NCBI GenBank assembly: GCA_038831005.1 | Contig: JAWBKZ010000003.1 | Location: forward strand, 62,001-126,000 | Direction: 5' to 3' | From: Ignisphaera sp. | GTDB taxonomy: Archaea > Thermoproteota > Thermoprotei_A > Sulfolobales > Ignisphaeraceae | DNA: 64,000 bases | Part shown: positions 1 to 64,000 of the stretch, one piece after another | Position numbering within the stretch: position 1 is the first letter of the stretch | Layout: each line of letters opens with the position of its first letter | Made by a program: the position numbers and the translations under genes | The notes under the pieces: generated by a model | The model's input: only the letters and a program-made list of their open reading frames with translations | The model's database searches: none | Told to the model about the DNA's origin: nothing

Positions 1-392
1 ATTCTTTTCTCTCTCATATCTAGATCTATTAATACTATCTCCTCTACCTCTCTTTTAATAATCAAGTCTATGTACTTGCCACTTAAATCATATATGTATA
101 GCTTTTCGTCCCTTGCAGTGTACCTAAAGTTGTCCATACTCATCAATTTGGCGGAACCCAAATCTATAGTATTTCCTACAAAAGCTCTTCCCACATCCTT
201 CTCTAGACACAGACTCATGGCCAGACATCTACAGAATTTAACGATATTTTTATCAATCATAGGAATAGTGGATGAAAAAGGTAACGGATTAGCATAAAGA
301 TTTTCCAAACCTTCAGTTAAAACTCCTTGAATACTGAGAAATTTTGTGAAGTTCTCTAATCTATGGTCGGTTCGCGATAATCTCTTCACCAT
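1..392 (-). CDS. Unrecognised protein, 3' end cut by window edge
   Basis: An open frame of 130 codons reads leftward off the window edge with no stop. I do not recognise the family. The visible protein is soluble-looking, with several cysteines (FCRCLAMSLCLEKD) and a charged C-terminal part (YDLSGKYIDLIIKREVEEI). The first in-frame ATG is at 392; an in-frame stop lies about 20 bases further upstream. A neighbouring frame upstream reads as good protein up to an ATG at 471 and would join this one if the G5 run at 400-404 were one base shorter, so the true gene may be longer. A 17-base direct repeat (383-399 and 438-454) encodes TDMVK in both frames. The existence of a gene here is likely; its start and function are unknown. 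Confidence 0.55.
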   Translation of the reverse strand, partial: MVKRLSRTDHRLENFTKFLSIQGVLTEGLENLYANPLPFSSTIPMIDKNIVKFCRCLAMSLCLEKDVGRAFVGNTIDLGSAKLMSMDNFRYTARDEKLYIYDLSGKYIDLIIKREVEEIVLIDLDMREKR

Positions 393-602
393 ATCTGTAG
401 GGGGCAAGTCTCCTCATCCCATCAGTGGCTACCACTATCTTCACCATATCTGTAACGGCCAAGTACATCATCTACTAGCTATCTGTAACAACAAATTAAT
501 ATCTTTTAATATTTTTCTGCAAACTACATTAAAGGTACATCTATTGGTGAGAGTATTGAGTCGATGTTCATCAAATAGAGCCACCGTATCGGCATTCATT
601 AA

Positions 603-783
603 GATGATGCTATACATTACTTTAATCATGTTATCGCTAGTTGGAGCTGTGTATATCGTAAGCATTTTCCCTTTGAAACATGAATTCCCTAGAATGGCAC
701 TATTAGGTATACTGATTATAGCTATCCTCTACTTATGGTATAAAGCAACCATTGTAGTTATAGGAAAACTCTACACAAAATAG
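603..783 (+). CDS. Possible small membrane protein, two TM segments
   Basis: From the ATG at 603 the frame encodes about 59 residues with two hydrophobic stretches separated by a short charged loop (residues about 2-21 and 32-52), ending in a basic tail. A longer reading starts at 346 but would run through the upstream minus-strand gene, so the short form is preferred. There is no clear ribosome binding site. A minus-strand frame of similar length overlaps it (468-665). No family is recognised, and coding status is uncertain. Confidence 0.3.
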
Positions 784-828
784 TACTTCATATATTAGCT
801 CTAGATCAGGCCCCATTAACTGTTAATA

Positions 829-842
829 TGTTAAATATTTAT
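829..842 (+). promoter_or_regulatory. Candidate TATA box for leuS
   Basis: The AT-only run TGTTAAATATTTAT lies about 65-75 bases before the leuS start and is the best archaeal box A candidate there. It implies a leader of about 35-40 bases carrying the AAGGAG ribosome binding site. Inferred from sequence only. Confidence 0.3.
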
Positions 843-906
843 TTGCTCCTTACTTTGTTTCTTAATTAGCTACATTACCTAGTTCAGAGTAGTTAAGGAG
901 ATTCAT

Positions 907-3843
907 ATGAGCAGTAATTTGAATGAATATTTTGTAAAGCTAGCTGAGAAATGGAGCAAGATACTTCGTGAAAACCATGTATATGAAGCTAACAGAGATA
1001 GCTCTAGACCTAAGTTTTATGTAACTGCTGCATTCATGTACCCTAACGGACCTATACATATAGGTCATGGGCGTACATACTTAGTGGCAGATATTTTAAC
1101 AAGATTTAAGAGAGTTATGGGATATAACGTTCTCTTCCCTATGGGGTTCCATTATACAGGCACACCAATTATTACCATGGCCGAGGCTATAGCTGCAAAA
1201 GATAGAGAGCTTATAGAGTTGTTCAAACATGACTACGATGTTTCTGAAGAAGATATTGAGAGAATGCTTGATCCACTCTATATGGCTAGATATTTCCATA
1301 ACATTTCTAAAGAGGTTATGAATCTCTACGGACTTTCAATTGATTGGAGAAGAGAGTTCACGACAATAGATCCGGAATTCGTATCGTTCATTCACTGGCA
1401 GTTCGTAAAACTCTATGATAAGAACTATATCGAGAAGGGTTCTCATCCCGTTGGATGGTGTCCTAAACATGGTATGCCTGTGGGTATGCATGATACCAAA
1501 GGTGATGTAGAGCCAGAAATAGGGGAGTTTGTCGCTATATTCTTTAAAGATTTAGACGGAGTAGTTTACCCTACGGCTACACTTAGACCTGAAACAATTT
1601 TTGGAGTTACAAATATCTGGATCAATCCTTCGGCTAAATACATGAAGATAAAGACAGGTAATGGATCTATATGGATTGTAGGCATTAGGGCCGCAGAAAG
1701 ACTACTCCATCAGCTCGAGTTTGAGGTATTGGGATATATAGAAGGAAAGGAATTGATCGGTAAAAGAGTTGTAAACCCCATAACAGGTGAACAAGTGTTG
1801 ATTCTTCCAGCCAGTTTTGTAGATGATTCGTTTGCCACTGGTATAGTTATGAGTGTTCCTGCACATGCCCCGTATGATGCTGTAGCTCTAGAAGATCTGA
1901 AGATGAATCCCATATACAGAGATATAGTTGCATCTATAGTTCCTCGTATAATAATTGAAACAGATGGAAGACTTATTGCTAACGCATATGAAGCTCTAAA
2001 GAATATGGGTATAGAGAGCCAATCTGAAAGAGATAAACTGGACGATGCAACCAGATATGTTTATTCGCTTGAGCTTCGAAATGGATGCATGGCTACACAT
2101 CTCCACACATTTGTGCCAGCAATAGATAATACAACAAAACAGTTTATTGAGAAGAACGTTACCGGTAAAAGTGTTTTGGAAGTTCGTGAAGTAGTTAGAA
2201 AATTCATTATAGATAGAGAAGCTGGTGTAACAATTTACGAACTTCTAAACAAACCTGTTTATTGTAGATGTGGAACAGAAGTTGTAGTTAAGCTTCTTAA
2301 AGATCAATGGTTTATAAACTACGGTGATAGCGAATGGAAGAAAAAAGCGAGAGCAACTTTAGCTAAGATGAAGATTGTTCCTGAAGAATCTGTGCCCCAG
2401 TTTGAGGCAACTATAGAGTGGCTCAAGAAGAGAGCGTGTGCTCGAACACGTGGTTTAGGTGTACCTTTTCCATGGGATAGAAGGTGGATTATAGAGAGCT
2501 TAAGCGATTCTACAATATATATGGCTTTCTATACTGTAGTGAACAAGATAAGATACTACGGTATCCCTGTCGAAAAGCTAACAATAGAGTTCTGGGATTA
2601 CGTTATGCTTGGATTAAACGATGTAGAAAGTCTATCTAGAAAACTATCCATACCGATCGAGGTTATCGAAGATATACGTAACGAATTTCGATACTGGTAT
2701 CCACTAGATATGAGAATTAGTGGAAAGGATCTAATACCCAATCATCTAACATTCTTTATATTCAATCATATTGCAATATTTCCAGAAGAACTTCAACCCA
2801 GAGGAATAATAGCTAATGGATGGGTTCTGGTTAAGCAAATGAAGATGAGTAAATCGTTACGAAACATAATACCTTTGAAGAGAATCCTCAATGAATATGG
2901 TACAGACATAGTTAGACTGTTTCTCGCTCTAGGTGCTGAAGTATATCAAGATGAAAATATAGATCCTGAAATGCTTGAAACACTTGGTAAGAAAGAATAT
3001 CCACAACTACTAAAATCTATACACGATACTGTTCTAGATATATTCCGGAGCAGTGAGAAATTTAGGAATGAAATGAACGATATAGATAGACTCTTCTGGA
3101 ACGAATTCGTATACAAAGTTAATAAAATTGTTAAACTGATCGATGATATTAAGATAAGAGAGGCAGGTATAATTGTATTCTACGATATAAAAAACCTTAT
3201 CGACATGTATCTAAAACTTGCCGATATTCCCCATAGAATGATACTAGATATGTTAAGAATATGGATACCCTTAATTAGTATCTATACACCATTTATAGCT
3301 GAAGAGATTTGGAGTAAAACATTTAAGGAAGGTTTCGCATCTACATACACCATTAATATACCTAGTGAAATAGATGAAAAAGCACTTCTAGCTCTACGAT
3401 ACGCTGAAGCCATAGTGAGCTCCGTACAGAACATAATTAGAGCTACAAAGAAGTCCTCGATAAACAATATAGTGATTTACATTTCTTCTAAAGCTCATCA
3501 AAAGATTATGCGAAAAGTTATAGAGCTACATAAACAGGGTCTAAGACTTAATGAGATTATCAATAGACTGTCTGAAGAACTGGGACTCAATAAGAGAGAA
3601 GCTTCGCAACTAGTTAGATCTATGTACGATGTGGCCATGAATACTGCAGACGAGATAGAGTACCTATATCTAAGGTTAAGTGATGTAGATGAGCTTGAGT
3701 TATTAAAAATGTCTCTAGACTATCTTTCTAAAGTTATGAAAAGCAGAATCGAGATATATAGTGCAGAAGATCTCTCTGCACCTGATAAAGGTGGTAAAAA
3801 GAAGTCAGTATTACCGCTGAGACCAGGAATATACATAGAGTAA
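907..3843 (+). CDS. leuS: Leucyl-tRNA synthetase, archaeal type
   Basis: Class I aminoacyl-tRNA synthetase that charges tRNA-Leu in the cytoplasm. The 978-residue length is normal for archaeal LeuRS. The HIGH motif is PIHIGHGRTY at about residues 49-58 and the KMSKS loop is KMSKS at 646-650. The CP1 editing domain is present: TLRPET near 225 and VPAHAPYD near 317-324, including the Asp that anchors the amino group during hydrolytic editing. The C-terminus ends in DKGGKKK...LRPGIYIE, the tail typical of archaeal LeuRS that recognises the long variable arm. The ATG at 907 has a strong AAGGAG site 8 bases upstream. It is monocistronic by spacing. Identification is secure. Confidence 0.97.
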   Translation: MSSNLNEYFVKLAEKWSKILRENHVYEANRDSSRPKFYVTAAFMYPNGPIHIGHGRTYLVADILTRFKRVMGYNVLFPMGFHYTGTPIITMAEAIAAKDRELIELFKHDYDVSEEDIERMLDPLYMARYFHNISKEVMNLYGLSIDWRREFTTIDPEFVSFIHWQFVKLYDKNYIEKGSHPVGWCPKHGMPVGMHDTKGDVEPEIGEFVAIFFKDLDGVVYPTATLRPETIFGVTNIWINPSAKYMKIKTGNGSIWIVGIRAAERLLHQLEFEVLGYIEGKELIGKRVVNPITGEQVLILPASFVDDSFATGIVMSVPAHAPYDAVALEDLKMNPIYRDIVASIVPRIIIETDGRLIANAYEALKNMGIESQSERDKLDDATRYVYSLELRNGCMATHLHTFVPAIDNTTKQFIEKNVTGKSVLEVREVVRKFIIDREAGVTIYELLNKPVYCRCGTEVVVKLLKDQWFINYGDSEWKKKARATLAKMKIVPEESVPQFEATIEWLKKRACARTRGLGVPFPWDRRWIIESLSDSTIYMAFYTVVNKIRYYGIPVEKLTIEFWDYVMLGLNDVESLSRKLSIPIEVIEDIRNEFRYWYPLDMRISGKDLIPNHLTFFIFNHIAIFPEELQPRGIIANGWVLVKQMKMSKSLRNIIPLKRILNEYGTDIVRLFLALGAEVYQDENIDPEMLETLGKKEYPQLLKSIHDTVLDIFRSSEKFRNEMNDIDRLFWNEFVYKVNKIVKLIDDIKIREAGIIVFYDIKNLIDMYLKLADIPHRMILDMLRIWIPLISIYTPFIAEEIWSKTFKEGFASTYTINIPSEIDEKALLALRYAEAIVSSVQNIIRATKKSSINNIVIYISSKAHQKIMRKVIELHKQGLRLNEIINRLSEELGLNKREASQLVRSMYDVAMNTADEIEYLYLRLSDVDELELLKMSLDYLSKVMKSRIEIYSAEDLSAPDKGGKKKSVLPLRPGIYIE

Positions 3844-3844
3844 G

Positions 3845-3852
3845 TTTATAAG
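3845..3852 (+). promoter_or_regulatory. TATA box for the small AbrB-like gene
   Basis: TTTATAAG begins just after the leuS stop codon and lies about 65 bases before the ATG at 3914. An AGAGGCGG stretch at about 3894-3901 could serve as the ribosome binding site. Confidence 0.4.
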
Positions 3853-3913
3853 CTTAAAGATAGAAACGCTTATTTTTTCTATTCTCGTTAAAGAGAGGCG
3901 GTAGGCGTTAAAC

Positions 3914-4153
3914 ATGCAGCAAGAAAAACAAAAAATACGAATAGTAAACGTTAGAAAAATAATGGGTAGAAAGAACATAAAGAACAAGCTATATACGTAC
4001 GAATACTATACCCTCTCTTTGAATCTCTATATACCAAAGGATGTTGTAGAAAAGTATGGTAATGAATTTGTTGTAATAAAAGATGAGGAAAAGAACGTAA
4101 TATCTGTGATGCCACGTAAGGTAGCAGAAGCACAAGGAGTTAAGGTAGGGTAG
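3914..4153 (+). CDS. Small AbrB/SpoVT-like protein
   Basis: Encodes 79 residues. The middle and end (YTLSLNLYIPKDVVEKYG... VISVMPRKVAEAQG) match the swapped-hairpin AbrB pattern of a strand, IPKDV turn, helix and closing strand found in short archaeal DNA-binding proteins. A basic N-terminal stretch of about 30 residues precedes it. A role as a dimeric transcription factor is likely but inferred. It sits alone between leuS and the nicotinate phosphoribosyltransferase gene, with its own TATA box. Confidence 0.6.
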   Translation: MQQEKQKIRIVNVRKIMGRKNIKNKLYTYEYYTLSLNLYIPKDVVEKYGNEFVVIKDEEKNVISVMPRKVAEAQGVKVG

Positions 4154-4190
4154 CGCAAGAGAATTTTCTGATTTTCAACCTAAAGAAATT

Positions 4191-4200
4191 TTTATTTTAA
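4191..4200 (+). promoter_or_regulatory. TATA box for nicotinate phosphoribosyltransferase
   Basis: TTTATTTTAA preceded by a purine-rich AAAGAAA (BRE-like) lies about 50 bases before the ATG at 4246. Confidence 0.35.
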
Positions 4201-4245
4201 GTACATCATTATTTACTATTATTATTAGGAATGGGTGTGTAAATT

Positions 4246-5430
4246 ATGGAGCCCAGGATATATATTTTGAGTGTTGATGAACTTAAGAAAGGTACTGCTA
4301 CAGATATATACTTCATCAGGAGTCGGGAGATACTTGAGAAAAACAATTTGTGTGATACGTTAGTTAGATATGAGCTGCATTGTTATGGTCTTCCAAGAGA
4401 TTATAAATGGGCTGTATACGCAGGTGTTGAAGAGTCTTTAGCATTACTGAGAGGTAGAGATATAACATTTTATACGCTTCCTGAAGGAACTCTATTCAGG
4501 GATCTATATCCACTTGCAATTGTTGAAGGAAAAATCTGTGAAATTATAGATATCGAAACCGCTTTACTTGGCATACTAAGATTTTATACTAGTGTCTCAA
4601 CTAAAGCTGCAAGAATAAAGAAGATATCTGGGGATAGACAGGTTATTTTCTTCGGTTTGCGTGCTCATCATCCTGCACTCGCACCAGCTCTTGATAGAGC
4701 AGCATATATAGGTGGTTGTGATGCTGTTTCCGGTGCATTTAGTGCAACAATTACTGGTACAAGTCCTAGAGGCACTATGCCTCATGCATTAATAATAGTG
4801 TTTAGGGATCCAGTAAAGGCATGGAAAGCATTCGACGAAGTTATGCCTCCAGACGTACCTCGCATAGCCCTCGTGGATACATTCTATGATGAGAGAGTTG
4901 AAAGCCTTATGGCTATCCAAGCTTTAGGAAACAAATTATGGGGAATAAGACTAGATACACCTAGAAGCCGTAGAGGAGATATCAGAATGATTATAGAGGA
5001 GATTAAGTGGACTCTTAAGCTCCATGGCTACGAGAATATCAAGATAGTTGTAAGTGGAGGTATAGATGAGAATCATATAGCAAGGTTAAAGGATATTGTC
5101 GATGTTTTCGGTGTAGGAACATCTATAGCGTTTCCACCTTCAGTAGATATAAGTATGGATATTGTCGAGATATATGATGAAAAAGAAGGTAGATGGATCC
5201 CTATAACGAAGCGAGGTAAACTTCCAGGAGCTAAACAGCTATACAGATGTAGACCTCTTATTGAAGATTATGTAGATGTGCCAAATAAAATAGTTGTATG
5301 TGGTAATGGTGTAGAGGCAAGACCCATGTTAGAGAAGTATATTGATCATGGGAGAATCGTAAAAGAACTTCAGTCAGCTAAAGAGATAAGGGAGTATGTG
5401 TTAGAGCAATTAGTATTCGCAGAACTATAA
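4246..5430 (+). CDS. Nicotinate phosphoribosyltransferase
   Basis: Converts nicotinate and PRPP to nicotinate mononucleotide in NAD salvage. The 394-residue length matches the compact archaeal NAPRTase. Diagnostic segments are GLRAHHPALAPALDRAAY (near residue 145), the GTSPRGTMPH active-site loop (near 175), LVDTFYDE (near 210), and the barrel phosphate-binding segment VVSGGIDE followed by FGVGTSIA (near 265-290). A C-terminal extension contains CRPLIEDYVDVPNKIVVC, with cysteines that could bind a metal as in the Thermoplasma enzyme. The ATG at 4246 is preceded by AATGGGTGTG. It is single-gene by spacing. Confidence 0.9.
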   Translation: MEPRIYILSVDELKKGTATDIYFIRSREILEKNNLCDTLVRYELHCYGLPRDYKWAVYAGVEESLALLRGRDITFYTLPEGTLFRDLYPLAIVEGKICEIIDIETALLGILRFYTSVSTKAARIKKISGDRQVIFFGLRAHHPALAPALDRAAYIGGCDAVSGAFSATITGTSPRGTMPHALIIVFRDPVKAWKAFDEVMPPDVPRIALVDTFYDERVESLMAIQALGNKLWGIRLDTPRSRRGDIRMIIEEIKWTLKLHGYENIKIVVSGGIDENHIARLKDIVDVFGVGTSIAFPPSVDISMDIVEIYDEKEGRWIPITKRGKLPGAKQLYRCRPLIEDYVDVPNKIVVCGNGVEARPMLEKYIDHGRIVKELQSAKEIREYVLEQLVFAEL

Positions 5431-5487
5431 CATAGTTTGTTGTATATTTTTAGACTTTGAAGCAGTATACAGTACTACGGAGAAAGC

Positions 5488-6186
5488 ATGAAGTTAGTTA
5501 CTCTAAAACTTGATGATAGAGTTTACGAAGAGCTAGCTAGAAGAGCTAGAGATGAGGGATTTGCAACAGTATCTGACTATATAGGCTTCATTATCTCAAA
5601 ATATATTGATAGAATAGAACATAAAGAGAGCTACGAAGAAGCAACAAAAAAGAGCACAGTAATAGACAAAATTATGACCTTAATTGAGCGTAAGGTTCAG
5701 GATAGCGTAAATCCCTTTACACAAAAAGTCGATGATCTCGGAAGAAAAGTTGCAACATTACTCGAGAGACTAGAGGTAGTAGAAGAAAGATTATCCAAAT
5801 TAGAGAAAATAATTAAGACAGTAGAAACTAAACGTGAAGAGGTTAAAGTTCAAGAAAAATCTAAAAAGTCTGCCATTGAAATCCTAAAAGAACAAAAAAT
5901 TATATTTGAAAAAGATGTGGCAAACAAAATCAGAAATAGAGATAGCTTTTTTGTGAGACTTGAACAAGAAGGAGCCATAGTTATTGAGGCTAAGGATGAG
6001 AGAATAGCTGTTGAACCATCATTTTGGAATAGTTTTGTAAACAAACTAAAGCTTACCAGAACTAATAATGATGACGAGTTAAAGAAGATATTCGACCCTA
6101 TAGAGTTAAAGCTTTTACAAAAACTTAAAGAATCTGCACTAATAGTTTATGATGGTACTTCAAGAAACTGGAATCTACTGCTATAA
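5488..6186 (+). CDS. Ribbon-helix-helix protein with coiled coil
   Basis: Encodes 232 residues. The first 45 residues form a ribbon-helix-helix DNA-binding unit (VTLKLDDRVYEELARRARDE then TVSDYIGFIISKYI). Residues about 60-125 are heptad-like and rich in Glu, Lys and Leu, predicting a long coiled coil. The last 100 residues form a separate folded region (IFEKDVANKIRNRDSFFVRL... IAVEPSFWNSFV) that I cannot assign to a family. The architecture suggests a multimeric transcription regulator or nucleoid protein. The start at 5488 follows GGAGAAAGC. The box C/D RNA at 6190 begins just after the stop. Confidence 0.7.
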   Translation: MKLVTLKLDDRVYEELARRARDEGFATVSDYIGFIISKYIDRIEHKESYEEATKKSTVIDKIMTLIERKVQDSVNPFTQKVDDLGRKVATLLERLEVVEERLSKLEKIIKTVETKREEVKVQEKSKKSAIEILKEQKIIFEKDVANKIRNRDSFFVRLEQEGAIVIEAKDERIAVEPSFWNSFVNKLKLTRTNNDDELKKIFDPIELKLLQKLKESALIVYDGTSRNWNLLL

Positions 6187-6189
6187 CAA

Positions 6190-6248
6190 CATTATGATGA
6201 TGTCTAGCCTCAACTGAAAAGATGATGTTAGAATCCCCGCCTGAGTTA
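6190..6248 (+). ncRNA. Box C/D guide sRNA
   Basis: A complete archaeal C/D architecture is readable: box C ATGATGA (6194-6200), a 13-nt guide TGTCTAGCCTCAA, box D' CTGA (6214-6217), AAA, box C' GATGATG (6221-6227), a 13-nt guide TTAGAATCCCCGC (6228-6240) and box D CTGA (6241-6244). Spacing and roughly 55-nt length fit the family, which directs 2'-O-methylation with L7Ae, Nop5 and fibrillarin. By the D+5 rule the methylated nucleotides would be G in UUGAG and G in GCGGG. The target RNAs were not identified. Confidence 0.85.
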
Positions 6249-6265
6249 TAGATGAGATACCCAAC

Positions 6266-6805
6266 CTATTTGTATCTCGCATACTTAATGCAGAGATTGA
6301 TGTTGGCAATAGATCTTGTGAGATTTTCACCTACTCGCGATACAGCATCTAAAATCAAGCTCCTCTTGCTTATGACGTTCTCTTCATCATTAAGATCCAC
6401 AACTTCACTGTAAGTGTTAACAGTAAATCCAATCTTTAGACCTTCGTACAATATTACAGACCTGTCATCAAAAGAAATGTAGAGAGTTTGAAGCTTATCG
6501 TGTGTGTATAGAATTGTGAGCCTTGGCTCAAGCTTTACCAGAGATATGTTCGATCCATATTCGGTGTATATCCATCTAAAACATATTCTACCATGAGTTA
6601 AATCTGTATACATGGTTTCTAAATTCCTTAATGCATTCATAAATTCTCTAACTTGCTTTATGAATGATTGTATCTCCGATAACGTATTTATATACCTTTT
6701 ATCTCTTTCTTCTGATGCAGCCTTCTCTATCCTAACTTCAACAGATCTAGACATTCTTTCCAACAACGGCATACATGATGATACCAATTTCATTTCGATA
6801 TACAC
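6266..6805 (-). CDS. Hypothetical protein, helical N-terminus
   Basis: Encodes 179 residues of no family I recognise. The N-terminal 65 residues are helical and charged with a coiled-coil flavour (SRSVEVRIEKAASEERDKRY). The middle is beta-rich (FRWIYTEYGSNISLVKLEPRLTILYTHDKLQTLYISF). The C-terminus is helical again. It has no signal peptide or membrane segment. It shares the direction of the MoxR/DUF58 cluster but is separated from it by about 90 bases, so it may or may not belong to that unit. Confidence 0.55.
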   Translation of the reverse strand: MYIEMKLVSSCMPLLERMSRSVEVRIEKAASEERDKRYINTLSEIQSFIKQVREFMNALRNLETMYTDLTHGRICFRWIYTEYGSNISLVKLEPRLTILYTHDKLQTLYISFDDRSVILYEGLKIGFTVNTYSEVVDLNDEENVISKRSLILDAVSRVGENLTRSIANINLCIKYARYK

Positions 6806-6897
6806 CTATGTACCACAGCAAAATTGGTGATGTCTAGGATTTAAAGCCTTATCACTCAACCACTGCACTATGTGATAGATGTACATAAGCATAACTG

Positions 6898-7101
6898 CTA
6901 CTTATTTCCATCCTGGTACCTCATCTTTTCTCTTAATATGGCGAGAGAACTACTCAATAATATTATACCTATAACAAATGCTAAAAGAGCTTGAAGATAT
7001 TTTTCAATATATACAAACGTTACTGATATACCCATAAACGCTATTGATGATATCATTAGCACCAATGTGTGTAGATCTTGTCTTAATGACATAATACTCA
7101 C
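6898..7101 (-). CDS. Small two-TM membrane protein
   Basis: Encodes 67 residues with two hydrophobic helices (about 11-30 and 36-55) around a short YIEKY loop, and a basic C-terminal tail (LREKMRYQDGNK). It lies downstream of the MoxR/DUF58 genes on the same strand with a gap of about 60 bases and is the last membrane protein of that run. No family assignment; a membrane accessory role is an inference from position. Confidence 0.5.
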   Translation of the reverse strand: MSIMSLRQDLHTLVLMISSIAFMGISVTFVYIEKYLQALLAFVIGIILLSSSLAILREKMRYQDGNK

Positions 7102-7160
7102 AATATGTGTTCATGATTATATCCAAATATATACTATCATGATCTACGAGAATCGTTAAT

Positions 7161-7814
7161 CTAATCAATAATTGTGGATAGAAGTAGTATAGAAATGAAA
7201 AATAGTAATATTATCAAATAATTGTCTAATCTTTTTAACATCTTAACCCTTCTTCTAGCCATAATCATTATTCCAATAAGTATAGCAGGTATAACAATGT
7301 ATATCCTTAATACAATTATAGAGTATAATGTTGCTAAGACACCTAGTGCCATAGACAACGTATGAAGCAGCCTGGTTAACCTATGGAGACTTCTACCTAA
7401 GATCGCCCCCATTGAAGATAAAGCATCTAGCGATGGTTGTACCGTTAGAGCTAGGGATAAGAACATTATCATTATGAATAGAGTGCTTGATGTCCATACA
7501 TCTAGTAGCGGTATTATTGCTTTCCGACTTATGTACCCTATAGATAGACTTGATATAGTGTAGATTGCTATAGGTATGAATGGTTTAACCACTTGGTATA
7601 AACCCAGCATCTTAGCTATCTTATAGAACCTAAATACCTGAAGTATCGATTTTACGGGTATCATTAACGAAAGAAATACCAAGTATCTATAGTTAAATGT
7701 AAATGCTAATAAGACTGTTATGAAGATTGCTATGTTTGTATATTCAGAATTCTTAACCACATCAATTATGATCAATACTGTAATTAGCAACAACAATAAT
7801 AAAATTATGTACAT
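7161..7814 (-). CDS. Multi-pass membrane protein of the MoxR/DUF58 cluster
   Basis: Encodes 217 residues with about six or seven hydrophobic segments covering most of the protein, short basic loops (FRFYKIAK, MARRRVKMLKRL) and a hydrophobic C-terminus. No catalytic motif is visible. It starts 4 bases after the stop of the DUF58 gene, so it is probably co-translated with it. In archaea such genes accompany MoxR/DUF58 pairs; the specific role is unknown. Confidence 0.65.
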   Translation of the reverse strand: MYIILLLLLLITVLIIIDVVKNSEYTNIAIFITVLLAFTFNYRYLVFLSLMIPVKSILQVFRFYKIAKMLGLYQVVKPFIPIAIYTISSLSIGYISRKAIIPLLDVWTSSTLFIMIMFLSLALTVQPSLDALSSMGAILGRSLHRLTRLLHTLSMALGVLATLYSIIVLRIYIVIPAILIGIMIMARRRVKMLKRLDNYLIILLFFISILLLSTIID

Positions 7815-7817
7815 AAC

Positions 7818-9068
7818 TTATCCCCTGTAAGTTACGTTCATTTCTTCTTCAGAAATCTCTAACCCTATCCCACCTCTTTCTACAATGGTTGCTATGCTTT
7901 TCAAGAAATTCTTCAGCAACTCTTCTTCAACTATTTCATCATACCTGTATCTAGGTATAGTCACAACTAATCTACCCGGAAATGCCTCCATCAGACTATT
8001 GAGACTATCTATAGATTCCATAACCAGTGATAGAGGATTTGTAACGAGGATTACAATATCGTAGAACTCAGGTACTCTCCCTAGATGATGTACACTATCT
8101 ATGAAGACAGATAGGGGAGATTCACAACCTCCACCTACAGGTAGGACCGATATTATGTTGTATAGAGACTCTATAGTTCTTTCTTCAAAATTTCTTACAA
8201 CTTTCGGAACTAGACCACTACATAAAGCTACATCAATTGTACATCTATTTCTAACGAGGTAGTCTATAAGTGATCTAGCATACCTAAGCTGTATCTGAGC
8301 TAATGTATTGGGTGGCTCACCGATGCTCCATAGATTCTTCTTCATATCTATTAGAACTAGAACCCTAGCTCTAGTCTCTCCAAAATCTTCTCTAACCATA
8401 AGCTTACCAGTTTTAGCATATATTTTCCATAGAATCTTTCTAGTATCATCTCCAACTACATAGTCTCTAATATTAGCTAACTCGAATGCTCCACCTATTG
8501 CTTTTCCTTTTAGCGTTATCCCCATAACTCTCTGTAGGCTCTTTACATCTATCGATGTAGGGCTATAGAGAGGTAGTACCACAAGAGAATCTTTACTCTC
8601 AATAGAGACGTTTTCATAAAAATATCCAAGAGCGTCTGAAATAATTACATCAAATACCTGAAAATCATGTACTCCTGGCGCCAGGGGTTTTACCTTATAT
8701 TCTATCACTAAAGAACTTTTAGACGGTATAACAATATTGAATACGAGTTTAGCTGGATCTGAAGAAACTAGCTGAGGAATGATGTCCTTCAAGATTACAC
8801 GTGGAAAGACAACATCACTTCCATTCTCTATGATAATCTTCATAACTACTTCTTCTAATTCATTCGATACCTTTTTCTCTAATTCTCTCTTTATGCGTAC
8901 TTTATCTATAGCTCTTACAGCCTCAGTAAATGATCTATATTCATAGTATATTATCAGTACAAATGATAAGGAGATGGCGAGTATCATTGGATCTCGATTA
9001 ATGTAAGCATAGAAGATAAGGAGTAGTGATAACATGATGTGAATAATGCCGAGAAGCGTTATCTTCAA
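7818..9068 (-). CDS. DUF58 (von Willebrand A-like) protein
   Basis: Encodes 416 residues. Two N-terminal hydrophobic helices (about 5-40) anchor the protein. A beta-sandwich-like region follows (60-160), then the DUF58 signature GDDTRKILWKIYAKTGKLMVRE near residue 205 and a VWA-like fold (VLVLIDMKKN, then DIVILVTNPL). The canonical MIDAS DxSxS reads DMKKN, so metal binding may be lost. DUF58 proteins act with MoxR ATPases, probably in assembly or maturation of surface complexes. The TTG start at 9068 overlaps the moxR stop (TTGA) without a ribosome binding site, implying translational coupling. Confidence 0.85.
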   Translation of the reverse strand: MKITLLGIIHIMLSLLLIFYAYINRDPMILAISLSFVLIIYYEYRSFTEAVRAIDKVRIKRELEKKVSNELEEVVMKIIIENGSDVVFPRVILKDIIPQLVSSDPAKLVFNIVIPSKSSLVIEYKVKPLAPGVHDFQVFDVIISDALGYFYENVSIESKDSLVVLPLYSPTSIDVKSLQRVMGITLKGKAIGGAFELANIRDYVVGDDTRKILWKIYAKTGKLMVREDFGETRARVLVLIDMKKNLWSIGEPPNTLAQIQLRYARSLIDYLVRNRCTIDVALCSGLVPKVVRNFEERTIESLYNIISVLPVGGGCESPLSVFIDSVHHLGRVPEFYDIVILVTNPLSLVMESIDSLNSLMEAFPGRLVVTIPRYRYDEIVEEELLKNFLKSIATIVERGGIGLEISEEEMNVTYRG

Positions 9069-10033
9069 GGAGGCTCGACCTTAGATAGAACATCATCGAT
9101 AACATCCTTAGCTGTTATCCCCGAAATCCTCGCTTCGCCACGAAGAATCAATCTATGTGAGAGAGCTGCATAAGCTACGTATTTTACGTCGTCGGGAATC
9201 ACATAGTCTCTCATTCTGATTAACGCTATCGATTTAGATAGTGTGTATAACGCTATAGCACCTCTTGGTGATGCCCCTAGTTTTACCATTGGGTGACGTC
9301 TGGTCATCTCAATTATAGATGCTGTATACTTCTTAATGTTTATATCAACATAAATCTTTTTAACGGTATTAATTAGCATGAGAACGTCCTTCAATCCTAG
9401 AGACGGTATGATATCGCTTACGTCGACTACCTCATAGTATCTGTTAAGTATTTCAACAGTTTCTTCAGCTGTTGGATACCCTATTTCAATTTTAGATAAA
9501 AATCTATCTACTTGCGCTTCCGATAATGGGAATGTACCTTCAATCTCAATAGGATTCATGGTTGCTATAACCAGAAATGGTTGTGGGAGTTTATAGGTAA
9601 TACCTTCAATTGTTACTTGTTTTTCCTGCATAGCTTCAAGTAGGGCGCTCTGTGTTTTTGGAGGAGCTCTATTTATTTCGTCAACAAAGAGTATATTCGT
9701 GAAAATGGGACCCTTTCTAAACACAAATTGACCTGTTTTAACATCATATATCTGAGTTCCCAAGATATCTGAAGGCAGGAGATCTGGTGTAGCTTGAACT
9801 CGCTTAAAATCTAGGCCAAAAACCAAAGCTACAGTTTTGGCCATAAGTGTTTTAGCTACCCCTGGAACACCCTCCAAAAGCACATGTCCTTCAGCCAAAA
9901 GAGTTGCTAATATTAATTCTAGCTCTTTCCTTTTTCCAACAACCTTCTTCTGTGCTTGATCTAAAGCTTTAGCAACAAGTTCTCCGCACTTCTTCACATC
10001 GATTTCTATTACTTCTCTATACTCTTTATCCAT
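9065..10033 (-). CDS. MoxR-family AAA+ ATPase
   Basis: Encodes 322 residues. Walker A is GVPGVAKT (near residue 56), Walker B is ILFVDEINRAPP with the following QSALLEAMQE segment, sensor 1 is VIATMNPIEIEGTFPLSEAQVDRF, and sensor 2 lies in GASPRGAIAL. This is the typical MoxR proper layout. It is thought to act as a chaperone-like ATPase for its DUF58 partner, whose gene follows directly and overlaps it by 4 bases. Its own start overlaps the end of the upstream DUF4350-like gene, so the set is one operon. Confidence 0.93.
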   Translation of the reverse strand: MDKEYREVIEIDVKKCGELVAKALDQAQKKVVGKRKELELILATLLAEGHVLLEGVPGVAKTLMAKTVALVFGLDFKRVQATPDLLPSDILGTQIYDVKTGQFVFRKGPIFTNILFVDEINRAPPKTQSALLEAMQEKQVTIEGITYKLPQPFLVIATMNPIEIEGTFPLSEAQVDRFLSKIEIGYPTAEETVEILNRYYEVVDVSDIIPSLGLKDVLMLINTVKKIYVDINIKKYTASIIEMTRRHPMVKLGASPRGAIALYTLSKSIALIRMRDYVIPDDVKYVAYAALSHRLILRGEARISGITAKDVIDDVLSKVEPP

Positions 10034-10977
10034 GATAACATACCTTTTCTTACTTTCTCTCTAAACTCTTGGTGGTCTATACGCTCTACATATTTAAATG
10101 TGATGCTCTCATCTATTCTGTACTTAGGTATTCCAAACCTATATACGGTATATAAAACAGATACGAACATTAAGATAATTACGCTTATTAATCTATTCAT
10201 TAACGAATCACCAATAACAATATTAATTATATCTGGTATTCCATTGTTTATGTTCGATATAACTAGCGCTATAATTGCAGACGTAATTCTGCTGTACCTT
10301 CTAGAACCTTCATATATTATTATGTCTCTGTCCATAGATAGCAAACGGATAAACCCAGAGTTAATTCTGTACCATTGTGGAGACTTTAGGTAAACATCGT
10401 TTATTACTAAACTTGAATCTCCAACAACCACAATCATGCCTCTACCATATCTAATTCGTACGGCTATAGGTATATCATTGTACCTACATATCTGTTGTAA
10501 ATTATCAACGTTATCCGATACGACCTCGGTAAAAACATTTACTAGAATCTTTGTCTGCATACCATCAAAATGACAGTCAGCTACATCAATTACATTAAAC
10601 ATATTTCCTCGAGAAAGCCCCAATCGGGTCATCAACGGTTTGGTGTAGTTGAGTTCATCTAACACTATAGCTATACCACCTTTGCTTACCCAATCAATAA
10701 TTTTCTCGACATCATGAATCTCTTCATCAGGTCCCACTACAAGAAGCGAAAACTCCTCTGGTTTGAATCTATGAAGCTCACTAAATCTGAATATTATTTC
10801 CACATTTTTACTAAACATAATATCTACAACATATCTCTCTAGTCCTCCAAAACCGCTATTATATATGGATGGAGGATCCATTTCGAGCGACATAAGTAAA
10901 GTAACTGGAGATGATATGAGTAGCAGTAAGCATACAGATCCAAGTAATATTAAAATTAGTCTATTCTTTCTCAACAA
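10009..10977 (-). CDS. DUF4350-like membrane-anchored protein
   Basis: Encodes 322 residues: a signal-anchor helix at 8-28, an extracytoplasmic alpha/beta domain, a second membrane helix at about 262-282 and a basic cytoplasmic tail. The segment FSLLVVGPDEEI... IDWVSKGGIAIVLDE near residues 75-110 and GRGMIVVVGDSSLVIND near 180 match the glutamine-amidotransferase-like DUF4350 fold usual beside MoxR/DUF58 genes. The start is TTG. It overlaps both neighbours. Family assignment is by pattern and context. Confidence 0.65.
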   Translation of the reverse strand: MLRKNRLILILLGSVCLLLLISSPVTLLMSLEMDPPSIYNSGFGGLERYVVDIMFSKNVEIIFRFSELHRFKPEEFSLLVVGPDEEIHDVEKIIDWVSKGGIAIVLDELNYTKPLMTRLGLSRGNMFNVIDVADCHFDGMQTKILVNVFTEVVSDNVDNLQQICRYNDIPIAVRIRYGRGMIVVVGDSSLVINDVYLKSPQWYRINSGFIRLLSMDRDIIIYEGSRRYSRITSAIIALVISNINNGIPDIINIVIGDSLMNRLISVIILMFVSVLYTVYRFGIPKYRIDESITFKYVERIDHQEFREKVRKGMLSWIKSIEK

Positions 10978-11491
10978 TGTTCTTCACTTCATTGATAACC
11001 GTAGGTGTATCTTCCCGATGTTTTGAGCCGTAAACAACATCTTCATACAATTGAGCAAATAGTTGTAGCAATGGTTCTGAGAACCTTTTTAATGCTGTTT
11101 CTCTAGGTGTACAGTATTTACAGCCTATCTTGTTCCTTACCTTTATGAATAGCTCACGTAATATCTTTGCTATACCCTTGTAGCTATATGCAATTGACAG
11201 TAAATCTTGTTCTTCTGCACGTCTGTACATTGATATAACCGGTATATATCCTGTATACCTATGTCGTGAATAAATAAACAGTATATAAATCAGACTTCCG
11301 ACTATAATTATTAGCAGCGCATATAGGACGACATACCCTATTGTGTTTTCAAGCGGTTTCTGGTATACAGATACATTGTAGTTTGCTTCTGATGGTAGTA
11401 AATACGTGGAGGCATTAATAGGATGACGGTTGGAGGCGTTTGTACTGATATAGCTTATCTGTCTAATGGGAATAGGTATGTATCTATACAT
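10961..11491 (-). CDS. DUF4129-like membrane protein
   Basis: Encodes 176 residues. An extracytoplasmic N-terminal segment of about 55 residues is followed by one membrane helix (about 56-75) and a cytoplasmic helical domain with YKGIAKILRELFIKV... CTPRETALKRF... LAQLYEDVVYGS, resembling the C-terminal DUF4129 domain (a small helical region with conserved T-P-x-E and Y-x-x-V-x-Y-G). The family's usual long membrane region is missing, so this is a short version. It is the first gene of the DUF4129/DUF4350/MoxR/DUF58 operon. The ATG at 11491 is used. Confidence 0.6.
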   Translation of the reverse strand: MYRYIPIPIRQISYISTNASNRHPINASTYLLPSEANYNVSVYQKPLENTIGYVVLYALLIIIVGSLIYILFIYSRHRYTGYIPVISMYRRAEEQDLLSIAYSYKGIAKILRELFIKVRNKIGCKYCTPRETALKRFSEPLLQLFAQLYEDVVYGSKHREDTPTVINEVKNIVEKE

Positions 11492-11521
11492 ATTACTCGC
11501 TAAGAATGTATAGTTATGACC

Positions 11522-11535
11522 TAAGTATTAAGTTT
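11522..11535 (-). promoter_or_regulatory. Candidate TATA box of the MoxR/DUF58 operon
   Basis: On the minus strand AAACTTAATACTTA lies about 35-45 bases before the ATG at 11491. It is the only good box A candidate in this gap. Confidence 0.3.
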
Positions 11536-11576
11536 TTAGCAACAATAACTTAAGGCGATAGAAAATAATCCGCATA

Positions 11577-12539
11577 TCAGTTCATTGATCTACTTTTCAG
11601 CTTTTTATCTAGTAAAGTCACAAGCTCTTCTACACTATATGACTCATACATATTAGCGTATTTTATCATCCACATAAAGCCATTATCATTGTATATAATA
11701 TCGATAAAATGTTTCATGATCCATGCATTAATTAAACATCTCCCTCGGAAAGTCTTTAACAAATCCTCTAGTCTATCAAGATACGGAAAACCTGATTTTT
11801 CAAGTGCATTTTCAAGAGCATCGAGATCTTCTTTAGATAAATCTTTTCTTCCAAAGACGGCTTTACCGTTACCTACATATCTTTCGCCTAATCCTGGGAT
11901 CATGACCTTGCCGTATGCCGCTTTTGTTCTCCAAGAAGATGAATCCATAGAATTTACTCTAAGTATAGACAAAGCTTTATATAGAGCTGGTGTTCCACCA
12001 ATGCCTAGCGCATGTATCCATCCGCTAAACGTCTTTCGAACAATAGCTAGAGCGAGTAAGGGTATGGTTCTACTTCCTCTACCGGCTTTAGCCATAGATG
12101 GTGGAACTGCGCCACCATATGCTATGAAATCTACATTGTATGAACTGTATACATCTATTGCATAAAGAAGTAGATCACTTTTATAGCAATGAATTACGGG
12201 GACAATTTTCTTATTTTCTATTCTCTCGTAAAGATATTCAAAGTTCTTGATGTTGTATTCAACAAGATCTTTAGACTTACTGCAAAGATCTTGTGGTGGT
12301 TTATCTAGAGATATGAATATGTCTCCTTCAATATTCCTATATTTTTCAGCTACAGTCTTTACATCCATATCAATTCCTTTAATCATAATCTGGTACCCTC
12401 CCGAATCAACCCATACTTTATGAACCTTAGGCCTACCCCATCTCCATCTAATGCTATTGATCATTACCTCTATATTCGGTATAAGTTCCCAGATACGTAT
12501 CAATGTATCGGGTAAACCGAAAACTATGCAGGGCTTCAA
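11577..12539 (-). CDS. TGT-fold (tRNA-guanine transglycosylase-like) protein, DpdA-like
   Basis: Encodes 320 residues with the TIM-barrel pattern of base-exchange transglycosylases. DSGGYQIM (about 46-53) is the substrate-binding DSGG(F/Y)Q motif. ALGIGGTPALYKAL corresponds to the barrel phosphate-side strand, and SMDSSSWRTKAAYGKV holds an Asp followed by conserved Trp/Arg where the nucleophile region is expected. I see no CxCxxC...H zinc motif and no C-terminal PUA domain, unlike TgtA, which installs preQ0 in tRNA. It could be a DNA-modifying DpdA relative or a diverged archaeal TGT paralogue. The TTG start at 12539 has AGGTG upstream. Confidence 0.65.
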   Translation of the reverse strand: MKPCIVFGLPDTLIRIWELIPNIEVMINSIRWRWGRPKVHKVWVDSGGYQIMIKGIDMDVKTVAEKYRNIEGDIFISLDKPPQDLCSKSKDLVEYNIKNFEYLYERIENKKIVPVIHCYKSDLLLYAIDVYSSYNVDFIAYGGAVPPSMAKAGRGSRTIPLLALAIVRKTFSGWIHALGIGGTPALYKALSILRVNSMDSSSWRTKAAYGKVMIPGLGERYVGNGKAVFGRKDLSKEDLDALENALEKSGFPYLDRLEDLLKTFRGRCLINAWIMKHFIDIIYNDNGFMWMIKYANMYESYSVEELVTLLDKKLKSRSMN

Positions 12540-12758
12540 TCATTACACCTAGTAAAGACTATAACTACACATAAAACTTGTTATAGTTTTGATATGCTAT
12601 AAGAGATAAACCACATATAAGAATTTAATAGAGATCCTCACAATATACTCGAGTATTACATAACGCAACACGCGTTTGTAGTAGCGCATATGGAGATCTT
12701 TATTACAGCTACTGTTATATACCTCAATAATATTATATAGCATCTTGGTGTACGCTAT

Positions 12759-14534
12759 TTGAGTGATGAATTAAAGATTGTTGCACAATATGATAGAGAG
12801 AGAAATGTAGTATATGTAGGTAGGAAAGAAATTGTTGTTGGTGGACCTTTACCGCAACTAGATAGTAATGAGAAACTTGTACGTTATACTTCTTCTCTAT
12901 GTCCATATTGTTTTAGAATTCTTCCTGCAACTGTGATTGAAAGAAATGATTCTCTCTACATTAAACGTATATGTCCCAATCATGGTGAGGTAGAGGAAGT
13001 ATATTTCTCTAATTCTGAAATATTTAAGCGGTTTGAGAAATACTATTTTGAAGGACAGGGACCGGGACATATATACACAGCCACTTCGGCTCCCTGTCCC
13101 TTGAACTGTGGTCTTTGTTCTATGCATAAAACACATACAGCTCTCTTAAACATTGACGTTACAAATAGATGTGATCTAAGCTGTTGGTACTGTTTCTATT
13201 TTGCTGAAAGAGCTGGTTATGTCTATGAACCATCACTTGACGATATTAAGAACATGATTGATGGTTTAAAGAAGCAGACAAACATAGTTCTGTCTGTACA
13301 ACTTACGGGAGGAGAGCCGACTCTACGAGAGGATCTTATTGATATAGTTAGACTGTTACGAAATCTAGGTGTTAAACACATACAGCTCAATACACATGGA
13401 ATAAAGTTTGCCAAACTCTATATAGAGAATAGAGATAAGGCCGTGACATACACTAAGAGTTTACGAGAAGCAGGTGTAAACACCGTTTATCTAAGTTTCG
13501 ATGGAGTTACTCCAAAAACTAATCCTAAAAATCATTGGGAGGTGCCTTACACATTAGAGGCCTTCAGAGAGGGAGGCATGACTAGCGTAGTTTTTGTTCC
13601 TACAGTTATCAGGGGAGTTAATGATCATGAACTTGGCGATATAATAAATGTTGCTGCCCACAACATGGATATAGTTAGGGCTGTGAACTTCCAACCGGTT
13701 AGTCTCGTAGGCATGATGAGGAAACAAGAAAGATCTCGATATAGAGTAACGATACCAGATCTAATTAAAGCTATAGAAGAGCAAACTAATGGTGAAATAG
13801 ATAGGTATGCATGGTTTCCTGTAGGTGCATCAGTACCTATAGCTAGATTCCTTGAACTCTTAAGTCCGTCAAAGAGAGCGGAATTCACATGTCATCCAGC
13901 TTGTGGTGCAGCTACGTATGTATATGTCGAGAGGAGCGGTAATGGTTTCAGATTCATACCTATAGCTAGATTTATTGACGCTGATGGACTGCTAGATTAC
14001 TTAAATAACAGAGTTGAGCTGCTGTCAAATAAGCCGAAATATCTTGCAAAGCTCTACGGACTTAAATCAGTATTCGATATACTCAATAAATTCGTGGTAT
14101 GGGAGGAGGTTCCAACAGAGATTAGAAATGAACTTAGATCGATATTGTTCGACATATTCATTAAACGTAATTACCATGCGCTTGGTAGATTCCACTACAA
14201 GTTTCTATTCGTAGGTATGATGCATTTCATGGATGAATGGAATTACGATATCTCGCGAGTCAATAGATGTGCTGTTCACTATGCTCTTCCAGATGGGAGG
14301 ATAGTACCTTTCTGTGCATTCAATATCTTAAACGACATATACAGAGATACACCTCACAAAAGTTTTGGAATACTCATTCAAGATTATCTGAAAATATATG
14401 GAGAGAGATCATTAGCAGAAAATAAGTATGTAAGAAGCAAAGATATTATAGATAAGATGGTTAAGGGAGAACCATACAGAAAGACTTATGCACCAGTATT
14501 GGATAAGCTTAAAGAGTACTACGATACTTTATAG
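12759..14534 (+). CDS. Radical SAM enzyme, tetraether lipid synthase-like (Tes/MJ0619 family)
   Basis: Encodes 591 residues. The radical SAM motif is CDLSCWYC (Cys 138, 142, 145 by frame). Upstream lies the extra cysteine-rich region typical of the family: CPYC near 48, CPNHG near 70 and APCPLNCGLC near 112, consistent with additional Fe-S or rubredoxin-like sites. QLTGGEPTLRED is the SAM-binding GGE motif. CHPACGA near 378 and a conserved C-terminal half (GRFHYKFLFVGMMHFMDEWNYD, then CAVHYALPDGRIVPFCAFN) complete the match. The family joins the phytanyl chains of two archaeols to form tetraether lipids. The TTG start at 12759 is the natural one. Confidence 0.85.
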   Translation: MSDELKIVAQYDRERNVVYVGRKEIVVGGPLPQLDSNEKLVRYTSSLCPYCFRILPATVIERNDSLYIKRICPNHGEVEEVYFSNSEIFKRFEKYYFEGQGPGHIYTATSAPCPLNCGLCSMHKTHTALLNIDVTNRCDLSCWYCFYFAERAGYVYEPSLDDIKNMIDGLKKQTNIVLSVQLTGGEPTLREDLIDIVRLLRNLGVKHIQLNTHGIKFAKLYIENRDKAVTYTKSLREAGVNTVYLSFDGVTPKTNPKNHWEVPYTLEAFREGGMTSVVFVPTVIRGVNDHELGDIINVAAHNMDIVRAVNFQPVSLVGMMRKQERSRYRVTIPDLIKAIEEQTNGEIDRYAWFPVGASVPIARFLELLSPSKRAEFTCHPACGAATYVYVERSGNGFRFIPIARFIDADGLLDYLNNRVELLSNKPKYLAKLYGLKSVFDILNKFVVWEEVPTEIRNELRSILFDIFIKRNYHALGRFHYKFLFVGMMHFMDEWNYDISRVNRCAVHYALPDGRIVPFCAFNILNDIYRDTPHKSFGILIQDYLKIYGERSLAENKYVRSKDIIDKMVKGEPYRKTYAPVLDKLKEYYDTL

Positions 14535-14631
14535 ACCTAGAAGATACAAATAATGAAGTAGGCTATGTACGGAATATATGTGGCGAACTTAAAAACCGTG
14601 TTCCTAAGAAATTAGCTAGGTGTAAAAGCAA

Positions 14632-16074
14632 GTGAGTCATCACATAGAAAGTACAAAAACCTACAGTTTCACACCAATTAAGATAGCGAGTCACAAAGTA
14701 TATGTTGTTGAAACAATTCCGGCCATACCGAATACACGCGTTATCTCAATACTGTCTAAGATTTCAAAGTATTTCAGATTCCCTCTAGAGACTAACATCA
14801 AGCTTAGGATAAGGGGTTCACAGATATCGAATCTAGAACCTGAAAAACTATCTTATCTAGTTCACCTACTTTCTGCAACGATATTACCGTTATACTTGAA
14901 CAAATACGAGCCTCACTCTCAAGCATTGATAGCATACATAGATATATCGAAAGATGGTAGTGGTGTTATACATAATGCTGCATTAGTAACAAAGAAAGAT
15001 GCTAAGAACCTCGGTAAAAAACATACTCTATTCATAGCCCTAGCAAGAGGCGATGAAAAACACATAGAGATCCATCAGCTCAACACCTTATTCAAAATGG
15101 CTTGGCTTTATGTATCACAGCCATTAAAGCTGAACAAGAGTATAGATGTTTCAACAGTTCCCCTGAGAACTCGCAATATATTGGTAACTTTCGAAAGCAA
15201 GATAGAAGACAAGTATATAGAGATATCTGTGCCCGAGTTCCATGAAGCTCTAAGGGTCAAAATACCTATAAGGACATCCACATGGTGCTTAGATGATCTT
15301 CCCTTCAGACTTAGAGAAGAGGTTGAAACCATAGTTATAAAGCCTATAGCCAGTAATGCTCCCTATGCACCACGAGGAATAATGATAACAGGTCCTCCAG
15401 GTGTAGGTAAAAGTGTGACTGCTGAAATAATTGCATCTGCTCTCAAGCTAAAGATAATTGAACTCAGACCCAGTCTTTATAGATCTATGTGGTACGGTTT
15501 GACGGAGAAAATATTGGAGGGAATACTGAAGAACATAAAATCTCGAAAGAACTCTCTTGTTTTGCTAGATGATGCTGATTTTCTTGTAGGTAGACACGTC
15601 TCTCTTCATGAGACTCATGTGAGTGAGATAACAATACTCTTAAGGTATCTACAAGAAACATCAAGACCATTAACGGTACTCACAACAAATGTTCCAGAAC
15701 TTCTCGATCCAGCACTAATTAGACCTGGGAGAATAGATGCTGTAATAGTGATGGGTTATCCTGATAGAGAGTTTAGGAAAAGAATTGCTTTAAGGAGCGC
15801 CGAGAAATATAAAATAGACCTTAAGTCAGAACTTCTAGAGACTATAGCCAATTTAACTAGGTGGTTTAGTAATGCAGAAATAGAGGCTTTTATAAGGTTA
15901 GCCGCTAGTAAAGGTGAGGGACGTATAACAGAAGAAACTATTCTCTGGGCTAGGCAAAGATTCAATATAAATGAACAGATGAGGAAATCTATACAGAATC
16001 AGTTAAAGTGGTTTGGAGAACAATTCCAAGGAATATCTATAAAGTATGTTCCAAATGAAAGCGATGTCCTTTAA
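14632..16074 (+). CDS. AAA+ ATPase with unfamiliar N-terminal domain
   Basis: Encodes 480 residues. The C-terminal half is a CDC48/FtsH-like AAA module: Walker A GPPGVGKS (about 254-261), Walker B LVLLDDAD, second-region sensor TTNVPELLDPALIRPGRID carrying the arginine finger, then a helical lid. The Walker B acidic pair is D-D rather than D-E, which may slow hydrolysis. The first about 220 residues are beta-rich and not recognised. Such N-domains usually select substrates or partners. The start is GTG at 14632. The gene lies 97 bases after the radical SAM gene on the same strand. Confidence 0.75.
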   Translation: MSHHIESTKTYSFTPIKIASHKVYVVETIPAIPNTRVISILSKISKYFRFPLETNIKLRIRGSQISNLEPEKLSYLVHLLSATILPLYLNKYEPHSQALIAYIDISKDGSGVIHNAALVTKKDAKNLGKKHTLFIALARGDEKHIEIHQLNTLFKMAWLYVSQPLKLNKSIDVSTVPLRTRNILVTFESKIEDKYIEISVPEFHEALRVKIPIRTSTWCLDDLPFRLREEVETIVIKPIASNAPYAPRGIMITGPPGVGKSVTAEIIASALKLKIIELRPSLYRSMWYGLTEKILEGILKNIKSRKNSLVLLDDADFLVGRHVSLHETHVSEITILLRYLQETSRPLTVLTTNVPELLDPALIRPGRIDAVIVMGYPDREFRKRIALRSAEKYKIDLKSELLETIANLTRWFSNAEIEAFIRLAASKGEGRITEETILWARQRFNINEQMRKSIQNQLKWFGEQFQGISIKYVPNESDVL

Positions 16075-16185
16075 TTTAATTTCTTCGAAACTATTATCCT
16101 TATCTAATCTAATAATAAATGTAAAACATCTTAAGGATAAAGCCATGAAGTTGTGAACTTATATATGCTTATCAACTTAAACAAC

Positions 16186-17196
16186 TCAATCAGAAACACA
16201 TAGTTTCCTCCAATCAATATTCTTAGCGATTTTATCAAGCAAATTATTAACGATGTTTCCCCTAACTATACTATTGCCTATACCTATATTCTTAAGAACT
16301 TTATATACTGGTGATACCTCTAAAGGAGCTCCTGCAGCTTTGATATGACCACCACCATTGAATATTTTAGCTAATTCTCTTACATTACATCTAGAGGATC
16401 TAAAGCTTATACTCTTCAACGATTCATTGATTATTGCCGCGATATCACATCTGCTTAATAATGTGTTTCCAATAATGCTTGAACTAGGTATGTGCTCTCT
16501 CTTCATATATACACATAATGTAATGCCATCTATAACGAACTTAACGATTTCTCTATCGAGATTCGATAGAACTCGTAGCTCTTCATCTACATATCTAACA
16601 ACTTCTTCTTTAACGATACTGAGTAAGTCATGATCCCTATTACGTAGATAATTAGTAAACGTTTTAAGTACGTTGTAGCGCCACTCATTAGTATTTTTAG
16701 CATCGGCGTATCTGAATAGAAAAGCTGATTCATATCTATTGAATTTCCATAAATCTGCTCCACAAACACTTTCAACAAAATCATTTATACTGCTGCTATC
16801 CATACAGTTCCTGCAGACATTCTTCGCTACAACGCCTGTGGCACAAACTGATCTATCAACATATATCTCTACGTTTTTAGCCTTTAGAGTTTTAATCCAT
16901 TCATCTTCCCATACATGGTGATCGTACCACTCAATATGAACTTCTGATAAATCTATGTGCTTAAGTTCTTGGTAGATGTTGTTATTTAGGCCTATGTCTA
17001 TTATCACATAATTTCTATTCTTTTTATAATATTTTCTGAATACATCCAAGATCTTGTTGGGTTCTATAAAGATTACTCTATACATGTCTTCAGAAAGATT
17101 TTTACAGTATATGTAAAGCGATGCACTAGCTACCCCATCAAGATCTCTATGCGTAATTATTACAAAAGGTCTCAATCTTGACCCTAGTATAATCAT
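16186..17196 (-). CDS. DHH/DHHA1 phosphoesterase
   Basis: Encodes 336 residues. Motif I is ITHRDLDGVASA near residue 15, followed by VIIDIGLNNN and the family signature WYDHHVWED near 90. The DHHA1 nucleotide-binding motif GGGHIKAAG is near 286. This is the layout of NrnA/RecJ-like exonucleases and nanoRNases that use two Mn ions. The middle contains four cysteines (CATGVVAKNVCRNC, then VCGAD). Cleavage of short RNA or DNA is likely; the exact substrate is unknown. The gene is 10 bases downstream of the aminotransferase gene and probably shares its transcript. Confidence 0.85.
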   Translation of the reverse strand: MIILGSRLRPFVIITHRDLDGVASASLYIYCKNLSEDMYRVIFIEPNKILDVFRKYYKKNRNYVIIDIGLNNNIYQELKHIDLSEVHIEWYDHHVWEDEWIKTLKAKNVEIYVDRSVCATGVVAKNVCRNCMDSSSINDFVESVCGADLWKFNRYESAFLFRYADAKNTNEWRYNVLKTFTNYLRNRDHDLLSIVKEEVVRYVDEELRVLSNLDREIVKFVIDGITLCVYMKREHIPSSSIIGNTLLSRCDIAAIINESLKSISFRSSRCNVRELAKIFNGGGHIKAAGAPLEVSPVYKVLKNIGIGNSIVRGNIVNNLLDKIAKNIDWRKLCVSD

Positions 17197-17206
17197 GTCT
17201 ATAGAG

Positions 17207-18322
17207 CTATATAGAGTTACTGCAGTAAATTTCTATACATTCTTTTAAAGTTTTGACAATAAGCTCTATATCTTCTTCGTTTAGCTTGGGATGAATGGGT
17301 AAGCTTAACTCAACGGATGCTAGATGCGATGAATTAATACAACATTCTTTGTAGCCAATAGCTTTAAACAACGGTTGCTTGTGTATAGGTAGAGGATAGT
17401 GTATTGCTACCTCAATTCCTTTATTCAACATACAGCTGTATACAGCATCTCTACATAATCCATCTTTAAACTTTAGTGCATAAACATGGTATACATGTTT
17501 AGCCCAAGATTTTTCTACAGGTGTATCCACGGCTTTTACATTCCCTAAAAGAGTGTTATACCTATATGCATGAGCTCTCCTTATATCGTTGAGTCTATCC
17601 AGTTTCCTAAGCTGCGCCTTCCCCAGCGCTGCTTGTATTGATGTTAATCTATAGTTTCCACCGAGCTCAATGTGAATATACCTTGCACTCTGACCGTGGT
17701 TTCTTAAGAGCTTTACTTTCTCTATAACAGCTTTATTATCTGAAACCACTATTCCTCCTTCACCTGTAGTCATATTTTTAGTAGCATAGAAACTGAATAT
17801 AGCTGCATCACCAAAAGATCCCACCTTTCTACCATAAGCTTCAGCGCCATGCGCTTGTGCTACATCTTCTATTAATACAATATTTTTATCTTCCGCTATA
17901 TCCTTTATTATCTTCATGTCAGCTGGATGGCCAAAGAGATGAACTACCATGATTGCACGTATATTTCCATCTAGATTACTTAGAATGTCTTCTGGATTGA
18001 TATTGAATGTTTCTATATCTACGTCTACAAATCGAGGAATAGCATTTACCATAAGGACTGAGGTTGCTGTAGCTATAAACGTGTAATCAGGTACCAACAC
18101 GACATCACCGCTACCTACTCCAAGAGCTTTTAGAGCCAACATCAAAGCTACAGTTCCATTGCTTACAGCTGCCGCATATCTAACACCTATGTATTCAGCA
18201 AATTCTTTTTCAAATGACTCTACCTCAGGTCCATGAGCTAGCCATCTAGATTTCAGGACATTTACTACAGCATCTATCTCTTCATTATCTATGATGGGTT
18301 CAAACATCTTTATCTGCTTCAT
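17207..18322 (-). CDS. DegT/DnrJ/EryC1/StrS-family PLP aminotransferase
   Basis: Encodes about 371 residues of the sugar aminotransferase fold. Seen are SNGTVALMLALKALG (PLP phosphate site), VLVPDYTFIATATSVL, LIEDVAQAHGA, the PLP lysine in FSFYATKNMTTGEGG, and C-terminal HYPLPIHKQP. The family transaminates keto-sugar nucleotides used for glycan synthesis, here possibly N-glycan or cell-surface sugars (inference). The ATG at 18322 follows the upstream stop by two bases; a GTG at 18331 is an alternative. It overlaps or abuts the M24 peptidase gene, suggesting coupled translation. Confidence 0.92.
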   Translation of the reverse strand: MKQIKMFEPIIDNEEIDAVVNVLKSRWLAHGPEVESFEKEFAEYIGVRYAAAVSNGTVALMLALKALGVGSGDVVLVPDYTFIATATSVLMVNAIPRFVDVDIETFNINPEDILSNLDGNIRAIMVVHLFGHPADMKIIKDIAEDKNIVLIEDVAQAHGAEAYGRKVGSFGDAAIFSFYATKNMTTGEGGIVVSDNKAVIEKVKLLRNHGQSARYIHIELGGNYRLTSIQAALGKAQLRKLDRLNDIRRAHAYRYNTLLGNVKAVDTPVEKSWAKHVYHVYALKFKDGLCRDAVYSCMLNKGIEVAIHYPLPIHKQPLFKAIGYKECCINSSHLASVELSLPIHPKLNEEDIELIVKTLKECIEIYCSNSI

Positions 18323-18324
18323 AG

Positions 18325-19458
18325 TTACCACAACTCTAACACTCTTTTTGTTTTCGAAAAAACATCACATCCATTCTTACTAACTAAGATGTCATCTTCT
18401 AATCTAAATCCATATTTACCGTAGACATAGATCCCTGGTTCTATGGTTATTACATCTCCTTCTATGAGAATATCTTTAGAACTTCTGGTTATACGGGGTT
18501 CTTCATGTACATCAATACCAATGCCGTGACCAAGACCATGTAGGAAATACCTATGGAGATCCAGTTTTTTGAACATGTTCCTCACCTCTTCATCAATTTT
18601 GCTACATTCAGTACCTTCTCTAGCTAAGGATATAGCGTATTCTACTGCATCTTCAATGATATCTAAGATCTTGCTATACTCGCTATTGATATTCTTTGGC
18701 ATTATTACTCTAGTAATATCGCATACGTATCCCGATATCCTTACACCAAAATCTACCAATATAGGTTCTCTTCCAGTGAAAGACCTCTTTGACGGTATGT
18801 GGTGTGGTTTAGCCGCATTCTCGCCAATAGCTATTATTGGACTAAAAGCAAATCCTTCTGCCCCTAACTTCCTAGCTTCATTTTCAATCAATGATGCTAA
18901 CATTAATTCACTAATGCCTTGAATAATGCACGGTACAACATTTTGTAGAGCAGTTTCCGCTATCTCTACCGCTTTCTTTATTATCTCGAGTTCTTCTACC
19001 ATCTTAGTCCGTCGTATCTTCCTAATTATTTTACTTATATCTATACATATCGTCTCTTCACATATTGATGTATCATCGATAGCTACACGCTTATATCGAG
19101 AATCTTTGCCCATGAGTATACTATCGAGCGATGATTTCTCAACACATTTTATGTCTTGGGGTATATCTATACATGATGATAAGACTGAATAAACATTTGC
19201 ATCACTATCTCCATAGATCTCTTGAATTCTATAGTGCTCAAGAGGAGAAACATATATATCGATAGAATTACTACGTACATCAAACAAAACCCTATGTACG
19301 GCAATCTCCTCTGGCGGAGGATAATAAATCTCAGAGAACACATATTTTAAAGAGTTTGTGTTCTTCAACACAATGAAATCAACATCAAACTCCAAAGCAT
19401 CTGTTAAATATCTAACCAGCCTATTCAATTTCAACTTAAATAGCGCTATGATACTCAC
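18325..19458 (-). CDS. M24-family Xaa-Pro peptidase
   Basis: Encodes 377 residues. The C-terminal pita-bread domain has all five metal ligands in context: Asp in ILVDFGVR, Asp in YVCDITRV, His in HGLGHGIG, Glu in VITIEPGIY and Glu in GFRLEDD. The N-terminal about 130 residues form the creatinase-like domain and are poorly conserved. The enzyme should remove N-terminal residues before proline using two divalent metals. It begins the three-gene minus-strand run with the aminotransferase and DHH protein, an association that does not suggest one pathway. Confidence 0.9.
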   Translation of the reverse strand: MSIIALFKLKLNRLVRYLTDALEFDVDFIVLKNTNSLKYVFSEIYYPPPEEIAVHRVLFDVRSNSIDIYVSPLEHYRIQEIYGDSDANVYSVLSSCIDIPQDIKCVEKSSLDSILMGKDSRYKRVAIDDTSICEETICIDISKIIRKIRRTKMVEELEIIKKAVEIAETALQNVVPCIIQGISELMLASLIENEARKLGAEGFAFSPIIAIGENAAKPHHIPSKRSFTGREPILVDFGVRISGYVCDITRVIMPKNINSEYSKILDIIEDAVEYAISLAREGTECSKIDEEVRNMFKKLDLHRYFLHGLGHGIGIDVHEEPRITRSSKDILIEGDVITIEPGIYVYGKYGFRLEDDILVSKNGCDVFSKTKRVLELW

Positions 19459-19577
19459 CCAGACAGTGACAAAGTTGTTCTAGAAACAAAAAGTTTATGT
19501 AGCTGAATAAAAAACTGTATGTTAAGCAACAAAGCGCGTCCAGCAACTGTTGCCAAGAACAGTGGTGGTGTATAGCG

Positions 19578-19793
19578 ATGCATATAGACAGAAGAGTCGT
19601 CAATGTATGTCCAAAGTGTAAAAACAATTTAAGATTAGTAATAGAATCAGAGAACAAACCAAAGATTGTGTCCATGAAGTACACATACATATGTGATGTG
19701 TGTAGGTTTAAGAAAATAATTGAAAATGTGATTATAAAGATGGATAGCGATAAGATCATAATCACTAAGAAGGTTGGCGAAACCCTGAGTTGA
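19578..19793 (+). CDS. Small zinc-ribbon protein
   Basis: Encodes 71 residues with two CxxC knuckles, NVCPKCKN and ICDVCRFK, spaced by about 26 residues, giving one four-Cys zinc ribbon. The C-terminus is a basic beta-rich stretch. It is similar in scale to small archaeal zinc ribbons of transcription or translation, but I cannot name it. The gene is isolated, diverging from the M24 peptidase gene; the start at 19578 is ATG. Confidence 0.6.
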   Translation: MHIDRRVVNVCPKCKNNLRLVIESENKPKIVSMKYTYICDVCRFKKIIENVIIKMDSDKIIITKKVGETLS

Positions 19794-19864
19794 AAATATT
19801 TTTGTACCCTATATAAAATCTACCTTAACCTTATATATGCTGAAACTGAATTATAAGCAAATCG

Positions 19865-20557
19865 GTGATGCATACCATGAATAGCAAGGTAACCTCTACA
19901 GCATTAACAATCCTACCCTTACTGTTCTTCTCAATAGTTTCAACATTTCTACCAAGAGAAAACCTATGGATAGTATTTCTCTTATACACAATAGCCTTGA
20001 TAACCTTAATGAACCTAATGCCTAGGATCCGATCGAGAAAGATTGCTTCAGAATTCAGAGGAACTGTTCTATTTAGATGTGATGAAAAAGCTGTTATGGA
20101 TATAGTTATGCGTGACCAGGAACTGCTTAACGAGATAAGAAAACAGATGAGAAGCACATTCATATTTATGATGGTGCCATTCATATTATGGTTCATAATA
20201 ATACCCCCGTTATCAAATATACTAATTATTGATTCAGCACCATATCCAGAGAAGTTTTTGCGTTACCTTGCTTTCTATGGTATTATGTGGGGCATGATGT
20301 ATGGACTAAGGTACATATTTATGCCCAAGAGGATCGTAATACCCTTAACTAGGTACGAGATACTTTCTACAGGTATTCGTTATGCTAATGTCTGGATCCC
20401 ATTCCCTATGGATAAGAACAGATATAGTGTTAAAGTAGATCACAAGAAAGGTTATGTAGAGATCCATGACAAAAACTCGAAACAAGCGTATAGACTCTAT
20501 ACGACTGATACGTACAAACTTCAATCAATAGTTGAGAAATATGGTTTCAGCTCATGA
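19865..20557 (+). CDS. Membrane protein, DUF2208-like
   Basis: Encodes 230 residues with four hydrophobic helices, two at the N-terminus (about 10-50) and two in the middle (about 97-115 and 133-150), then a soluble C-terminal domain with YSVKVDHKKGYVEIHDKNS. The arrangement is like the archaeal DUF2208 family, for which no function is established. The start is either GTG at 19865 or the ATG immediately after. The stop overlaps the ATG of the next small membrane-protein gene, so the two are translationally coupled. Confidence 0.6.
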   Translation: MMHTMNSKVTSTALTILPLLFFSIVSTFLPRENLWIVFLLYTIALITLMNLMPRIRSRKIASEFRGTVLFRCDEKAVMDIVMRDQELLNEIRKQMRSTFIFMMVPFILWFIIIPPLSNILIIDSAPYPEKFLRYLAFYGIMWGMMYGLRYIFMPKRIVIPLTRYEILSTGIRYANVWIPFPMDKNRYSVKVDHKKGYVEIHDKNSKQAYRLYTTDTYKLQSIVEKYGFSS

Positions 20558-20766
20558 ACAATTCTTTGTGGAAACCCGTTAATATAACCAATAACGATGT
20601 TTATGATGTAAAGAACCTATTAATCAATATACTCTTTACTTCAATCAGCAAAGTCCCTCAACTAGTTCTAATTCTATCACTATTATCGATAGCTTTAATA
20701 GTCGCAGGAATTTATTTGATCAGATTAGAGAAATTGAGTAGCAAAGATGATCAGAAGATAGTATGA
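20554..20766 (+). CDS. Small single-TM protein coupled to the DUF2208-like gene
   Basis: Encodes 70 residues with one long hydrophobic helix (about 36-56) followed by a charged tail. The ATG overlaps the stop of the preceding gene by four bases. It is probably a partner subunit of the upstream membrane protein. No family is recognised. Confidence 0.5.
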   Translation: MNNSLWKPVNITNNDVYDVKNLLINILFTSISKVPQLVLILSLLSIALIVAGIYLIRLEKLSSKDDQKIV

Positions 20767-20804
20767 ACCTAATCACTATAACAAACTATTACCGTTATTT
20801 TCAT

Positions 20805-21356
20805 CTATATCGGGTTTTGAATTTCGGCAACCCTAATATTCTTAAACACATAAGATCTCGCAACACTAAGAATAGCTACTTTTTGCCATCTTCTAGTCGA
20901 TACACTTCTTACATAGATAACCCATTGAGGATTCTTTAAGTCTACTTTACGATCTATGTCTTGTGCTATAACCCTTATAGCATCAATACTATGCATTTTA
21001 ACAAGTCTACCTCTTTCATCAACTGCGTAGAGATGACCATGAAGTGTTATTCTAAATGTGGCGCCAATAGGTATCCTTTTTAGCGCATATTCTCTAGCGA
21101 TAGCTGCTACCTTATCTACTATAGGATCTACAACTTCATCCACAGGTATGATTCTATGTATAGGTGTTTCCTTACCATCTATGCATACCCTTAAATTATA
21201 CCAAAAAGTATAGGGATCTTGAACATTTAGTAAGATTATAGAGCTTCTAACCTTTGCTACAACATAAGATGTACCTATACAGCTATTAAGTTGCGAAAAC
21301 ACCCAATCACTATTGTTTATTCCAGGCTCATATGTTATAACAACATTAAATTTCAT
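20805..21356 (-). CDS. THUMP-domain RNA-binding protein
   Basis: Encodes 183 residues. The pattern of a strand-helix N-terminal ferredoxin-like half, then PVDEVVDPIVDKVAAIAREY, GATFRITLHGH and a C-terminal VDLKNPQWVIYVRSV matches stand-alone THUMP proteins related to Tan1, which present tRNA to modification enzymes such as the ac4C acetylase. No catalytic domain is attached. It lies 2 bases downstream of the tandem Sm-like gene, so the two RNA-binding proteins are probably co-expressed. Confidence 0.75.
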   Translation of the reverse strand: MKFNVVITYEPGINNSDWVFSQLNSCIGTSYVVAKVRSSIILLNVQDPYTFWYNLRVCIDGKETPIHRIIPVDEVVDPIVDKVAAIAREYALKRIPIGATFRITLHGHLYAVDERGRLVKMHSIDAIRVIAQDIDRKVDLKNPQWVIYVRSVSTRRWQKVAILSVARSYVFKNIRVAEIQNPI

Positions 21357-21358
21357 AT

Positions 21359-21784
21359 CTAACGCCTCAGAATCTTTACATAAATTATGCTTGTTCTAGG
21401 AACTATTACAGCTCTATTACCTTGTACAATACCTATCTCACTTCTAGTAAGTTTCATAACCCTGCCACTCACTTCTCCACCATTAACAAGTTTTACAGAT
21501 ACTTCCGACCCTATGAGATCTTCGTCTAGAACATACTCAGATTCACAGCACTCCCCATGTCCATGGATATCACTTAAACCTGTAGCTATATAGAGTATAG
21601 AGCTTCTAGGAATTATCACAGGACTTCCTTCCACAAGCATCCCTATCTCGTTCTGTGAAACCTCATCTACTAAACCAAGAAGCTTCTCACCATCTAATGT
21701 GTATAACTCAAGACTCCTACCTTCAAATCTGCTATCTAGTACCGTAATAGGTCTTCTTCTCTGATAGTGCGACACCTTCTGCAC
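21359..21784 (-). CDS. Tandem Sm/LSm-like protein
   Basis: Encodes 141 residues with two similar halves. The first (about 20-70) reads GRSLELYTLDGEKLLGLVDEVSQNEIG... VIIPRSSILYIATG. The second (about 88-139) reads GSEVSVKLVNGGEVSGRVMKLTRSEIG... VIVPRTSIIYVKI. Both have the Sm1-type strand pattern (V-x-L-x-x-G-x-x-x-x-G-x-V) and a closing Sm2-like I(V/I)PR(T/S)SI-Y strand. A linker with HGHGECC joins them. Archaeal SmAPs are normally single-domain and assemble as rings, so a fused pair is unusual. RNA binding is inferred, supported by the adjacent THUMP gene. Confidence 0.6.
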   Translation of the reverse strand: MQKVSHYQRRRPITVLDSRFEGRSLELYTLDGEKLLGLVDEVSQNEIGMLVEGSPVIIPRSSILYIATGLSDIHGHGECCESEYVLDEDLIGSEVSVKLVNGGEVSGRVMKLTRSEIGIVQGNRAVIVPRTSIIYVKILRR

Positions 21785-21877
21785 CTTTAAGAAAAGAGAA
21801 TCACAACAGAATATTTAAGTTGATTACAGCTCTAACAAGTTTTGTGTAGGTAACCCTGCTTTAGTACGTGACTATTT

Positions 21878-22630
21878 ATGACTGATGTGAAAGAAATTAA
21901 GGCTAGAATTAGAGAAAAGGTTTGGAGGACTCTAGAGGAGAAGAACATAGCATTATTCCCAAGACCAGTATATCACAGGATACCAAATTTTGTTGGAGCA
22001 GATGTAGCTGCACATAGACTGTCTCATCTCGATGTATTTATAAAGGCTCGTGTAGTGAAGGTTAACCCTGATTCTCCTCAAAAACATGTACGATATCTAG
22101 CATTACTACAGAACAAGGTTGTGATTATGCCTACACCACGCATAAGGAACGGGTTTATTCTGCTCGATCCATTGAAAATACCTAGAGATAAGATTGCTGA
22201 AGCTAGCACAATATCTGGTGCCTATAAGTATGGGGTCTCTGTAGATTTATTATCGTTACCTAAGATAGACCTAGTTGTAGTAGGCTCTGTAGCTGTTAAC
22301 ACTAGTGGTGCACGTCTTGGTAAAGGAGAGGGTTATGCTGAAATTGAGTATGCTATTCTTAGATCATTATGTAAGATAGACGAAGATACCTATGTTGTTA
22401 CAACAGTTCACGATGAACAGATAGTTGATGACTATATACCTATTGAAGAACATGATATAGGTGTTGACATTATCGTTACTCCAACTAAAATTACATCCAT
22501 AACCCCTAGACCAAGAAAACCTAGAGGAATTATCTGGGATATTCTCCCAGACAAGAAGTTTATCGAGATTCCAATACTTAAGGAGCTTAAAATAATTTTA
22601 AAGAACGAAAAAGCTATAACTTGTAACTAA
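21878..22630 (+). CDS. 5-formyltetrahydrofolate cyclo-ligase family protein
   Basis: Encodes 250 residues. The N-terminal helix (EIKARIREKVWRTLEE) and the segments KVVIMPTPRI, LVVVGSVAVNTSGARLGKGEGYAEIEYAIL and VVTTVHDEQI match the MTHFS-like fold, with the ATP/substrate loop G(A)RLGKGEGYAE. In bacteria and eukaryotes the family makes 5,10-methenyl-THF. In a crenarchaeon the substrate may be another pterin or carboxylate, so the reaction is uncertain although the family is clear. The ATG at 21878 is used. The cysS gene follows on the same strand after 27 bases. Confidence 0.8.
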   Translation: MTDVKEIKARIREKVWRTLEEKNIALFPRPVYHRIPNFVGADVAAHRLSHLDVFIKARVVKVNPDSPQKHVRYLALLQNKVVIMPTPRIRNGFILLDPLKIPRDKIAEASTISGAYKYGVSVDLLSLPKIDLVVVGSVAVNTSGARLGKGEGYAEIEYAILRSLCKIDEDTYVVTTVHDEQIVDDYIPIEEHDIGVDIIVTPTKITSITPRPRKPRGIIWDILPDKKFIEIPILKELKIILKNEKAITCN

Positions 22631-22657
22631 TCAACTTAATTCCGGTGAAAAACATTT

Positions 22658-24088
22658 GTGTCAATAACTCTATACAATACATTAACTAAGAGAATTGAGC
22701 CACTGGAACCTCTAGACAGATACATAGTTAAAGCTTATTTCTGTGGACCTACAGTCTACGACCATACACATCTAGGTCACATAAGGGCCTACCTTGCATT
22801 TGACTTCATAAAGAGATACATTATATCGAAAGGTTACAGCTTTATTCATGTGCAGAATATCACGGATATAGACGATAAAATAATAAAACGATCACAAGAT
22901 GAGGGTACGACATGGAACACCATAGCTGAACATTATACTAGGGAATACCTAGAGGTATTAAAAGCATTAAACATAAATGTAGATATTCATCCAACAGTAT
23001 CTTCACATATAAACGAAATAATAGAATTTGTCCAAAAACTTGTAGACAAGGGATATGCTTATGTAGCACCCAGTGGTTCTGTATATTTCGATCTATCTGT
23101 AGTTGATGATTACGGAAAACTTTCAGGTAGAATATTGTCTAATGAATGGAGACAAGAAGAAGAATATCTTTATGAGAAGAAGCATCCATATGATTTCGCT
23201 CTATGGAAGGTATCCAAACCTGGTGAACCTTGGTGGGAATCTCCATGGGGTAGAGGTAGACCTGGATGGCATACAGAATGCGCTGTCATGAGCAGTAGGT
23301 ATCTAGGACCTCAATTCGATATACATGGTGGAGGTCAAGATCTGGTATTTCCGCATCATGAAAACGAGATAGCTATGGCTGAAGCAGCTTTTGGTATCAA
23401 GCCATGGGTCAGATATTGGATACATGTAGGCTACCTCACGATTCGTGGAGAGAAAATGAGTAAAAGCCTTGGCAACATCATTTATGCTAAAGAAGCTATA
23501 GATAAATGGGGTACTGAAGTCCTTAGGCTGTGGACCTTTTCTGCACATTACAGAAAGCAGATAGAATTCAATGAAGATGCTCTTAACCAACATCGCGAAG
23601 TATACAAAAGGCTAGTAGTTGCCACCGAATCTCTAAAGAAAATTATCAGAAGCTCTAATGCTTCCCATAAGCTTAGCGATTCCGAGATAAATGTGTTAAG
23701 GCTTTTAGAAGAAATAAATATGCAGTTCCATGAATCTATGTCTAATGATTTCAATACCCCGAAAGCTATGGAGGCTCTGAACAACCTTATAACAACAGTA
23801 TTTAGAGATATTGAACCTAAGGAAAACCAGGCTCTAGCTTTGCGTGCTTATTCTATTCTATATAGTATAGACAAAGTTGTGGGAGTTTTAGATAAGTATC
23901 TCGGTGAAAAGATTGAACTAGATATACAGCTTGTTGAAAAACTTGTTGACCTTATTCTTAGAATTAGAACAGAGCTTAGAAAGAGGAAAGATTATGAGAT
24001 AAGTGATAGGATAAGAGAAGAGCTGCTGAAGTTAGGGATAAGAGTATTTGATTATAAAGAGGGAAGTAAATGGGTATTTGAAAAATGA
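22658..24088 (+). CDS. cysS: Cysteinyl-tRNA synthetase
   Basis: Charges tRNA-Cys. Encodes 476 residues, the usual length. Seen are the zinc-ligand region FCGPTVYDHTHLGHIRAY (the HIGH motif is HLGH), WHTECAVMSS and the HGGGQDLVFPHHENE segment that supply the other zinc ligands and active site, and KMSKSLGN. The start is GTG at 22658, with GGTGA about 9 bases upstream. It lies 27 bases after the cyclo-ligase gene and overlaps the next small gene by four bases, so it sits in a three-gene operon. Confidence 0.96.
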   Translation: MSITLYNTLTKRIEPLEPLDRYIVKAYFCGPTVYDHTHLGHIRAYLAFDFIKRYIISKGYSFIHVQNITDIDDKIIKRSQDEGTTWNTIAEHYTREYLEVLKALNINVDIHPTVSSHINEIIEFVQKLVDKGYAYVAPSGSVYFDLSVVDDYGKLSGRILSNEWRQEEEYLYEKKHPYDFALWKVSKPGEPWWESPWGRGRPGWHTECAVMSSRYLGPQFDIHGGGQDLVFPHHENEIAMAEAAFGIKPWVRYWIHVGYLTIRGEKMSKSLGNIIYAKEAIDKWGTEVLRLWTFSAHYRKQIEFNEDALNQHREVYKRLVVATESLKKIIRSSNASHKLSDSEINVLRLLEEINMQFHESMSNDFNTPKAMEALNNLITTVFRDIEPKENQALALRAYSILYSIDKVVGVLDKYLGEKIELDIQLVEKLVDLILRIRTELRKRKDYEISDRIREELLKLGIRVFDYKEGSKWVFEK

Positions 24089-24408
24089 TCTGTTGCATAT
24101 TATCGGAAGAACTATCTGATGCTCTTATGGATGAACTTGTTAACGTAGTTGCTCAACAAACACGAATAATTAAATCAGAGTTCTTTACATTGATATTTAT
24201 ATCAGATAATGTTGACAATGTTTTCGCACATAGAGATGTATTCACAAGACATATAGATATTGGTGTTAGAGTGTATATAGAGAATGGTGTAGAGAAGATC
24301 TACAGTATTTTAAAGAGTTGTAAACATATATACGTATCATCTAAAGATTATAGAGCTGTTGAAGTTCTGAAAAAAATCAAAGATCTACAGACAATATACG
24401 CTATATAG
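24085..24408 (+). CDS. Hypothetical protein overlapping cysS
   Basis: Encodes 107 residues, starting with an ATG that overlaps the cysS stop (ATGA). Alternating strands and helices (FFTLIFISDN... RHIDIGVRVYIENG... CKHIYVSSKDYRAVEVLKKI) suggest a small alpha/beta fold. It has no motif, membrane segment or signal. Coupling to cysS suggests co-expression only. Confidence 0.55.
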   Translation: MICCILSEELSDALMDELVNVVAQQTRIIKSEFFTLIFISDNVDNVFAHRDVFTRHIDIGVRVYIENGVEKIYSILKSCKHIYVSSKDYRAVEVLKKIKDLQTIYAI

Positions 24409-24493
24409 CGGTCCCTATCGCTCCACCTCCATCATCAATCAGTACTGCTCCTAGGTCATCCCAATAGTATTCGATACTCTACGGGGATTATAT

Positions 24494-24775
24494 GTGTATC
24501 CGATGTTTTGTGAACTATGTGGAGAAAGAGCTTCACGTTACAGATGTAACGTATGTGGAAGATATGTTTGCGAAAAACACTACAATTCTCTGAGAAAACG
24601 ATGTTTTTTATGTATAGATAGTGAATGTAGCATATGTCGCAATTTTCTATCAATAGGTAACTGTATGATATGTGGACGCAAGATCTGTAGTTCATGTTCT
24701 ATCGATATAGATGGTGTTAGAAGGATATGTACATATTGCTTAATTAGTTCTAAACCCAAGAGATTCTCTAGATGA
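24494..24775 (+). CDS. Double zinc-finger protein
   Basis: Encodes 93 residues with about fourteen cysteines and one CEKHY histidine arranged as two treble-clef or B-box-like modules: CELCGERASRYRCNVCGRYVCEKH and then CSICRNFLSIGNCMICGRKIC...C. The pattern CxxC-x8-CxxC-x4-CxxH is HIT/B-box-like and typical of protein-protein rather than DNA contacts. The GTG start at 24494 follows CGGGGATT. The C-terminus is basic (KPKRFSR). The stop codon lies inside box C of the downstream sRNA. Confidence 0.6.
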   Translation: MYPMFCELCGERASRYRCNVCGRYVCEKHYNSLRKRCFLCIDSECSICRNFLSIGNCMICGRKICSSCSIDIDGVRRICTYCLISSKPKRFSR

Positions 24776-24825
24776 TGAGTTCAAGACGGAATGATATTAA
24801 TGATTTAAACTCCCCGAACTGATGA
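24771..24825 (+). ncRNA. Candidate box C/D guide sRNA
   Basis: Box C ATGATGA (24772-24778), a 12-nt guide GTTCAAGACGGA, a weak D' ATGA (24791-24794), a degenerate C' AATGATTT (about 24799-24806), a 12-nt guide AAACTCCCCGAA and box D CTGA (24819-24822). The two 12-nt guides and overall size fit, but the internal boxes are weak, so this is less certain than the others. It overlaps the stop of the zinc-finger gene. Confidence 0.5.
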
Positions 24826-24852
24826 AAACATATAACAGATGTGTGAAGAAAA

Positions 24853-25683
24853 ATGGTAATAGACATTACTCCTTGCGGTATTATAGCTATTCTGACTGAT
24901 TTTGGATTAAATGATCCTTATGTAGCCATGATGAAGGCTGTAGCACTCGACATATGTCCGTATGTGAAGATTGTAGACATTGTTCATACCGTTAATAGTT
25001 TCGATATAGAGGGTGCCGCCTTCATGCTATACATTACGTATAGATACTTTCCCAGAGGTACGGTATTTGTTGCGATAGTTGATCCTGGTGTTGGAAGCAG
25101 TAGAAGAGCTATAGCGATAGCGACTAAAAATTATATCTTTATAGGTCCAGACAATGGGTTGTTGACACCATCGATAAGAGATGATGGTATTGTTTCAGTA
25201 TACCTAATAGAGAATGAGAAGTACTTTAGAAAACCCACCTCCAAATCATTTCACGGGAGAGATATATTCATGCCCATTGCTTCACATATTGTTTGTGGTC
25301 TTCCTCTAGATAATATCGGAAGAAAGATAGAGCCTCAATCTATAGTTGATCTAGGTATAGATGTAGACTATATAGAGAAATCTGGTAAATGTGTAAAGCT
25401 CAAAGCAGTATACATAGACAAATTCGGCAATATAGTGCTCTCAACATATTTCAATAAACTTAAGCAGCTTCTTGGGGTAGACATGGGCACCAAAATATTG
25501 TTAATTACTAACAATAGAAAGTTTGTGACAGAAGTAGCAGAAGTGTTTTCCCTAGCCCCCAAAGGCTCGATAGTTTTATATGAAAACAGTTTTGGATTTG
25601 CTGAACTAGCTCTAAATCAAGGTTCAGCTCAAAACATTTTAAATATAGATAGAAATGAAACAGTACAATTATGTAAGGACTAG
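24853..25683 (+). CDS. S-adenosylmethionine hydrolase (SAM hydroxide adenosyltransferase, DUF62)
   Basis: Encodes 276 residues. The N-terminal LTDFGLNDPYVAMMK (SAM/adenosine contacts), VDIVHTV, GTVFVAIVDPGVGSSRRAIA and FIGPDNGLLTP, with SFHGRDIFMPIA in the middle, are diagnostic of the family that includes the fluorinase. Archaeal members hydrolyse SAM to adenosine and methionine with water rather than halide; this role is inferred from the family. The ATG at 24853 is preceded by GTGTGAAGAAAA. The folded RNA element begins at its stop codon. Confidence 0.9.
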   Translation: MVIDITPCGIIAILTDFGLNDPYVAMMKAVALDICPYVKIVDIVHTVNSFDIEGAAFMLYITYRYFPRGTVFVAIVDPGVGSSRRAIAIATKNYIFIGPDNGLLTPSIRDDGIVSVYLIENEKYFRKPTSKSFHGRDIFMPIASHIVCGLPLDNIGRKIEPQSIVDLGIDVDYIEKSGKCVKLKAVYIDKFGNIVLSTYFNKLKQLLGVDMGTKILLITNNRKFVTEVAEVFSLAPKGSIVLYENSFGFAELALNQGSAQNILNIDRNETVQLCKD

Positions 25684-25770
25684 CAAGGGCCGGGGGTGGC
25701 CCGCCCCGTGCACATAGAGTCCCGTGACAACGGGACCATGTTTACACGGGCACCGAGGCTAGAAATAGCT
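25680..25770. ncRNA. GC-rich folded element, probable structured RNA (strand unknown)
   Basis: A GC island in very AT-rich DNA that folds well. GTCCCGT (25719-25725) and ACGGGAC (25730-25736) form a 7-bp stem with a GACA loop. It is enclosed by ACAT/ATGT (25712-25715 with 25738-25741) and CCCGTG/CACGGG (25705-25710 with 25745-25750). A side hairpin GGGCC/GGCCC is at about 25687-25702, and CTAGC (25680-25684) can pair with GCTAG (25758-25762). GCTA-GAAA-TAGC (25758-25769) gives a competing GNRA hairpin. Such islands usually mark ncRNA in hyperthermophiles. It does not match tRNA, 5S, SRP or RNase P features I know. It could be a long 3' UTR structure of the upstream gene. Confidence 0.55.
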
Positions 25771-25819
25771 TTCTCACTCAGTAAATAAATTTATCTACTT
25801 CCACAAAACTTTTCGAAAT

Positions 25820-25875
25820 TAGATGATGAATGACTCCAATACAGATAGATGACGATCTCAACCCTTACTGAAATC
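25820..25875 (+). ncRNA. Box C/D guide sRNA
   Basis: Box C GATGATGA (25822-25829), a 12-nt guide ATGACTCCAATA, D' CAGA (25842-25845, one change from CUGA), TAG, C' ATGACGA (25849-25855), a 12-nt guide TCTCAACCCTTA and box D CTGA (25868-25871). Both guides are exactly 12 nt, as in compact archaeal sRNAs. D+5 rule targets are G in UAUUG and G in UAAGG. It lies alone in the intergenic region, about 140 bases after the SAM hydrolase gene. Confidence 0.75.
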
Positions 25876-26253
25876 AAGTAAGGTTGTAATATGATCAGTT
25901 ATATAATAAAGTAATCGATATTCAGAACTTTGATATCTTTACTATTATGAGGGGTATAATCTACATTAAGTAATGCATTAATCTATATATTATTCTACCA
26001 CCTTAATTCTTATCACTTAATCAAAAGCTTAGACCATTGGTTCAATCTATACCATTAACTACGTCTTGTACTATTTAATAGTTTAATTCTTATACTTCAT
26101 CAGATGCCATTAACTGGTAAAGGGATCTGTGCTAGCATTTTCCTCATTCAATGACATAGTATCCAGAAATCATTTGAATAACATAAACCTATGAATACCT
26201 CTATTCAAGAGACTGTATCTTTACAGCTGAAAGAAATGTTCTTCAGAGCAACA
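25876..26253. other. Intergenic stretch, nothing recognised
   Basis: About 380 bases of AT-rich DNA between the box C/D RNA and the convergent nuclease gene. No plausible reading frame, tRNA, repeat or guide RNA was found on either strand. Confidence 0.5.
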
Positions 26254-26694
26254 TTAATACACCATGTTATTACATTCAACGTTACACTCTCCATACTTCT
26301 TCATCAACTCTATAACATGTACACCATTACCTAAAAAATCTGCCTTCTTGATTATGTGAAAATCATTTCCGGTATACATCACTACACCTATGGGTCCACC
26401 TACTTTTTTCACGATCCATGGATAGAGAGTTACAGGAACAACAACATACAGGTAATCGGCTATATGAATCCTTTTACTAAGCTGATCAATAAGCATTATT
26501 TTAGGTCTCGTCTTTATCTCGTATACATGAATTAAAGGCCTATCTATGGCAGGTTCTACAGCCAGAACATCTATTTCTATTCCATCTAACCTTATATTAC
26601 CATAAATCTTATATCCAAGACCACAAAGCTTATCTATGAACAATCTTGCAATAACTTCTTCATTCAACCTGAATTTATTCAGCTTCAGCACCAC
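26254..26694 (-). CDS. PD-(D/E)XK nuclease-like protein
   Basis: Encodes 146 residues. The restriction-endonuclease core is readable: a leading helix with Glu 12/13 (NEEVIARLF), IEIDVLAVE with Asp 42, and VYEIKTR with Glu 59 and Lys 61, giving D-x16-E-x-K. A following helix and strand (LYVVVPVTLYP) complete a minimal fold similar to archaeal Holliday-junction or RecB-like nucleases. The metal site looks intact. The substrate is unknown. It lies alone, on the opposite strand from its neighbours. Confidence 0.65.
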   Translation of the reverse strand: MVLKLNKFRLNEEVIARLFIDKLCGLGYKIYGNIRLDGIEIDVLAVEPAIDRPLIHVYEIKTRPKIMLIDQLSKRIHIADYLYVVVPVTLYPWIVKKVGGPIGVVMYTGNDFHIIKKADFLGNGVHVIELMKKYGECNVECNNMVY

Positions 26695-26903
26695 AAAGAA
26701 CGAAGGTTATTCAGAATTAAATGTCACACAGTTAAAACAAACTAGAACTTGTTAACATTTAAAATATTCATTTATAAACATACACTAGATAATACCTATG
26801 GAAAGAAACGATCAAAGTAAACTGAGTATTACTTGGCTCAAACCTAGTAAATTATGACTCACAACCTTATTATATTAGGAGGTAGCAATATTAAGTATGG
26901 GCC

Positions 26904-27053
26904 AGACCTGCTGTATGTAGTGGTTTGATGTTGACTAGATAGATGTATACTACCAGGTGAACCCACCTCAAGGGTGGTAAAGCCCTAGGGGTAGGTTTAT
27001 CTGGTGGCATACATCTATCTAATCAACATCAAACCACTACATACAGTGGGGCT
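26904..27053. repeat. 150-base, almost continuously paired hairpin
   Basis: The left half (26904-26973) pairs with the right half (26982-27053) along about 70 positions. The best-matched arms are 26911-26948 and 27009-27046, with one mismatch in 38. Pairing continues inward through ACCAG/CTGGT (26952-26956 with 27001-27005) to AGGG/CCCT around an 8-base loop. The few mismatches are C/A or A/G, one A is bulged near 26986, and at least six positions are G-T, which pair as G-U in RNA. This argues for selection on an RNA fold. A MITE-like element is the main alternative; I see no target-site duplication. It contains no reading frame. Confidence 0.8.
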
Positions 27054-27150
27054 ACACAGTCGTTTAGTGTTTTTGTACCTTTCTATATATGATATATTAT
27101 CAACTAGCTTGTTACTGATATCATGGTTCATGGTAGTAAGGTAGTTATTC

Positions 27151-27687
27151 ATGGGTCTGTGTATAATTATGTTTCGATCTCAAGGAGTTGAGGAAGAGGT
27201 GGTAAGATCATGTAAAACTGTTCTGAAGGATGTTTTTGTTGATTGTAGTGTTGAGATATTTGAAGATGTTGTGGTTATTCCTGAGCATTTCTATAACTAT
27301 GGTAGGGGTCAGTATCTTGCTGATGGTATTGTCTATAGAGTTTCAGAGTTAGTTAAAATGGATTGTTTCGGTATTCTTTTAGCTGATGTTGATGCGTATG
27401 TTGAAGGTCTGAATTTTGTTTTTGGTTTAGCTATACCGTGGTTGAGATCTGCTGCTGTATTTCTTTACCGTTTAAGGTTTGGTACCAACTTCAATAACTA
27501 CTTGCATAGGGTAGTGAAAGAAGTTATTCATGAACTTGGACATCTTTTAGGTCTAGAACATTGTAAGTCTCCTGGATGTGTAATGAATTTCAGTAATAGT
27601 GTTTATGATGTGGATAAGAAAGGTTATATGTTCTGTGATAAGTGTTTGAAGAAGTTGAGTAAGAAAGGTATTAGGACATCTGCATAG
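27151..27687 (+). CDS. amzA: Archaemetzincin metalloprotease
   Basis: Encodes 178 residues. The zinc site HELGHLLGLEH starts at His 127 (HExxHxxGxxH) and is followed by the family hallmark CKSPGCVM and then FCDKC, the cysteines of a second structural zinc site. Length and C-terminal layout match archaeal archaemetzincins, proteases of uncertain physiological substrate. The ATG at 27151 is the first; GGTAGTAAGGTAG lies just upstream. The long hairpin lies about 100 bases before the gene and could fall in its leader if transcription starts far upstream. Confidence 0.93.
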   Translation: MGLCIIMFRSQGVEEEVVRSCKTVLKDVFVDCSVEIFEDVVVIPEHFYNYGRGQYLADGIVYRVSELVKMDCFGILLADVDAYVEGLNFVFGLAIPWLRSAAVFLYRLRFGTNFNNYLHRVVKEVIHELGHLLGLEHCKSPGCVMNFSNSVYDVDKKGYMFCDKCLKKLSKKGIRTSA

Positions 27688-27765
27688 AGCTACGCTATGT
27701 TTTCTGGTCATAAGTTTTATTAGATTGTGTAGACTATTTTTATATGGTTTTAAGGTGGATCTATA

Positions 27766-28176
27766 TTGTCTTCAAAGCCTATGAGAATAGGTGTTTATAT
27801 TCCTAAGGAACTAGCGGAAGAGATTACAAGAATAATGAATGAGATAGGAATAGATTCTGTATCTAAAGTTGTGCAAGAGGGTTTGAGACTCTATATAGCT
27901 GAGTATCGTTGGAGAACAGAAGGTGATGTTGTTGGTGCGATAGGTATTATCTATGATCATGAAGTGGGTCATGTTGATGAAGAGTTAACAGATCTTCAGC
28001 ATAAGTACATAGATATCATAGTTTCTTCTCTCCATATTCATCTTGATCTAAGGAACTGCCTAATCATAATTATAGTTAGAGGATTGTCTAAGACTATAAA
28101 GAAATTTTTAGAGGATATCGAGAAGATTAGAGGTGTGAAGATGGTTAGACTTATGTTGATGTCTAGACAGTTATAA
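27766..28176 (+). CDS. nikR: NikR-type nickel-responsive repressor
   Basis: Encodes 136 residues: an N-terminal ribbon-helix-helix (RIGVYIPKELAEEITRIMNE... VSKVVQEGLRLYI) and a C-terminal ACT-like metal-binding domain. The four high-affinity nickel ligands are in register: His 79, His 90, His 92 and Cys 98, the same spacing as H76, H87, H89 and C95 of the E. coli protein. YDHEVGH at 63-69 matches the low-affinity region. It is likely to repress nickel or cobalt uptake genes; none are visible in this window. The TTG start at 27766 has AAGGTGGAT 8 bases upstream. Confidence 0.9.
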   Translation: MSSKPMRIGVYIPKELAEEITRIMNEIGIDSVSKVVQEGLRLYIAEYRWRTEGDVVGAIGIIYDHEVGHVDEELTDLQHKYIDIIVSSLHIHLDLRNCLIIIIVRGLSKTIKKFLEDIEKIRGVKMVRLMLMSRQL

Positions 28177-28222
28177 AAATAATGTAGGTACTTTACCCAT
28201 AAGTCTTAATATCTGTAATTAA

Positions 28223-29500
28223 GTGAGTACTAAGGTGATGGTGCATAACGCTGTGAATAAGAAGCTCCATAGATTAATTGACCTAAATGAAGCTATAGCT
28301 AAAATGTCTAGAGAGATAATTATAGAATTATCTAGCGAATGTATAGATGTTGTTAATGCACTACTTCGTTTATCTTCAAGAGATATTGTTGCTGAGTATC
28401 CTCTGCCCTTTGTTGATAGAAGTGTTGTTGATGGATATGCTGTTAAAGCTGAAGACACTTATGGTGCTTCAGAGCACAACCCTATAGCTTTAAGGATTGT
28501 TGGAGAGGCCACATTCACTACATTCAATAAAATCTCTATAGGTTCTGGAGAAGCTGTCAAGATATATACAGGTGTTCCTCTACCTTCAGGAGCAAATGCT
28601 GTAGTCATGCTTGAGGATGCTATAGAGAGTGGAGATATTGTCTACATTATGAAAAGTGTTAATGTTTATGCAAATGTTGCTATACGTGGTGAAGATATAG
28701 CTCTAGGAAGAGTTATAGTTAGGAAGGGACATGTTATAGAGCCTAAACATATAGCTGCTCTAGTTGCGCTCGGTATCAGTAAGCTAGAGGTGTATGAAAA
28801 AATTCGTGTCTGTATAGTGTCTACAGGTGATGAAGTTGTAGAGATAGGATCTATTGATGCTGAAACAGTTCATTCTAAAGGACTTGTATTTAATTCTACA
28901 GCGTTTCTGCTTAAAAGTTACATGGATATGTTGAACTTCTTTGAACCCATGTATATAGGTATAGCGAAGGACTCTCGACATGAAATTGTATCAGCATTAG
29001 AAAAGAGTGTCAAGTTGTGTCATGTAGTTATAGTTACTGGTGGTGCTGGTCCTTCAGCCCATGATCTATCAATCGAAAGTATTGAAAGTATAGGTGGTAA
29101 ATTGGTAGTACGGGGTATATCTATGAGGCCTGGAAGACCTACTAGTGCTGGTGTTGTTAATGGAAAGCCTGTTTTTATGCTCTCAGGATTTCCGGTAGCA
29201 GCATTTTTTGGCTTTAAGTTCTTCGTATTACCGGTAATAGAGAGAGTCCTCGGTATTGTTGTACCTAGACGACGTATTTATGCTAAATTAACTAAACGTA
29301 TTGCTAATATAGCTGGATATACAACCTTTACTAGAGTTAAATTAACTAAGTGTGGTAATGAGTTTTGTGCAGAGCCTCTAGCTTCTATGGGTTCAGGTAT
29401 GATTTCATCATTGTTGGATAGTGATGGTGTGGTAGTTGTTCCATCTAATCTAGAGGGTTTTGATGAGGGTCAATATGTTGATGTAGAATTGATTTATTAG
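28223..29500 (+). CDS. moeA: Molybdopterin molybdenumtransferase MoeA
   Basis: Encodes 425 residues. Motifs include PLPFVDRSVVDGYAVKAEDTYGA, VKIYTGVPLPSGANAVVMLED, RGEDI, VCIVSTGDEVVE, TGGAGPSAHD and LSGFPVAAFFGF, covering MoeA domains I to IV. The enzyme inserts molybdate or tungstate into adenylated molybdopterin. The TGG(T/A)(S)xG loop reads TGGAGPSAHD, a small variation from TGGTSxGxxD that also occurs in the next gene's canonical form. The start is GTG at 28223 with no clear ribosome binding site, so it may be leaderless. A second moeA follows after 11 bases, as is common in archaea. Confidence 0.92.
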   Translation: MSTKVMVHNAVNKKLHRLIDLNEAIAKMSREIIIELSSECIDVVNALLRLSSRDIVAEYPLPFVDRSVVDGYAVKAEDTYGASEHNPIALRIVGEATFTTFNKISIGSGEAVKIYTGVPLPSGANAVVMLEDAIESGDIVYIMKSVNVYANVAIRGEDIALGRVIVRKGHVIEPKHIAALVALGISKLEVYEKIRVCIVSTGDEVVEIGSIDAETVHSKGLVFNSTAFLLKSYMDMLNFFEPMYIGIAKDSRHEIVSALEKSVKLCHVVIVTGGAGPSAHDLSIESIESIGGKLVVRGISMRPGRPTSAGVVNGKPVFMLSGFPVAAFFGFKFFVLPVIERVLGIVVPRRRIYAKLTKRIANIAGYTTFTRVKLTKCGNEFCAEPLASMGSGMISSLLDSDGVVVVPSNLEGFDEGQYVDVELIY

Positions 29501-29511
29501 GTGGGATAGTT

Positions 29512-31461
29512 ATGAGGAGGTTATTCCATAAGCTGGTTTCTCTCAACGAAGCTATTGAAATAATTGAACATAATGTATCGCTTTCACCACGAGGAATAGA
29601 GCAAGTCAATATCCTAGACTCTTTGGGACGTGTACTTGCAGTTGACGTGTATGCCTCTATTGATTACCCGCCATTTGATAGATCTGAAGTTGATGGATAT
29701 GCTGTTAAAGCTGAAGACACCTATGGTGCATATGAGTCTAGACCAGTAAGGCTACAGATTATAGGTTCTTTAAAGGTTGGTGAAATACCTCAGTACAATG
29801 TTGCAAGATTCAAGGCAGTAGAAATAGCTACAGGAGCTGCTATACCTAGAGGATGCAATTCTGTTGTTATGGAGGAATACACATCTAGAGAAAATGATTA
29901 TGTGTATATCTATAGAGCGGCATCACCTCTAGAGAATGTGGCTATAGCAGGTAGCGATATATCTCGTGGCGAACTTGTTCTAATGAAGGGAACTAGGATA
30001 ACACCTTTCGATATAGGGATACTTGCTGCATTAGGTTACAGTAGTATAGATGTTTATCTAAAACCACGTATAGCCGTAATATCGACAGGTAATGAAATTG
30101 CTGAACCGGGGCAACATCTTAGATATGGACAAGTCTATGATTATAATGGATTTGCTGTAACATCATACTTAAGATCTATAGGTGCTGATGCTTATTACCT
30201 TGGCATTGTGCCTGATGATAGAGAAATTCTGAAAAGTATAGTGACTAAGGCTCTAGAGGAATACGATATGATTATAACTTCTGGAGGTACTTCAGCAGGT
30301 ATTGATGATGTTGTGTACCGCGTCATCGAAGATGTTGGTACTATCTTGGTCCATGGACTAGAGGTTAAACCTGGTAAGCCGACAGTTATAGGTGTTTCTA
30401 GAGGCAAAATTATTATGGGGCTGCCAGGATTTCCATTTTCTGCAATATCAGTATCTATAACTCTTCTACGCTATATTGTTGAAAAACTTAGTGGAATAGA
30501 GTCACCAAATATCTATAGCAATCTGAAAGCTAGAATGACACAGAGGATACGTAAGGATGCTGGTAAAACCCTCTATATACCTATAGCTATAGCTAGACGC
30601 AATTCAGATTATATAGCTATACCAATTCCATATCGTTCAGGAAGTATTACACCAATAATTAGAGCTGATGGTGTAGCTATTGTAGGTAGGGGTATAGAAA
30701 TTGTAGAGGAAGGAGAAGAAGTCGATATCGTTATGTTTAATCCAGTATATAGAGAAGCAGTATTCATAGGAAGTCATGATGTGATCTTACCATTACTGAT
30801 TAAACATGCAAACATTATGAATAGAGTCAAGCTACTGTATGTAGGTTCTCTAGCAGGTCTTATTCATGTAGCTAAAGGTTATGGCGATATAGCACCCATA
30901 CATCTTCTACATCCAGAATCAAAAGAATACAACCTACCTTACGTAATGCAGTACAAGGATCTTGTACTTCTATCTGGATACAGAAGAAGGCTTGTAATAG
31001 CTTTTCAGCGCGGCAATCCTAAAGGTATTAAAAGTGTTAGAGATTTCATTAGAAGCGATATAAGGATTGTTAATAGAAACCAAGGATCTGGAACAAGAAC
31101 TATACTAGATATAATGCTCAAGGAGTTGGCAAAAGAACTGGGAATCTCTTTCGAAAATCTTATAAAAAAGATAGATGGTTATACATATGAAGTTACTAGC
31201 CATACAGGAGTAGCTGCAGCAATAGCGCAAGGAAGAGCTGATGTAGGGATATGTGTAGAGTATGCAGCCATACTCTACAATCTAGACTATATGCCGCTGA
31301 CTTGGGAAGAATACGATTTCGCTATACATAGAGATAGTCTAGATGAACCGGTTATAACGAAATTCATCGAGTTCCTCAAAACTGGAAAAACACTAGAGAT
31401 ACTGAAGTCTATACCGGGGTACGATGTTAAGAGTAATATAGGTGAAATAGTTTATGGATAG
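29512..31461 (+). CDS. moeA: MoeA fused to a periplasmic-binding-protein-like domain
   Basis: Encodes 649 residues. Residues 1 to about 405 are a complete MoeA with PPFDRSEVDGYAVKAEDTYGA, IATGAAIPRG, IAVISTGNEIAE, TSGGTSAGIDD and GLPGFPFSAISV. Residues about 420-645 form a PBP-like domain (FIGSHDVILPLLI, RNQGSGTRTILDIML, GVAAAIAQGRADVGICVEYAA) of the ModA-like/LysR-substrate type. This fusion is known in archaea and may sense or deliver the oxyanion. It forms an operon with the upstream moeA. ATG at 29512, TAGTTATGAGG region upstream. Confidence 0.93.
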   Translation: MRRLFHKLVSLNEAIEIIEHNVSLSPRGIEQVNILDSLGRVLAVDVYASIDYPPFDRSEVDGYAVKAEDTYGAYESRPVRLQIIGSLKVGEIPQYNVARFKAVEIATGAAIPRGCNSVVMEEYTSRENDYVYIYRAASPLENVAIAGSDISRGELVLMKGTRITPFDIGILAALGYSSIDVYLKPRIAVISTGNEIAEPGQHLRYGQVYDYNGFAVTSYLRSIGADAYYLGIVPDDREILKSIVTKALEEYDMIITSGGTSAGIDDVVYRVIEDVGTILVHGLEVKPGKPTVIGVSRGKIIMGLPGFPFSAISVSITLLRYIVEKLSGIESPNIYSNLKARMTQRIRKDAGKTLYIPIAIARRNSDYIAIPIPYRSGSITPIIRADGVAIVGRGIEIVEEGEEVDIVMFNPVYREAVFIGSHDVILPLLIKHANIMNRVKLLYVGSLAGLIHVAKGYGDIAPIHLLHPESKEYNLPYVMQYKDLVLLSGYRRRLVIAFQRGNPKGIKSVRDFIRSDIRIVNRNQGSGTRTILDIMLKELAKELGISFENLIKKIDGYTYEVTSHTGVAAAIAQGRADVGICVEYAAILYNLDYMPLTWEEYDFAIHRDSLDEPVITKFIEFLKTGKTLEILKSIPGYDVKSNIGEIVYG

Positions 31462-31558
31462 AGTGACTTGTATATGTAGAACATTATCATTGTGTATCTA
31501 CACATGATAAAACCATTTCCATTGTGTTACTAATGAGTAGCTCAAAATCTATAGCAGA

Positions 31559-31879
31559 TTATTTCTCATATTCCTTAACACTACCCCTGATTCTGAATTT
31601 CACCATAATGTAATCACTATCAGCTTCATGATCGATATCGACAATATCTATATCTATACCTAAATCTTTAACTATGTAGACATAATCTTCAATCCAGTCA
31701 ATAACTCCACAAGTTCTACAAAAATGTCCAAAAAATTTCATACCAACATGCTCACCGTTAACATCCTCTATAACCCCTGTAGCTTCAGGAGCTCTATACT
31801 TGTTATAGATATCTACACCTTTCTTCAAGACTTCAATAACGCTGCTCCTATCTTCACTAGGTATCCCGTCTATTTCCAT
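31559..31879 (-). CDS. Hypothetical protein with FCRTC motif
   Basis: Encodes 106 residues. The central GMKFFGHFCRTCGVIDWIEDYVYIVKDLG contains a CxxC that could be redox-active or metal-binding. The C-terminus is an acidic beta segment (IDIDIVDIDHEADSDYIMVKFRI). It is convergent with the moeA operon. I do not recognise the family, though the compact alpha/beta pattern looks like a genuine conserved protein. Confidence 0.55.
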   Translation of the reverse strand: MEIDGIPSEDRSSVIEVLKKGVDIYNKYRAPEATGVIEDVNGEHVGMKFFGHFCRTCGVIDWIEDYVYIVKDLGIDIDIVDIDHEADSDYIMVKFRIRGSVKEYEK

Positions 31880-32012
31880 AAATTCACCACCAGATCTAGA
31901 CCAACTCCGCTACTAAAGGTAATAATTCTAACCAGCATGAAACTCTAGCATTATCGAACATTAAATGCAATGAGGATAACCGCTCAATTCTAGACACTCT
32001 ATTTAGGAAAAA

Positions 32013-32020
32013 TTTAAATA
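32013..32020 (+). promoter_or_regulatory. TATA box of the two-gene ABC transporter
   Basis: TTTAAATA preceded by a purine-rich AGGAAAAA (BRE-like) lies about 55 bases before the first gene. The implied transcript start is near 32043. Confidence 0.5.
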
Positions 32021-32073
32021 TCCTGCTCCACATAACTCCAATGAAGTTGCATTGGTGACCTAGGTGCAGTTTT

Positions 32074-32862
32074 ATGCCGATTAGTCTCCATAATGTTTAC
32101 TCAGGTTACTCAAGAGGTAGCTACATATTGAAGGATATCAACATGGAGATCTCTTCTAATACTATTGTGTTAGGTCCTAATGGAAGTGGCAAGACAACTT
32201 TGTTTAGAACTATTATCGGTATAACTCCTACTGTCAAGGGTGAGGTTAAAATAGATGATTTAGATTTAGAGACAATACGTGGGTTCCCTGGCTTAGTTTC
32301 AACTAATCTTCGTGAAGTGTATATACAATATGTTGCTTCTGCATGGGAACTCGCCTCTCTTTATCTCGATCTTCAGGGTGGTGATTTCGGTAGGTTCAAT
32401 GATTTGGTACGGTTCTTCAACATAGCTAGAGATCTAGATAAAAAACCTTACAAGCTTTCAACTGGGACCCAGACACTACTATACAACTTGATAGCTCTAT
32501 CCACTAATGCAAGGTATGTTCTCCTAGATGAGCCGTTTGAAAGCGTTGACCCAGCTAAGAGAGTGCTTCTCCTCAAGGAGATAATAAACTATAGGGGTAC
32601 AGTATTGCTAAATACTCATACAACTTGGTTGCTCAAACAAATGAGTGAATGGAACGTCTATCTTATGGTTCGTGGCCATGTATATGGGGTTATCAGTGTA
32701 AATGAGTTAGTATCGTCAAGAATATCCCTGAGCAGAGGATTAGACACATTGTTGGAGCTCAAACTAGAAGATAAATCAATCTACTTGAACAAAGTAAACG
32801 GTATTCCGCTATCAGAACTAGACTCTCTAGATAAACTCTATGAAGTGATAACATGGCAGTAA
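32074..32862 (+). CDS. ABC transporter ATP-binding protein
   Basis: Encodes 262 residues. Walker A is LGPNGSGKTTLF (near residue 33), Walker B is YVLLDEPFESVDPAKR and the switch His is in LLNTHTTWLL. The signature motif is degenerate, KLSTGTQTLLYN in place of LSGGQ. The C-terminal 60 residues are extra. It is an export-type ATPase, partner of the following permease, whose start overlaps it by 10 bases. The start is ATG at 32074, preceded by CCTAGGTGCAG. The substrate is unknown. Confidence 0.88.
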   Translation: MPISLHNVYSGYSRGSYILKDINMEISSNTIVLGPNGSGKTTLFRTIIGITPTVKGEVKIDDLDLETIRGFPGLVSTNLREVYIQYVASAWELASLYLDLQGGDFGRFNDLVRFFNIARDLDKKPYKLSTGTQTLLYNLIALSTNARYVLLDEPFESVDPAKRVLLLKEIINYRGTVLLNTHTTWLLKQMSEWNVYLMVRGHVYGVISVNELVSSRISLSRGLDTLLELKLEDKSIYLNKVNGIPLSELDSLDKLYEVITWQ

Positions 32863-33746
32863 GCAGATTATATAGAGTCTTAACCAAACACATCTTAACC
32901 AGCTATGAGTTCTGGTTCTTCTCGATATTCTTCACATTGTTTTGGGCTTTTATGGGAGCATATGCGTTTTCACGCAACTTAACAGTAGATACTTTACGCG
33001 AGATACTGCTAAATCGTGGTGTTTCACCAGATATGATAAACAATATTATTGATGAAGCATGGAACAATGTAGTGAAAGGCTATTCTGGTGGATGGTTTGC
33101 CACAGTTGTAGTAATATCGTTTGGCTCTACCTCTATTGGACTTGTTCATTATGTCTACAACTCAACTCTACCATTGAGATACTTATCTAAATTCTCTAAA
33201 ATAACAAGTAGACAGATCCTACTAGAATTAGTTGTCGGTTCTCTTGTAGCACTACTAATAAGCTTCTTGATACTCTTTACTGTTTGTACAGCAATGTTTA
33301 GCCATAGATTCGATAAACTAATACTTCCCGAGAATCCACTAGGTTTAGCTCTAGCGAGTATTGTATATGGTTTATTAATCTACCTACTATCAATGACCCT
33401 GGGTCTAACAGCAGTAGTTCTTAGAAAACCCGGTTTAATCACCAAGATATCATACATCCCATTTACCCTTAGCATGGCTCTCTCACTACTAAGTGTATAT
33501 GTAGGTGGAGAAGTATATCACTATACACCCTTTGTATCAGCAATGTCACTTCTGTTTTACTACTCTGCTAACATCAAGCCACCCTACGACAAGCCACTAG
33601 CATATAGTGGTAGTGATTTCACTCCAGTAGAGCCCCTACACGCTTGGATAGTACAAGTACTATGGATAACACTATTCACATTAACATCATTAATACTACT
33701 GAAAAAACAGAAAGGAATACCAGCAGAAGAAATACTAGCAACATAA
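32853..33746 (+). CDS. ABC transporter permease
   Basis: Encodes 297 residues with six predicted membrane helices. A large extracytoplasmic loop follows the first helix (about 45-85), and helices cluster at 85-105, 125-155, 170-195, 205-225 and 270-290. No conserved export-family signature beyond the ABC-2-like topology is seen. It is paired with the ATPase gene by a 10-base overlap. The substrate is unknown. Confidence 0.75.
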   Translation: MAVSRLYRVLTKHILTSYEFWFFSIFFTLFWAFMGAYAFSRNLTVDTLREILLNRGVSPDMINNIIDEAWNNVVKGYSGGWFATVVVISFGSTSIGLVHYVYNSTLPLRYLSKFSKITSRQILLELVVGSLVALLISFLILFTVCTAMFSHRFDKLILPENPLGLALASIVYGLLIYLLSMTLGLTAVVLRKPGLITKISYIPFTLSMALSLLSVYVGGEVYHYTPFVSAMSLLFYYSANIKPPYDKPLAYSGSDFTPVEPLHAWIVQVLWITLFTLTSLILLKKQKGIPAEEILAT

Positions 33747-34717
33747 CAGAAGAGAATCAAACCTCAAGACCTGAGACCCATCTTCTGTAGACAAACCTAA
33801 GTAACTAAACTGAGATACCCCTAAAGATGCTTAAGCCCGGATCTCTCTAGACATTATCTAGAGAACCTACTGTTTGGTAATGAAACAACAAATGCTTTGC
33901 ATATTACTCACTATTCTCTTCGTATAGCTACAGGGATCCAGAGGCTTCGATAGACCCTAAACTGAAAACTCTTGTAGCAATGATGAACCCAATGTATTTT
34001 ATTTCTAGGTAATGTAAGGATATAGCCAACTATTGGATTGGAGCAGAGTCAAAAGATAATTTCGCATCAATATTTATGTAGGCAAATCTTAAGCTATAGC
34101 TTTAGAGAACCTTGGTAAATCTGTTGATTTCAAAATCTATTGGGACATTTCATTATGTTGATCACGAATCTTGGAAACTAATGTAATGAATACAAAATAT
34201 TACTGGTTATAGGATCCATATCCTCAAATAACTATCACAGATAATTACACAGATAATTACATACACTATGACTATAACCCATAAAGATATCTACCATATA
34301 CCTAATACAGCACACAACAGTATTCTTGGAAATAGAAAGAATATAAAAACAGTTACACAAACCATAAAGCCTCTGGTAATAGCAACAACACTCTTTAATA
34401 ATACTAATAGCGATAACGGTTATAGTATACATCAAGAAAAAATAGTATCTTTGTAGATATTCTTAGCTAAACATTAAAGCATTGATAGGATTAATATATA
34501 GATGAAATCATGTAATAGCATAGCTTTACCTAATTCTTGTATAATTGGTAAAAATAGTTTGGTTATGATATTGATACAAAAACGCTTCAAAGATTCGAGA
34601 TCAAAGAATGCAAAATATCTGTATTTATATTGGGCCTAATGGTTTTGTATGACCGATACTTATTACAATAATACAACTTCGGAGAATACTTAGGAGAATT
34701 GAATGTAGTTCTATTGC
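33747..34717. other. Gene-poor 970-base stretch, possibly decayed coding DNA
   Basis: There is no convincing gene. Around 33820-34010 two adjacent frames read as short protein-like runs broken by stops (for example LLFGNETTNALHITHYSL, then EASIDPKLKTLVAMMNPMYF), as expected for a decayed gene, but chance is possible. An 8-bp inverted repeat TCTCTAGA/TCTAGAGA lies at 33844-33864. A perfect 12-base tandem duplication ACAGATAATTAC lies at 34237-34260. Short frames at 34235-34456 look non-coding. Confidence 0.35.
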
Positions 34718-34793
<76 letters not shown>

Positions 34794-34868
34794 TTTAGTA
34801 TAATGTGTTGTTGTTAACCTTTATTAATTTTTATTATTTTAGTTTGTTTTGCACCATTTATGCTTAGG

Positions 34869-34877
34869 CTTATAAAG
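34869..34877 (+). promoter_or_regulatory. TATA box for hxlB
   Basis: CTTATAAAG lies about 38 bases before the TTG start at 34912, giving a very short leader. Confidence 0.5.
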
Positions 34878-34911
34878 TTTTCTTAGGATAATTTTGTAGT
34901 GGGATTCGGTA

Positions 34912-35541
34912 TTGAGTGATCCTGGTATTAGTGAATCGTTACCTACATTTTATAGAGCTTATCTACAGATAGCGAACTTTATTTCGAATTCATTGTTAAT
35001 CCTAAGGAGGAGTCAGGTTGAACAATTCGTAGAGGTTCTGGTTAAGGCGTATCATGAATCTAGGAAAGTTTTAGTTATGGGTGCTGGAAGAAGTGGTCTT
35101 GTTGGAAGAGCATTTGCTTTGCGTTTAAAGCATCTAGGTTTTGATGTATATGTTCTCGGTGACACAATTATCTCGCCTGTGAGAAAGAATGATATAGCTA
35201 TAGCTATATCTGGTTCTGGTAGAACAGCTCTCATAGTTACAGCAGCTGAAGCTGCTAAACAAGTTGGAGCTATAGTTGTGGCTATAACTACGTATATAGA
35301 TTCACCATTAGCTAAACTTGCAGATATTGTTGTAGAGGTGCCTGGTAGAACTAAGGTTAGCGCAATAGAGGATTATTTTGCTCGACAAGTGTTAGGCATA
35401 CATGAACCTTTAGCACCTTTAGGGACTCTATTTGAAGACTGTACCATGGTCTTCTTGGACTCAATTATAGCAGAACTCATGGGAAGACTTCACAAAAATG
35501 AAGAAGATCTACGCAATGAACATGCGAATATAGAGGTATAG
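34912..35541 (+). CDS. hxlB: 6-phospho-3-hexuloisomerase (SIS domain)
   Basis: Encodes 209 residues, a single SIS domain with [45 protein letters not shown] and the C-terminal [22 protein letters not shown] typical of PHI. The enzyme interconverts fructose-6-phosphate and 3-hexulose-6-phosphate. With hexulose-6-phosphate synthase it makes ribulose-5-phosphate (the archaeal ribulose monophosphate route to pentoses). No synthase gene is adjacent, so it is stand-alone here. The TTG start at 34912 is the only reasonable one. Confidence 0.92.
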
Positions 35542-35692
35542 TTAAGATAGTTTTAACCTACTAAAGCTACTTAGATCTAGACTAGATTGGTAGATGCTAC
35601 ACTAGATTATCTAGACTATGTGACATTGTATACAATTAACTGTCTCATCTATCTTCTAATGAAAAGAGGGATATATTCGGTGGCTAAAATGT

Positions 35693-36772
35693 TTAGCCAA
35701 AGAGAGCTGCTAGACCTTCTGCTAACTGTGCCTCTGAAGCTTCTGCTTTCTCTTCTTTCTTTTCTTCCTTTACCTCTTTGGTTTCCTCTAACTTTTGCTG
35801 TACTTGTTGTATCTGCATAGTAGGTACGGCTGATGATAATTCCGGTATTCTTTGTGCTAGTACTGATGCTAATGTGTATGCCTTCATTAATGCTACACTA
35901 AACACTAAAGGTGCTGTATCTCTTGTAACTACACCCGTCTCTACAGCTAAACTACATGCTCTTGTATATGCTCTTGATATCGATAACTTAATGACATCTG
36001 GTTCTGGAACCACAACTTCTAATGCTAGAGATAGCGCAGTCCTTACACCATCAGTGATGCTATTCTTCACACCCTCTACATCTATAACAAGTTTATCGGC
36101 AGGTATTATGAGTCCTCTTTCATATGCTAACTTAATCTTTGGCTTTAAAAGTTTAGGCTCTATACCGAGTTTATCAAATAGCGACGCTAGCTCTTGCGTA
36201 ACTATATCGCCTGGTTTCGCTATAGTTGCTTCTCTCATAATCCATATAACTCCATCTATAACTTGTATGGGTATCTTGAGTCTTCCAAAGAGACTCATAA
36301 TCGGGCCTGGTTTCAGTTCTGTTCTCATTGGCGGAACAACTATTTCATTTTCAATCTTGTCTCCAGGTTTAACTCTATGAGGTATAGCTATTTTATCCAT
36401 TACAAGTTTAGCTTCAAAAGCATTGAGATTGGTAAAGACAGCAACATTTGGACCCGACAAATATTTCGCTACTTCTTCGGTATTCAGCATACCGAGCTCA
36501 TTCAATGCTTTAAGAAGTAATTTATTCTTAATCATCTTAATATAGAATACATCTCCATACATTTGCCTCATATATAGGTATAGTTTCGATGGTATTCCTG
36601 TACCTTCAAGCAGGATAAGCGTCCTATACCTAGTTAACAACTTTTTTGCTTCCTCTATTACAACTCTTTTCTCCTCTAAAGAAGATCTGGTCCTCTTTTC
36701 TTCAACAACCCCTTTTGACGTCTTGTATGCTTTTACTAATCTCTCAAGTTCTTTCTTTAAACCAATCTTCAC
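35693..36772 (-). CDS. rpl10: Ribosomal protein L10 (P0)
   Basis: Encodes 359 residues. The N-terminal rRNA-binding domain (LVKAYKTSKGV... LLEGTGIPSKLYLYMRQM) is followed by the archaeal/eukaryal insertion and long helical spine that binds L12 dimers. The C-terminus ends in an acidic hinge and LAEGLAALFG, the shared P-stalk tail that recruits elongation factors. It is last in the L11-L1-L10 block. No L12 gene follows; the convergent hxlB gene lies 151 bases away. Confidence 0.96.
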   Translation of the reverse strand: MKIGLKKELERLVKAYKTSKGVVEEKRTRSSLEEKRVVIEEAKKLLTRYRTLILLEGTGIPSKLYLYMRQMYGDVFYIKMIKNKLLLKALNELGMLNTEEVAKYLSGPNVAVFTNLNAFEAKLVMDKIAIPHRVKPGDKIENEIVVPPMRTELKPGPIMSLFGRLKIPIQVIDGVIWIMREATIAKPGDIVTQELASLFDKLGIEPKLLKPKIKLAYERGLIIPADKLVIDVEGVKNSITDGVRTALSLALEVVVPEPDVIKLSISRAYTRACSLAVETGVVTRDTAPLVFSVALMKAYTLASVLAQRIPELSSAVPTMQIQQVQQKLEETKEVKEEKKEEKAEASEAQLAEGLAALFG

Positions 36773-36777
36773 TATAT

Positions 36778-37440
36778 CTACACCTCTATAGCTGGACTAC
36801 TTGTAGTCTTCACGTACATCCTCGCTGTTTGGATTAAAGGTCTTTTGATTTTATCTTCGACGTACTTAAGAACAGCTATAGCATTATCAACTAATTGATC
36901 TATGGTCATCGATTCTAGACCTATGCTACAGCCAACCCAGGGCTGATCCTTGGACCTCAACGTAGTCATCTTTCTATGTTGCTCAATAAAGCTCACCATA
37001 TCTACATTCACAGGCACAGCTATAGGGGCTTTACCTCTTGGACCGAGTGCTGGTCCAAGGGATCTACCAACTAGACCCATAAGAGGTGCTCGAACAAGTA
37101 CAAAGTCACATTGCTGCGCTATTTTCTTTGCAGTCTTTTTATCCATGTTCTGCACATCACTCTTCGTTATAACCATATGAACAAGCCCCGAAATAGCCTG
37201 GGCCATACCATCATCAACTACTACACATATCCGTGGTTCTTTTCCTAATCCATTTGGTAAAAGAATGTTGTCTCTGAACCTGAACTCTTGTTGTTTTTTA
37301 ACATCTACACCTCTAAATGTTAGAATGAGCTCTACGCTTTGTTTATATCTCCAAGGCTTTTTACTCTTGATGGCAAGTTCTATTGCTGTTTTTAGTCTAG
37401 GTTTTAGTTCCTCGATAGCTATACTCATATCTGGATTCAC
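36778..37440 (-). CDS. rpl1: Ribosomal protein L1
   Basis: Encodes 220 residues. L1-stalk protein: KPWRYKQSVELILTFRGVDVKK at the N-terminus, GKEPRICVVVDDG, and the domain II hallmark LVRAPLMGLVGRSLGPALGPRGKAP, then the C-terminal YVKTTSSPAIEV. It also binds mRNA in many archaea for autoregulation. It overlaps the L11 gene by four bases and is followed by L10 after 5 bases. Confidence 0.97.
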   Translation of the reverse strand: MNPDMSIAIEELKPRLKTAIELAIKSKKPWRYKQSVELILTFRGVDVKKQQEFRFRDNILLPNGLGKEPRICVVVDDGMAQAISGLVHMVITKSDVQNMDKKTAKKIAQQCDFVLVRAPLMGLVGRSLGPALGPRGKAPIAVPVNVDMVSFIEQHRKMTTLRSKDQPWVGCSIGLESMTIDQLVDNAIAVLKYVEDKIKRPLIQTARMYVKTTSSPAIEV

Positions 37441-37946
37441 CTAGAGAGCCATTCATTCTCATATTTTTTAAGGATATCGTCGTATACTCCTCGCTCTATA
37501 TCTCTAGAAACATCTTTAGGGTCTTTTCCTTCTACAGTAATACCTATAGATCTAGCTGAACCAAGAACTGTCTTTACCGCTCCCTTTAATGATTTAGCTG
37601 TAAGTTCAGATTTCTTAAGTATAGCTATCTTCACAATATCCTCAATTTTTATATCTCCAACTTTTTTATGCATAGGGTCTCCAGAAGGTTCTGAGGCATT
37701 TGCGGTATTAAGTATGAGGCTTGTAATTGTTGGAAGCTCAAGCTGAATATCGTAATTCTTAGAGTCGAGATCTATAATCAGCTTTACGGTTAAGGTGTAT
37801 CCACGATATTTTTCCGTAAGCTTGTTTATTCTATCTATAATTTCGGCCACATTCAGTCCCACATCAGTTATAGCAGGACCTAGAGGTGGCTCTGGTTTAG
37901 CTTCACCGCCCTTAACTTGCATTTTTACAACCTTTATCCTACCCAT
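37437..37946 (-). CDS. rpl11: Ribosomal protein L11
   Basis: Encodes 169 residues. The N-terminal PPLGPAITDVGLNVAEIIDRIN is the proline-rich L11 motif. The C-terminal rRNA-binding domain has KIEDIVKIAILK and LKGAVKTVLGSARSIGITVEG. It forms the GTPase-associated centre with L10. The start at 37946 lies 3 bases after the Spt5 stop. The C-terminus is slightly long, as in other crenarchaeal L11. Confidence 0.96.
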   Translation of the reverse strand: MGRIKVVKMQVKGGEAKPEPPLGPAITDVGLNVAEIIDRINKLTEKYRGYTLTVKLIIDLDSKNYDIQLELPTITSLILNTANASEPSGDPMHKKVGDIKIEDIVKIAILKKSELTAKSLKGAVKTVLGSARSIGITVEGKDPKDVSRDIERGVYDDILKKYENEWLSR

Positions 37947-37949
37947 AAT

Positions 37950-38459
37950 TCATCTCCCACCTTTAGTAGGTCTAACATAATCGACAGGTACCGTAATTGT
38001 TAGAGGATAGTTGGCTTCTAAAATATTAAGCGAAACTTCGTTACGTGCTCTATCTACAGCTGTAATTTTAGCTTTCATACCTCTAAATGGTCCCGCTACA
38101 ACCTCTACTTCTTCACCAATTTGTATAAGATCTATCAATGGTTTAGGTTTAACCATAGATTCTAGGTCCTCCCAACGTAATGTGCCTGAAACCTTTCCTT
38201 TGACATGTTTTAAACCTCTTATAGCTTCATAGATCATCTGGAGATTTCTGGCCTCCATAACAATGTACCCCCTTAAGCTAGGTATAGATAGTATTGAAAA
38301 TACTGGAAGATTACTTGTTTTAGTTCTTGTTTCAACAAGTAGAGCTACATTTAACTCTTGACCTGCAGTAGTTCTGACTATGAATAGCGTATTGTGGAAT
38401 GAGGTTGCAGAAGACCCTGAAGCCGTATGCCATTCTTCATGCATATCATCTTGATTCAT
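37950..38459 (-). CDS. spt5: Transcription elongation factor Spt5 (NusG)
   Basis: Encodes 169 residues: an NGN domain (FIVRTTAGQELNVALLVETRT... GYIVMEARNLQMIYEAIRGLKHVKG) and a C-terminal KOW domain (IGEEVEVVAGPFRGMKAKITAVD). It bridges the RNA polymerase clamp with Spt4 for processive elongation. About 20 N-terminal residues (MNQDDMHEEWHTASGSS) precede the NGN core, so a later start is possible. It lies in the conserved secE-spt5-L11-L1-L10 order. Confidence 0.95.
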   Translation of the reverse strand: MNQDDMHEEWHTASGSSATSFHNTLFIVRTTAGQELNVALLVETRTKTSNLPVFSILSIPSLRGYIVMEARNLQMIYEAIRGLKHVKGKVSGTLRWEDLESMVKPKPLIDLIQIGEEVEVVAGPFRGMKAKITAVDRARNEVSLNILEANYPLTITVPVDYVRPTKGGR

Positions 38460-38469
38460 TTAAAACCAC

Positions 38470-38667
38470 CTATGGAGACACGCCTACTCCGAAAACCGTG
38501 AGCAACGTTGATATAGCCATAGCTATACCGAAGGATAGAGCACCAATGACTATGAAACCCAACATCACAATTTTAAATATCTGCTTAAACTCATCACCCT
38601 CGGGTTTTTCCGCTAGCTCTAATACCTTAGTCATATCCTTAAAGTAGTCAGTGAACTTTCTTGACAT
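38470..38667 (-). CDS. secE: Protein translocase subunit SecE (Sec61 gamma)
   Basis: Encodes 65 residues. An amphipathic N-terminal helix (FTDYFKDMTKVLELAEKPEGDEF) precedes a single membrane helix (about 33-58), the minimal archaeal SecE form that clamps SecY. It lies 10 bases upstream of spt5 in the usual arrangement. The ATG at 38667 is preceded by GGTGAAG. Confidence 0.93.
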   Translation of the reverse strand: MSRKFTDYFKDMTKVLELAEKPEGDEFKQIFKIVMLGFIVIGALSFGIAMAISTLLTVFGVGVSP

Positions 38668-38879
38668 ATATTCTTCACCATCACTATATCTAGCTAATGA
38701 TTCATTTTATACACATCTGTTCATCCTACGGTTTTACCACCTAAAAAGCGTTTCTAAACTTGGTTCCTGTTGACATTCTATATATCGTAACAGATGGTCT
38801 TGATTATGGCTAATATATAAACAATTAAGATATAAACAATATCTACATATTTAGTGGCTACGTAAATCTAAATTTAATT

Positions 38880-39794
38880 CTATAGAATTCTGCTCAATAT
38901 CGTGTTCGGATCGTATAGCTCAAGATCTTCGTATCCTTGACCAACACCAATGAAGAAAATAGGTCTCCCTATACCAAGTATTATACTTAGAGCTGCACCA
39001 CCTTTAGCATCAGCATCCACCTTGGTGAGTATGACACCATCGATCCCTACAGCCTTATCAAAGAACTTGACTTGCTCTATAGCATCGTTGCCTGTTAAAG
39101 CATCAACTACTAGGATCTTGAGGTGAGGATTAACAACCTTGACTATCTTTCTAAGCTCATTCATCAAATCGACATCGACGTGCATTCTTCCAGCAGTATC
39201 TATTAAAACAATATCATAACCGTTCTTAGCTGCATAAATAACCCCATCAAATGCTACAGAAGCTGGATCAGAACCATACTTACCCCCTATAAATGGTATG
39301 TTAAGGTTGGCACTATGCTTCTTGAGCTGTTCTTGAGCTCCTGCACGAAAAGTATCTGCTGCAACTATTACAGGTCTTAACGAATTTTTCATAGCCATGT
39401 AAGCCACCTTAGCAATAGTAGTTGTCTTACCTACACCATTAACTCCTACGAAGACTATTTTAACGGGCTTTGATATACTCAAAGTATCCTTGATTATTTC
39501 TAGAAAGTTTCTTGACAGTCCACGGTTGAGCATCTCTCTAATGCTATCTCTAGTTACATCTAGGATAACTTCTTCAGTGTTCCTACCTCTAGGTACCTTT
39601 ATTTCACGAAGCTTACTTTTAATTGATTCGGTTATTTCTTGAGCAACATCGAATGCTACATCAGCTTCTACGAGCTCTAGAAGAAAATTATTGCAGAACT
39701 TCTCTACCTCTTCACTGCTTAATTCTCTATATTTGAGTGTTTCAGAAATACGTTTTGTGAAAGATGTTAGAGCCTCTTTAAGCTTCGAAAACAC
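38880..39794 (-). CDS. ftsY: Signal recognition particle receptor FtsY
   Basis: Encodes 304 residues. A short N-terminal helix (MFSKLKEALTSFTKRI) probably touches the membrane; the acidic A domain of bacteria is lacking. NG domain motifs: G1 GVNGVGKTTT, the insertion box DTFRAGAQEQL, G3 DTAGRMHVD, G4 TKVDADAKGG, and the C-terminal GQGYEDLELYDP. The GTPase docks SRP-ribosome complexes at the SecYE channel. About 210 bases separate it from secE, whose gene is downstream; it lies 38 bases after prefoldin alpha. Confidence 0.97.
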   Translation of the reverse strand: MFSKLKEALTSFTKRISETLKYRELSSEEVEKFCNNFLLELVEADVAFDVAQEITESIKSKLREIKVPRGRNTEEVILDVTRDSIREMLNRGLSRNFLEIIKDTLSISKPVKIVFVGVNGVGKTTTIAKVAYMAMKNSLRPVIVAADTFRAGAQEQLKKHSANLNIPFIGGKYGSDPASVAFDGVIYAAKNGYDIVLIDTAGRMHVDVDLMNELRKIVKVVNPHLKILVVDALTGNDAIEQVKFFDKAVGIDGVILTKVDADAKGGAALSIILGIGRPIFFIGVGQGYEDLELYDPNTILSRIL

Positions 39795-39832
39795 TTAACA
39801 ATACCCCTTCTAGACCTAAGAAAAATGTGTTA

Positions 39833-40285
39833 TCACTTTTTTTCTTCTTTTGAAAGCAGTGCTAGATATTCTTGAAGTTTAGTCTGTAATTGTTCATATA
39901 TTGATGTTAACTGTTTTAATTCAGCTTCAGTTTTCCTGAGCTCTTCCATAACATCTTTTTCGAAGTCGAGTAGAACATTTTTGGTATTATCTATTGGAAG
40001 AAGTACATAGAAATCCTTACCTACTCTCACAACAGCTTTCTCTATATCCTCAAGCCTCACTTTAACATAAACATATCCTTGTCTATCTAGAGAAGCCATT
40101 ACATCTTTTTGGCTATGTTGTTGAATATTTGTTAAAGTCTCATAGGCTATTCTAATCTCCTGTATTTCGCTCGTTAATGCTAAAGATCTGTTCTGTAAAA
40201 TACGTATAGCCGTTCTAAGTTCTTCTAATTGAACTAACAATTGCTGTACTGCTCTTTCAACATCTATTCTATCTGGGCTACTCAC
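39833..40285 (-). CDS. pfdA: Prefoldin alpha subunit
   Basis: Encodes 150 residues. Two long heptad-repeat helices (about 5-50 and 105-147) flank a central beta-hairpin region (GYVYVKVRLEDIEKAVVRVGKDFYVLLPID), the alpha-class prefoldin with two hairpins. Two alpha and four beta subunits form the jellyfish chaperone that hands unfolded proteins to the thermosome. The start overlaps the LX stop by one base. Confidence 0.92.
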   Translation of the reverse strand: MSSPDRIDVERAVQQLLVQLEELRTAIRILQNRSLALTSEIQEIRIAYETLTNIQQHSQKDVMASLDRQGYVYVKVRLEDIEKAVVRVGKDFYVLLPIDNTKNVLLDFEKDVMEELRKTEAELKQLTSIYEQLQTKLQEYLALLSKEEKK

Positions 40286-40554
40286 TATACCACCATATAT
40301 TGAATTGAATCAAGATCCACAATATATTTACTTTTAGCTTCTTCAGGAGGTATCTCCTCAACATTGATTATTTTTATATTCGATCTCTTGAGCTTATGTC
40401 TACTACCAAGTTCCGAATAGATTTTCTCTAACGCATGTTCAACTTTAACAGCTCTCACCTCTTTGACAAACTTTCTCCACTGTGGTAATTTATCGTGAGA
40501 TATGAGCATAAGACCCGTTATTCTGTATATCTTGACCTCTCTATCCATTTCCAA
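40285..40554 (-). CDS. rplX: Ribosomal protein LX (L18Ae/L20e family)
   Basis: Encodes 89 residues matching the small archaeal LX protein: VKIYRITGLMLISHDKLPQWRKFVKEVRAVKVEHALEKIYSELGSRHKLKRSNIKI, with the conserved W-x-K-F and G-S-R-H-x-x-K-R. It binds the large subunit near the L7Ae region. It overlaps the aIF6 gene end by 14 bases and is followed directly by prefoldin alpha, a conserved archaeal gene order. Confidence 0.93.
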   Translation of the reverse strand: MEMDREVKIYRITGLMLISHDKLPQWRKFVKEVRAVKVEHALEKIYSELGSRHKLKRSNIKIINVEEIPPEEAKSKYIVDLDSIQYMVV

Positions 40555-41212
40555 ACACCCTACTTATTCTCATTATTTCTGGACCTGTGGTTCTTTCACC
40601 TACGAGTAGTCCAGTAGAATTACCGACAAGTCCAGACTTTATAAATCCTATTCCGAAGTTAACAGTACCTATATCTATTCTTACTCTAAACAAATCTAAA
40701 AGACTTTCGAGATCCTTTTCTGTAGCATCTGGATGCACCAGACCTCCAACATTATTTATATAAGCTGCTGAACCAACTGTAGGAATATCATTTATAAGAC
40801 CCTTTTCAACAACCTCAACCTCTAGAAAATCTTTAACGAATTTAGCGAGCTCCTCATATGCATGAGGATGTATTAATGCTGCTCTATCGTTAACAAGACA
40901 TACATTTCCAAGAGCTGTAAACCTAGTCTCGACAACAGCTACATTTCCTTCAAATTCTTGTTTGATCTTACGATATTCATGCTCTCTAACTATGTGGGGA
41001 AGAAGGATGCCTTTATTGTTACCTACAATCAGTATATTAATTACGTTTGTATCAGCTATAGAGATACGTAAAACAGGTATATTTAGAGTTGATTTAACGA
41101 GCTTCACGAGCTTTTCTTCAGCATCCTTTGGAACAAAAGCTATTTTGTCATTAGCGTACACATATATTCCTATATTTGGATTGCCATAATAGTTAGCCTT
41201 CTCTATAATCAT
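40541..41212 (-). CDS. eif6: Translation initiation factor aIF6
   Basis: Encodes 223 residues, the pentein-fold anti-association factor that binds the 50S subunit. The fivefold repeated pattern is visible, for example NPNIGIYVYANDKIAFVPKDA, NILIVGNNKGILLPHIV, LVNDRAALIHPHAYEEL and INNVGGLVHPDATEKDL. Its length equals that of other archaeal aIF6 proteins. It sits between L31e and LX, the usual context. Confidence 0.96.
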   Translation of the reverse strand: MIIEKANYYGNPNIGIYVYANDKIAFVPKDAEEKLVKLVKSTLNIPVLRISIADTNVINILIVGNNKGILLPHIVREHEYRKIKQEFEGNVAVVETRFTALGNVCLVNDRAALIHPHAYEELAKFVKDFLEVEVVEKGLINDIPTVGSAAYINNVGGLVHPDATEKDLESLLDLFRVRIDIGTVNFGIGFIKSGLVGNSTGLLVGERTTGPEIMRISRVFGNG

Positions 41213-41221
41213 CTGATTGTT

Positions 41222-41494
41222 CTACCTCTCAGCAGGTAAAGCAATAGAAGCTTTGTATACGCCGTTGTCGATGCGTATGAATTTAACGGCTATAATCCTA
41301 GGAGGTTTCTCTATTTTTCTGCTATGAATATACATATTTATTAGTGGATCTAGTAGTACCTTACCACCTAGATGTCTTTCTAAAAACCTTCGTATGTACT
41401 TGATAGCTCTCTGACCTCTATTCCTTCTAGATCCTGATCTATAGACATTCCTTAAGTGAATTACATATAACCCTTCATTTTTCTCTTGAGGCAT
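41222..41494 (-). CDS. rpl31e: Ribosomal protein L31e
   Basis: Encodes about 90 residues: YVIHLRNVYRSGSRRNRGQRAIKYIRRFLERHLG and the C-terminal RIIAVKFIRIDNGVYKASI typical of L31e at the tunnel exit. I chose the ATG at 41494 because a GGGGATTG sequence precedes it and the protein then starts MPQEKNEGLY. An in-frame ATG at 41515 would add seven residues and overlap the L39e stop. Confidence 0.93.
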   Translation of the reverse strand: MPQEKNEGLYVIHLRNVYRSGSRRNRGQRAIKYIRRFLERHLGGKVLLDPLINMYIHSRKIEKPPRIIAVKFIRIDNGVYKASIALPAER

Positions 41495-41507
41495 AATGTT
41501 CAATCCC

Positions 41508-41666
41508 CTAAACATTGCCTAGCTTAGATCTCCTCCAATGCCTTAACCTATATCCTCTTCTGATTTTTAATCTTGTTCTAAGCGATACCCATACAGGAAT
41601 AGGTTGATTACTTTTTTCTCTGTTTATAAGTCTAAGTTTCTTAGCTAAAGGTTTATATCTAGCCAT
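41508..41666 (-). CDS. rpl39e: Ribosomal protein L39e
   Basis: A very short gene of 52 codons reading MARYKPLAKKLRLINREKSN and ending in the tryptophan/arginine-rich LRHWRRSKLGNV. Composition (about 40 percent Lys plus Arg) and the N-Q-P-I-P-V-W-V core are diagnostic of L39e, which lines the peptide exit tunnel. It lies directly upstream of L31e, the standard archaeal pair, and 14 bases after the PDCD5-family gene. Confidence 0.93.
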   Translation of the reverse strand: MARYKPLAKKLRLINREKSNQPIPVWVSLRTRLKIRRGYRLRHWRRSKLGNV

Positions 41667-41680
41667 ATAGATCCCTAATG

Positions 41681-42031
41681 CTATTTCTCACGTATATTTA
41701 TCCTGAAATCTCGTCTAGTTCTTTCATAGATTTCTTCAAGAATGACTTTAAGCTCTTCATCTGTCAAAGGTCTTGTGATTCTACCCTGTAGAGCTAATGC
41801 TATAAGTCTATCTTCAACAGCTCTAGCTATCTCTGGCTTCACAAGCCTTATATTGTAGAGTCTTTCGCGTGCTTCTGTTGTGAGAATGCTCCTAAGTATC
41901 TCCTGTCTTCTAGCTTCCTCGACTTCTTTCTGTAATCTTCTTCTCTCAAGCTCCTGCCTTCTGGCTAAAAGCTCTTGATATCTTCTATCGAGTAAGGCTT
42001 CAATTTCTTCATCACCTACCTCATACGGCAT
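41681..42031 (-). CDS. PDCD5-family DNA-binding protein
   Basis: Encodes 116 residues. Acidic N-terminus (GDEEIEALLDRRYQELLARR), a long charged helix, the core EILRSILTTEARERLYNIRLVKPEIARAVEDRLIALALQGRI and LTDEELKVILEEI are the PDCD5/TFAR19 triple-helix bundle conserved in archaea and eukaryotes. In archaea it binds nucleic acid without known sequence preference. It sits between S19e and L39e, a conserved placement. Confidence 0.93.
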   Translation of the reverse strand: MPYEVGDEEIEALLDRRYQELLARRQELERRRLQKEVEEARRQEILRSILTTEARERLYNIRLVKPEIARAVEDRLIALALQGRITRPLTDEELKVILEEIYERTRRDFRINIREK

Positions 42032-42104
42032 GAACTGTCACCACTAATTTTACGTATCTATTAAACCAAATTACTACACACACCTAATATGCTTATCATC
42101 TATT

Positions 42105-42578
42105 TTATCTAGATGAAGTAGGACCATATTTACTTAACTCGGGAATAGATTTTACCAAGCTCTTAAATATTTCGTACGCTATACTATCGAGAAGCTTCCT
42201 GCCTTTAGGTGTTATTATACGTCCTCTAGGCGATTTTACAACAAGTCCTGCTTCTTCAAGTTGCTGAAGTATTATCCTTATGTGAGATCCACCACACCTT
42301 CTGAAATGCGGAGGTGCTGAACCTCTTCTCTTGAGACCACCAAAAATTGTTCTAAAGGTTCCTAAACCTATGGGCTCTTCAGCTAGGTAAAGCTTCCTGA
42401 GAATTGCTGCAGCTCTATAGTACCACCAGTCTTGATCATCTGGCACTCTTTCACGATGAGGACCTGTTTTCGTGAATAAAGCCCATGATGGTGGTTTTAC
42501 ATGCTCTACATCGTTTTTAAGGTATTGCGCTAGTTTGTCTATAAGTAGAGGAGCTGGTACATCTCTAACCGTAACCAT
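42105..42578 (-). CDS. rps19e: Ribosomal protein S19e
   Basis: Encodes 157 residues: winged-helix small-subunit protein with VRDVPAPLLIDKLAQYLKN, PSWALFTKTGPHRERVP, WWYYRAAAILRKLYL, the GLGTFRTIFGGLKRRGSAPPHFRRCGGSHIR loop and a C-terminal helix LEEAGLVVKSPRGRIITPKGRKLLD. It is needed for late 30S maturation. It starts 5 bases after the CRM-domain gene. Confidence 0.96.
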   Translation of the reverse strand: MVTVRDVPAPLLIDKLAQYLKNDVEHVKPPSWALFTKTGPHRERVPDDQDWWYYRAAAILRKLYLAEEPIGLGTFRTIFGGLKRRGSAPPHFRRCGGSHIRIILQQLEEAGLVVKSPRGRIITPKGRKLLDSIAYEIFKSLVKSIPELSKYGPTSSR

Positions 42579-42583
42579 ATACG

Positions 42584-42904
42584 TTACCCTAGCTCTTTTG
42601 ATCTCTCTGAATTTATGCGAGAAGAGCTTTTAAGGATTTTTCTAGCCATGAGTATGTATGTGTAACCACGTGAATCGACGATAATAGCATCAACAGATCT
42701 GACTAACCTAGCTATATCATCATCAGAAACACCATTTCTAGCATTCCTAAGTATCCTTACCTTTACAACACCATATTCTTCTAAAATCCTCTTAACCTCA
42801 TTGATTAGATTCATATGTATACCATTTTTACCTATATTAATGTCTGCTCTATGTCTCCTAATCTTCTCCTTGTACAGGTTTCTGGCCAAACCTCTAAGCC
42901 TCAA
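42584..42904 (-). CDS. CRM (YhbY)-domain RNA-binding protein
   Basis: Encodes 106 residues. ADINIGKNGIHMNLINEVKRILEEYGVVKVRILRN carries the GxxG loop (GKNG) and layout of the CRM/YhbY fold, which binds ribosomal precursors. The C-terminal part (DIARLVRSVDAIIVDSRGYTYILMARK) completes the IF3-C-like domain. It lies between Rnp4 and S19e and overlaps Rnp4 by four bases, consistent with a ribosome-assembly role. Confidence 0.85.
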   Translation of the reverse strand: MRLRGLARNLYKEKIRRHRADINIGKNGIHMNLINEVKRILEEYGVVKVRILRNARNGVSDDDIARLVRSVDAIIVDSRGYTYILMARKILKSSSRINSERSKELG

Positions 42905-43224
42905 CTCTTTCTACACCTTAGAAACTCGTATCTGTGGATCCAGCCACATATAACACATCTAGTTATAATTCTTAAAGTTTTTCCTTTTCTACGCGTCCTA
43001 ATAATTGCATTTACTCCTGGAACCATTATCATCTTACAGTTTTTGCATATCCATCTCTTAATTGATCTCGGTATCTTAACTCTACCTCTCGTGGATATCC
43101 TGTATATAAGCTCACCATATCTACGAGCGAATCTGTAGTCCTTCATTCTTGAAGCTTCTACACCCATACTGTAGAGTATATACATACGTTGAATAGCCAT
43201 ATCCTTTAGTTTATTCTTATGCAT
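42901..43224 (-). CDS. rnp4: RNase P protein component 4 (Rpp21/Rpr2)
   Basis: Encodes 107 residues. Two N-terminal helices (KDMAIQRMYILYSMGVEAS... ARRYGELIYRISTRGRVKIPRSIKRWICKNC) and a zinc ribbon with ICKNCKMIMVPG and RCVICGWIHRYEF, spaced as in Rpp21. It pairs with Rnp1 (Rpp29) on the RNase P specificity domain to mature tRNA 5' ends. It is the first gene of the translation/secretion superoperon. The divergent tRNA-Glu gene begins 84 bases away. Confidence 0.93.
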   Translation of the reverse strand: MHKNKLKDMAIQRMYILYSMGVEASRMKDYRFARRYGELIYRISTRGRVKIPRSIKRWICKNCKMIMVPGVNAIIRTRRKGKTLRIITRCVICGWIHRYEFLRCRKS

Positions 43225-43270
43225 AACAGATCCTCAATACATCTCTAGTAGATAATGAATCCATATGTAA

Positions 43271-43281
43271 AGCTTTTAAGT
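43271..43281 (+). promoter_or_regulatory. TATA element of tRNA-Glu, possibly shared with the rnp4 operon
   Basis: AGCTTTTAAGT lies about 30 bases before tRNA-Glu. AAGCTTTT/AAAAGCTT symmetry means it can also be read toward rnp4 (start 43224), about 50 bases away on the other strand. Confidence 0.4.
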
Positions 43282-43307
43282 AGTTACTACGTAAAGCACA
43301 TCTTAGC

Positions 43308-43407
43308 GCCGCGGTAGTATAGCCCGGTCAAGTATGCGGGCCTCTCGAGCCCGTGACACTAAATCAAAGTGCGGGAAACCCGGGTTCAAATCCCGGCCGC
43401 GGCACCA
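43308..43407 (+). tRNA. tRNA-Glu (anticodon CUC) with 22-base intron in the variable region
   Basis: Acceptor GCCGCGG/CCGCGGC, anticodon stem CGGGC/GCCCG around loop CTCTCGA (anticodon 43344-43346), T-arm CCGGGTTCAAATCCCGG, discriminator A and encoded CCA. Between the anticodon stem and T stem there are 26 bases instead of about 4. CCCG (43350-43353) pairs with CGGG (43372-43375) as a 4-bp central helix. It is flanked by 3-base bulges TGA and AAA and an inner CACT/AGTG helix, giving a relaxed bulge-helix-bulge. Cutting at TG^A and AA^A removes 43356-43377 and restores a normal GTGACCCGGG variable loop (position 45/46). Confidence 0.95.
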
Positions 43408-43863
43408 AAGAGTGGTAAATTTTTAATTTTCTTTTCATAATTCTGGGGTCGTTCTATGTAGCGAGATCTGTTATATAGCTGTCAGAAGCATGTATCAACT
43501 TGGTGAATTTACAACCTCTAGAAATGTGGAGAACTGTATGTAATAGATAAACCAATATTGCAGAGGTTTAGAGACCTTCGAGAGGAGCATAACGATGTGG
43601 TACTCTTCTTTTCTATCAATTTGTTCTCTATTCCGTTTTGTAGAAATGATTTTCTAAAGAATGTGATTATATTTGGATCTATGTTTCGATCTCTAAGTCC
43701 ACTGCAACAGTATTATTGTGTCAGTACTCAAGACCATAATCATCTCTATTCATATCCTCCGAGTTCATCATCTTATAGTACTTTATACTTCGTTGAGTAT
43801 TTTAATTTTGTTAACATTATATGATTTATGTGGTTATGCAGAGCATAATTGGGTAGACAGCAT
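43408..43863. other. Intergenic stretch without recognised genes
   Basis: About 450 bases between tRNA-Glu and the permuted GTPase gene. An 88-codon frame at 43558-43824 has a low-complexity, serine and aromatic-rich end and no ribosome binding site, so I do not call it. No guide RNA or repeat was found. The GTPase promoter is probably the AT-rich run near 43800-43815. Confidence 0.4.
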
Positions 43864-44655
43864 ATGAAGTTAATGAAGTGGAGAGAACTAGATATACTGA
43901 TTTCGCAAGCGGATATTGTATTGGAGATTATTGAAGCCCGTAACCCAATTTCTACTAGGTGTAGATTTGTTGAAGAAGTTGTTAAGCGTAAAAATAAAAA
44001 ACTTGTTGTTGTACTTAATAAATGTGATCTTGTTCCTAAAGATGTTTGTCGATCGTGGACAAAATTGCTTGCCAGTGAAGGATTTACAGCGATATGTTTT
44101 TCTCGTAAGTTCAAAAAGCATGTAGAGTATCTCAAGAGACTTATAGAAGATATAGTAGAGATAAAACCTATAACGGTAGCTGTTGTTGGATATCCTAAGG
44201 TAGGTAAATCTTCGTTGATTAATGCTCTAAAAGGTAAGAATTCTGCATCAACAAGTCCGTATCCTGGATCTCCAGGTTATACTAAAGCTAGCCAGAAGTA
44301 CAAGGTAGCTCCAGGAGTATATCTAATAGACACACCCGGCATAATACCTATACACAATACCAACGATATTGAGCTACTAATAAGATCTAGCCCTATAGAG
44401 AAAATAGGTAATACACTTCATGTAGTATTCAAATTGATAGAGACAATTATAAACAATAACAAGTATGCATTTAAAGAAACCTACGGTATAGATTCTCTAG
44501 ATCCTCTAGAAATTTTAAACAGACTAGCCATAAAGCGAGGATGGTTTATAGGTAAAGGCTCGGAAAGAGAACCTAATCTTTTTGAAGCCTCTAGAGCTAT
44601 TATAAGAGATTACCTAAAAGGTAAGATAAAATTCTATATATCACCTCCCACATAA
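43864..44655 (+). CDS. Circularly permuted GTPase (YlqF/Nog-like)
   Basis: Encodes about 263 residues. GTPase motifs occur in permuted order: G4 NKCDLVPK (near 55) first, then G1 GYPKVGKS (near 113) and G3 DTPG (near 155). The N-terminal WRELDILISQADIVLEIIEARNP is characteristic. Relatives act in large-subunit assembly. The ATG at 43864 follows TTGGGTAG and gives the typical family N-terminus; a TTG at 43849 would add five residues. It converges with the Trm10 gene. Confidence 0.9.
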   Translation: MKLMKWRELDILISQADIVLEIIEARNPISTRCRFVEEVVKRKNKKLVVVLNKCDLVPKDVCRSWTKLLASEGFTAICFSRKFKKHVEYLKRLIEDIVEIKPITVAVVGYPKVGKSSLINALKGKNSASTSPYPGSPGYTKASQKYKVAPGVYLIDTPGIIPIHNTNDIELLIRSSPIEKIGNTLHVVFKLIETIINNNKYAFKETYGIDSLDPLEILNRLAIKRGWFIGKGSEREPNLFEASRAIIRDYLKGKIKFYISPPT

Positions 44656-45687
44656 CTACCCTTTTCGTATCTTAGCAAGAATCTTCTTTAGATATCGCTC
44701 AGGTAACCGATAAAGTTTCATATATTCAACTATATCGCTATATTCTATATCTCTACTGTTTCTATAAACTTTCTTAAGTTCATACACTATTCTCGAAATT
44801 TTATCATCTACACCCATACAATCTATTATAGCTTCTTCCATTTGTTTATCTCCCAACCTGATCCTCAATATAAAGTCGATCACTTTGTTTATCTCATTGG
44901 GGACCCCTATTGATGAGCCCTTAAGCTTTATAGCTTTTCTCTCAACATCCAACGAATGGAGCCTATAAATCATATATGTTGCGTAGGGTCTGGAATAAAG
45001 TCTATCAACTATACCTCCAATTACGAAATAATTAAAACGAAAAACATCTTCTGCAGATAATATCTCTTCAGCATAAGGATCAAGCATTAGTGTTCGAGAT
45101 CTATCTATAAATGAATATGGACTGGAATCCATATACCAGGGACATAAGAAATGAATGTGTTTTCTTAGTCTGGCTAGAGTTTCTGAAGGAGCTGAAACAA
45201 AGACTAGGTGATAATCTGTTAACCACCTCCTAATCACGTTAATAGAGACTACTATCTGCTTCAAAAGTTTCAGCTTCTCTTTCTCATGATGTAACTCCCA
45301 CAAACTTAGATCAATCATAAATACAGGAATTTTAGAAACAATATCCATGAATGAAGCTAGCAACTTGATTGATAGATCTTGAGAACAATACTCATCGCTA
45401 CGCACAATTGTTGCATCTGAACAATACATATCTTTAGCTGGATACAGAATGTATATCCCTTTGTAGAATCCTGCTAAAACTCCTTTACTCTTTTCAGTAC
45501 ATATCTTCAGTTTATTCAATAGAAGTGCTATAGCTATTTTATGGAGAACTTCTCTAGAACTGCTCTTGTAACCTGTAAGAATATACTTTATTGTTTTTGC
45601 ACTTAGAGCGAGAAAAACTATACCATGCATTCTTAGCGTGTAGGTAAAAGCATCGACAATAACATCTCTAACCATGTTTATAGTCAC
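44656..45687 (-). CDS. tRNA (purine-9 N1) methyltransferase, Trm10 family
   Basis: Encodes 343 residues. The central SPOUT core is recognisable: FMIDLSLWELHHEKEKLKLLKQIVVSINVIRRW, HLVFVSAPSETLARL, SRTLMLDPYAEEILSAEDV and FVIGGIVDR, the knot region binding SAM. An N-terminal about 110-residue domain and a C-terminal helical tail (YRLPERYLKKILAKIRKG) match archaeal Trm10 of Sulfolobus, which makes m1A9; m1G9 or dual activity occurs elsewhere, so specificity is uncertain. The start is GTG at 45687 or ATG at 45675. Confidence 0.85.
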   Translation of the reverse strand: MTINMVRDVIVDAFTYTLRMHGIVFLALSAKTIKYILTGYKSSSREVLHKIAIALLLNKLKICTEKSKGVLAGFYKGIYILYPAKDMYCSDATIVRSDEYCSQDLSIKLLASFMDIVSKIPVFMIDLSLWELHHEKEKLKLLKQIVVSINVIRRWLTDYHLVFVSAPSETLARLRKHIHFLCPWYMDSSPYSFIDRSRTLMLDPYAEEILSAEDVFRFNYFVIGGIVDRLYSRPYATYMIYRLHSLDVERKAIKLKGSSIGVPNEINKVIDFILRIRLGDKQMEEAIIDCMGVDDKISRIVYELKKVYRNSRDIEYSDIVEYMKLYRLPERYLKKILAKIRKG

Positions 45688-45737
45688 AGATACACCTATA
45701 AAAGAGCTTTAGTGAATCTCGTTATCAAGTGATACAG

Positions 45738-46757
45738 CTATACACTACTTGATACATTAAGAGCTATGAATTCTTTCTCAAGCTCCTTAACAGTATTCTT
45801 ATACATAGCTATACTCCTTGTCTCCACAGGATTTAGCCCTCTTACTTGAGCTAGATAAACACTAGCTATACCAGCTATTAGAGAACCATAGAGATGTCTT
45901 TCAATAATGTTGCCTCTTAGCTTCAATATATAGGTTCTTAGCCCTACGGATTTCAGGTATTCGTTATAGAAACCTATCAGCTTATCTTCATAGAGAATAT
46001 CAGATTCAATCAGTATAGCTACATCCCTAACTTTCGCATTTTCCCATCCAACTATATCGTTATGGAATAATTCAGGAGCTATTTCAACTTTTACTGGAAT
46101 CTTAGAGTTCTCGTTGAATTCATCCTTTATTCTGTACGCTAGTGCCTGAAATCTTGATGTAGATACTATAGTTATGATTTGAGAATTCAAAACAAAATTT
46201 GTTATCTCTCTAGCTGTTTCTTTAGCACCTTCAATATCTTTCAGAACATTGATAGAAGATAAAACAACATCCATAGGCACAATCTCTATACCGCATCTCG
46301 ATAGAAGCTTTAGAGAGGCTATGAACATTATAGGCATAGCTAGTCTTGGAACAAGATCACTTCTTACAACGACATATGGTAAACGCCTATGTTTCGCAAT
46401 ATCTAGAAGCTTACCACCCGATGTAACTATACACACCTTTGAGCTTCTCTCTAGAGCTTTCAAAGTTGATGAGATAGTTTCCAAGGTATTTCCTGAGTAA
46501 CTTATAGCTAATACTACTGAATCTCTACGTAAAATGGTTTTAGGAATATAGAAATCCTTGTAGACGTGCACAGCTACATTACTATAGTCTGAGGCTATAG
46601 AAGCTAATAGGTCTCCCACAATTCCGCTACCGCCTAATCCTGTAACTACTACCTTTTCTGCATAACCAAGATCTATACTATTCTCTACTACGTAGTCCAA
46701 TGCTTCTAGACTATATTTGTACCAGTTCATATAGTGATCAAGCATATATAATCCCAT
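45738..46757 (-). CDS. Bifunctional phosphoglucose/phosphomannose isomerase
   Basis: Encodes 339 residues with two SIS halves. The first contains VVTGLGGSGIVGDLLASI and VLAISYSGNTLETISSTLKAL. The second has FNENSKIPVKVEIAPELFHNDIVGWE, the diagnostic glutamate and His region, and LYGSLIAGIASVYLAQVRGLNPVETRSI. It interconverts glucose-6-phosphate and fructose-6-phosphate and accepts mannose-6-phosphate, as in Pyrobaculum and Aeropyrum. It is a single gene; the ATG at 46757 is used. Confidence 0.93.
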   Translation of the reverse strand: MGLYMLDHYMNWYKYSLEALDYVVENSIDLGYAEKVVVTGLGGSGIVGDLLASIASDYSNVAVHVYKDFYIPKTILRRDSVVLAISYSGNTLETISSTLKALERSSKVCIVTSGGKLLDIAKHRRLPYVVVRSDLVPRLAMPIMFIASLKLLSRCGIEIVPMDVVLSSINVLKDIEGAKETAREITNFVLNSQIITIVSTSRFQALAYRIKDEFNENSKIPVKVEIAPELFHNDIVGWENAKVRDVAILIESDILYEDKLIGFYNEYLKSVGLRTYILKLRGNIIERHLYGSLIAGIASVYLAQVRGLNPVETRSIAMYKNTVKELEKEFIALNVSSSV

Positions 46758-46893
46758 CTGGAGACGCCCACATTTGTTATCAACTATCTAGATATACGAT
46801 ATATTAAAGCTGTATGCTGTAAAGAGGTTAGATCTCAGCAACGCTTTCAAAAGCTTTTAAGCGTAACAGATGTTGGTTGTTCTTGGTGAGCAC

Positions 46894-47103
46894 ATGCCTA
46901 TATTTGTTTCGGATGAAGGCAGATTTTATGAGCTAGCTAAAAATGCTGTTGAATGTAGAGTAAAGAGTGATAAAAGAAGAGGTATAGTGAAACTAAAAGC
47001 AAGAACGAAGAGATATTTGTATACTTATATAGTCTCAAGCGATAATGCTACATCAGCTATAGAAAAACTCAAGAGCGTGTGTAAGTCACTCAAAGAGATT
47101 TAA
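46894..47103 (+). CDS. rpl38e: Ribosomal protein L38e
   Basis: Encodes 69 residues starting MPIFVSDEGRFYELAKNAVECRV, with the core IVKLKARTKRYLYTYIV and a final helix, closely following the eukaryotic L38 pattern (V-K-x-K-x-R-x-x-R-Y-L-Y-T). I chose the ATG at 46894 because TTGGTGAG precedes it and it gives the usual MP- start; an ATG at 46870 is in frame. L38e is patchy in Crenarchaeota. The stop is inside box C of the next sRNA. Confidence 0.8.
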   Translation: MPIFVSDEGRFYELAKNAVECRVKSDKRRGIVKLKARTKRYLYTYIVSSDNATSAIEKLKSVCKSLKEI

Positions 47104-47158
47104 TGATGTGTAGTTTTAACCCCATCTGAGAAATGATGATGGTCGGCGCTTCTGATTT
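47102..47158 (+). ncRNA. Box C/D guide sRNA overlapping the L38e stop
   Basis: Box C ATGATGT (47103-47109), a 16-nt guide GTAGTTTTAACCCCAT, D' CTGA (47126-47129), GAA, C' ATGATGA (47133-47139), a 12-nt guide TGGTCGGCGCTT and box D CTGA (47152-47155). All four boxes are near consensus. D+5 targets would be the fifth base of AUGGG and of AAGCG, both G. It is probably processed from the L38e transcript. Confidence 0.88.
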
Positions 47159-47184
47159 CTGAAGATATTTTCTTGTTATATTAC

Positions 47185-47427
47185 TTATTCTTCTGTATGC
47201 TTTGTGATGTCTATTACAGTATGGCTAGAAACTTCTACAGAAATAGCATCAACTGGACACAGTATTGTACATCCATAACAAGATATGCATGAATCATCAT
47301 TAACTACAATTCTATTAATGTTCTCGTCTACTTTAAATACATTGGTGGGACATAGATTTAAACAAAGTTTACATAAATTGCATCTCGAATAATCTAAGGT
47401 TACATTACCTTTAACCACTATACTCAT
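47185..47427 (-). CDS. Ferredoxin with two [4Fe-4S] clusters
   Basis: Encodes 80 residues with two classical motifs, CNLCKLCLNLCP and CISCYGCTILCP, each CxxCxxCxxxCP, giving a 2[4Fe-4S] polyferredoxin-type fold. The N-terminal VVKGNVTLDYSRC resembles the iron-sulfur delta-type subunits of oxidoreductases (2-oxoacid oxidoreductase), but no partner genes are nearby, so it is probably a stand-alone electron carrier. The ATG at 47427 is used. Confidence 0.9.
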   Translation of the reverse strand: MSIVVKGNVTLDYSRCNLCKLCLNLCPTNVFKVDENINRIVVNDDSCISCYGCTILCPVDAISVEVSSHTVIDITKHTEE

Positions 47428-47635
47428 ACCTCGTGTGTCGCACCATATTCACTATATTAATACATCCTTAATCTTTTTGGTTAAATTATAATACTACTCG
47501 TTTTTCTATATTATATATCTAGCCATACATGTATAACTTAAACAATACTTGTATTTTTTTAGTGCAACATGTAAGTATTATTCATAAAAAGTTAAAAAGT
47601 TTTAGAACAAATATATTTGTTTCGGTTAAAAGAAT

Positions 47636-48316
47636 ATGTTACCAGAAGATGCTATAGCTTTAATGATGTCTACCGCTTATTCAGCTCCATATATAGATGA
47701 AGTTGACAATAGATGTATCTTAAGTAGCACAGAGGTAATGAAGCTTATAGAAATGTATGAAGGTGAGGCTAGAGAATACATAATGTTAAATGGAATAAAG
47801 CTGATTTCATCAAACAGGTTAAGTGAAGATGCCTACATTCTCTGTAGCAATATGTTAATATATATAGGTAGATTTGATGGAGGATATGTACCATCAGATG
47901 AAATACTGAAGTACAGAAAATCATGTCTGGATATAGTTTCGCTTCATACACATCCTATACCTTTACCCCTACCTACACTAGAGGATGTTGTATCTACACA
48001 ACAAGTTGGCTACAATACCGAATGTGTTTTAAGTAAAATAGGTAAGTACAACGCAAAGATGATATGTATAGAACCTACAAAAGATTGGAACAGCATCCTA
48101 AACTCTATGGAGTTTTTTACTGAGGCTGTCTATAGGCTAGTCGATAGGTATATAGTTGTTGAAGATGAGTTTAGTATAAGATTCGTACCCTATCCTTCCG
48201 AAAACAGTCTACAGACTATAGAAAGTGAGTTTATTAAGGTTCTTAAAGGAGATGCATACATAGATGTCGTTATACTAGATATGAGACTAAGTGAATATCT
48301 CCATATCACCTGGTAG
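47636..48316 (+). CDS. JAMM/MPN-like protein
   Basis: Encodes 226 residues. VSLHTHPIPLPLPTLEDVVS (101-120) gives H104-x-H106-P then T114-x-x-D117, a JAMM-type zinc site with Thr in place of Ser and shortened spacing. The preceding beta-strand CSNMLIYIGRFDGGYV and following VGYNTECVLSKIGKYNAKMICIEP fit the fold. Deubiquitinase-like or Pcc-type hydrolysis of isopeptide bonds is a possibility; a SAMP/Urm1-like substrate is speculative. There is no clear ribosome binding site, so it may be leaderless. Confidence 0.5.
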   Translation: MLPEDAIALMMSTAYSAPYIDEVDNRCILSSTEVMKLIEMYEGEAREYIMLNGIKLISSNRLSEDAYILCSNMLIYIGRFDGGYVPSDEILKYRKSCLDIVSLHTHPIPLPLPTLEDVVSTQQVGYNTECVLSKIGKYNAKMICIEPTKDWNSILNSMEFFTEAVYRLVDRYIVVEDEFSIRFVPYPSENSLQTIESEFIKVLKGDAYIDVVILDMRLSEYLHITW

Positions 48317-48454
48317 TTATAGCATATTCTCATTGGCTACTGTTTCAATTAATTCATTATAGAATGTTATAGAGGATAAAACAATCGATCCATATTACGT
48401 ATGTCCTCGATATTCATGGAGGTATATTAGCTTCTAATAGGTTTTCGCTAACTT

Positions 48455-49786
48455 ATGAAGAGCCTATTAAGTAGATATATAGTTACAAGCGATCCTGTGT
48501 ATGGGTATATAAAGATCTATGACCATGAGGTATCAATATTAGAGAGTGAGGCTTTTCAAAGACTTAGAAGAATTAAACACCTTGGTGTTACAGATTACGC
48601 GTATCCTGGAGCTACATATACTACTTTTCTTCACAGTATTGGGACAGCTCATATAGTTGAAAACATGGTTAGAGAAGTTCTGGTTAAAGCTGATGTTAGT
48701 TACGATGATATTGAGAGATACGTTGTTCTTCTCAGGTTGATACTACTTTTACATGATGTTGGCTATGGACCTTATACATACGTATTTGAGGAAGCCATTC
48801 TAGAGCCCCGACAACTAACACATGAGGGTATGGGAGCTAGAATTGCTGAAGAGTTCAGCGAGATTTCAGTCGGTATAGAGAAGGCTTTAAGGGATTACGG
48901 ATATACATATAAACATGTTATTCAAGCCATAAACAGTAGAAACATAGATAATTGGCCTTTCAGGTCTCAAATAAATAGTGAAATAAACGAAAAGGTGCTG
49001 TTTCATTTTTTTAAGGGAGCTTTTAGTGCCAATACTATAGATCGTGTCTTAAGAGATTCATATTATACAGGAGCAATACGTTCAGTAATAGACTGGCGTA
49101 AGCTACTATACTATACACTTCCGTATGAGGATGGCGTTGTGTTTGATAGTAGGGCTACAGATATACTAGAGCAAATCTTGATAACGAAAATGAGACTCCT
49201 GCTACATGTCTACTATGATTCTGAGGTAAGGAGCACATCAATATTTTGTAGAAATGTATTGAAGAAATTGGATCAAGAGAAGCTTATAGATTTTGATGCT
49301 ATAGTAAGAGATGTTTATAGGTACTTAACTTTAGACGATTACACAATTTTCTCTATAGAAAATGTAAGATACGTAAAAGAGGTTAAGAGTTTCACATATG
49401 GCAGAAATCCTTATGTTGCCTGCATTGAATATTATGTACCTCGAGAGAAGTATTTCAAGACAGATATAGATATAAATGAGATTAAACGGATCGTGGTAGA
49501 ACGTATTAGAGATTGTGGAACCGAAATAGATGTAGATAGTGATCTTTTTATCGATGTTTTGAACCATTTAATGAAACTAATATTCAAAGAAAGAGAATAT
49601 GAGATCTCGACTAGATATGGAGATGGCTCTATAGTCAAAACGAAGATCTACGATTTTCTACCTACATTATTTAACTGTAAAGTAGTAGCCTTTAGAGTGT
49701 ACGTCAAGAGAACCTTGAGTGATAAGGTATGTAACATGAGGTACAAGATCATATCCTCTATAGATAACGAGATAGGAGTTTATTGA
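48455..49786 (+). CDS. HD-superfamily phosphohydrolase (dNTPase-like)
   Basis: Encodes 443 residues. The N-terminal segment VYGYIKIYDHEVSILESEAFQRLRRIKHLG and FLHSIGTAHIVE (first His), followed by LLLHDVGYGPYTYVFEEAI (HD pair), is the SAMHD1/dGTPase-like pattern that includes an archaeal group. A long helical middle and a C-terminal region with mixed strands follow. Likely hydrolysis of dNTPs or a related phosphomonoester. It converges with the following minus-strand gene, overlapping by 7 bases. The ATG at 48455 is used. Confidence 0.87.
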   Translation: MKSLLSRYIVTSDPVYGYIKIYDHEVSILESEAFQRLRRIKHLGVTDYAYPGATYTTFLHSIGTAHIVENMVREVLVKADVSYDDIERYVVLLRLILLLHDVGYGPYTYVFEEAILEPRQLTHEGMGARIAEEFSEISVGIEKALRDYGYTYKHVIQAINSRNIDNWPFRSQINSEINEKVLFHFFKGAFSANTIDRVLRDSYYTGAIRSVIDWRKLLYYTLPYEDGVVFDSRATDILEQILITKMRLLLHVYYDSEVRSTSIFCRNVLKKLDQEKLIDFDAIVRDVYRYLTLDDYTIFSIENVRYVKEVKSFTYGRNPYVACIEYYVPREKYFKTDIDINEIKRIVVERIRDCGTEIDVDSDLFIDVLNHLMKLIFKEREYEISTRYGDGSIVKTKIYDFLPTLFNCKVVAFRVYVKRTLSDKVCNMRYKIISSIDNEIGVY

Positions 49787-50424
49787 ACAAGTTCGATATA
49801 CGTATGTACGAGTTTAGTGATACTTTCTATTGGTAACCGTACCACCCTCAATAAGGCCATGTCATAGATGTACACATATTTAATTATCCAGTTCTTTAGA
49901 TACGTAACTACATCATAATCTATGGCATAGAATTTCCTAGCTATAGCTATAGCTTTTTCAAGTTCATCTTCTGATCTTTCTTCTGGTTTCTTCAGAAGTT
50001 CTAGCGGAATTAGGGGTACTACACCATAGGGATAGGCAAAAGTCAGTAAAATTGATCCCTCTTTTATTATCTGCAGAATCTTCTTTATATGTCTAGCTAT
50101 GATGTAGTGGTATCCCTCGAGAATGTATTCGGCAGGTATTGAGTGAGTCTCTATCTCTATACATATTCTTTCTGATTCATTTTCAGCATAAACATCGCAT
50201 TTTGTTGTTCCTACAGTCTCTTCTATAGATACATAATTGTAGCCTTCATTCTTAACATGTGAATGTATAAGTACTTCGGCAAGGATATGTGTTACTGTTA
50301 CTCCCTTCTCTACCAACTTCATAGCTCTATAGATAATACCATCCGTACTTTCTATACCTAGCCGGCTAGATATCGTCATCAATAATGTGTATAGATCTAG
50401 ACTTTCTATCACAGTTCTCCACAC
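49780..50424 (-). CDS. Hypothetical protein, possible PD-(D/E)XK fold
   Basis: Encodes 214 residues, mainly helical. KCDVYAENESERICIEIETHSIP (near 80-103) has the Asp...Glu-x-Glu arrangement of a restriction-endonuclease core, with Glu in the Lys position, and is followed by a helix (YILEGYHYIIARHIKKILQ). This is suggestive only. Residues after 120 are unassigned. It converges with the HD phosphohydrolase gene and diverges from dtdA. Confidence 0.5.
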   Translation of the reverse strand: MWRTVIESLDLYTLLMTISSRLGIESTDGIIYRAMKLVEKGVTVTHILAEVLIHSHVKNEGYNYVSIEETVGTTKCDVYAENESERICIEIETHSIPAEYILEGYHYIIARHIKKILQIIKEGSILLTFAYPYGVVPLIPLELLKKPEERSEDELEKAIAIARKFYAIDYDVVTYLKNWIIKYVYIYDMALLRVVRLPIESITKLVHTYIELVQ

Positions 50425-50498
50425 AACTATCCCTAAAGCTTATAGCTAGGTATAGCTTTAGTAGGATATATCCTTAAATCATAGATGGGTAACATGAA

Positions 50499-51356
50499 GT
50501 GGATACAGTAATAGCCTACTATGTTGAGGATCCTGCAGGTAAAGGAATAATTAAATATATAATTGAACTTGCTAAATGTTTAGAAGATAATACCTTGAAC
50601 AGCAACATTAAAGAGCTTAAGGAATGTTATATTTGTAGAAATGACAACGTTTCTCTACTTGGATTCAATATCGATGTTATATATCTTGAAGTACTCAACA
50701 ATTTTTCTAGCGCAGAAAATTACGTGATAGTCTCACGACATAGCGCAAAATCTGGGAAACCTAGTTTAACTACTCATACACCTGGAAACCCTTGGGGAAG
50801 AAATGATTTCGGTGGAAGACCTTGGGAAATGCCTCCATCAAATCCTGTACTGATGTGGTACATCATTAAAGGACTGAATAAGTATAGTATAGAATATGGA
50901 TTAGAAAATAAGTATGAAGTATGTTACGAAGTGACCCACCATGGACCCACATCTATAAATAAACCGGTGACATTTGTAGAGCTCGGAAGTAGCGAAAAAG
51001 AATGGATTAACACCAATGCTCAAGAAGCTATAGCTATGGCAATTCTAGAGACTATTAGAGAATTCAGAGCTCGGAGAACCGAAAATGAATGCACTGTATC
51101 TGTAGGATTTGGTGGATCACACTATGCACCAATCTTTACTAAGAGAGCTTTTGAAGAAAATGAATGCTATGGTCATATGATACCGAACTATGTGATAAAG
51201 GAGTTAAAGTTAGAGGAGCTGAAATTTATAGCTAGAAAAGCTATAGAACTTACACCAGGAAGTAAAAGAATTGTAATTGAGAAGATGAGGAAAGAAATGA
51301 GAGAAATTATAGAGGAAGAAGCAAATAAGCATAATCTCGAGGTAGTTAGGTACTAG
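50499..51356 (+). CDS. dtdA: D-aminoacyl-tRNA deacylase (DTD2)
   Basis: Encodes 285 residues. Family motifs are clear: VSRHSAKSGKPSLTTHTPGN, YEVTHHGPT, FVELGSSEKEW and VGFGGSHYAP with a following YGHMIPNY. DTD2 removes D-amino acids from tRNA and also N-ethyl adducts from aldehydes, in archaea and plants. It has a two-zinc active site. The start is GTG at 50499, with GATGGGTAAC upstream. A single-gene unit. Confidence 0.95.
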   Translation: MDTVIAYYVEDPAGKGIIKYIIELAKCLEDNTLNSNIKELKECYICRNDNVSLLGFNIDVIYLEVLNNFSSAENYVIVSRHSAKSGKPSLTTHTPGNPWGRNDFGGRPWEMPPSNPVLMWYIIKGLNKYSIEYGLENKYEVCYEVTHHGPTSINKPVTFVELGSSEKEWINTNAQEAIAMAILETIREFRARRTENECTVSVGFGGSHYAPIFTKRAFEENECYGHMIPNYVIKELKLEELKFIARKAIELTPGSKRIVIEKMRKEMREIIEEEANKHNLEVVRY

Positions 51357-51596
51357 AATACAATACTTCTTTGGATAAGAGTTGATAAATATGTACTATA
51401 GTATACGAAATGAAGATATGGATATCTCTAAATATGTCTTGTTCTTTTACGATTTGAGAAATGTAGGGTCTAAGTCAGATAATAGAATTAGTTGTTGTAA
51501 CATTATAAAATTGTAGAGTTTCATAATATATCTAGAGAGATATCATGAATATCCATTACATTAGAGTTCTAGTGACTAGTTTCTTGATCAATGTTT
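51357..51596. other. Short intergenic stretch, nothing called
   Basis: About 240 bases between dtdA and aCPSF2. A 41-codon frame starting MYYSIRNEDMDISKYVLFF at 51391 is weak and ends in cysteines; I do not consider it a supported gene. No guide RNA or repeat was seen. Confidence 0.3.
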
Positions 51597-52862
51597 CTAG
51601 ATCTCTATAGTTTCACCGTTTTTAGGAGCATAAAATTCTATTCCAAGTTCTTCACGTATCCTATAACCGATCGTATATATAGCATCTTCAGATCCATGTA
51701 CTAGAACAACTTTTTCTATATTTTTTACAGACTTAATTATGTTCATCAGTTCTTCTGATCCAGCATGACTTGAAAAATCAAACCAGAACACCTTTGCATT
51801 TACAGGTTGTCCATTTTCTTCAAGACTGCCATCAACGAGAAGTTTTCTTCCAGGCGTAGTAGTAGCTTGAAAGCTAACCAATATTACGGCGTTTCTACTA
51901 TTGAAGCCGAGTCTCTTGATATAGTATACAGCTGGTCCTCCCTTTAGCATACCAGCTGGTGCAACAATTATGTTGCCTGGTTCACTACATATTTTCTTCC
52001 TCATTTGAGATGATCTAACTGACTCAAATAGTGTGTAAGCTTTTCTGAGTAGATCGATACGGTTTATATATTCTTCTTGTTCAAGATATAGTGACAGTAT
52101 TTCACGTGCCATACCGTCGTAATATACATTTGTATAGGGCATTCTATCAGCTAAAACAGCTAGAATCTCTTGAGCTCTACCTAACGAGAATGAAGGTATC
52201 AACACGCTACCTCCTTCATCTAAAACACTCTTTATCGTTTCAACAAATTTTTCTTCAACTCTGTTGCGTGGAGGATGGTTGAACATACCATATGTAGATT
52301 CCATAATGATTACATCTGCATTCATATTTGTTGGATCTACACCTTTCACCAATTTCGTATCTATTGTATTTATATCACCTGTATAGATGATTGTCCTATT
52401 TTTTGTATGAATTCTAAACATAGCGCTTCCAGGTATATGTCCAGCATTAAGTAACTCGATACTTACTCCATTGAGTTCAACTGTTTCATTGATTCCTGCA
52501 GCTTTCGAGTTTTCCAACATTGTTGCAAGTTCTGGATATTCAAAAGGTAAGTAGTATCCTGAGAGCCTTAGCATATCTTCTATCATTAATTTTCCTGCAA
52601 CAAGTGTAAGATTTGTAGCTATAAGTAAAGGTTTTGCTGAAACATATAGAAGTGGAGCTGCACCTATATGATCTAGATGAGCATGAGTCACCAATACCGC
52701 CTTTAGCTGTGAAGGTGCTACTGATAACGGAAATACCGGTTTATCATATTCATCGAATGATATGCCATAGTCTAAAAGTAGAGAACTAGAGCCATTTGCT
52801 TCAGAAAGCAGTATAGCTGTTCTTCCAACCTCTCTTCCAGCACCTAATACCGTTATCTTCAA
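51597..52862 (-). CDS. Beta-CASP ribonuclease aCPSF2
   Basis: Encodes 421 residues of metallo-beta-lactamase plus beta-CASP. The zinc motifs are present: THAHLDHIG (HxHxDH), LNAGHIPGSAMF and YTGDINT. Beta-CASP motifs A (IMESTYG), B (AVILVSFQ) and C (KVVLVHGSEDA) follow. There are no N-terminal KH domains, so it is aCPSF2 rather than aCPSF1. The family has 5' to 3' exonuclease and endonuclease activity and acts in mRNA turnover or 3' end processing. The start is TTG at 52862. Confidence 0.93.
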   Translation of the reverse strand: MKITVLGAGREVGRTAILLSEANGSSSLLLDYGISFDEYDKPVFPLSVAPSQLKAVLVTHAHLDHIGAAPLLYVSAKPLLIATNLTLVAGKLMIEDMLRLSGYYLPFEYPELATMLENSKAAGINETVELNGVSIELLNAGHIPGSAMFRIHTKNRTIIYTGDINTIDTKLVKGVDPTNMNADVIIMESTYGMFNHPPRNRVEEKFVETIKSVLDEGGSVLIPSFSLGRAQEILAVLADRMPYTNVYYDGMAREILSLYLEQEEYINRIDLLRKAYTLFESVRSSQMRKKICSEPGNIIVAPAGMLKGGPAVYYIKRLGFNSRNAVILVSFQATTTPGRKLLVDGSLEENGQPVNAKVFWFDFSSHAGSEELMNIIKSVKNIEKVVLVHGSEDAIYTIGYRIREELGIEFYAPKNGETIEI

Positions 52863-52991
52863 GCTATAACATCCTCTACTACTGTATCAACAATATCCTC
52901 AATACCTATAAACTCTTTTTCAGGATTTTAAGCCGAAATGGTCCTAGAACATATACAACCTAATGATCATGGCATAGTTATCGATATAGTC

Positions 52992-53483
52992 TTACTGATT
53001 TATATCACATTTCTTATAATTGGATTCCAACTGGGTATTGAGTATTTCTATTATTTCTAAAACTTTCTTACTTAATGCCTCTACAACATGATTGGGTATA
53101 ATTACATTTTTCTCCCAAAGCGTTTGTACAACATTTATAAGCTTATCTATATTGAGCCTATTTATTATACTAAACATTGTTCTGATCTTTCCAATAGTAC
53201 TATGTATCTCTTGTTTGTTGACATGTATGTAGTCTATACCTTTGCTTGTAAGTTCATACACCCTTTTCCTACCTTCGCTGTATGAGATCAAGAAACCCTC
53301 TTTTTCAAGTTCATGAAGAGTTGGATAGAGTATCCCATTGCTCGGAACATATTTTAAATTGAATAATTTAGCTATATACTGTCTCAATTCATAACCATGA
53401 GCTCTACCCAACTCAAAGATAGAATACAAAACAATATACTTAAGAGCTCCTCTGATCTTGACTAGGGTTATACTATCAAACAT
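52992..53483 (-). CDS. PadR-family transcriptional regulator
   Basis: Encodes 163 residues. The PadR winged helix is classical: VLYSIFELGRAHGYELRQYIAKLF... SNGILYPTLHELEKEGFLISYSEGRKRVYELTSKG. A C-terminal dimerising helical part follows. The family often binds drugs or phenolics and represses adjacent transporters. It diverges from the ABC ATPase gene with 83 bases between starts, and it is a natural candidate to control the export system on the right, an inference from position. Confidence 0.92.
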   Translation of the reverse strand: MFDSITLVKIRGALKYIVLYSIFELGRAHGYELRQYIAKLFNLKYVPSNGILYPTLHELEKEGFLISYSEGRKRVYELTSKGIDYIHVNKQEIHSTIGKIRTMFSIINRLNIDKLINVVQTLWEKNVIIPNHVVEALSKKVLEIIEILNTQLESNYKKCDINQ

Positions 53484-53566
53484 TTTTCTACGACCATAAA
53501 AATCATCTGTAGCGATAACTTAATTAATTTTTTGAGTGTTTCTATGTGCTATAGGTCTAGATTATT

Positions 53567-54283
53567 ATGGATGAAGTAGTGATAACGAAAGATCTTGTTA
53601 AGGTCTACAAGGTAGGTAGCAATTATGTTTACGGACTTCGCGGCATAAATATGACGATACGAAGAGGAGAATTTATAGCAATAATGGGTCCATCGGGATC
53701 AGGTAAAACAACCCTATTGAATATGCTAGGGCTTCTTGATAAACCATCTTCAGGTAAGTTACTTATTGATGGAATAGACGTGGTTAAGCTTAATTCTCAT
53801 GAGATAGCTAAGATAAGAAATACAAAGATAGGGTTCGTTTTCCAATTCTTTAACCTTGTAAATAGATTAACCGTGCTGGAGAACATAGAGTTGCCCCTGA
53901 TTGCTAGAGGTATTCCTAGATCTAAGAGAATTGAAGTAGCTAAAGACGCTTTACTAAAAGTTGGAGGAGAACTCAGCTGGTTGTACAAAAAACCTCAGCA
54001 ACTTTCTGGAGGACAGCAACAAAGAGTTGCTATAGCTAGAGCTATTGTTGGTAATCCAGAGATATTGTTAGCTGATGAACCTACAGGCAACCTAGATAGA
54101 GCTAGCGCTAAAGTTGTAATTAAAACATTTACAGAATTGAATAGCGAGGGAAAAACGATAGCTATTGTAACTCACGACCCTGAGGTGGCAAATTGCACTA
54201 ATATAATCTACGTTATTAGGGATGGCGCTATTGTTGATGTTAAAGAACCTCAAAGAGATAAGTGTTTATTGTATGCTGTATAG
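53567..54283 (+). CDS. ABC ATPase of the MacB/LolD type
   Basis: Encodes 238 residues. Walker [14 protein letters not shown]-loop FVFQFFNL, signature [14 protein letters not shown], Walker [13 protein letters not shown] and H-loop VTHDPEVA are all intact, so it is catalytically competent. The arrangement ([22 protein letters not shown]) is typical of the MacB/LolD group that drives a FtsX-type permease mechanically. The matching permease is the gene at 59088, across the giant surface-protein gene. The ATG at 53567 is used. Confidence 0.96.
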
Positions 54284-54301
54284 TCATGATTCTTCACATA
54301 A

Positions 54302-54310
54302 ATACTTATA
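54302..54310 (+). promoter_or_regulatory. TATA box of the giant repeat-protein gene
   Basis: ATACTTATA lies about 38 bases before the ATG at 54344, giving a transcript start near 54330, inside the palindrome at 54324-54343. Confidence 0.5.
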
Positions 54311-54323
54311 AGCTCTCGCAATT

Positions 54324-54343
54324 AATGTGTCTTCAGACACATT
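54324..54343. promoter_or_regulatory. 20-bp perfect palindrome, candidate operator
   Basis: AATGTGTCT and AGACACATT (54324-54332 and 54335-54343) flank a TC centre, giving perfect dyad symmetry abutting the start codon of the giant gene and overlapping its predicted transcript start. It contains ATGT...ACAT with a 10-base interval, close to the ATGT-N8-ACAT operator style of PadR proteins. As RNA it would be a hairpin covering the start region. Confidence 0.55.
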
Positions 54344-57300
54344 ATGGTGTCTGTGATGCATGCAATATCTACTAATAGAATAATAATCTTTTCAGCAACA
54401 TTACTACTACTGATTTTACCAGTTATAGGAAGGATCTTCACACAGAATATCCAGGGAAACGATTTTATTCTCTACAGCTATAGTTACAAGTCATCTGCAA
54501 ATGAGCCACACATATACCCAGGCAGCAAGTATGTTGAGTTATCAATAGATGTTATAAACATCAACAACATAAGGTTGTATGTTTATGGAGCATGCATAAC
54601 CTTACCACAAGGATTTACTATCTCACGAGGATATACATCGTGTTCAGCAGCTCGTAACACAAATGGCTCAACCACCTATATAGTTGATCCAGGAGGTGTT
54701 GTATCCTTTCGATACTATGTAGATGTATCTAAAGATGTTGTACCTAGTGATTATTCATTATCCATAAGCATCAAGTATAGCGATGGTGTAAATGCCTATG
54801 AACAAACAATAGATAGAATAATTATAACGATCTCTAGTTATCCTTCGCCTAGTATAGAGGTTATTAACTGGTATTGGAGTCCTGATGCTTATCCTGGATC
54901 AGAAAGCGTATATTTGTATATAGTTTTAAGGAATAGCGGTAACGTGGATATCGTAGAAGGATATGGTAGTGTAGAACTACTGGCTCAAGTATTTAGACCC
55001 TCTAGAAGGACCATAACATTAAACAACTTAAACAGAGATATGTCTACATCTATAGCTGTAGGTCCTCTCTCCATCTACTCTTACGCCGATCAAGGTCCTT
55101 ACATAGCTAGACTTAATCTAAATGCTACAATGAGAACTCCTGATGGTGTGTTCTATACAAGTACTATAATGATTGAATTTCAGGTTACTTTATCCCCTTC
55201 CCCATATATGTACATAACTGTTGTTGATTATGGTTTTACTGATACTAAGGTATTCCAGGGATCAACAAGAACCAGATTCTACGCAACTATACTTAATCAG
55301 GATTTCGCTACGATTAGAAGTATTGTAGCATACTTCATGCTTACTTCATGTGGAACATTCGTCAATAACTCAAGACAATCTATATACATACTGGAAACCC
55401 CTCTAAACTATGGTGCTACAGCTACACTTTATTCAGATTACATAAACATAGATTACAGATGTAGATACATTGAATTATCCCTTAGTCTGAATATTTTTGG
55501 CGATATAAATGGAGCTGAATTCTGGACTACTCAAAGATATACCTTCAGCATTCCTCTAGAGATCCCCACTATCAATATAACTGTTGTAGAGACCTATTGG
55601 AGCGGTAGCTATGCTTATCCTGGTACGAAAGACGCTAATCTCGTTATTGTTTTAGAGAACCACGATGTTGTTAATGTTAGAAATGCTATTGTGAAACTAG
55701 ATCTAGATCCAAAAATATTTTATCCATCTACACTAGTTTTATCAAATATAGATATAGCTTCAGGTAGTAGATCTACACTAATCTTCAGATCCGTATCTGT
55801 ATCTACTCGAGCTTCTCCAGGTCCATATGTTGCCTATGTAAGGTTGTCAGGTATAGCTACAACATCAACAGGCTCTTTCTTCAGAATTAATGTAACATTA
55901 AGGACTCTTGTCGAGATAAAGAAACCTGAATCAGAGAACATTACAGAGATTGTAAGATACAGTTGGTCTACAGGAAAAGCTTATGTATCTATGGTCAATA
56001 CAGGGATACATGTAGATATAAGGGTGTGTAGCCCATTCTACATAGTAGAGAATCCTATTGTAGTACTTCATCTACCTCCAGGCTTTGTTTCTAGAGACGG
56101 TAGCAGAAAGGCAACAGTATCTCTTACTGGAAGATACGGCTATGGACAAGTCATACCAATTCAATTCCAAGGTATCGATATAACGGTTACAGAAGCTGGA
56201 CTTTACCCAATAATTCTAGAACTCAACACATTAGCGATAGATAGCTCTGACTCTGAATTCTGGCTTAATAAAACCATGACCTTCATGATGTATGTACATA
56301 AATCCTCTCTCAATATCACCATAATAGATTCTGGATGGATTAGCAATATCGTTACAGGTTCAACCTATGGTGCTTCAGTCTACGTATCTCTACAATCATA
56401 TTCTATAGATACCATAACAAGTATTACTGCTTCACTAGGCGTAAACCCTAGGATAGCTATAGCTTTGGGTAAGAACGGTGTAGTTTCATATACCTCCCGC
56501 ATCATTAACTATGGCGATATCGTTACCTTAACCTTTGATGGAATTGACATAATTTGTAGAGACTGTGTTGATGTAGATATATATATAAACATATTCGTTG
56601 TTAAGTCTATAGGCTCTTCATACTATACAGCTAGAGATAGCTACAGATTTAAACTAAGATTAGTGAAAGAGCTAAGTTCTTTCAAAGTAGTATCCCTCAA
56701 TACTTACTATAGCGGTAATCCAACACCTATACTACCTTCTGCACGAAACATCTACATTAGTATCGATATAGCTAATGTAAGACCTTACGATATATCATGG
56801 ATAAAACCCGAAATAATACATATAACCAACAACATGATTAGAATCAATAGTATAGAGGGTTCATGCTTAAGTGGTGTAGCTCGTGGAGGTGTGTGCAATC
56901 TAGTGCTAAATGTAGATGTAGATGAACGCATACAGCCAGGGAAACACACCATAATCTTGAACCTTACATATGCGCTATACATAAGGAATACTGTTGCTGT
57001 CTCTAGCGAAATAATTGATATACCTCTAGCTGTAGCCGATTATAGCTACTATAGACCCTACATAAAACCTTCGACATGGTACTGGGGTATTCAAACACCA
57101 ATACGTGCTTTACCAGGTCAACGAAATGCACCTCTAACAATTGTCTTTATTAATAATGGTAGATATAGAGTTGATGATGTAGAGGTACAAGTAACACCTT
57201 TAACTAACTTTGCCACAGCAATTACAAATAGAAGTTTATGTGCAGCTACTCTACTACCTACAGCCTACTGTTCAGTCACATTCTATATAGATTTAGCCGA

Positions 57301-59083
57301 ATCTGCAAATGAATCTATACCCTTTGATGTAGTTATCCAGTACGTATTTAGTGAGTATGGAACACATATAGTTGATAGAGATTTGTACACAATATACATG
57401 AATGTAGATACATTTGCAGGAGGTAGAGGACTAAATCTTGTGGATCATTATTGGATTAACAACTGGCCTGTATATCCGGCCACAGAAAACACAACATATG
57501 TTGTAAGATTGTATAATAGTTGGCCTTATCGTGTCTCAGGTATTTCAGCTAAGCTATTACTGCCAAAAGGTTTCTCGTCACGTGGTTTACCCTATGCTTA
57601 TAGCTATGTATCTGGACCTATACAGAGTTTTCAACAAGTAGATCTATCTTTCACCATATCTATAGACGAAGAAATTAAGCCGGGTAGATATTGGGCTAAA
57701 CTAGCTGTAGAGTATATTGTTGAAAGTGGTTTACCTTATATGAGAGTTGAAGATGTTTTCGACATATATCTACAGGTGAATGATATATCTAGTTCTGTTT
57801 CATTACTTTCCATTCAATGGCTTGATTCAGTACCTGAACCTAGAACCTATGGAGCTATTCTAGGGATAGGGATCAGAAACAACTATGTACCTATAATGAG
57901 GGGACCTGTACTAGAGGTATACACACCATCGAATATCCTATGCTCAGATACTAATACCTCATACACTTCTATAGTAGCAACAAGAGTTTCACCAGATATG
58001 ATACAGTCAATGACGTTGGCATCCACATTACGTCTTCAGTACGGATCTTTACAAGAATACATTAGTCGGATCATTAAAGAATACAGTAACGTAGAGCAGT
58101 ATAGTTATGGCGATATACTGCACTTCTACTTGAAGCTTAACCTGCTAGTTGATGCTCCAGGAACCTATACAGCTAGAGCCTACATTAACTTTATAGATCA
58201 GTGGAATAATGTTAGAAAGATACCTATAGATATACCTATACATGTCATTGGATCGATTAGAGTTGTCGATGTAACTGTTTTTCAGCCTATAAAGATCGAG
58301 AACGGTACAGCAACAATGACTATAGGGCTTAAAAATATAGGTTCTGCACCTATATACAATGTATATGTCTATTTAATTCCACAAACACCTCTACTTATAC
58401 CAAGTGGTGGTCTGAGGTACATAGATACTTTAAGACCGAATGTAACAAAGTATGTATCGTTTCAGCTAGTTTATAATCCTATGGCGCTTTTCTCAGGAAC
58501 AGCTGTACAGGCTATAAGATATACAACAGCTGTGTTCATGTTGACAATACTCTATCGAGACGTCTCGGGATACATTAGGTATGTTAATATGTCAGTAGCA
58601 TCACTTATAGAGCCTTTCATTGATCTCAAGGTAGCTAATTTAAAGGCTAGTGGTGTAGGTAATGTTTTGACTGTTTCAGGAACTATTGTTAACTATGGAT
58701 TGGCTACTGCACGAAATGTTGAAGTAGCTGTACTGGAAGAGGATGGGATGTTGGGTGCAAGCTTTCTTGGTGATCTAGATCCTGCATCACAATACGCATT
58801 TAGGGTTGAAGCTTCAGCCGATAGACCAATATCATCACTGGTTCTAAAGATAAGTTATAGAGATGAGTATGGTGTGTCGAGATATGTAGAGCTACCTATA
58901 GCCATATCTTATGAACAGAGATCTGTAAGTCCTACGATAAGAGTGAACCGAGATCATATGCCCTTACTGACACATTCTGTTACAATAGCTCTTGTAGTTG
59001 TATTCCTAGTATTCATGGTATTGATATTGTATAGATATGTTAGAAAACACATGCATAAACTTAGCGAAAAAATTGAGGTATAA
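54344..59083 (+). CDS. Giant surface protein with about twelve tandem Ig-like repeats
   Basis: Encodes 1579 residues: an N-terminal hydrophobic signal or anchor (about 10-30), a long extracytoplasmic part, a C-terminal membrane helix (about 1543-1566) and a short basic tail (YRYVRKHMHKLSEKIEV). Repeats of about 123 residues begin with an aromatic-rich strand and a turn (for example YWSPDAYPGS, YWSGSYAYPGT, YYSGNPTPILP, HYWINNWPVYPATE) at about residues 45, 175, 294, 418, 538, 661, 787, 911, 1034, 1158, 1309 and 1426. They resemble COG1361/CARDB-like S-layer-associated modules. It sits between its ABC ATPase and MacB-like permease genes, suggesting it is the extracellular partner of that transporter. 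Confidence 0.85.
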   Translation: MVSVMHAISTNRIIIFSATLLLLILPVIGRIFTQNIQGNDFILYSYSYKSSANEPHIYPGSKYVELSIDVININNIRLYVYGACITLPQGFTISRGYTSCSAARNTNGSTTYIVDPGGVVSFRYYVDVSKDVVPSDYSLSISIKYSDGVNAYEQTIDRIIITISSYPSPSIEVINWYWSPDAYPGSESVYLYIVLRNSGNVDIVEGYGSVELLAQVFRPSRRTITLNNLNRDMSTSIAVGPLSIYSYADQGPYIARLNLNATMRTPDGVFYTSTIMIEFQVTLSPSPYMYITVVDYGFTDTKVFQGSTRTRFYATILNQDFATIRSIVAYFMLTSCGTFVNNSRQSIYILETPLNYGATATLYSDYINIDYRCRYIELSLSLNIFGDINGAEFWTTQRYTFSIPLEIPTINITVVETYWSGSYAYPGTKDANLVIVLENHDVVNVRNAIVKLDLDPKIFYPSTLVLSNIDIASGSRSTLIFRSVSVSTRASPGPYVAYVRLSGIATTSTGSFFRINVTLRTLVEIKKPESENITEIVRYSWSTGKAYVSMVNTGIHVDIRVCSPFYIVENPIVVLHLPPGFVSRDGSRKATVSLTGRYGYGQVIPIQFQGIDITVTEAGLYPIILELNTLAIDSSDSEFWLNKTMTFMMYVHKSSLNITIIDSGWISNIVTGSTYGASVYVSLQSYSIDTITSITASLGVNPRIAIALGKNGVVSYTSRIINYGDIVTLTFDGIDIICRDCVDVDIYINIFVVKSIGSSYYTARDSYRFKLRLVKELSSFKVVSLNTYYSGNPTPILPSARNIYISIDIANVRPYDISWIKPEIIHITNNMIRINSIEGSCLSGVARGGVCNLVLNVDVDERIQPGKHTIILNLTYALYIRNTVAVSSEIIDIPLAVADYSYYRPYIKPSTWYWGIQTPIRALPGQRNAPLTIVFINNGRYRVDDVEVQVTPLTNFATAITNRSLCAATLLPTAYCSVTFYIDLAESANESIPFDVVIQYVFSEYGTHIVDRDLYTIYMNVDTFAGGRGLNLVDHYWINNWPVYPATENTTYVVRLYNSWPYRVSGISAKLLLPKGFSSRGLPYAYSYVSGPIQSFQQVDLSFTISIDEEIKPGRYWAKLAVEYIVESGLPYMRVEDVFDIYLQVNDISSSVSLLSIQWLDSVPEPRTYGAILGIGIRNNYVPIMRGPVLEVYTPSNILCSDTNTSYTSIVATRVSPDMIQSMTLASTLRLQYGSLQEYISRIIKEYSNVEQYSYGDILHFYLKLNLLVDAPGTYTARAYINFIDQWNNVRKIPIDIPIHVIGSIRVVDVTVFQPIKIENGTATMTIGLKNIGSAPIYNVYVYLIPQTPLLIPSGGLRYIDTLRPNVTKYVSFQLVYNPMALFSGTAVQAIRYTTAVFMLTILYRDVSGYIRYVNMSVASLIEPFIDLKVANLKASGVGNVLTVSGTIVNYGLATARNVEVAVLEEDGMLGASFLGDLDPASQYAFRVEASADRPISSLVLKISYRDEYGVSRYVELPIAISYEQRSVSPTIRVNRDHMPLLTHSVTIALVVVFLVFMVLILYRYVRKHMHKLSEKIEV

Positions 59084-59087
59084 AGCT

Positions 59088-60305
59088 ATGTTGCAGTTTC
59101 TTCTGGATATAGCTAAACTGTCGTTGAAGGTTTTATCTGAGAGAAAGCTCAGATCGATACTAACGATAATAGGTATAGCAATAGGTCCTTTAGCTCTTAT
59201 AATGATATCGAGTGTAATAGATGGATATAGCGATTATGTTATATCTCAGATAGAACGCATAGGTCAGAACACTATAGTTCTATTCCCTAATTCAGGATAT
59301 AGGTTTACAGAAAGCGATTTGAATACTATTAGGAATATCGATGGTGTGTCTCGAGCAGAACCATTCTATTCCATTCAAGCATATACTCGAATAGGTGGAG
59401 AAGATAAACTACTGTTTGTTTACGCTCTTCCCATAGATATAATATTTGATGCTTTCGGAGGACTAGAGGTAGAGAAAGGATCTCTACCAACTAGTGCTGA
59501 ATTCGTAAATGCTGTAGTAGGTTACAAAATTGCCTACAAAGATGGTGAAAATATTTATGATGTAGGTGATGTTATTTCAATAACATATCTAAGAGTTGAA
59601 GGAGGAAAAAACACTATTAGAAGAGCATACATCATGGTTTCAGCTGTATTGAAGGAATTTGGAGGTGCCTTTATACTTAGTCCAGATACAACAATATTTA
59701 TGCCTCTTGAAGCCGGTAGAAGAGTATTTGGTTTAAATGATTGGTCTGGATTAATAATTTTAGCTAGAAGCAGTAGTGATGTCCCTGTAATTGTTAGAGA
59801 GCTACAGTCATTGTTTAGGAATTCTGCTGAAGTTATCTCTTTCCAAGGTATAGCTAGTATCGTAAGTTCTATTACAGGTGCTATGAGTTTTATCTCCTTT
59901 GCATCTACTCTATCAGCATTTGCTGTAGCTGTAGCCGGGGTTTCTGCAACAATGATTACTTCAGTCGTAGAAAGAACAAGAGAAATAGGTGTGATGAAGG
60001 CTATAGGTTTTACTGATTGGCAGGTCCTCATAATGATACTCATGGAGAGTATAGTTATGAGCTTGATAGGAGGAGCTATAGGTATATCGATAGGTGTTGT
60101 AGGAGGACATATTCTAGCTTCTGTAGGATTTGAGGTAAGAGCCTCACAACAAGCTCTCATGGTCATAAAGGCTTCACCAAAATTTGCACCAAGTAGGATA
60201 TTCATAACGATTGCTTTAACCATAGCTATAGGCATAGTGGGTGGTATATTTCCTGCATATAGAGCATCAAAAATACCTCCAGCTGTTGCATTAAGATACG
60301 AATAG
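59088..60305 (+). CDS. MacB/FtsX-type ABC permease
   Basis: Encodes about 405 residues. One N-terminal membrane helix (ILTIIGIAIGPLALIMISSVIDG) is followed by a large periplasmic-type MacB_PCD domain, then three C-terminal helices (about 255-285, 305-335 and 370-395) containing the FtsX signature VVERTREIGVMKAIGFTDWQV and PAYRASKIPPAVALRYE. It works with the ATPase at 53567. I chose the ATG at 59088, 5 bases after the upstream stop with GAGGTATAAAG before it; a longer reading from 59037 would overlap the preceding gene. Confidence 0.92.
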   Translation: MLQFLLDIAKLSLKVLSERKLRSILTIIGIAIGPLALIMISSVIDGYSDYVISQIERIGQNTIVLFPNSGYRFTESDLNTIRNIDGVSRAEPFYSIQAYTRIGGEDKLLFVYALPIDIIFDAFGGLEVEKGSLPTSAEFVNAVVGYKIAYKDGENIYDVGDVISITYLRVEGGKNTIRRAYIMVSAVLKEFGGAFILSPDTTIFMPLEAGRRVFGLNDWSGLIILARSSSDVPVIVRELQSLFRNSAEVISFQGIASIVSSITGAMSFISFASTLSAFAVAVAGVSATMITSVVERTREIGVMKAIGFTDWQVLIMILMESIVMSLIGGAIGISIGVVGGHILASVGFEVRASQQALMVIKASPKFAPSRIFITIALTIAIGIVGGIFPAYRASKIPPAVALRYE

Positions 60306-60371
60306 ATTGAATATACTTATCTGAATAATTTATTTAAATAGTGTTGTTTTAACCATAGTTGGGTACGGATA

Positions 60372-61964
60372 ATGAGTTTCAATAATGTGAAACTTATTAT
60401 AAATTATGTATCTAGCTTTTCTAGTATAGGAGAAGTCGTAGCGGGTAATTCAAGAGAATATCGACAAATAGAATCAATAAAGTCTGTTATAGAGGATTAC
60501 GTAGATGAGGTTGTGATAGAACCTGTTGAAGTCTCTACTTGGGATGAAGAATTCTGTATCATATATCTAGATGACGAGACGTTCCGTTGCTCTATTCATC
60601 CACCCTACGAAGGTTATATCGATATAAATACGTCTAGAAACAACATCATCTATATACATGATCTAGGTTCTTTAAACAATACAAATAGTAGTCTAGAGGA
60701 AAAGGTAGTTGTTGTTAATGGTGTTGATGATCCGAACTATATAACTGTTTATACGTATATTCTTAGAAGATATCAACCTATGGCAATAATTTTTGTGGAT
60801 ATATATGAGGCTTTGCGACGAATAGTTGTACTAGATGATATTATCTCGAGCCAAAAACCTACTAAGCCCTCCAGTATACCTGTTATCCATATAGCTAAGA
60901 ATGTTGGTAGAAAACTACTTAATTCAAAATTTATACACATTACTGCTAAATCTGTACTGAGATTCTCTTACGGATACAACGTTATAGCGAAATTGAATAA
61001 TACATCAGACAAGTATATATACATTACTTCACACCATGATCACTGGTTTAATGGTGTAACTGATGATTCTGTAGGTGTGGCTTTAATGCTTGATATACCC
61101 AGAAACCCAATAATTAGGAAAGGTTTAAGAGAAGGGATTACCCTAGCTTTCTTTACAGCAGAAGAAGGTTTTCCCTATCCTTTATCGTCATTCTACTGGT
61201 TAGTTGGTTCAAGAAAACATGTGACTAGTAATGCCAATAGATTATTAGAGGACGTATTACTGGTCTTAAACCTTGATGTCCTTTATAAAGGTGAGTTAAG
61301 GTTCTCGACATCAAATCTTGTCGCTAGAGGTTTTCTAGTAAACATAGGGATAGACACTAATAATTTAGAGAATGATAGTATGCTTTTCGATTCATTTTCT
61401 TTTACATCTCTAGGTATTCCAAGTATAACCATACATAGCTATAATGAAGTATTACGTAATGGTCTGTATCATAGTACTTTAGACACAATAAATATGATAG
61501 ATATTGACTTCATTAGTTACACACTTAATGTAATTTATGAATTAATTAGGAATTCATACATAATTAAGAGCAACATCAAGAAATTTTTAGAGCTAGGAGC
61601 AAAAACTATAGCCACAGAATTTATAGAAACAGTTAAACCTCTTGAAGTTATGCTGAACCTGTACAGAGTACTTAGATCGTTTCTAGACTGCCTAGACAGT
61701 AATGTTCTTATCAATTATATGTACAGTTTTCATAGAATAATAACAACTACATATATGAGTAGAGATGTATATAGAGGACTAAAGGTGTATGAAGAAACTT
61801 CGTATATCAATTGTAAAGATGAATACATATATCTACCTACAGACCCTTTGTTCAACGATGCAGATGATTGTTATGGAAACACACTGTTTAATTTAGAGTC
61901 ATTAGCATATATACTACTTAAGCACTGTAAAGATATGGTTAGCAGAGGTAGTACAACAAAATGA
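60372..61964 (+). CDS. M28-family metallopeptidase-like protein
   Basis: Encodes 530 residues. The M28 two-metal site reads YITSHHDHWFNGVTDDSVGVAL (His and bridging Asp), FFTAEEGFP (catalytic Glu pair), LVLNLDVLY (Asp) and NGLYHSTLDT (final His). The inserted region before it (about 100-190) may be a PA-like domain. A C-terminal 130-residue helical region is extra. No signal peptide is seen, so it acts inside the cell, probably as an aminopeptidase. The stop overlaps the start of the AAA gene by four bases. Confidence 0.85.
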   Translation: MSFNNVKLIINYVSSFSSIGEVVAGNSREYRQIESIKSVIEDYVDEVVIEPVEVSTWDEEFCIIYLDDETFRCSIHPPYEGYIDINTSRNNIIYIHDLGSLNNTNSSLEEKVVVVNGVDDPNYITVYTYILRRYQPMAIIFVDIYEALRRIVVLDDIISSQKPTKPSSIPVIHIAKNVGRKLLNSKFIHITAKSVLRFSYGYNVIAKLNNTSDKYIYITSHHDHWFNGVTDDSVGVALMLDIPRNPIIRKGLREGITLAFFTAEEGFPYPLSSFYWLVGSRKHVTSNANRLLEDVLLVLNLDVLYKGELRFSTSNLVARGFLVNIGIDTNNLENDSMLFDSFSFTSLGIPSITIHSYNEVLRNGLYHSTLDTINMIDIDFISYTLNVIYELIRNSYIIKSNIKKFLELGAKTIATEFIETVKPLEVMLNLYRVLRSFLDCLDSNVLINYMYSFHRIITTTYMSRDVYRGLKVYEETSYINCKDEYIYLPTDPLFNDADDCYGNTLFNLESLAYILLKHCKDMVSRGSTTK

Positions 61965-63127
61965 ATAGGTATGGAAACAATGGTTTATTACAAGCACCAT
62001 CTAAGATTCTAGCTGAACTTACGAAGCCTTTTGTTGGTAGAGAAGAAGAGGCTAAGGTGATACTTTTAGCTCTACTGACAAAAGAGCATGCCGTTCTAAT
62101 AGGTGAACCAGGTACAGCCAAAAGTGCATTAATACGAAGAACAGCAACTATCTTGAATATGAGGTGCTTCATCTATCTTTTAACACGATTCACGGAACCT
62201 GCAGAACTTTTCGGTCCATTGGATATAAATGCATTAAAGGAAGGTAAGTATGTTAGGATAACGACAAACAAGTTACCAGAAGCTGAAATCGTTTTCTTAG
62301 ACGAGATATTTAAAGCGAATTCAGCTATACTAAACACGCTTTTGACTATAATGAATGAAAGAGTATTTTACGATGGATATACCGAGATGAAGGTTTCTCT
62401 ATGGAGTCTGTTTGGCGCTAGTAATGAAGTTCCGGAAGACCCTGAACTTGAAGCTCTTTATGACAGGTTTTTGCTGAGACACTATGTTAAACCTGTATCT
62501 GATGATGTTTGGAAGGACTTACTCAGATATTCATGGAATATAGAGAAATACGGTTACGCGAAACCTGAAATAAGAGTTGATAAAGATGATTTAGAGAATA
62601 TGCATAGGACGATATTTGAGGTAGATCTTACACCAATAGAAAGTAAGGTATTGAAACTTTTCTCGATATTTGAATCCAAAAACATACATCTAACCGATAG
62701 AAGAAAGGGTAAGGTGCTAAAGGTTATAGCAGCTCATGCTGTGCTTAATGGGAGATCTACTGCTATAGAGGAGGATCTATCGGTACTAAAATTTGTTGCT
62801 GCTCACGATATAGATGATTTTGAGCGTATAAACATAATTCTCTCTGAAGAACTTAAGACAGCTTACAGGTACCTTAAGGAACTTGAAGAAATACATAGAA
62901 ATGTAAGAGAAGTGTACAACTACATATCTTCATTTCCCAGCGTAACATCTAGATTTGTTGAATATAGATTACTAGAGATATATCGAGATCTTGAATCAAC
63001 TCGAGATAGAGTCATATCTATAGTTAGAGAAACAAGTGACGAGAAAGTACATAAGAAGGCTACAGAAGTCATAGAGTATCTAAATGAGGTGTTAAGCAAA
63101 ATAAGACAGAAAATTGAGGGTAAGTAA
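61961..63127 (+). CDS. RavA-like MoxR-family AAA+ ATPase
   Basis: Encodes 388 residues. Walker A GEPGTAKSAL (near residue 47), Walker B EIVFLDEIFKANSAILNTLLTIMNERVFYDG and sensor 1 LFGASNEVPEDPELEALYDRF are typical of the RavA subgroup rather than MoxR proper. A C-terminal coiled-coil-like region (about 290-385) replaces the LARA domain. It starts at an overlap with the peptidase gene and ends one base into the VWA gene, so the three are one operon. Confidence 0.93.
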   Translation: MNRYGNNGLLQAPSKILAELTKPFVGREEEAKVILLALLTKEHAVLIGEPGTAKSALIRRTATILNMRCFIYLLTRFTEPAELFGPLDINALKEGKYVRITTNKLPEAEIVFLDEIFKANSAILNTLLTIMNERVFYDGYTEMKVSLWSLFGASNEVPEDPELEALYDRFLLRHYVKPVSDDVWKDLLRYSWNIEKYGYAKPEIRVDKDDLENMHRTIFEVDLTPIESKVLKLFSIFESKNIHLTDRRKGKVLKVIAAHAVLNGRSTAIEEDLSVLKFVAAHDIDDFERINIILSEELKTAYRYLKELEEIHRNVREVYNYISSFPSVTSRFVEYRLLEIYRDLESTRDRVISIVRETSDEKVHKKATEVIEYLNEVLSKIRQKIEGK

Positions 63128-64000
63128 TGCCAGGTTCCCTAAAGAATATAGACTATCAAGACCCATTTGTTAGGTATAGAGGCCAGAAAATACTTGATAA
63201 TTTAAAGAAGTTTAGCATGCATAATGATGTTCAACTAGAGTTAGCTGTAGATGCCTATTATTCGCTCTATCTACCTTTTCCAATTCTTGAGGATGTTGAT
63301 AAAATTGCCGTAGGTAATAGAAATATTTACGAAATTATCAGGTCCGCTCTTGAAGACAGTGAATTCAGGAGACTTAGATACTATACTATTGCTGATGCTT
63401 TTGCTTCTGTAGCTATAGGGACACTATTTCTACTGAATCTTCAAGAAGAACTTAAAGCAGAAAACGAACAACAAGGTCACATGGGTAGAGGAAGAACAAG
63501 CACCAGAAACAAAGATACTGAAGTAGAAAATGGTAGCAAAGATAGCGATGGTTCGAAAAGTAGTGATTTGAAGAGCATAGTTAGAAATGCTGTAAAGAAA
63601 ACGGTAGAACATTCAGAAACAATAAAAGAATTACAGCATTTTACCTACGGCTATAGAGCAGGTGTGGGACATACACTTGATCTAGATGAAGATGTAAATA
63701 AGGTTCTAAGGTTGGTTAGAAATACTGATATAAAGAAGATATTAATGTTCTTAACAAAAATGCCCAACATAAATACTATAGTTAAGAAAAAGAAGGTGGG
63801 CTATCAAAGAGGCGAAGTAGAAGGATACACGATAGGTTCGGATATAGAGAGAATTGTATCCACAGAACTAGCCTATCCATCCATATACATATATATTAAG
63901 ATAGCTGAAAACAAGCTACTTCTATACAATAAGGTTCTGTACATGTCGCTAGGGCCTATATATGTGTTGATAGATAAGTCTGGAAGTATGGATGGAAACA
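63127..64000 (+). CDS. VWA-domain protein, 3' end cut by window edge
   Basis: From the ATG at 63127 (TAATG overlap with the AAA gene) the frame stays open for at least 291 codons to the window edge. The N-terminal 230 residues are helical with a low-complexity stretch of Ser, Lys, Glu and Asp near 120-145. The last readable segment, GPIYVLIDKSGSMDGN, is a VWA MIDAS motif (DxSxS), so the metal-dependent VWA domain is beginning. This is the ViaA-like partner of the RavA-like ATPase. The rest lies outside. Confidence 0.88.
   Translation, partial: MPGSLKNIDYQDPFVRYRGQKILDNLKKFSMHNDVQLELAVDAYYSLYLPFPILEDVDKIAVGNRNIYEIIRSALEDSEFRRLRYYTIADAFASVAIGTLFLLNLQEELKAENEQQGHMGRGRTSTRNKDTEVENGSKDSDGSKSSDLKSIVRNAVKKTVEHSETIKELQHFTYGYRAGVGHTLDLDEDVNKVLRLVRNTDIKKILMFLTKMPNINTIVKKKKVGYQRGEVEGYTIGSDIERIVSTELAYPSIYIYIKIAENKLLLYNKVLYMSLGPIYVLIDKSGSMDGN

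Follow-up and report, generated by a model that had tools for sequence, protein, structure and literature searches.

The archaeal tRNA-splicing endonuclease EndA is known to act on tRNA, rRNA, SRP RNA and a few mRNAs. Circular RNAs processed at bulge-helix-bulge (BHB) motifs include tRNA and rRNA introns, pre-rRNA processing stems and the permuted circular SRP RNA of Thermoproteus (PMC4731332). Heteromeric EndA acts on BHBs outside tRNAs and RtcB circularises the product (PMC4731332, PMC7714728), and in crenarchaea the cut falls between bulge residues 2 and 3 (PMC2738675). Small proteins of nuclease type are combined with structured RNAs in type III toxin-antitoxin systems (ToxIN, CptIN, TenpIN), and IS200/IS605 TnpB-omega-RNA loci express circular isoforms in archaea (PMC12558985). 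Here we describe a hairpin RNA locus and an adjoining gene for a PD-(D/E)XK protein, F6, in the window, a 64,000-nucleotide stretch of the Ignisphaera sp. contig JAWBKZ010000003.1, which together look like an undescribed enzyme-plus-circular-RNA system.

The hairpin shares with BHB-processed circular RNAs the 4-bp helix, the two 3-nt bulges and their polarity at the helix base, and EndA and RtcB genes are likewise present in the window's genome. Different from these RNAs, it neither encloses nor restores a tRNA, rRNA, SRP RNA or mRNA, and the predicted excised piece makes up the conserved RNA in its entirety; this near-perfect hairpin has a nuclease gene linked to it. The resemblance to type III toxin-antitoxins makes an RNA inhibitor plausible, but F6 has a PD-(D/E)XK fold rather than that of ToxN, a single long hairpin that includes a BHB takes the place of toxin-cut tandem pseudoknot repeats, and the two genes are probably transcribed separately; neither a ToxN-like toxin nor a direct-repeat array was found at the locus. 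As at IS200/IS605 loci, an archaeal nuclease gene adjoins a structured non-coding RNA; however, TnpA, TnpB and element ends are absent, the nuclease fold differs and no guide matches were found. The fold and D...ExK motif of F6 are those of the small PD-(D/E)XK proteins SPO1766/3dnx, XisH, UPF0102/YraN, sce7726, archaeal Hjc and NucS, yet no curated family reached its cut-off for F6 (Pfam, NCBIfam and PADLOC models). To our knowledge, none of these proteins pairs with an RNA hairpin gene. The features of the locus are as follows.

26254..26694, minus strand: F6, PD-(D/E)XK nuclease-fold protein of 146 aa with a GTG start, from structure prediction and homologues
26826..26832, no strand assigned: upstream palindromic motif GTATTAC (GTAWTAC; consensus GGTAWTACC), common to the two genes of the proposed module
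26867..26877, plus strand: TATA-like box CTTATTATATT, ~29 nt 5' of the BHB, from sequence inspection
26898..26899, plus strand: 5' strand (UG) of the BHB outer helix h, with its partner CA at 27057..27058, plus strand
26900..26903, plus strand: 5' strand (GGCC) of the BHB central helix H, with its 3' strand GGCU at 27050..27053, plus strand
26904..26906, plus strand: 5' bulge of the BHB, 3 nt, AGA, with a predicted EndA cut between 26905 and 26906
26906..27055, plus strand: predicted excised and circularised RNA of 150 nt, a rod of ~65 bp whose apical loop is conserved
26966..26991, plus strand: conserved apex CCUCAAGGGUGGUAAAGCCCUAGGGG; the apices of relatives are AAGGGUNNUAAAGCCCUU and variants
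27054..27056, plus strand: 3' bulge of the BHB, 3 nt, ACA, with a predicted EndA cut between 27055 and 27056

The first-pass annotation had described a near-perfect 150-base hairpin with no gene inside. Both points hold: the inverted repeat (26904-26974 / 26983-27053) has arms of 71 nt with 85% complementarity and an 8-nt spacer, the segment 26880-27080 of the window folds at -116.8 kcal/mol (z = -13.4; 0 of 200 shuffles equally stable), and the hairpin contains no ORF of ≥50 aa. Below the apex, the mismatches between the arms are of the G-U type in six cases and the A-C type in three, with no transversions, in agreement with the early description of G-T or C/A departures. The boundaries given by the BHB, ~26898 to 27058, lie slightly beyond the 26904-27053 originally drawn. 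Hairpins that reach an equal score threshold occur outside the family at 2 per 550 kb of examined DNA. The genome was checked for further copies as the annotation had advised, and none was found: the 150-base hairpin occurs once in 1.70 Mb, which, together with stem sequences that are not conserved between species, speaks against its being a MITE. Contig C2 has a weak match of 20 nt, which was discarded as a further copy, having no hairpin. Rfam returned nothing at the gathering threshold and only microRNA-like and snoRNA-like noise below it, and a K-turn or T-loop, judged by eye, did not fit the base and apex. The TATA-like box would set the RNA start near the hairpin base, and similar boxes lie near -30 in several relatives; this assignment is ambiguous, as an AT-rich peak near -10 blurs the call.

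An archaeal BHB of the hBHBh' type, with a 4-bp central helix and two 3-nt bulges, is present at the base of the hairpin at all 20 loci, and its polarity is the one that EndA needs, the 5' bulge being inner, the 3' bulge outer, and the two on opposite strands. The earlier suggestion of an RNA-processing substrate thus gains a specific endonuclease motif. All members follow the pattern 5'-GG-NGCC-[3 nt]-stem-GGCN-[3 nt]-CC-3' or a paired variant of it, for example CGCC[AGC]...GGCG[AGA] in family f7, UGCC/GGCA in genome G110, AGCC/GGCU in G115, GGCC/GGCC in G118, UACC/GGUA in G138 and GGCC[AGA]...GGCU[ACA] in the window. In a gapless alignment of the 19 distinct sequences, helix H is 100% paired and never broken, with its first pair varying among C-G, G·U, U-A, A-U and G-C. 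The short outer helix h is the weakest part of the motif (79% paired in the same 19 sequences), and h' in the window has only two pairs at its start, followed by a bulge. Over the whole motif, 91.5% of cells are paired compared with 72.7% in shuffles, and the covariation score is 0.565 versus 0.192 in shuffles (0 of 500 reach it) and at most 0.206 in slid versions, all for motifs located by a finder that was anchored on GCC/GGC letters and hence not letter-blind. The crenarchaeal cut rule (PMC2738675) gives an excised RNA of 150 nt here and of 97-160 nt in relatives. ARAGORN found no tRNA in any of the 20 joined leader and trailer flanks, unlike what a tRNA intron would leave. Separately, a tRNA-Glu(CTC) gene of 100 nt in the window (43308-43407, plus strand) could hold an intron, in which case the same genome would use BHB splicing for tRNA.

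As a BLAST query, the hairpin matched other genomes by its apex alone, in two genomes of the same genus; on reading, both sites proved to be full hairpins that share base and apex and differ in stem sequence. Hairpins of this kind were found in 20 genomes of the order, belonging to two families (f1 and f7), each time with an F6 homologue adjoining. Conversely, a search of the order with F6 yielded 21 homologues (E<1e-13), 20 of which are accompanied by a long hairpin at most a few hundred nucleotides away, the exception being a divergent protein in G119. Distant F6-like proteins in G119 (locus L172) and G167 (L173) have no hairpin nearby, and may possibly be forms that precede gain of the RNA or follow its loss. 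Searches with the apex and base gave no hairpin apart from F6, genomes G112 and G114 lack both F6 and hairpin, and strong F6 matches in a profile search of 229 genomes of the class were limited to f1 and f7. Isolated apex-like matches in other genomes were rejected as members, there being no hairpin at these sites. A covariance model built from two members (R1) recovered the other four Ignisphaera copies at the loci examined; as a genome search it missed known copies, and its negatives carry no weight.

The neighbourhoods of hairpin and F6 are of at least five kinds and have nothing else in common. Their layout differs as well: the hairpin lies upstream of F6 and divergent from it in f1, downstream, convergent and overlapping the F6 3' end in genus g47 of f7, and upstream on the same strand as F6 in G128, G138 and G139. 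At the g47 loci L165 (G130), L164, L166, L167, L168 and L169, the 3' arm of the hairpin runs antisense over the C-terminal codons of F6 (...GSRPL), and the BHB strand and the F6 protein sequence therefore constrain each other. The first-pass annotation had offered the hairpin as a leader of the archaemetzincin gene and mentioned the minus-strand PD-(D/E)XK gene only in passing. The relatives reverse this emphasis: the hairpin is convergent with the archaemetzincin 3' end in G113, G115 and G118, lies on another contig in G111, and is missing from archaemetzincin loci without F6. On G111 and the synteny table, archaemetzincin was dropped as a partner, the constant neighbour being F6.

The AlphaFold2 model of F6 has a mean pLDDT of 89.1, and its Foldseek matches are PD-(D/E)XK proteins, 3dnx being the best (E 2.7e-5), followed by PaqCI, XisH and NucS. 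Residues E40, D42, E59, K61, Q71, R75, D80, P87 and G124 are invariant in 16 F6 homologues. Judging from the modelled core fold and the D...(D/E)xK residues, F6 is a member of the PD-(D/E)XK superfamily, with a predicted nuclease activity. No viral relatives of F6 were found in IMG/VR. Weak F6 matches at loci L118, L119 and L122 are longer proteins with coiled-coil-like N-termini, a related PD-(D/E)XK domain and no linked hairpin.

Between species the stem sequences are largely unrelated and the pairing is kept. To compare the arms, the 5' arm of each hairpin was aligned to the reverse complement of its 3' arm under a strand-blind scheme. On the BHB strand, differences of the G·U type outnumber those of the A·C type by 133 to 41 (p=1.5e-12), which points to selection on an RNA of known orientation; the BHB strand also folds better than its complement in 19 of 20 cases, the opposite strand being the better one in G138. 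The F6 genes of G116 and G117 agree at 541 of 558 DNA positions (97%); between the hairpins of these two sister genomes, five stem pairs are changed on both sides, two on one side and none is broken. The arms in relatives thus show compensatory changes rather than random stem-breaking substitutions, and with the strand asymmetry they bear out the long structured RNA that had been suspected from the single sequence. The lower stem, perfectly Watson-Crick over 12-47 bp in many members, is the fastest-changing part, and the upper stem holds the conserved apex together with most of the G·U pairs. Template switching at the DNA level could account in part for clustered double changes, and the strand bias indicates that RNA selection acts also.

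A palindromic motif, GTAWTAC (usually GGTAWTACC), occurs within 150 nt upstream of 19 of the 20 hairpins and 18 of the 20 F6 genes (background rate, 0.126 per kb), the two counts being not fully independent since hairpin and F6 share one intergenic region in f1. A regulator common to both genes might use it as an operator, or F6 itself might read it. With at most one mismatch, GGTAWTACC occurs 24 times in the window (for example at 9596-9604), compared with 11.5 expected, and a wider regulon may exist.

On the computed structure, strand, BHB, linkage, joint absence and shared upstream motif, we propose that the hairpin RNA and F6 form one two-component module, in which the RNA would be excised, circularised and act with F6; we give this reading slightly better than even chances. 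A standalone plus-strand RNA gene, with what may be its own promoter, would yield a short precursor transcript, folded as a long rod. EndA would then cut both 3-nt bulges of the basal BHB and RtcB would join the ends of the released 150-nt piece, giving a closed RNA dumbbell whose ~65-bp duplex is capped by the conserved loop at the apex and a short loop at the base, and which would act together with F6. Because the stem sequence is almost free, with duplex length, pairing, apex and base conserved, F6 may read the RNA as a duplex shape; and since the F6 active site is kept too, we favour shape-based binding that restrains the nuclease. Most likely, the RNA would be a tightly bound, antitoxin-like ligand that checks an otherwise harmful nuclease, both toxicity and RNA binding being putative; a cofactor directing F6, the main alternative within the module model, is less likely. 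More tentatively, and at somewhat below even chances, the pair may represent an undescribed archaeal two-component class. Here the tRNA-splicing enzymes would produce a covalently closed RNA dumbbell, double-stranded throughout, and a standalone PD-(D/E)XK nuclease would have this dumbbell as its dedicated ligand, whether as inhibitor, sensor or cofactor; such a pair might serve in defence or addiction, responding when EndA/RtcB function or the RNA is lost.

Other readings account for parts of these data. Some archaeal BHB introns carry homing nucleases, and F6 might likewise spread the locus as a mobile or homing element, with the BHB letting the inserted hairpin splice out of host transcripts. 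Such mobility would agree with the several genomic places of the module and with the empty homologous place in G114 and G111. We nevertheless consider it unlikely: all searches gave one copy per genome, the F6 gene lies outside the hairpin, leader and trailer contain no conserved host gene and form no tRNA when joined, no terminal repeats emerged, nor, on an unsystematic look, did target duplications, and the conserved apex and perfect variable stem are left unexplained. A housekeeping role for the hairpin as a circular RNA of its own, with F6 a mere neighbour, would suit its own promoter-like sequence and processing signal, and also the varying gene order (divergent in f1, mostly convergent in f7), but it is a rather improbable account of a linkage that survives rearranged order and five contexts, of apex and base searches that turned up no F6-free hairpin, and of GTAWTAC upstream of both genes.

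The hypervariable lower stem between conserved apex and base is what would be expected of a guide leading F6 to matching nucleic acid. Yet the arms of the 20 hairpins had convincing matches at their own loci only (214 genomes; phage records), two stems had no exact match in IMG/VR, and no guide matching foreign or target DNA was found within the collections searched; moreover, a duplex of ~45-65 bp would sequester the guide, and no acquisition machinery is linked. We regard this possibility as remote. Equally remote is a function at the DNA level, in which F6 recognises or cuts a palindrome or cruciform whose arms are kept alike by template switching. Some PD-(D/E)XK enzymes resolve junctions, and the perfect lower stems and clustered G116/G117 changes are as arm-to-arm copying would give them; however, DNA palindromes are strand-neutral, while the arm differences favour one strand, and that strand is the one with the correctly polarised BHB. 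Part of the likeness between the arms may nonetheless come from template switching.

In the module that we prefer, each part is of a known kind; their combination, in which a standalone PD-(D/E)XK gene accompanies a dedicated gene for a rod RNA that a BHB would release, matched no Rfam family, and no paper on it was found in the part of the literature covered. If the reading is true, it describes a gene family whose excised piece is apparently the product, tied to one nuclease in two archaeal families, and an archaeal circular RNA would gain a specific protein partner. A nuclease controlled by an RNA duplex would join protein-RNA modules such as the type III toxin-antitoxins, and the processing would let stable RNA dumbbells be made inside cells.

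Elsewhere in the window, two MoeA-like genes stand in tandem on the plus strand (28223-29500 and 29512-31461) and share a 62-nt stretch that is 87% identical; the second has, by eye, a C-terminal periplasmic-binding-like domain.
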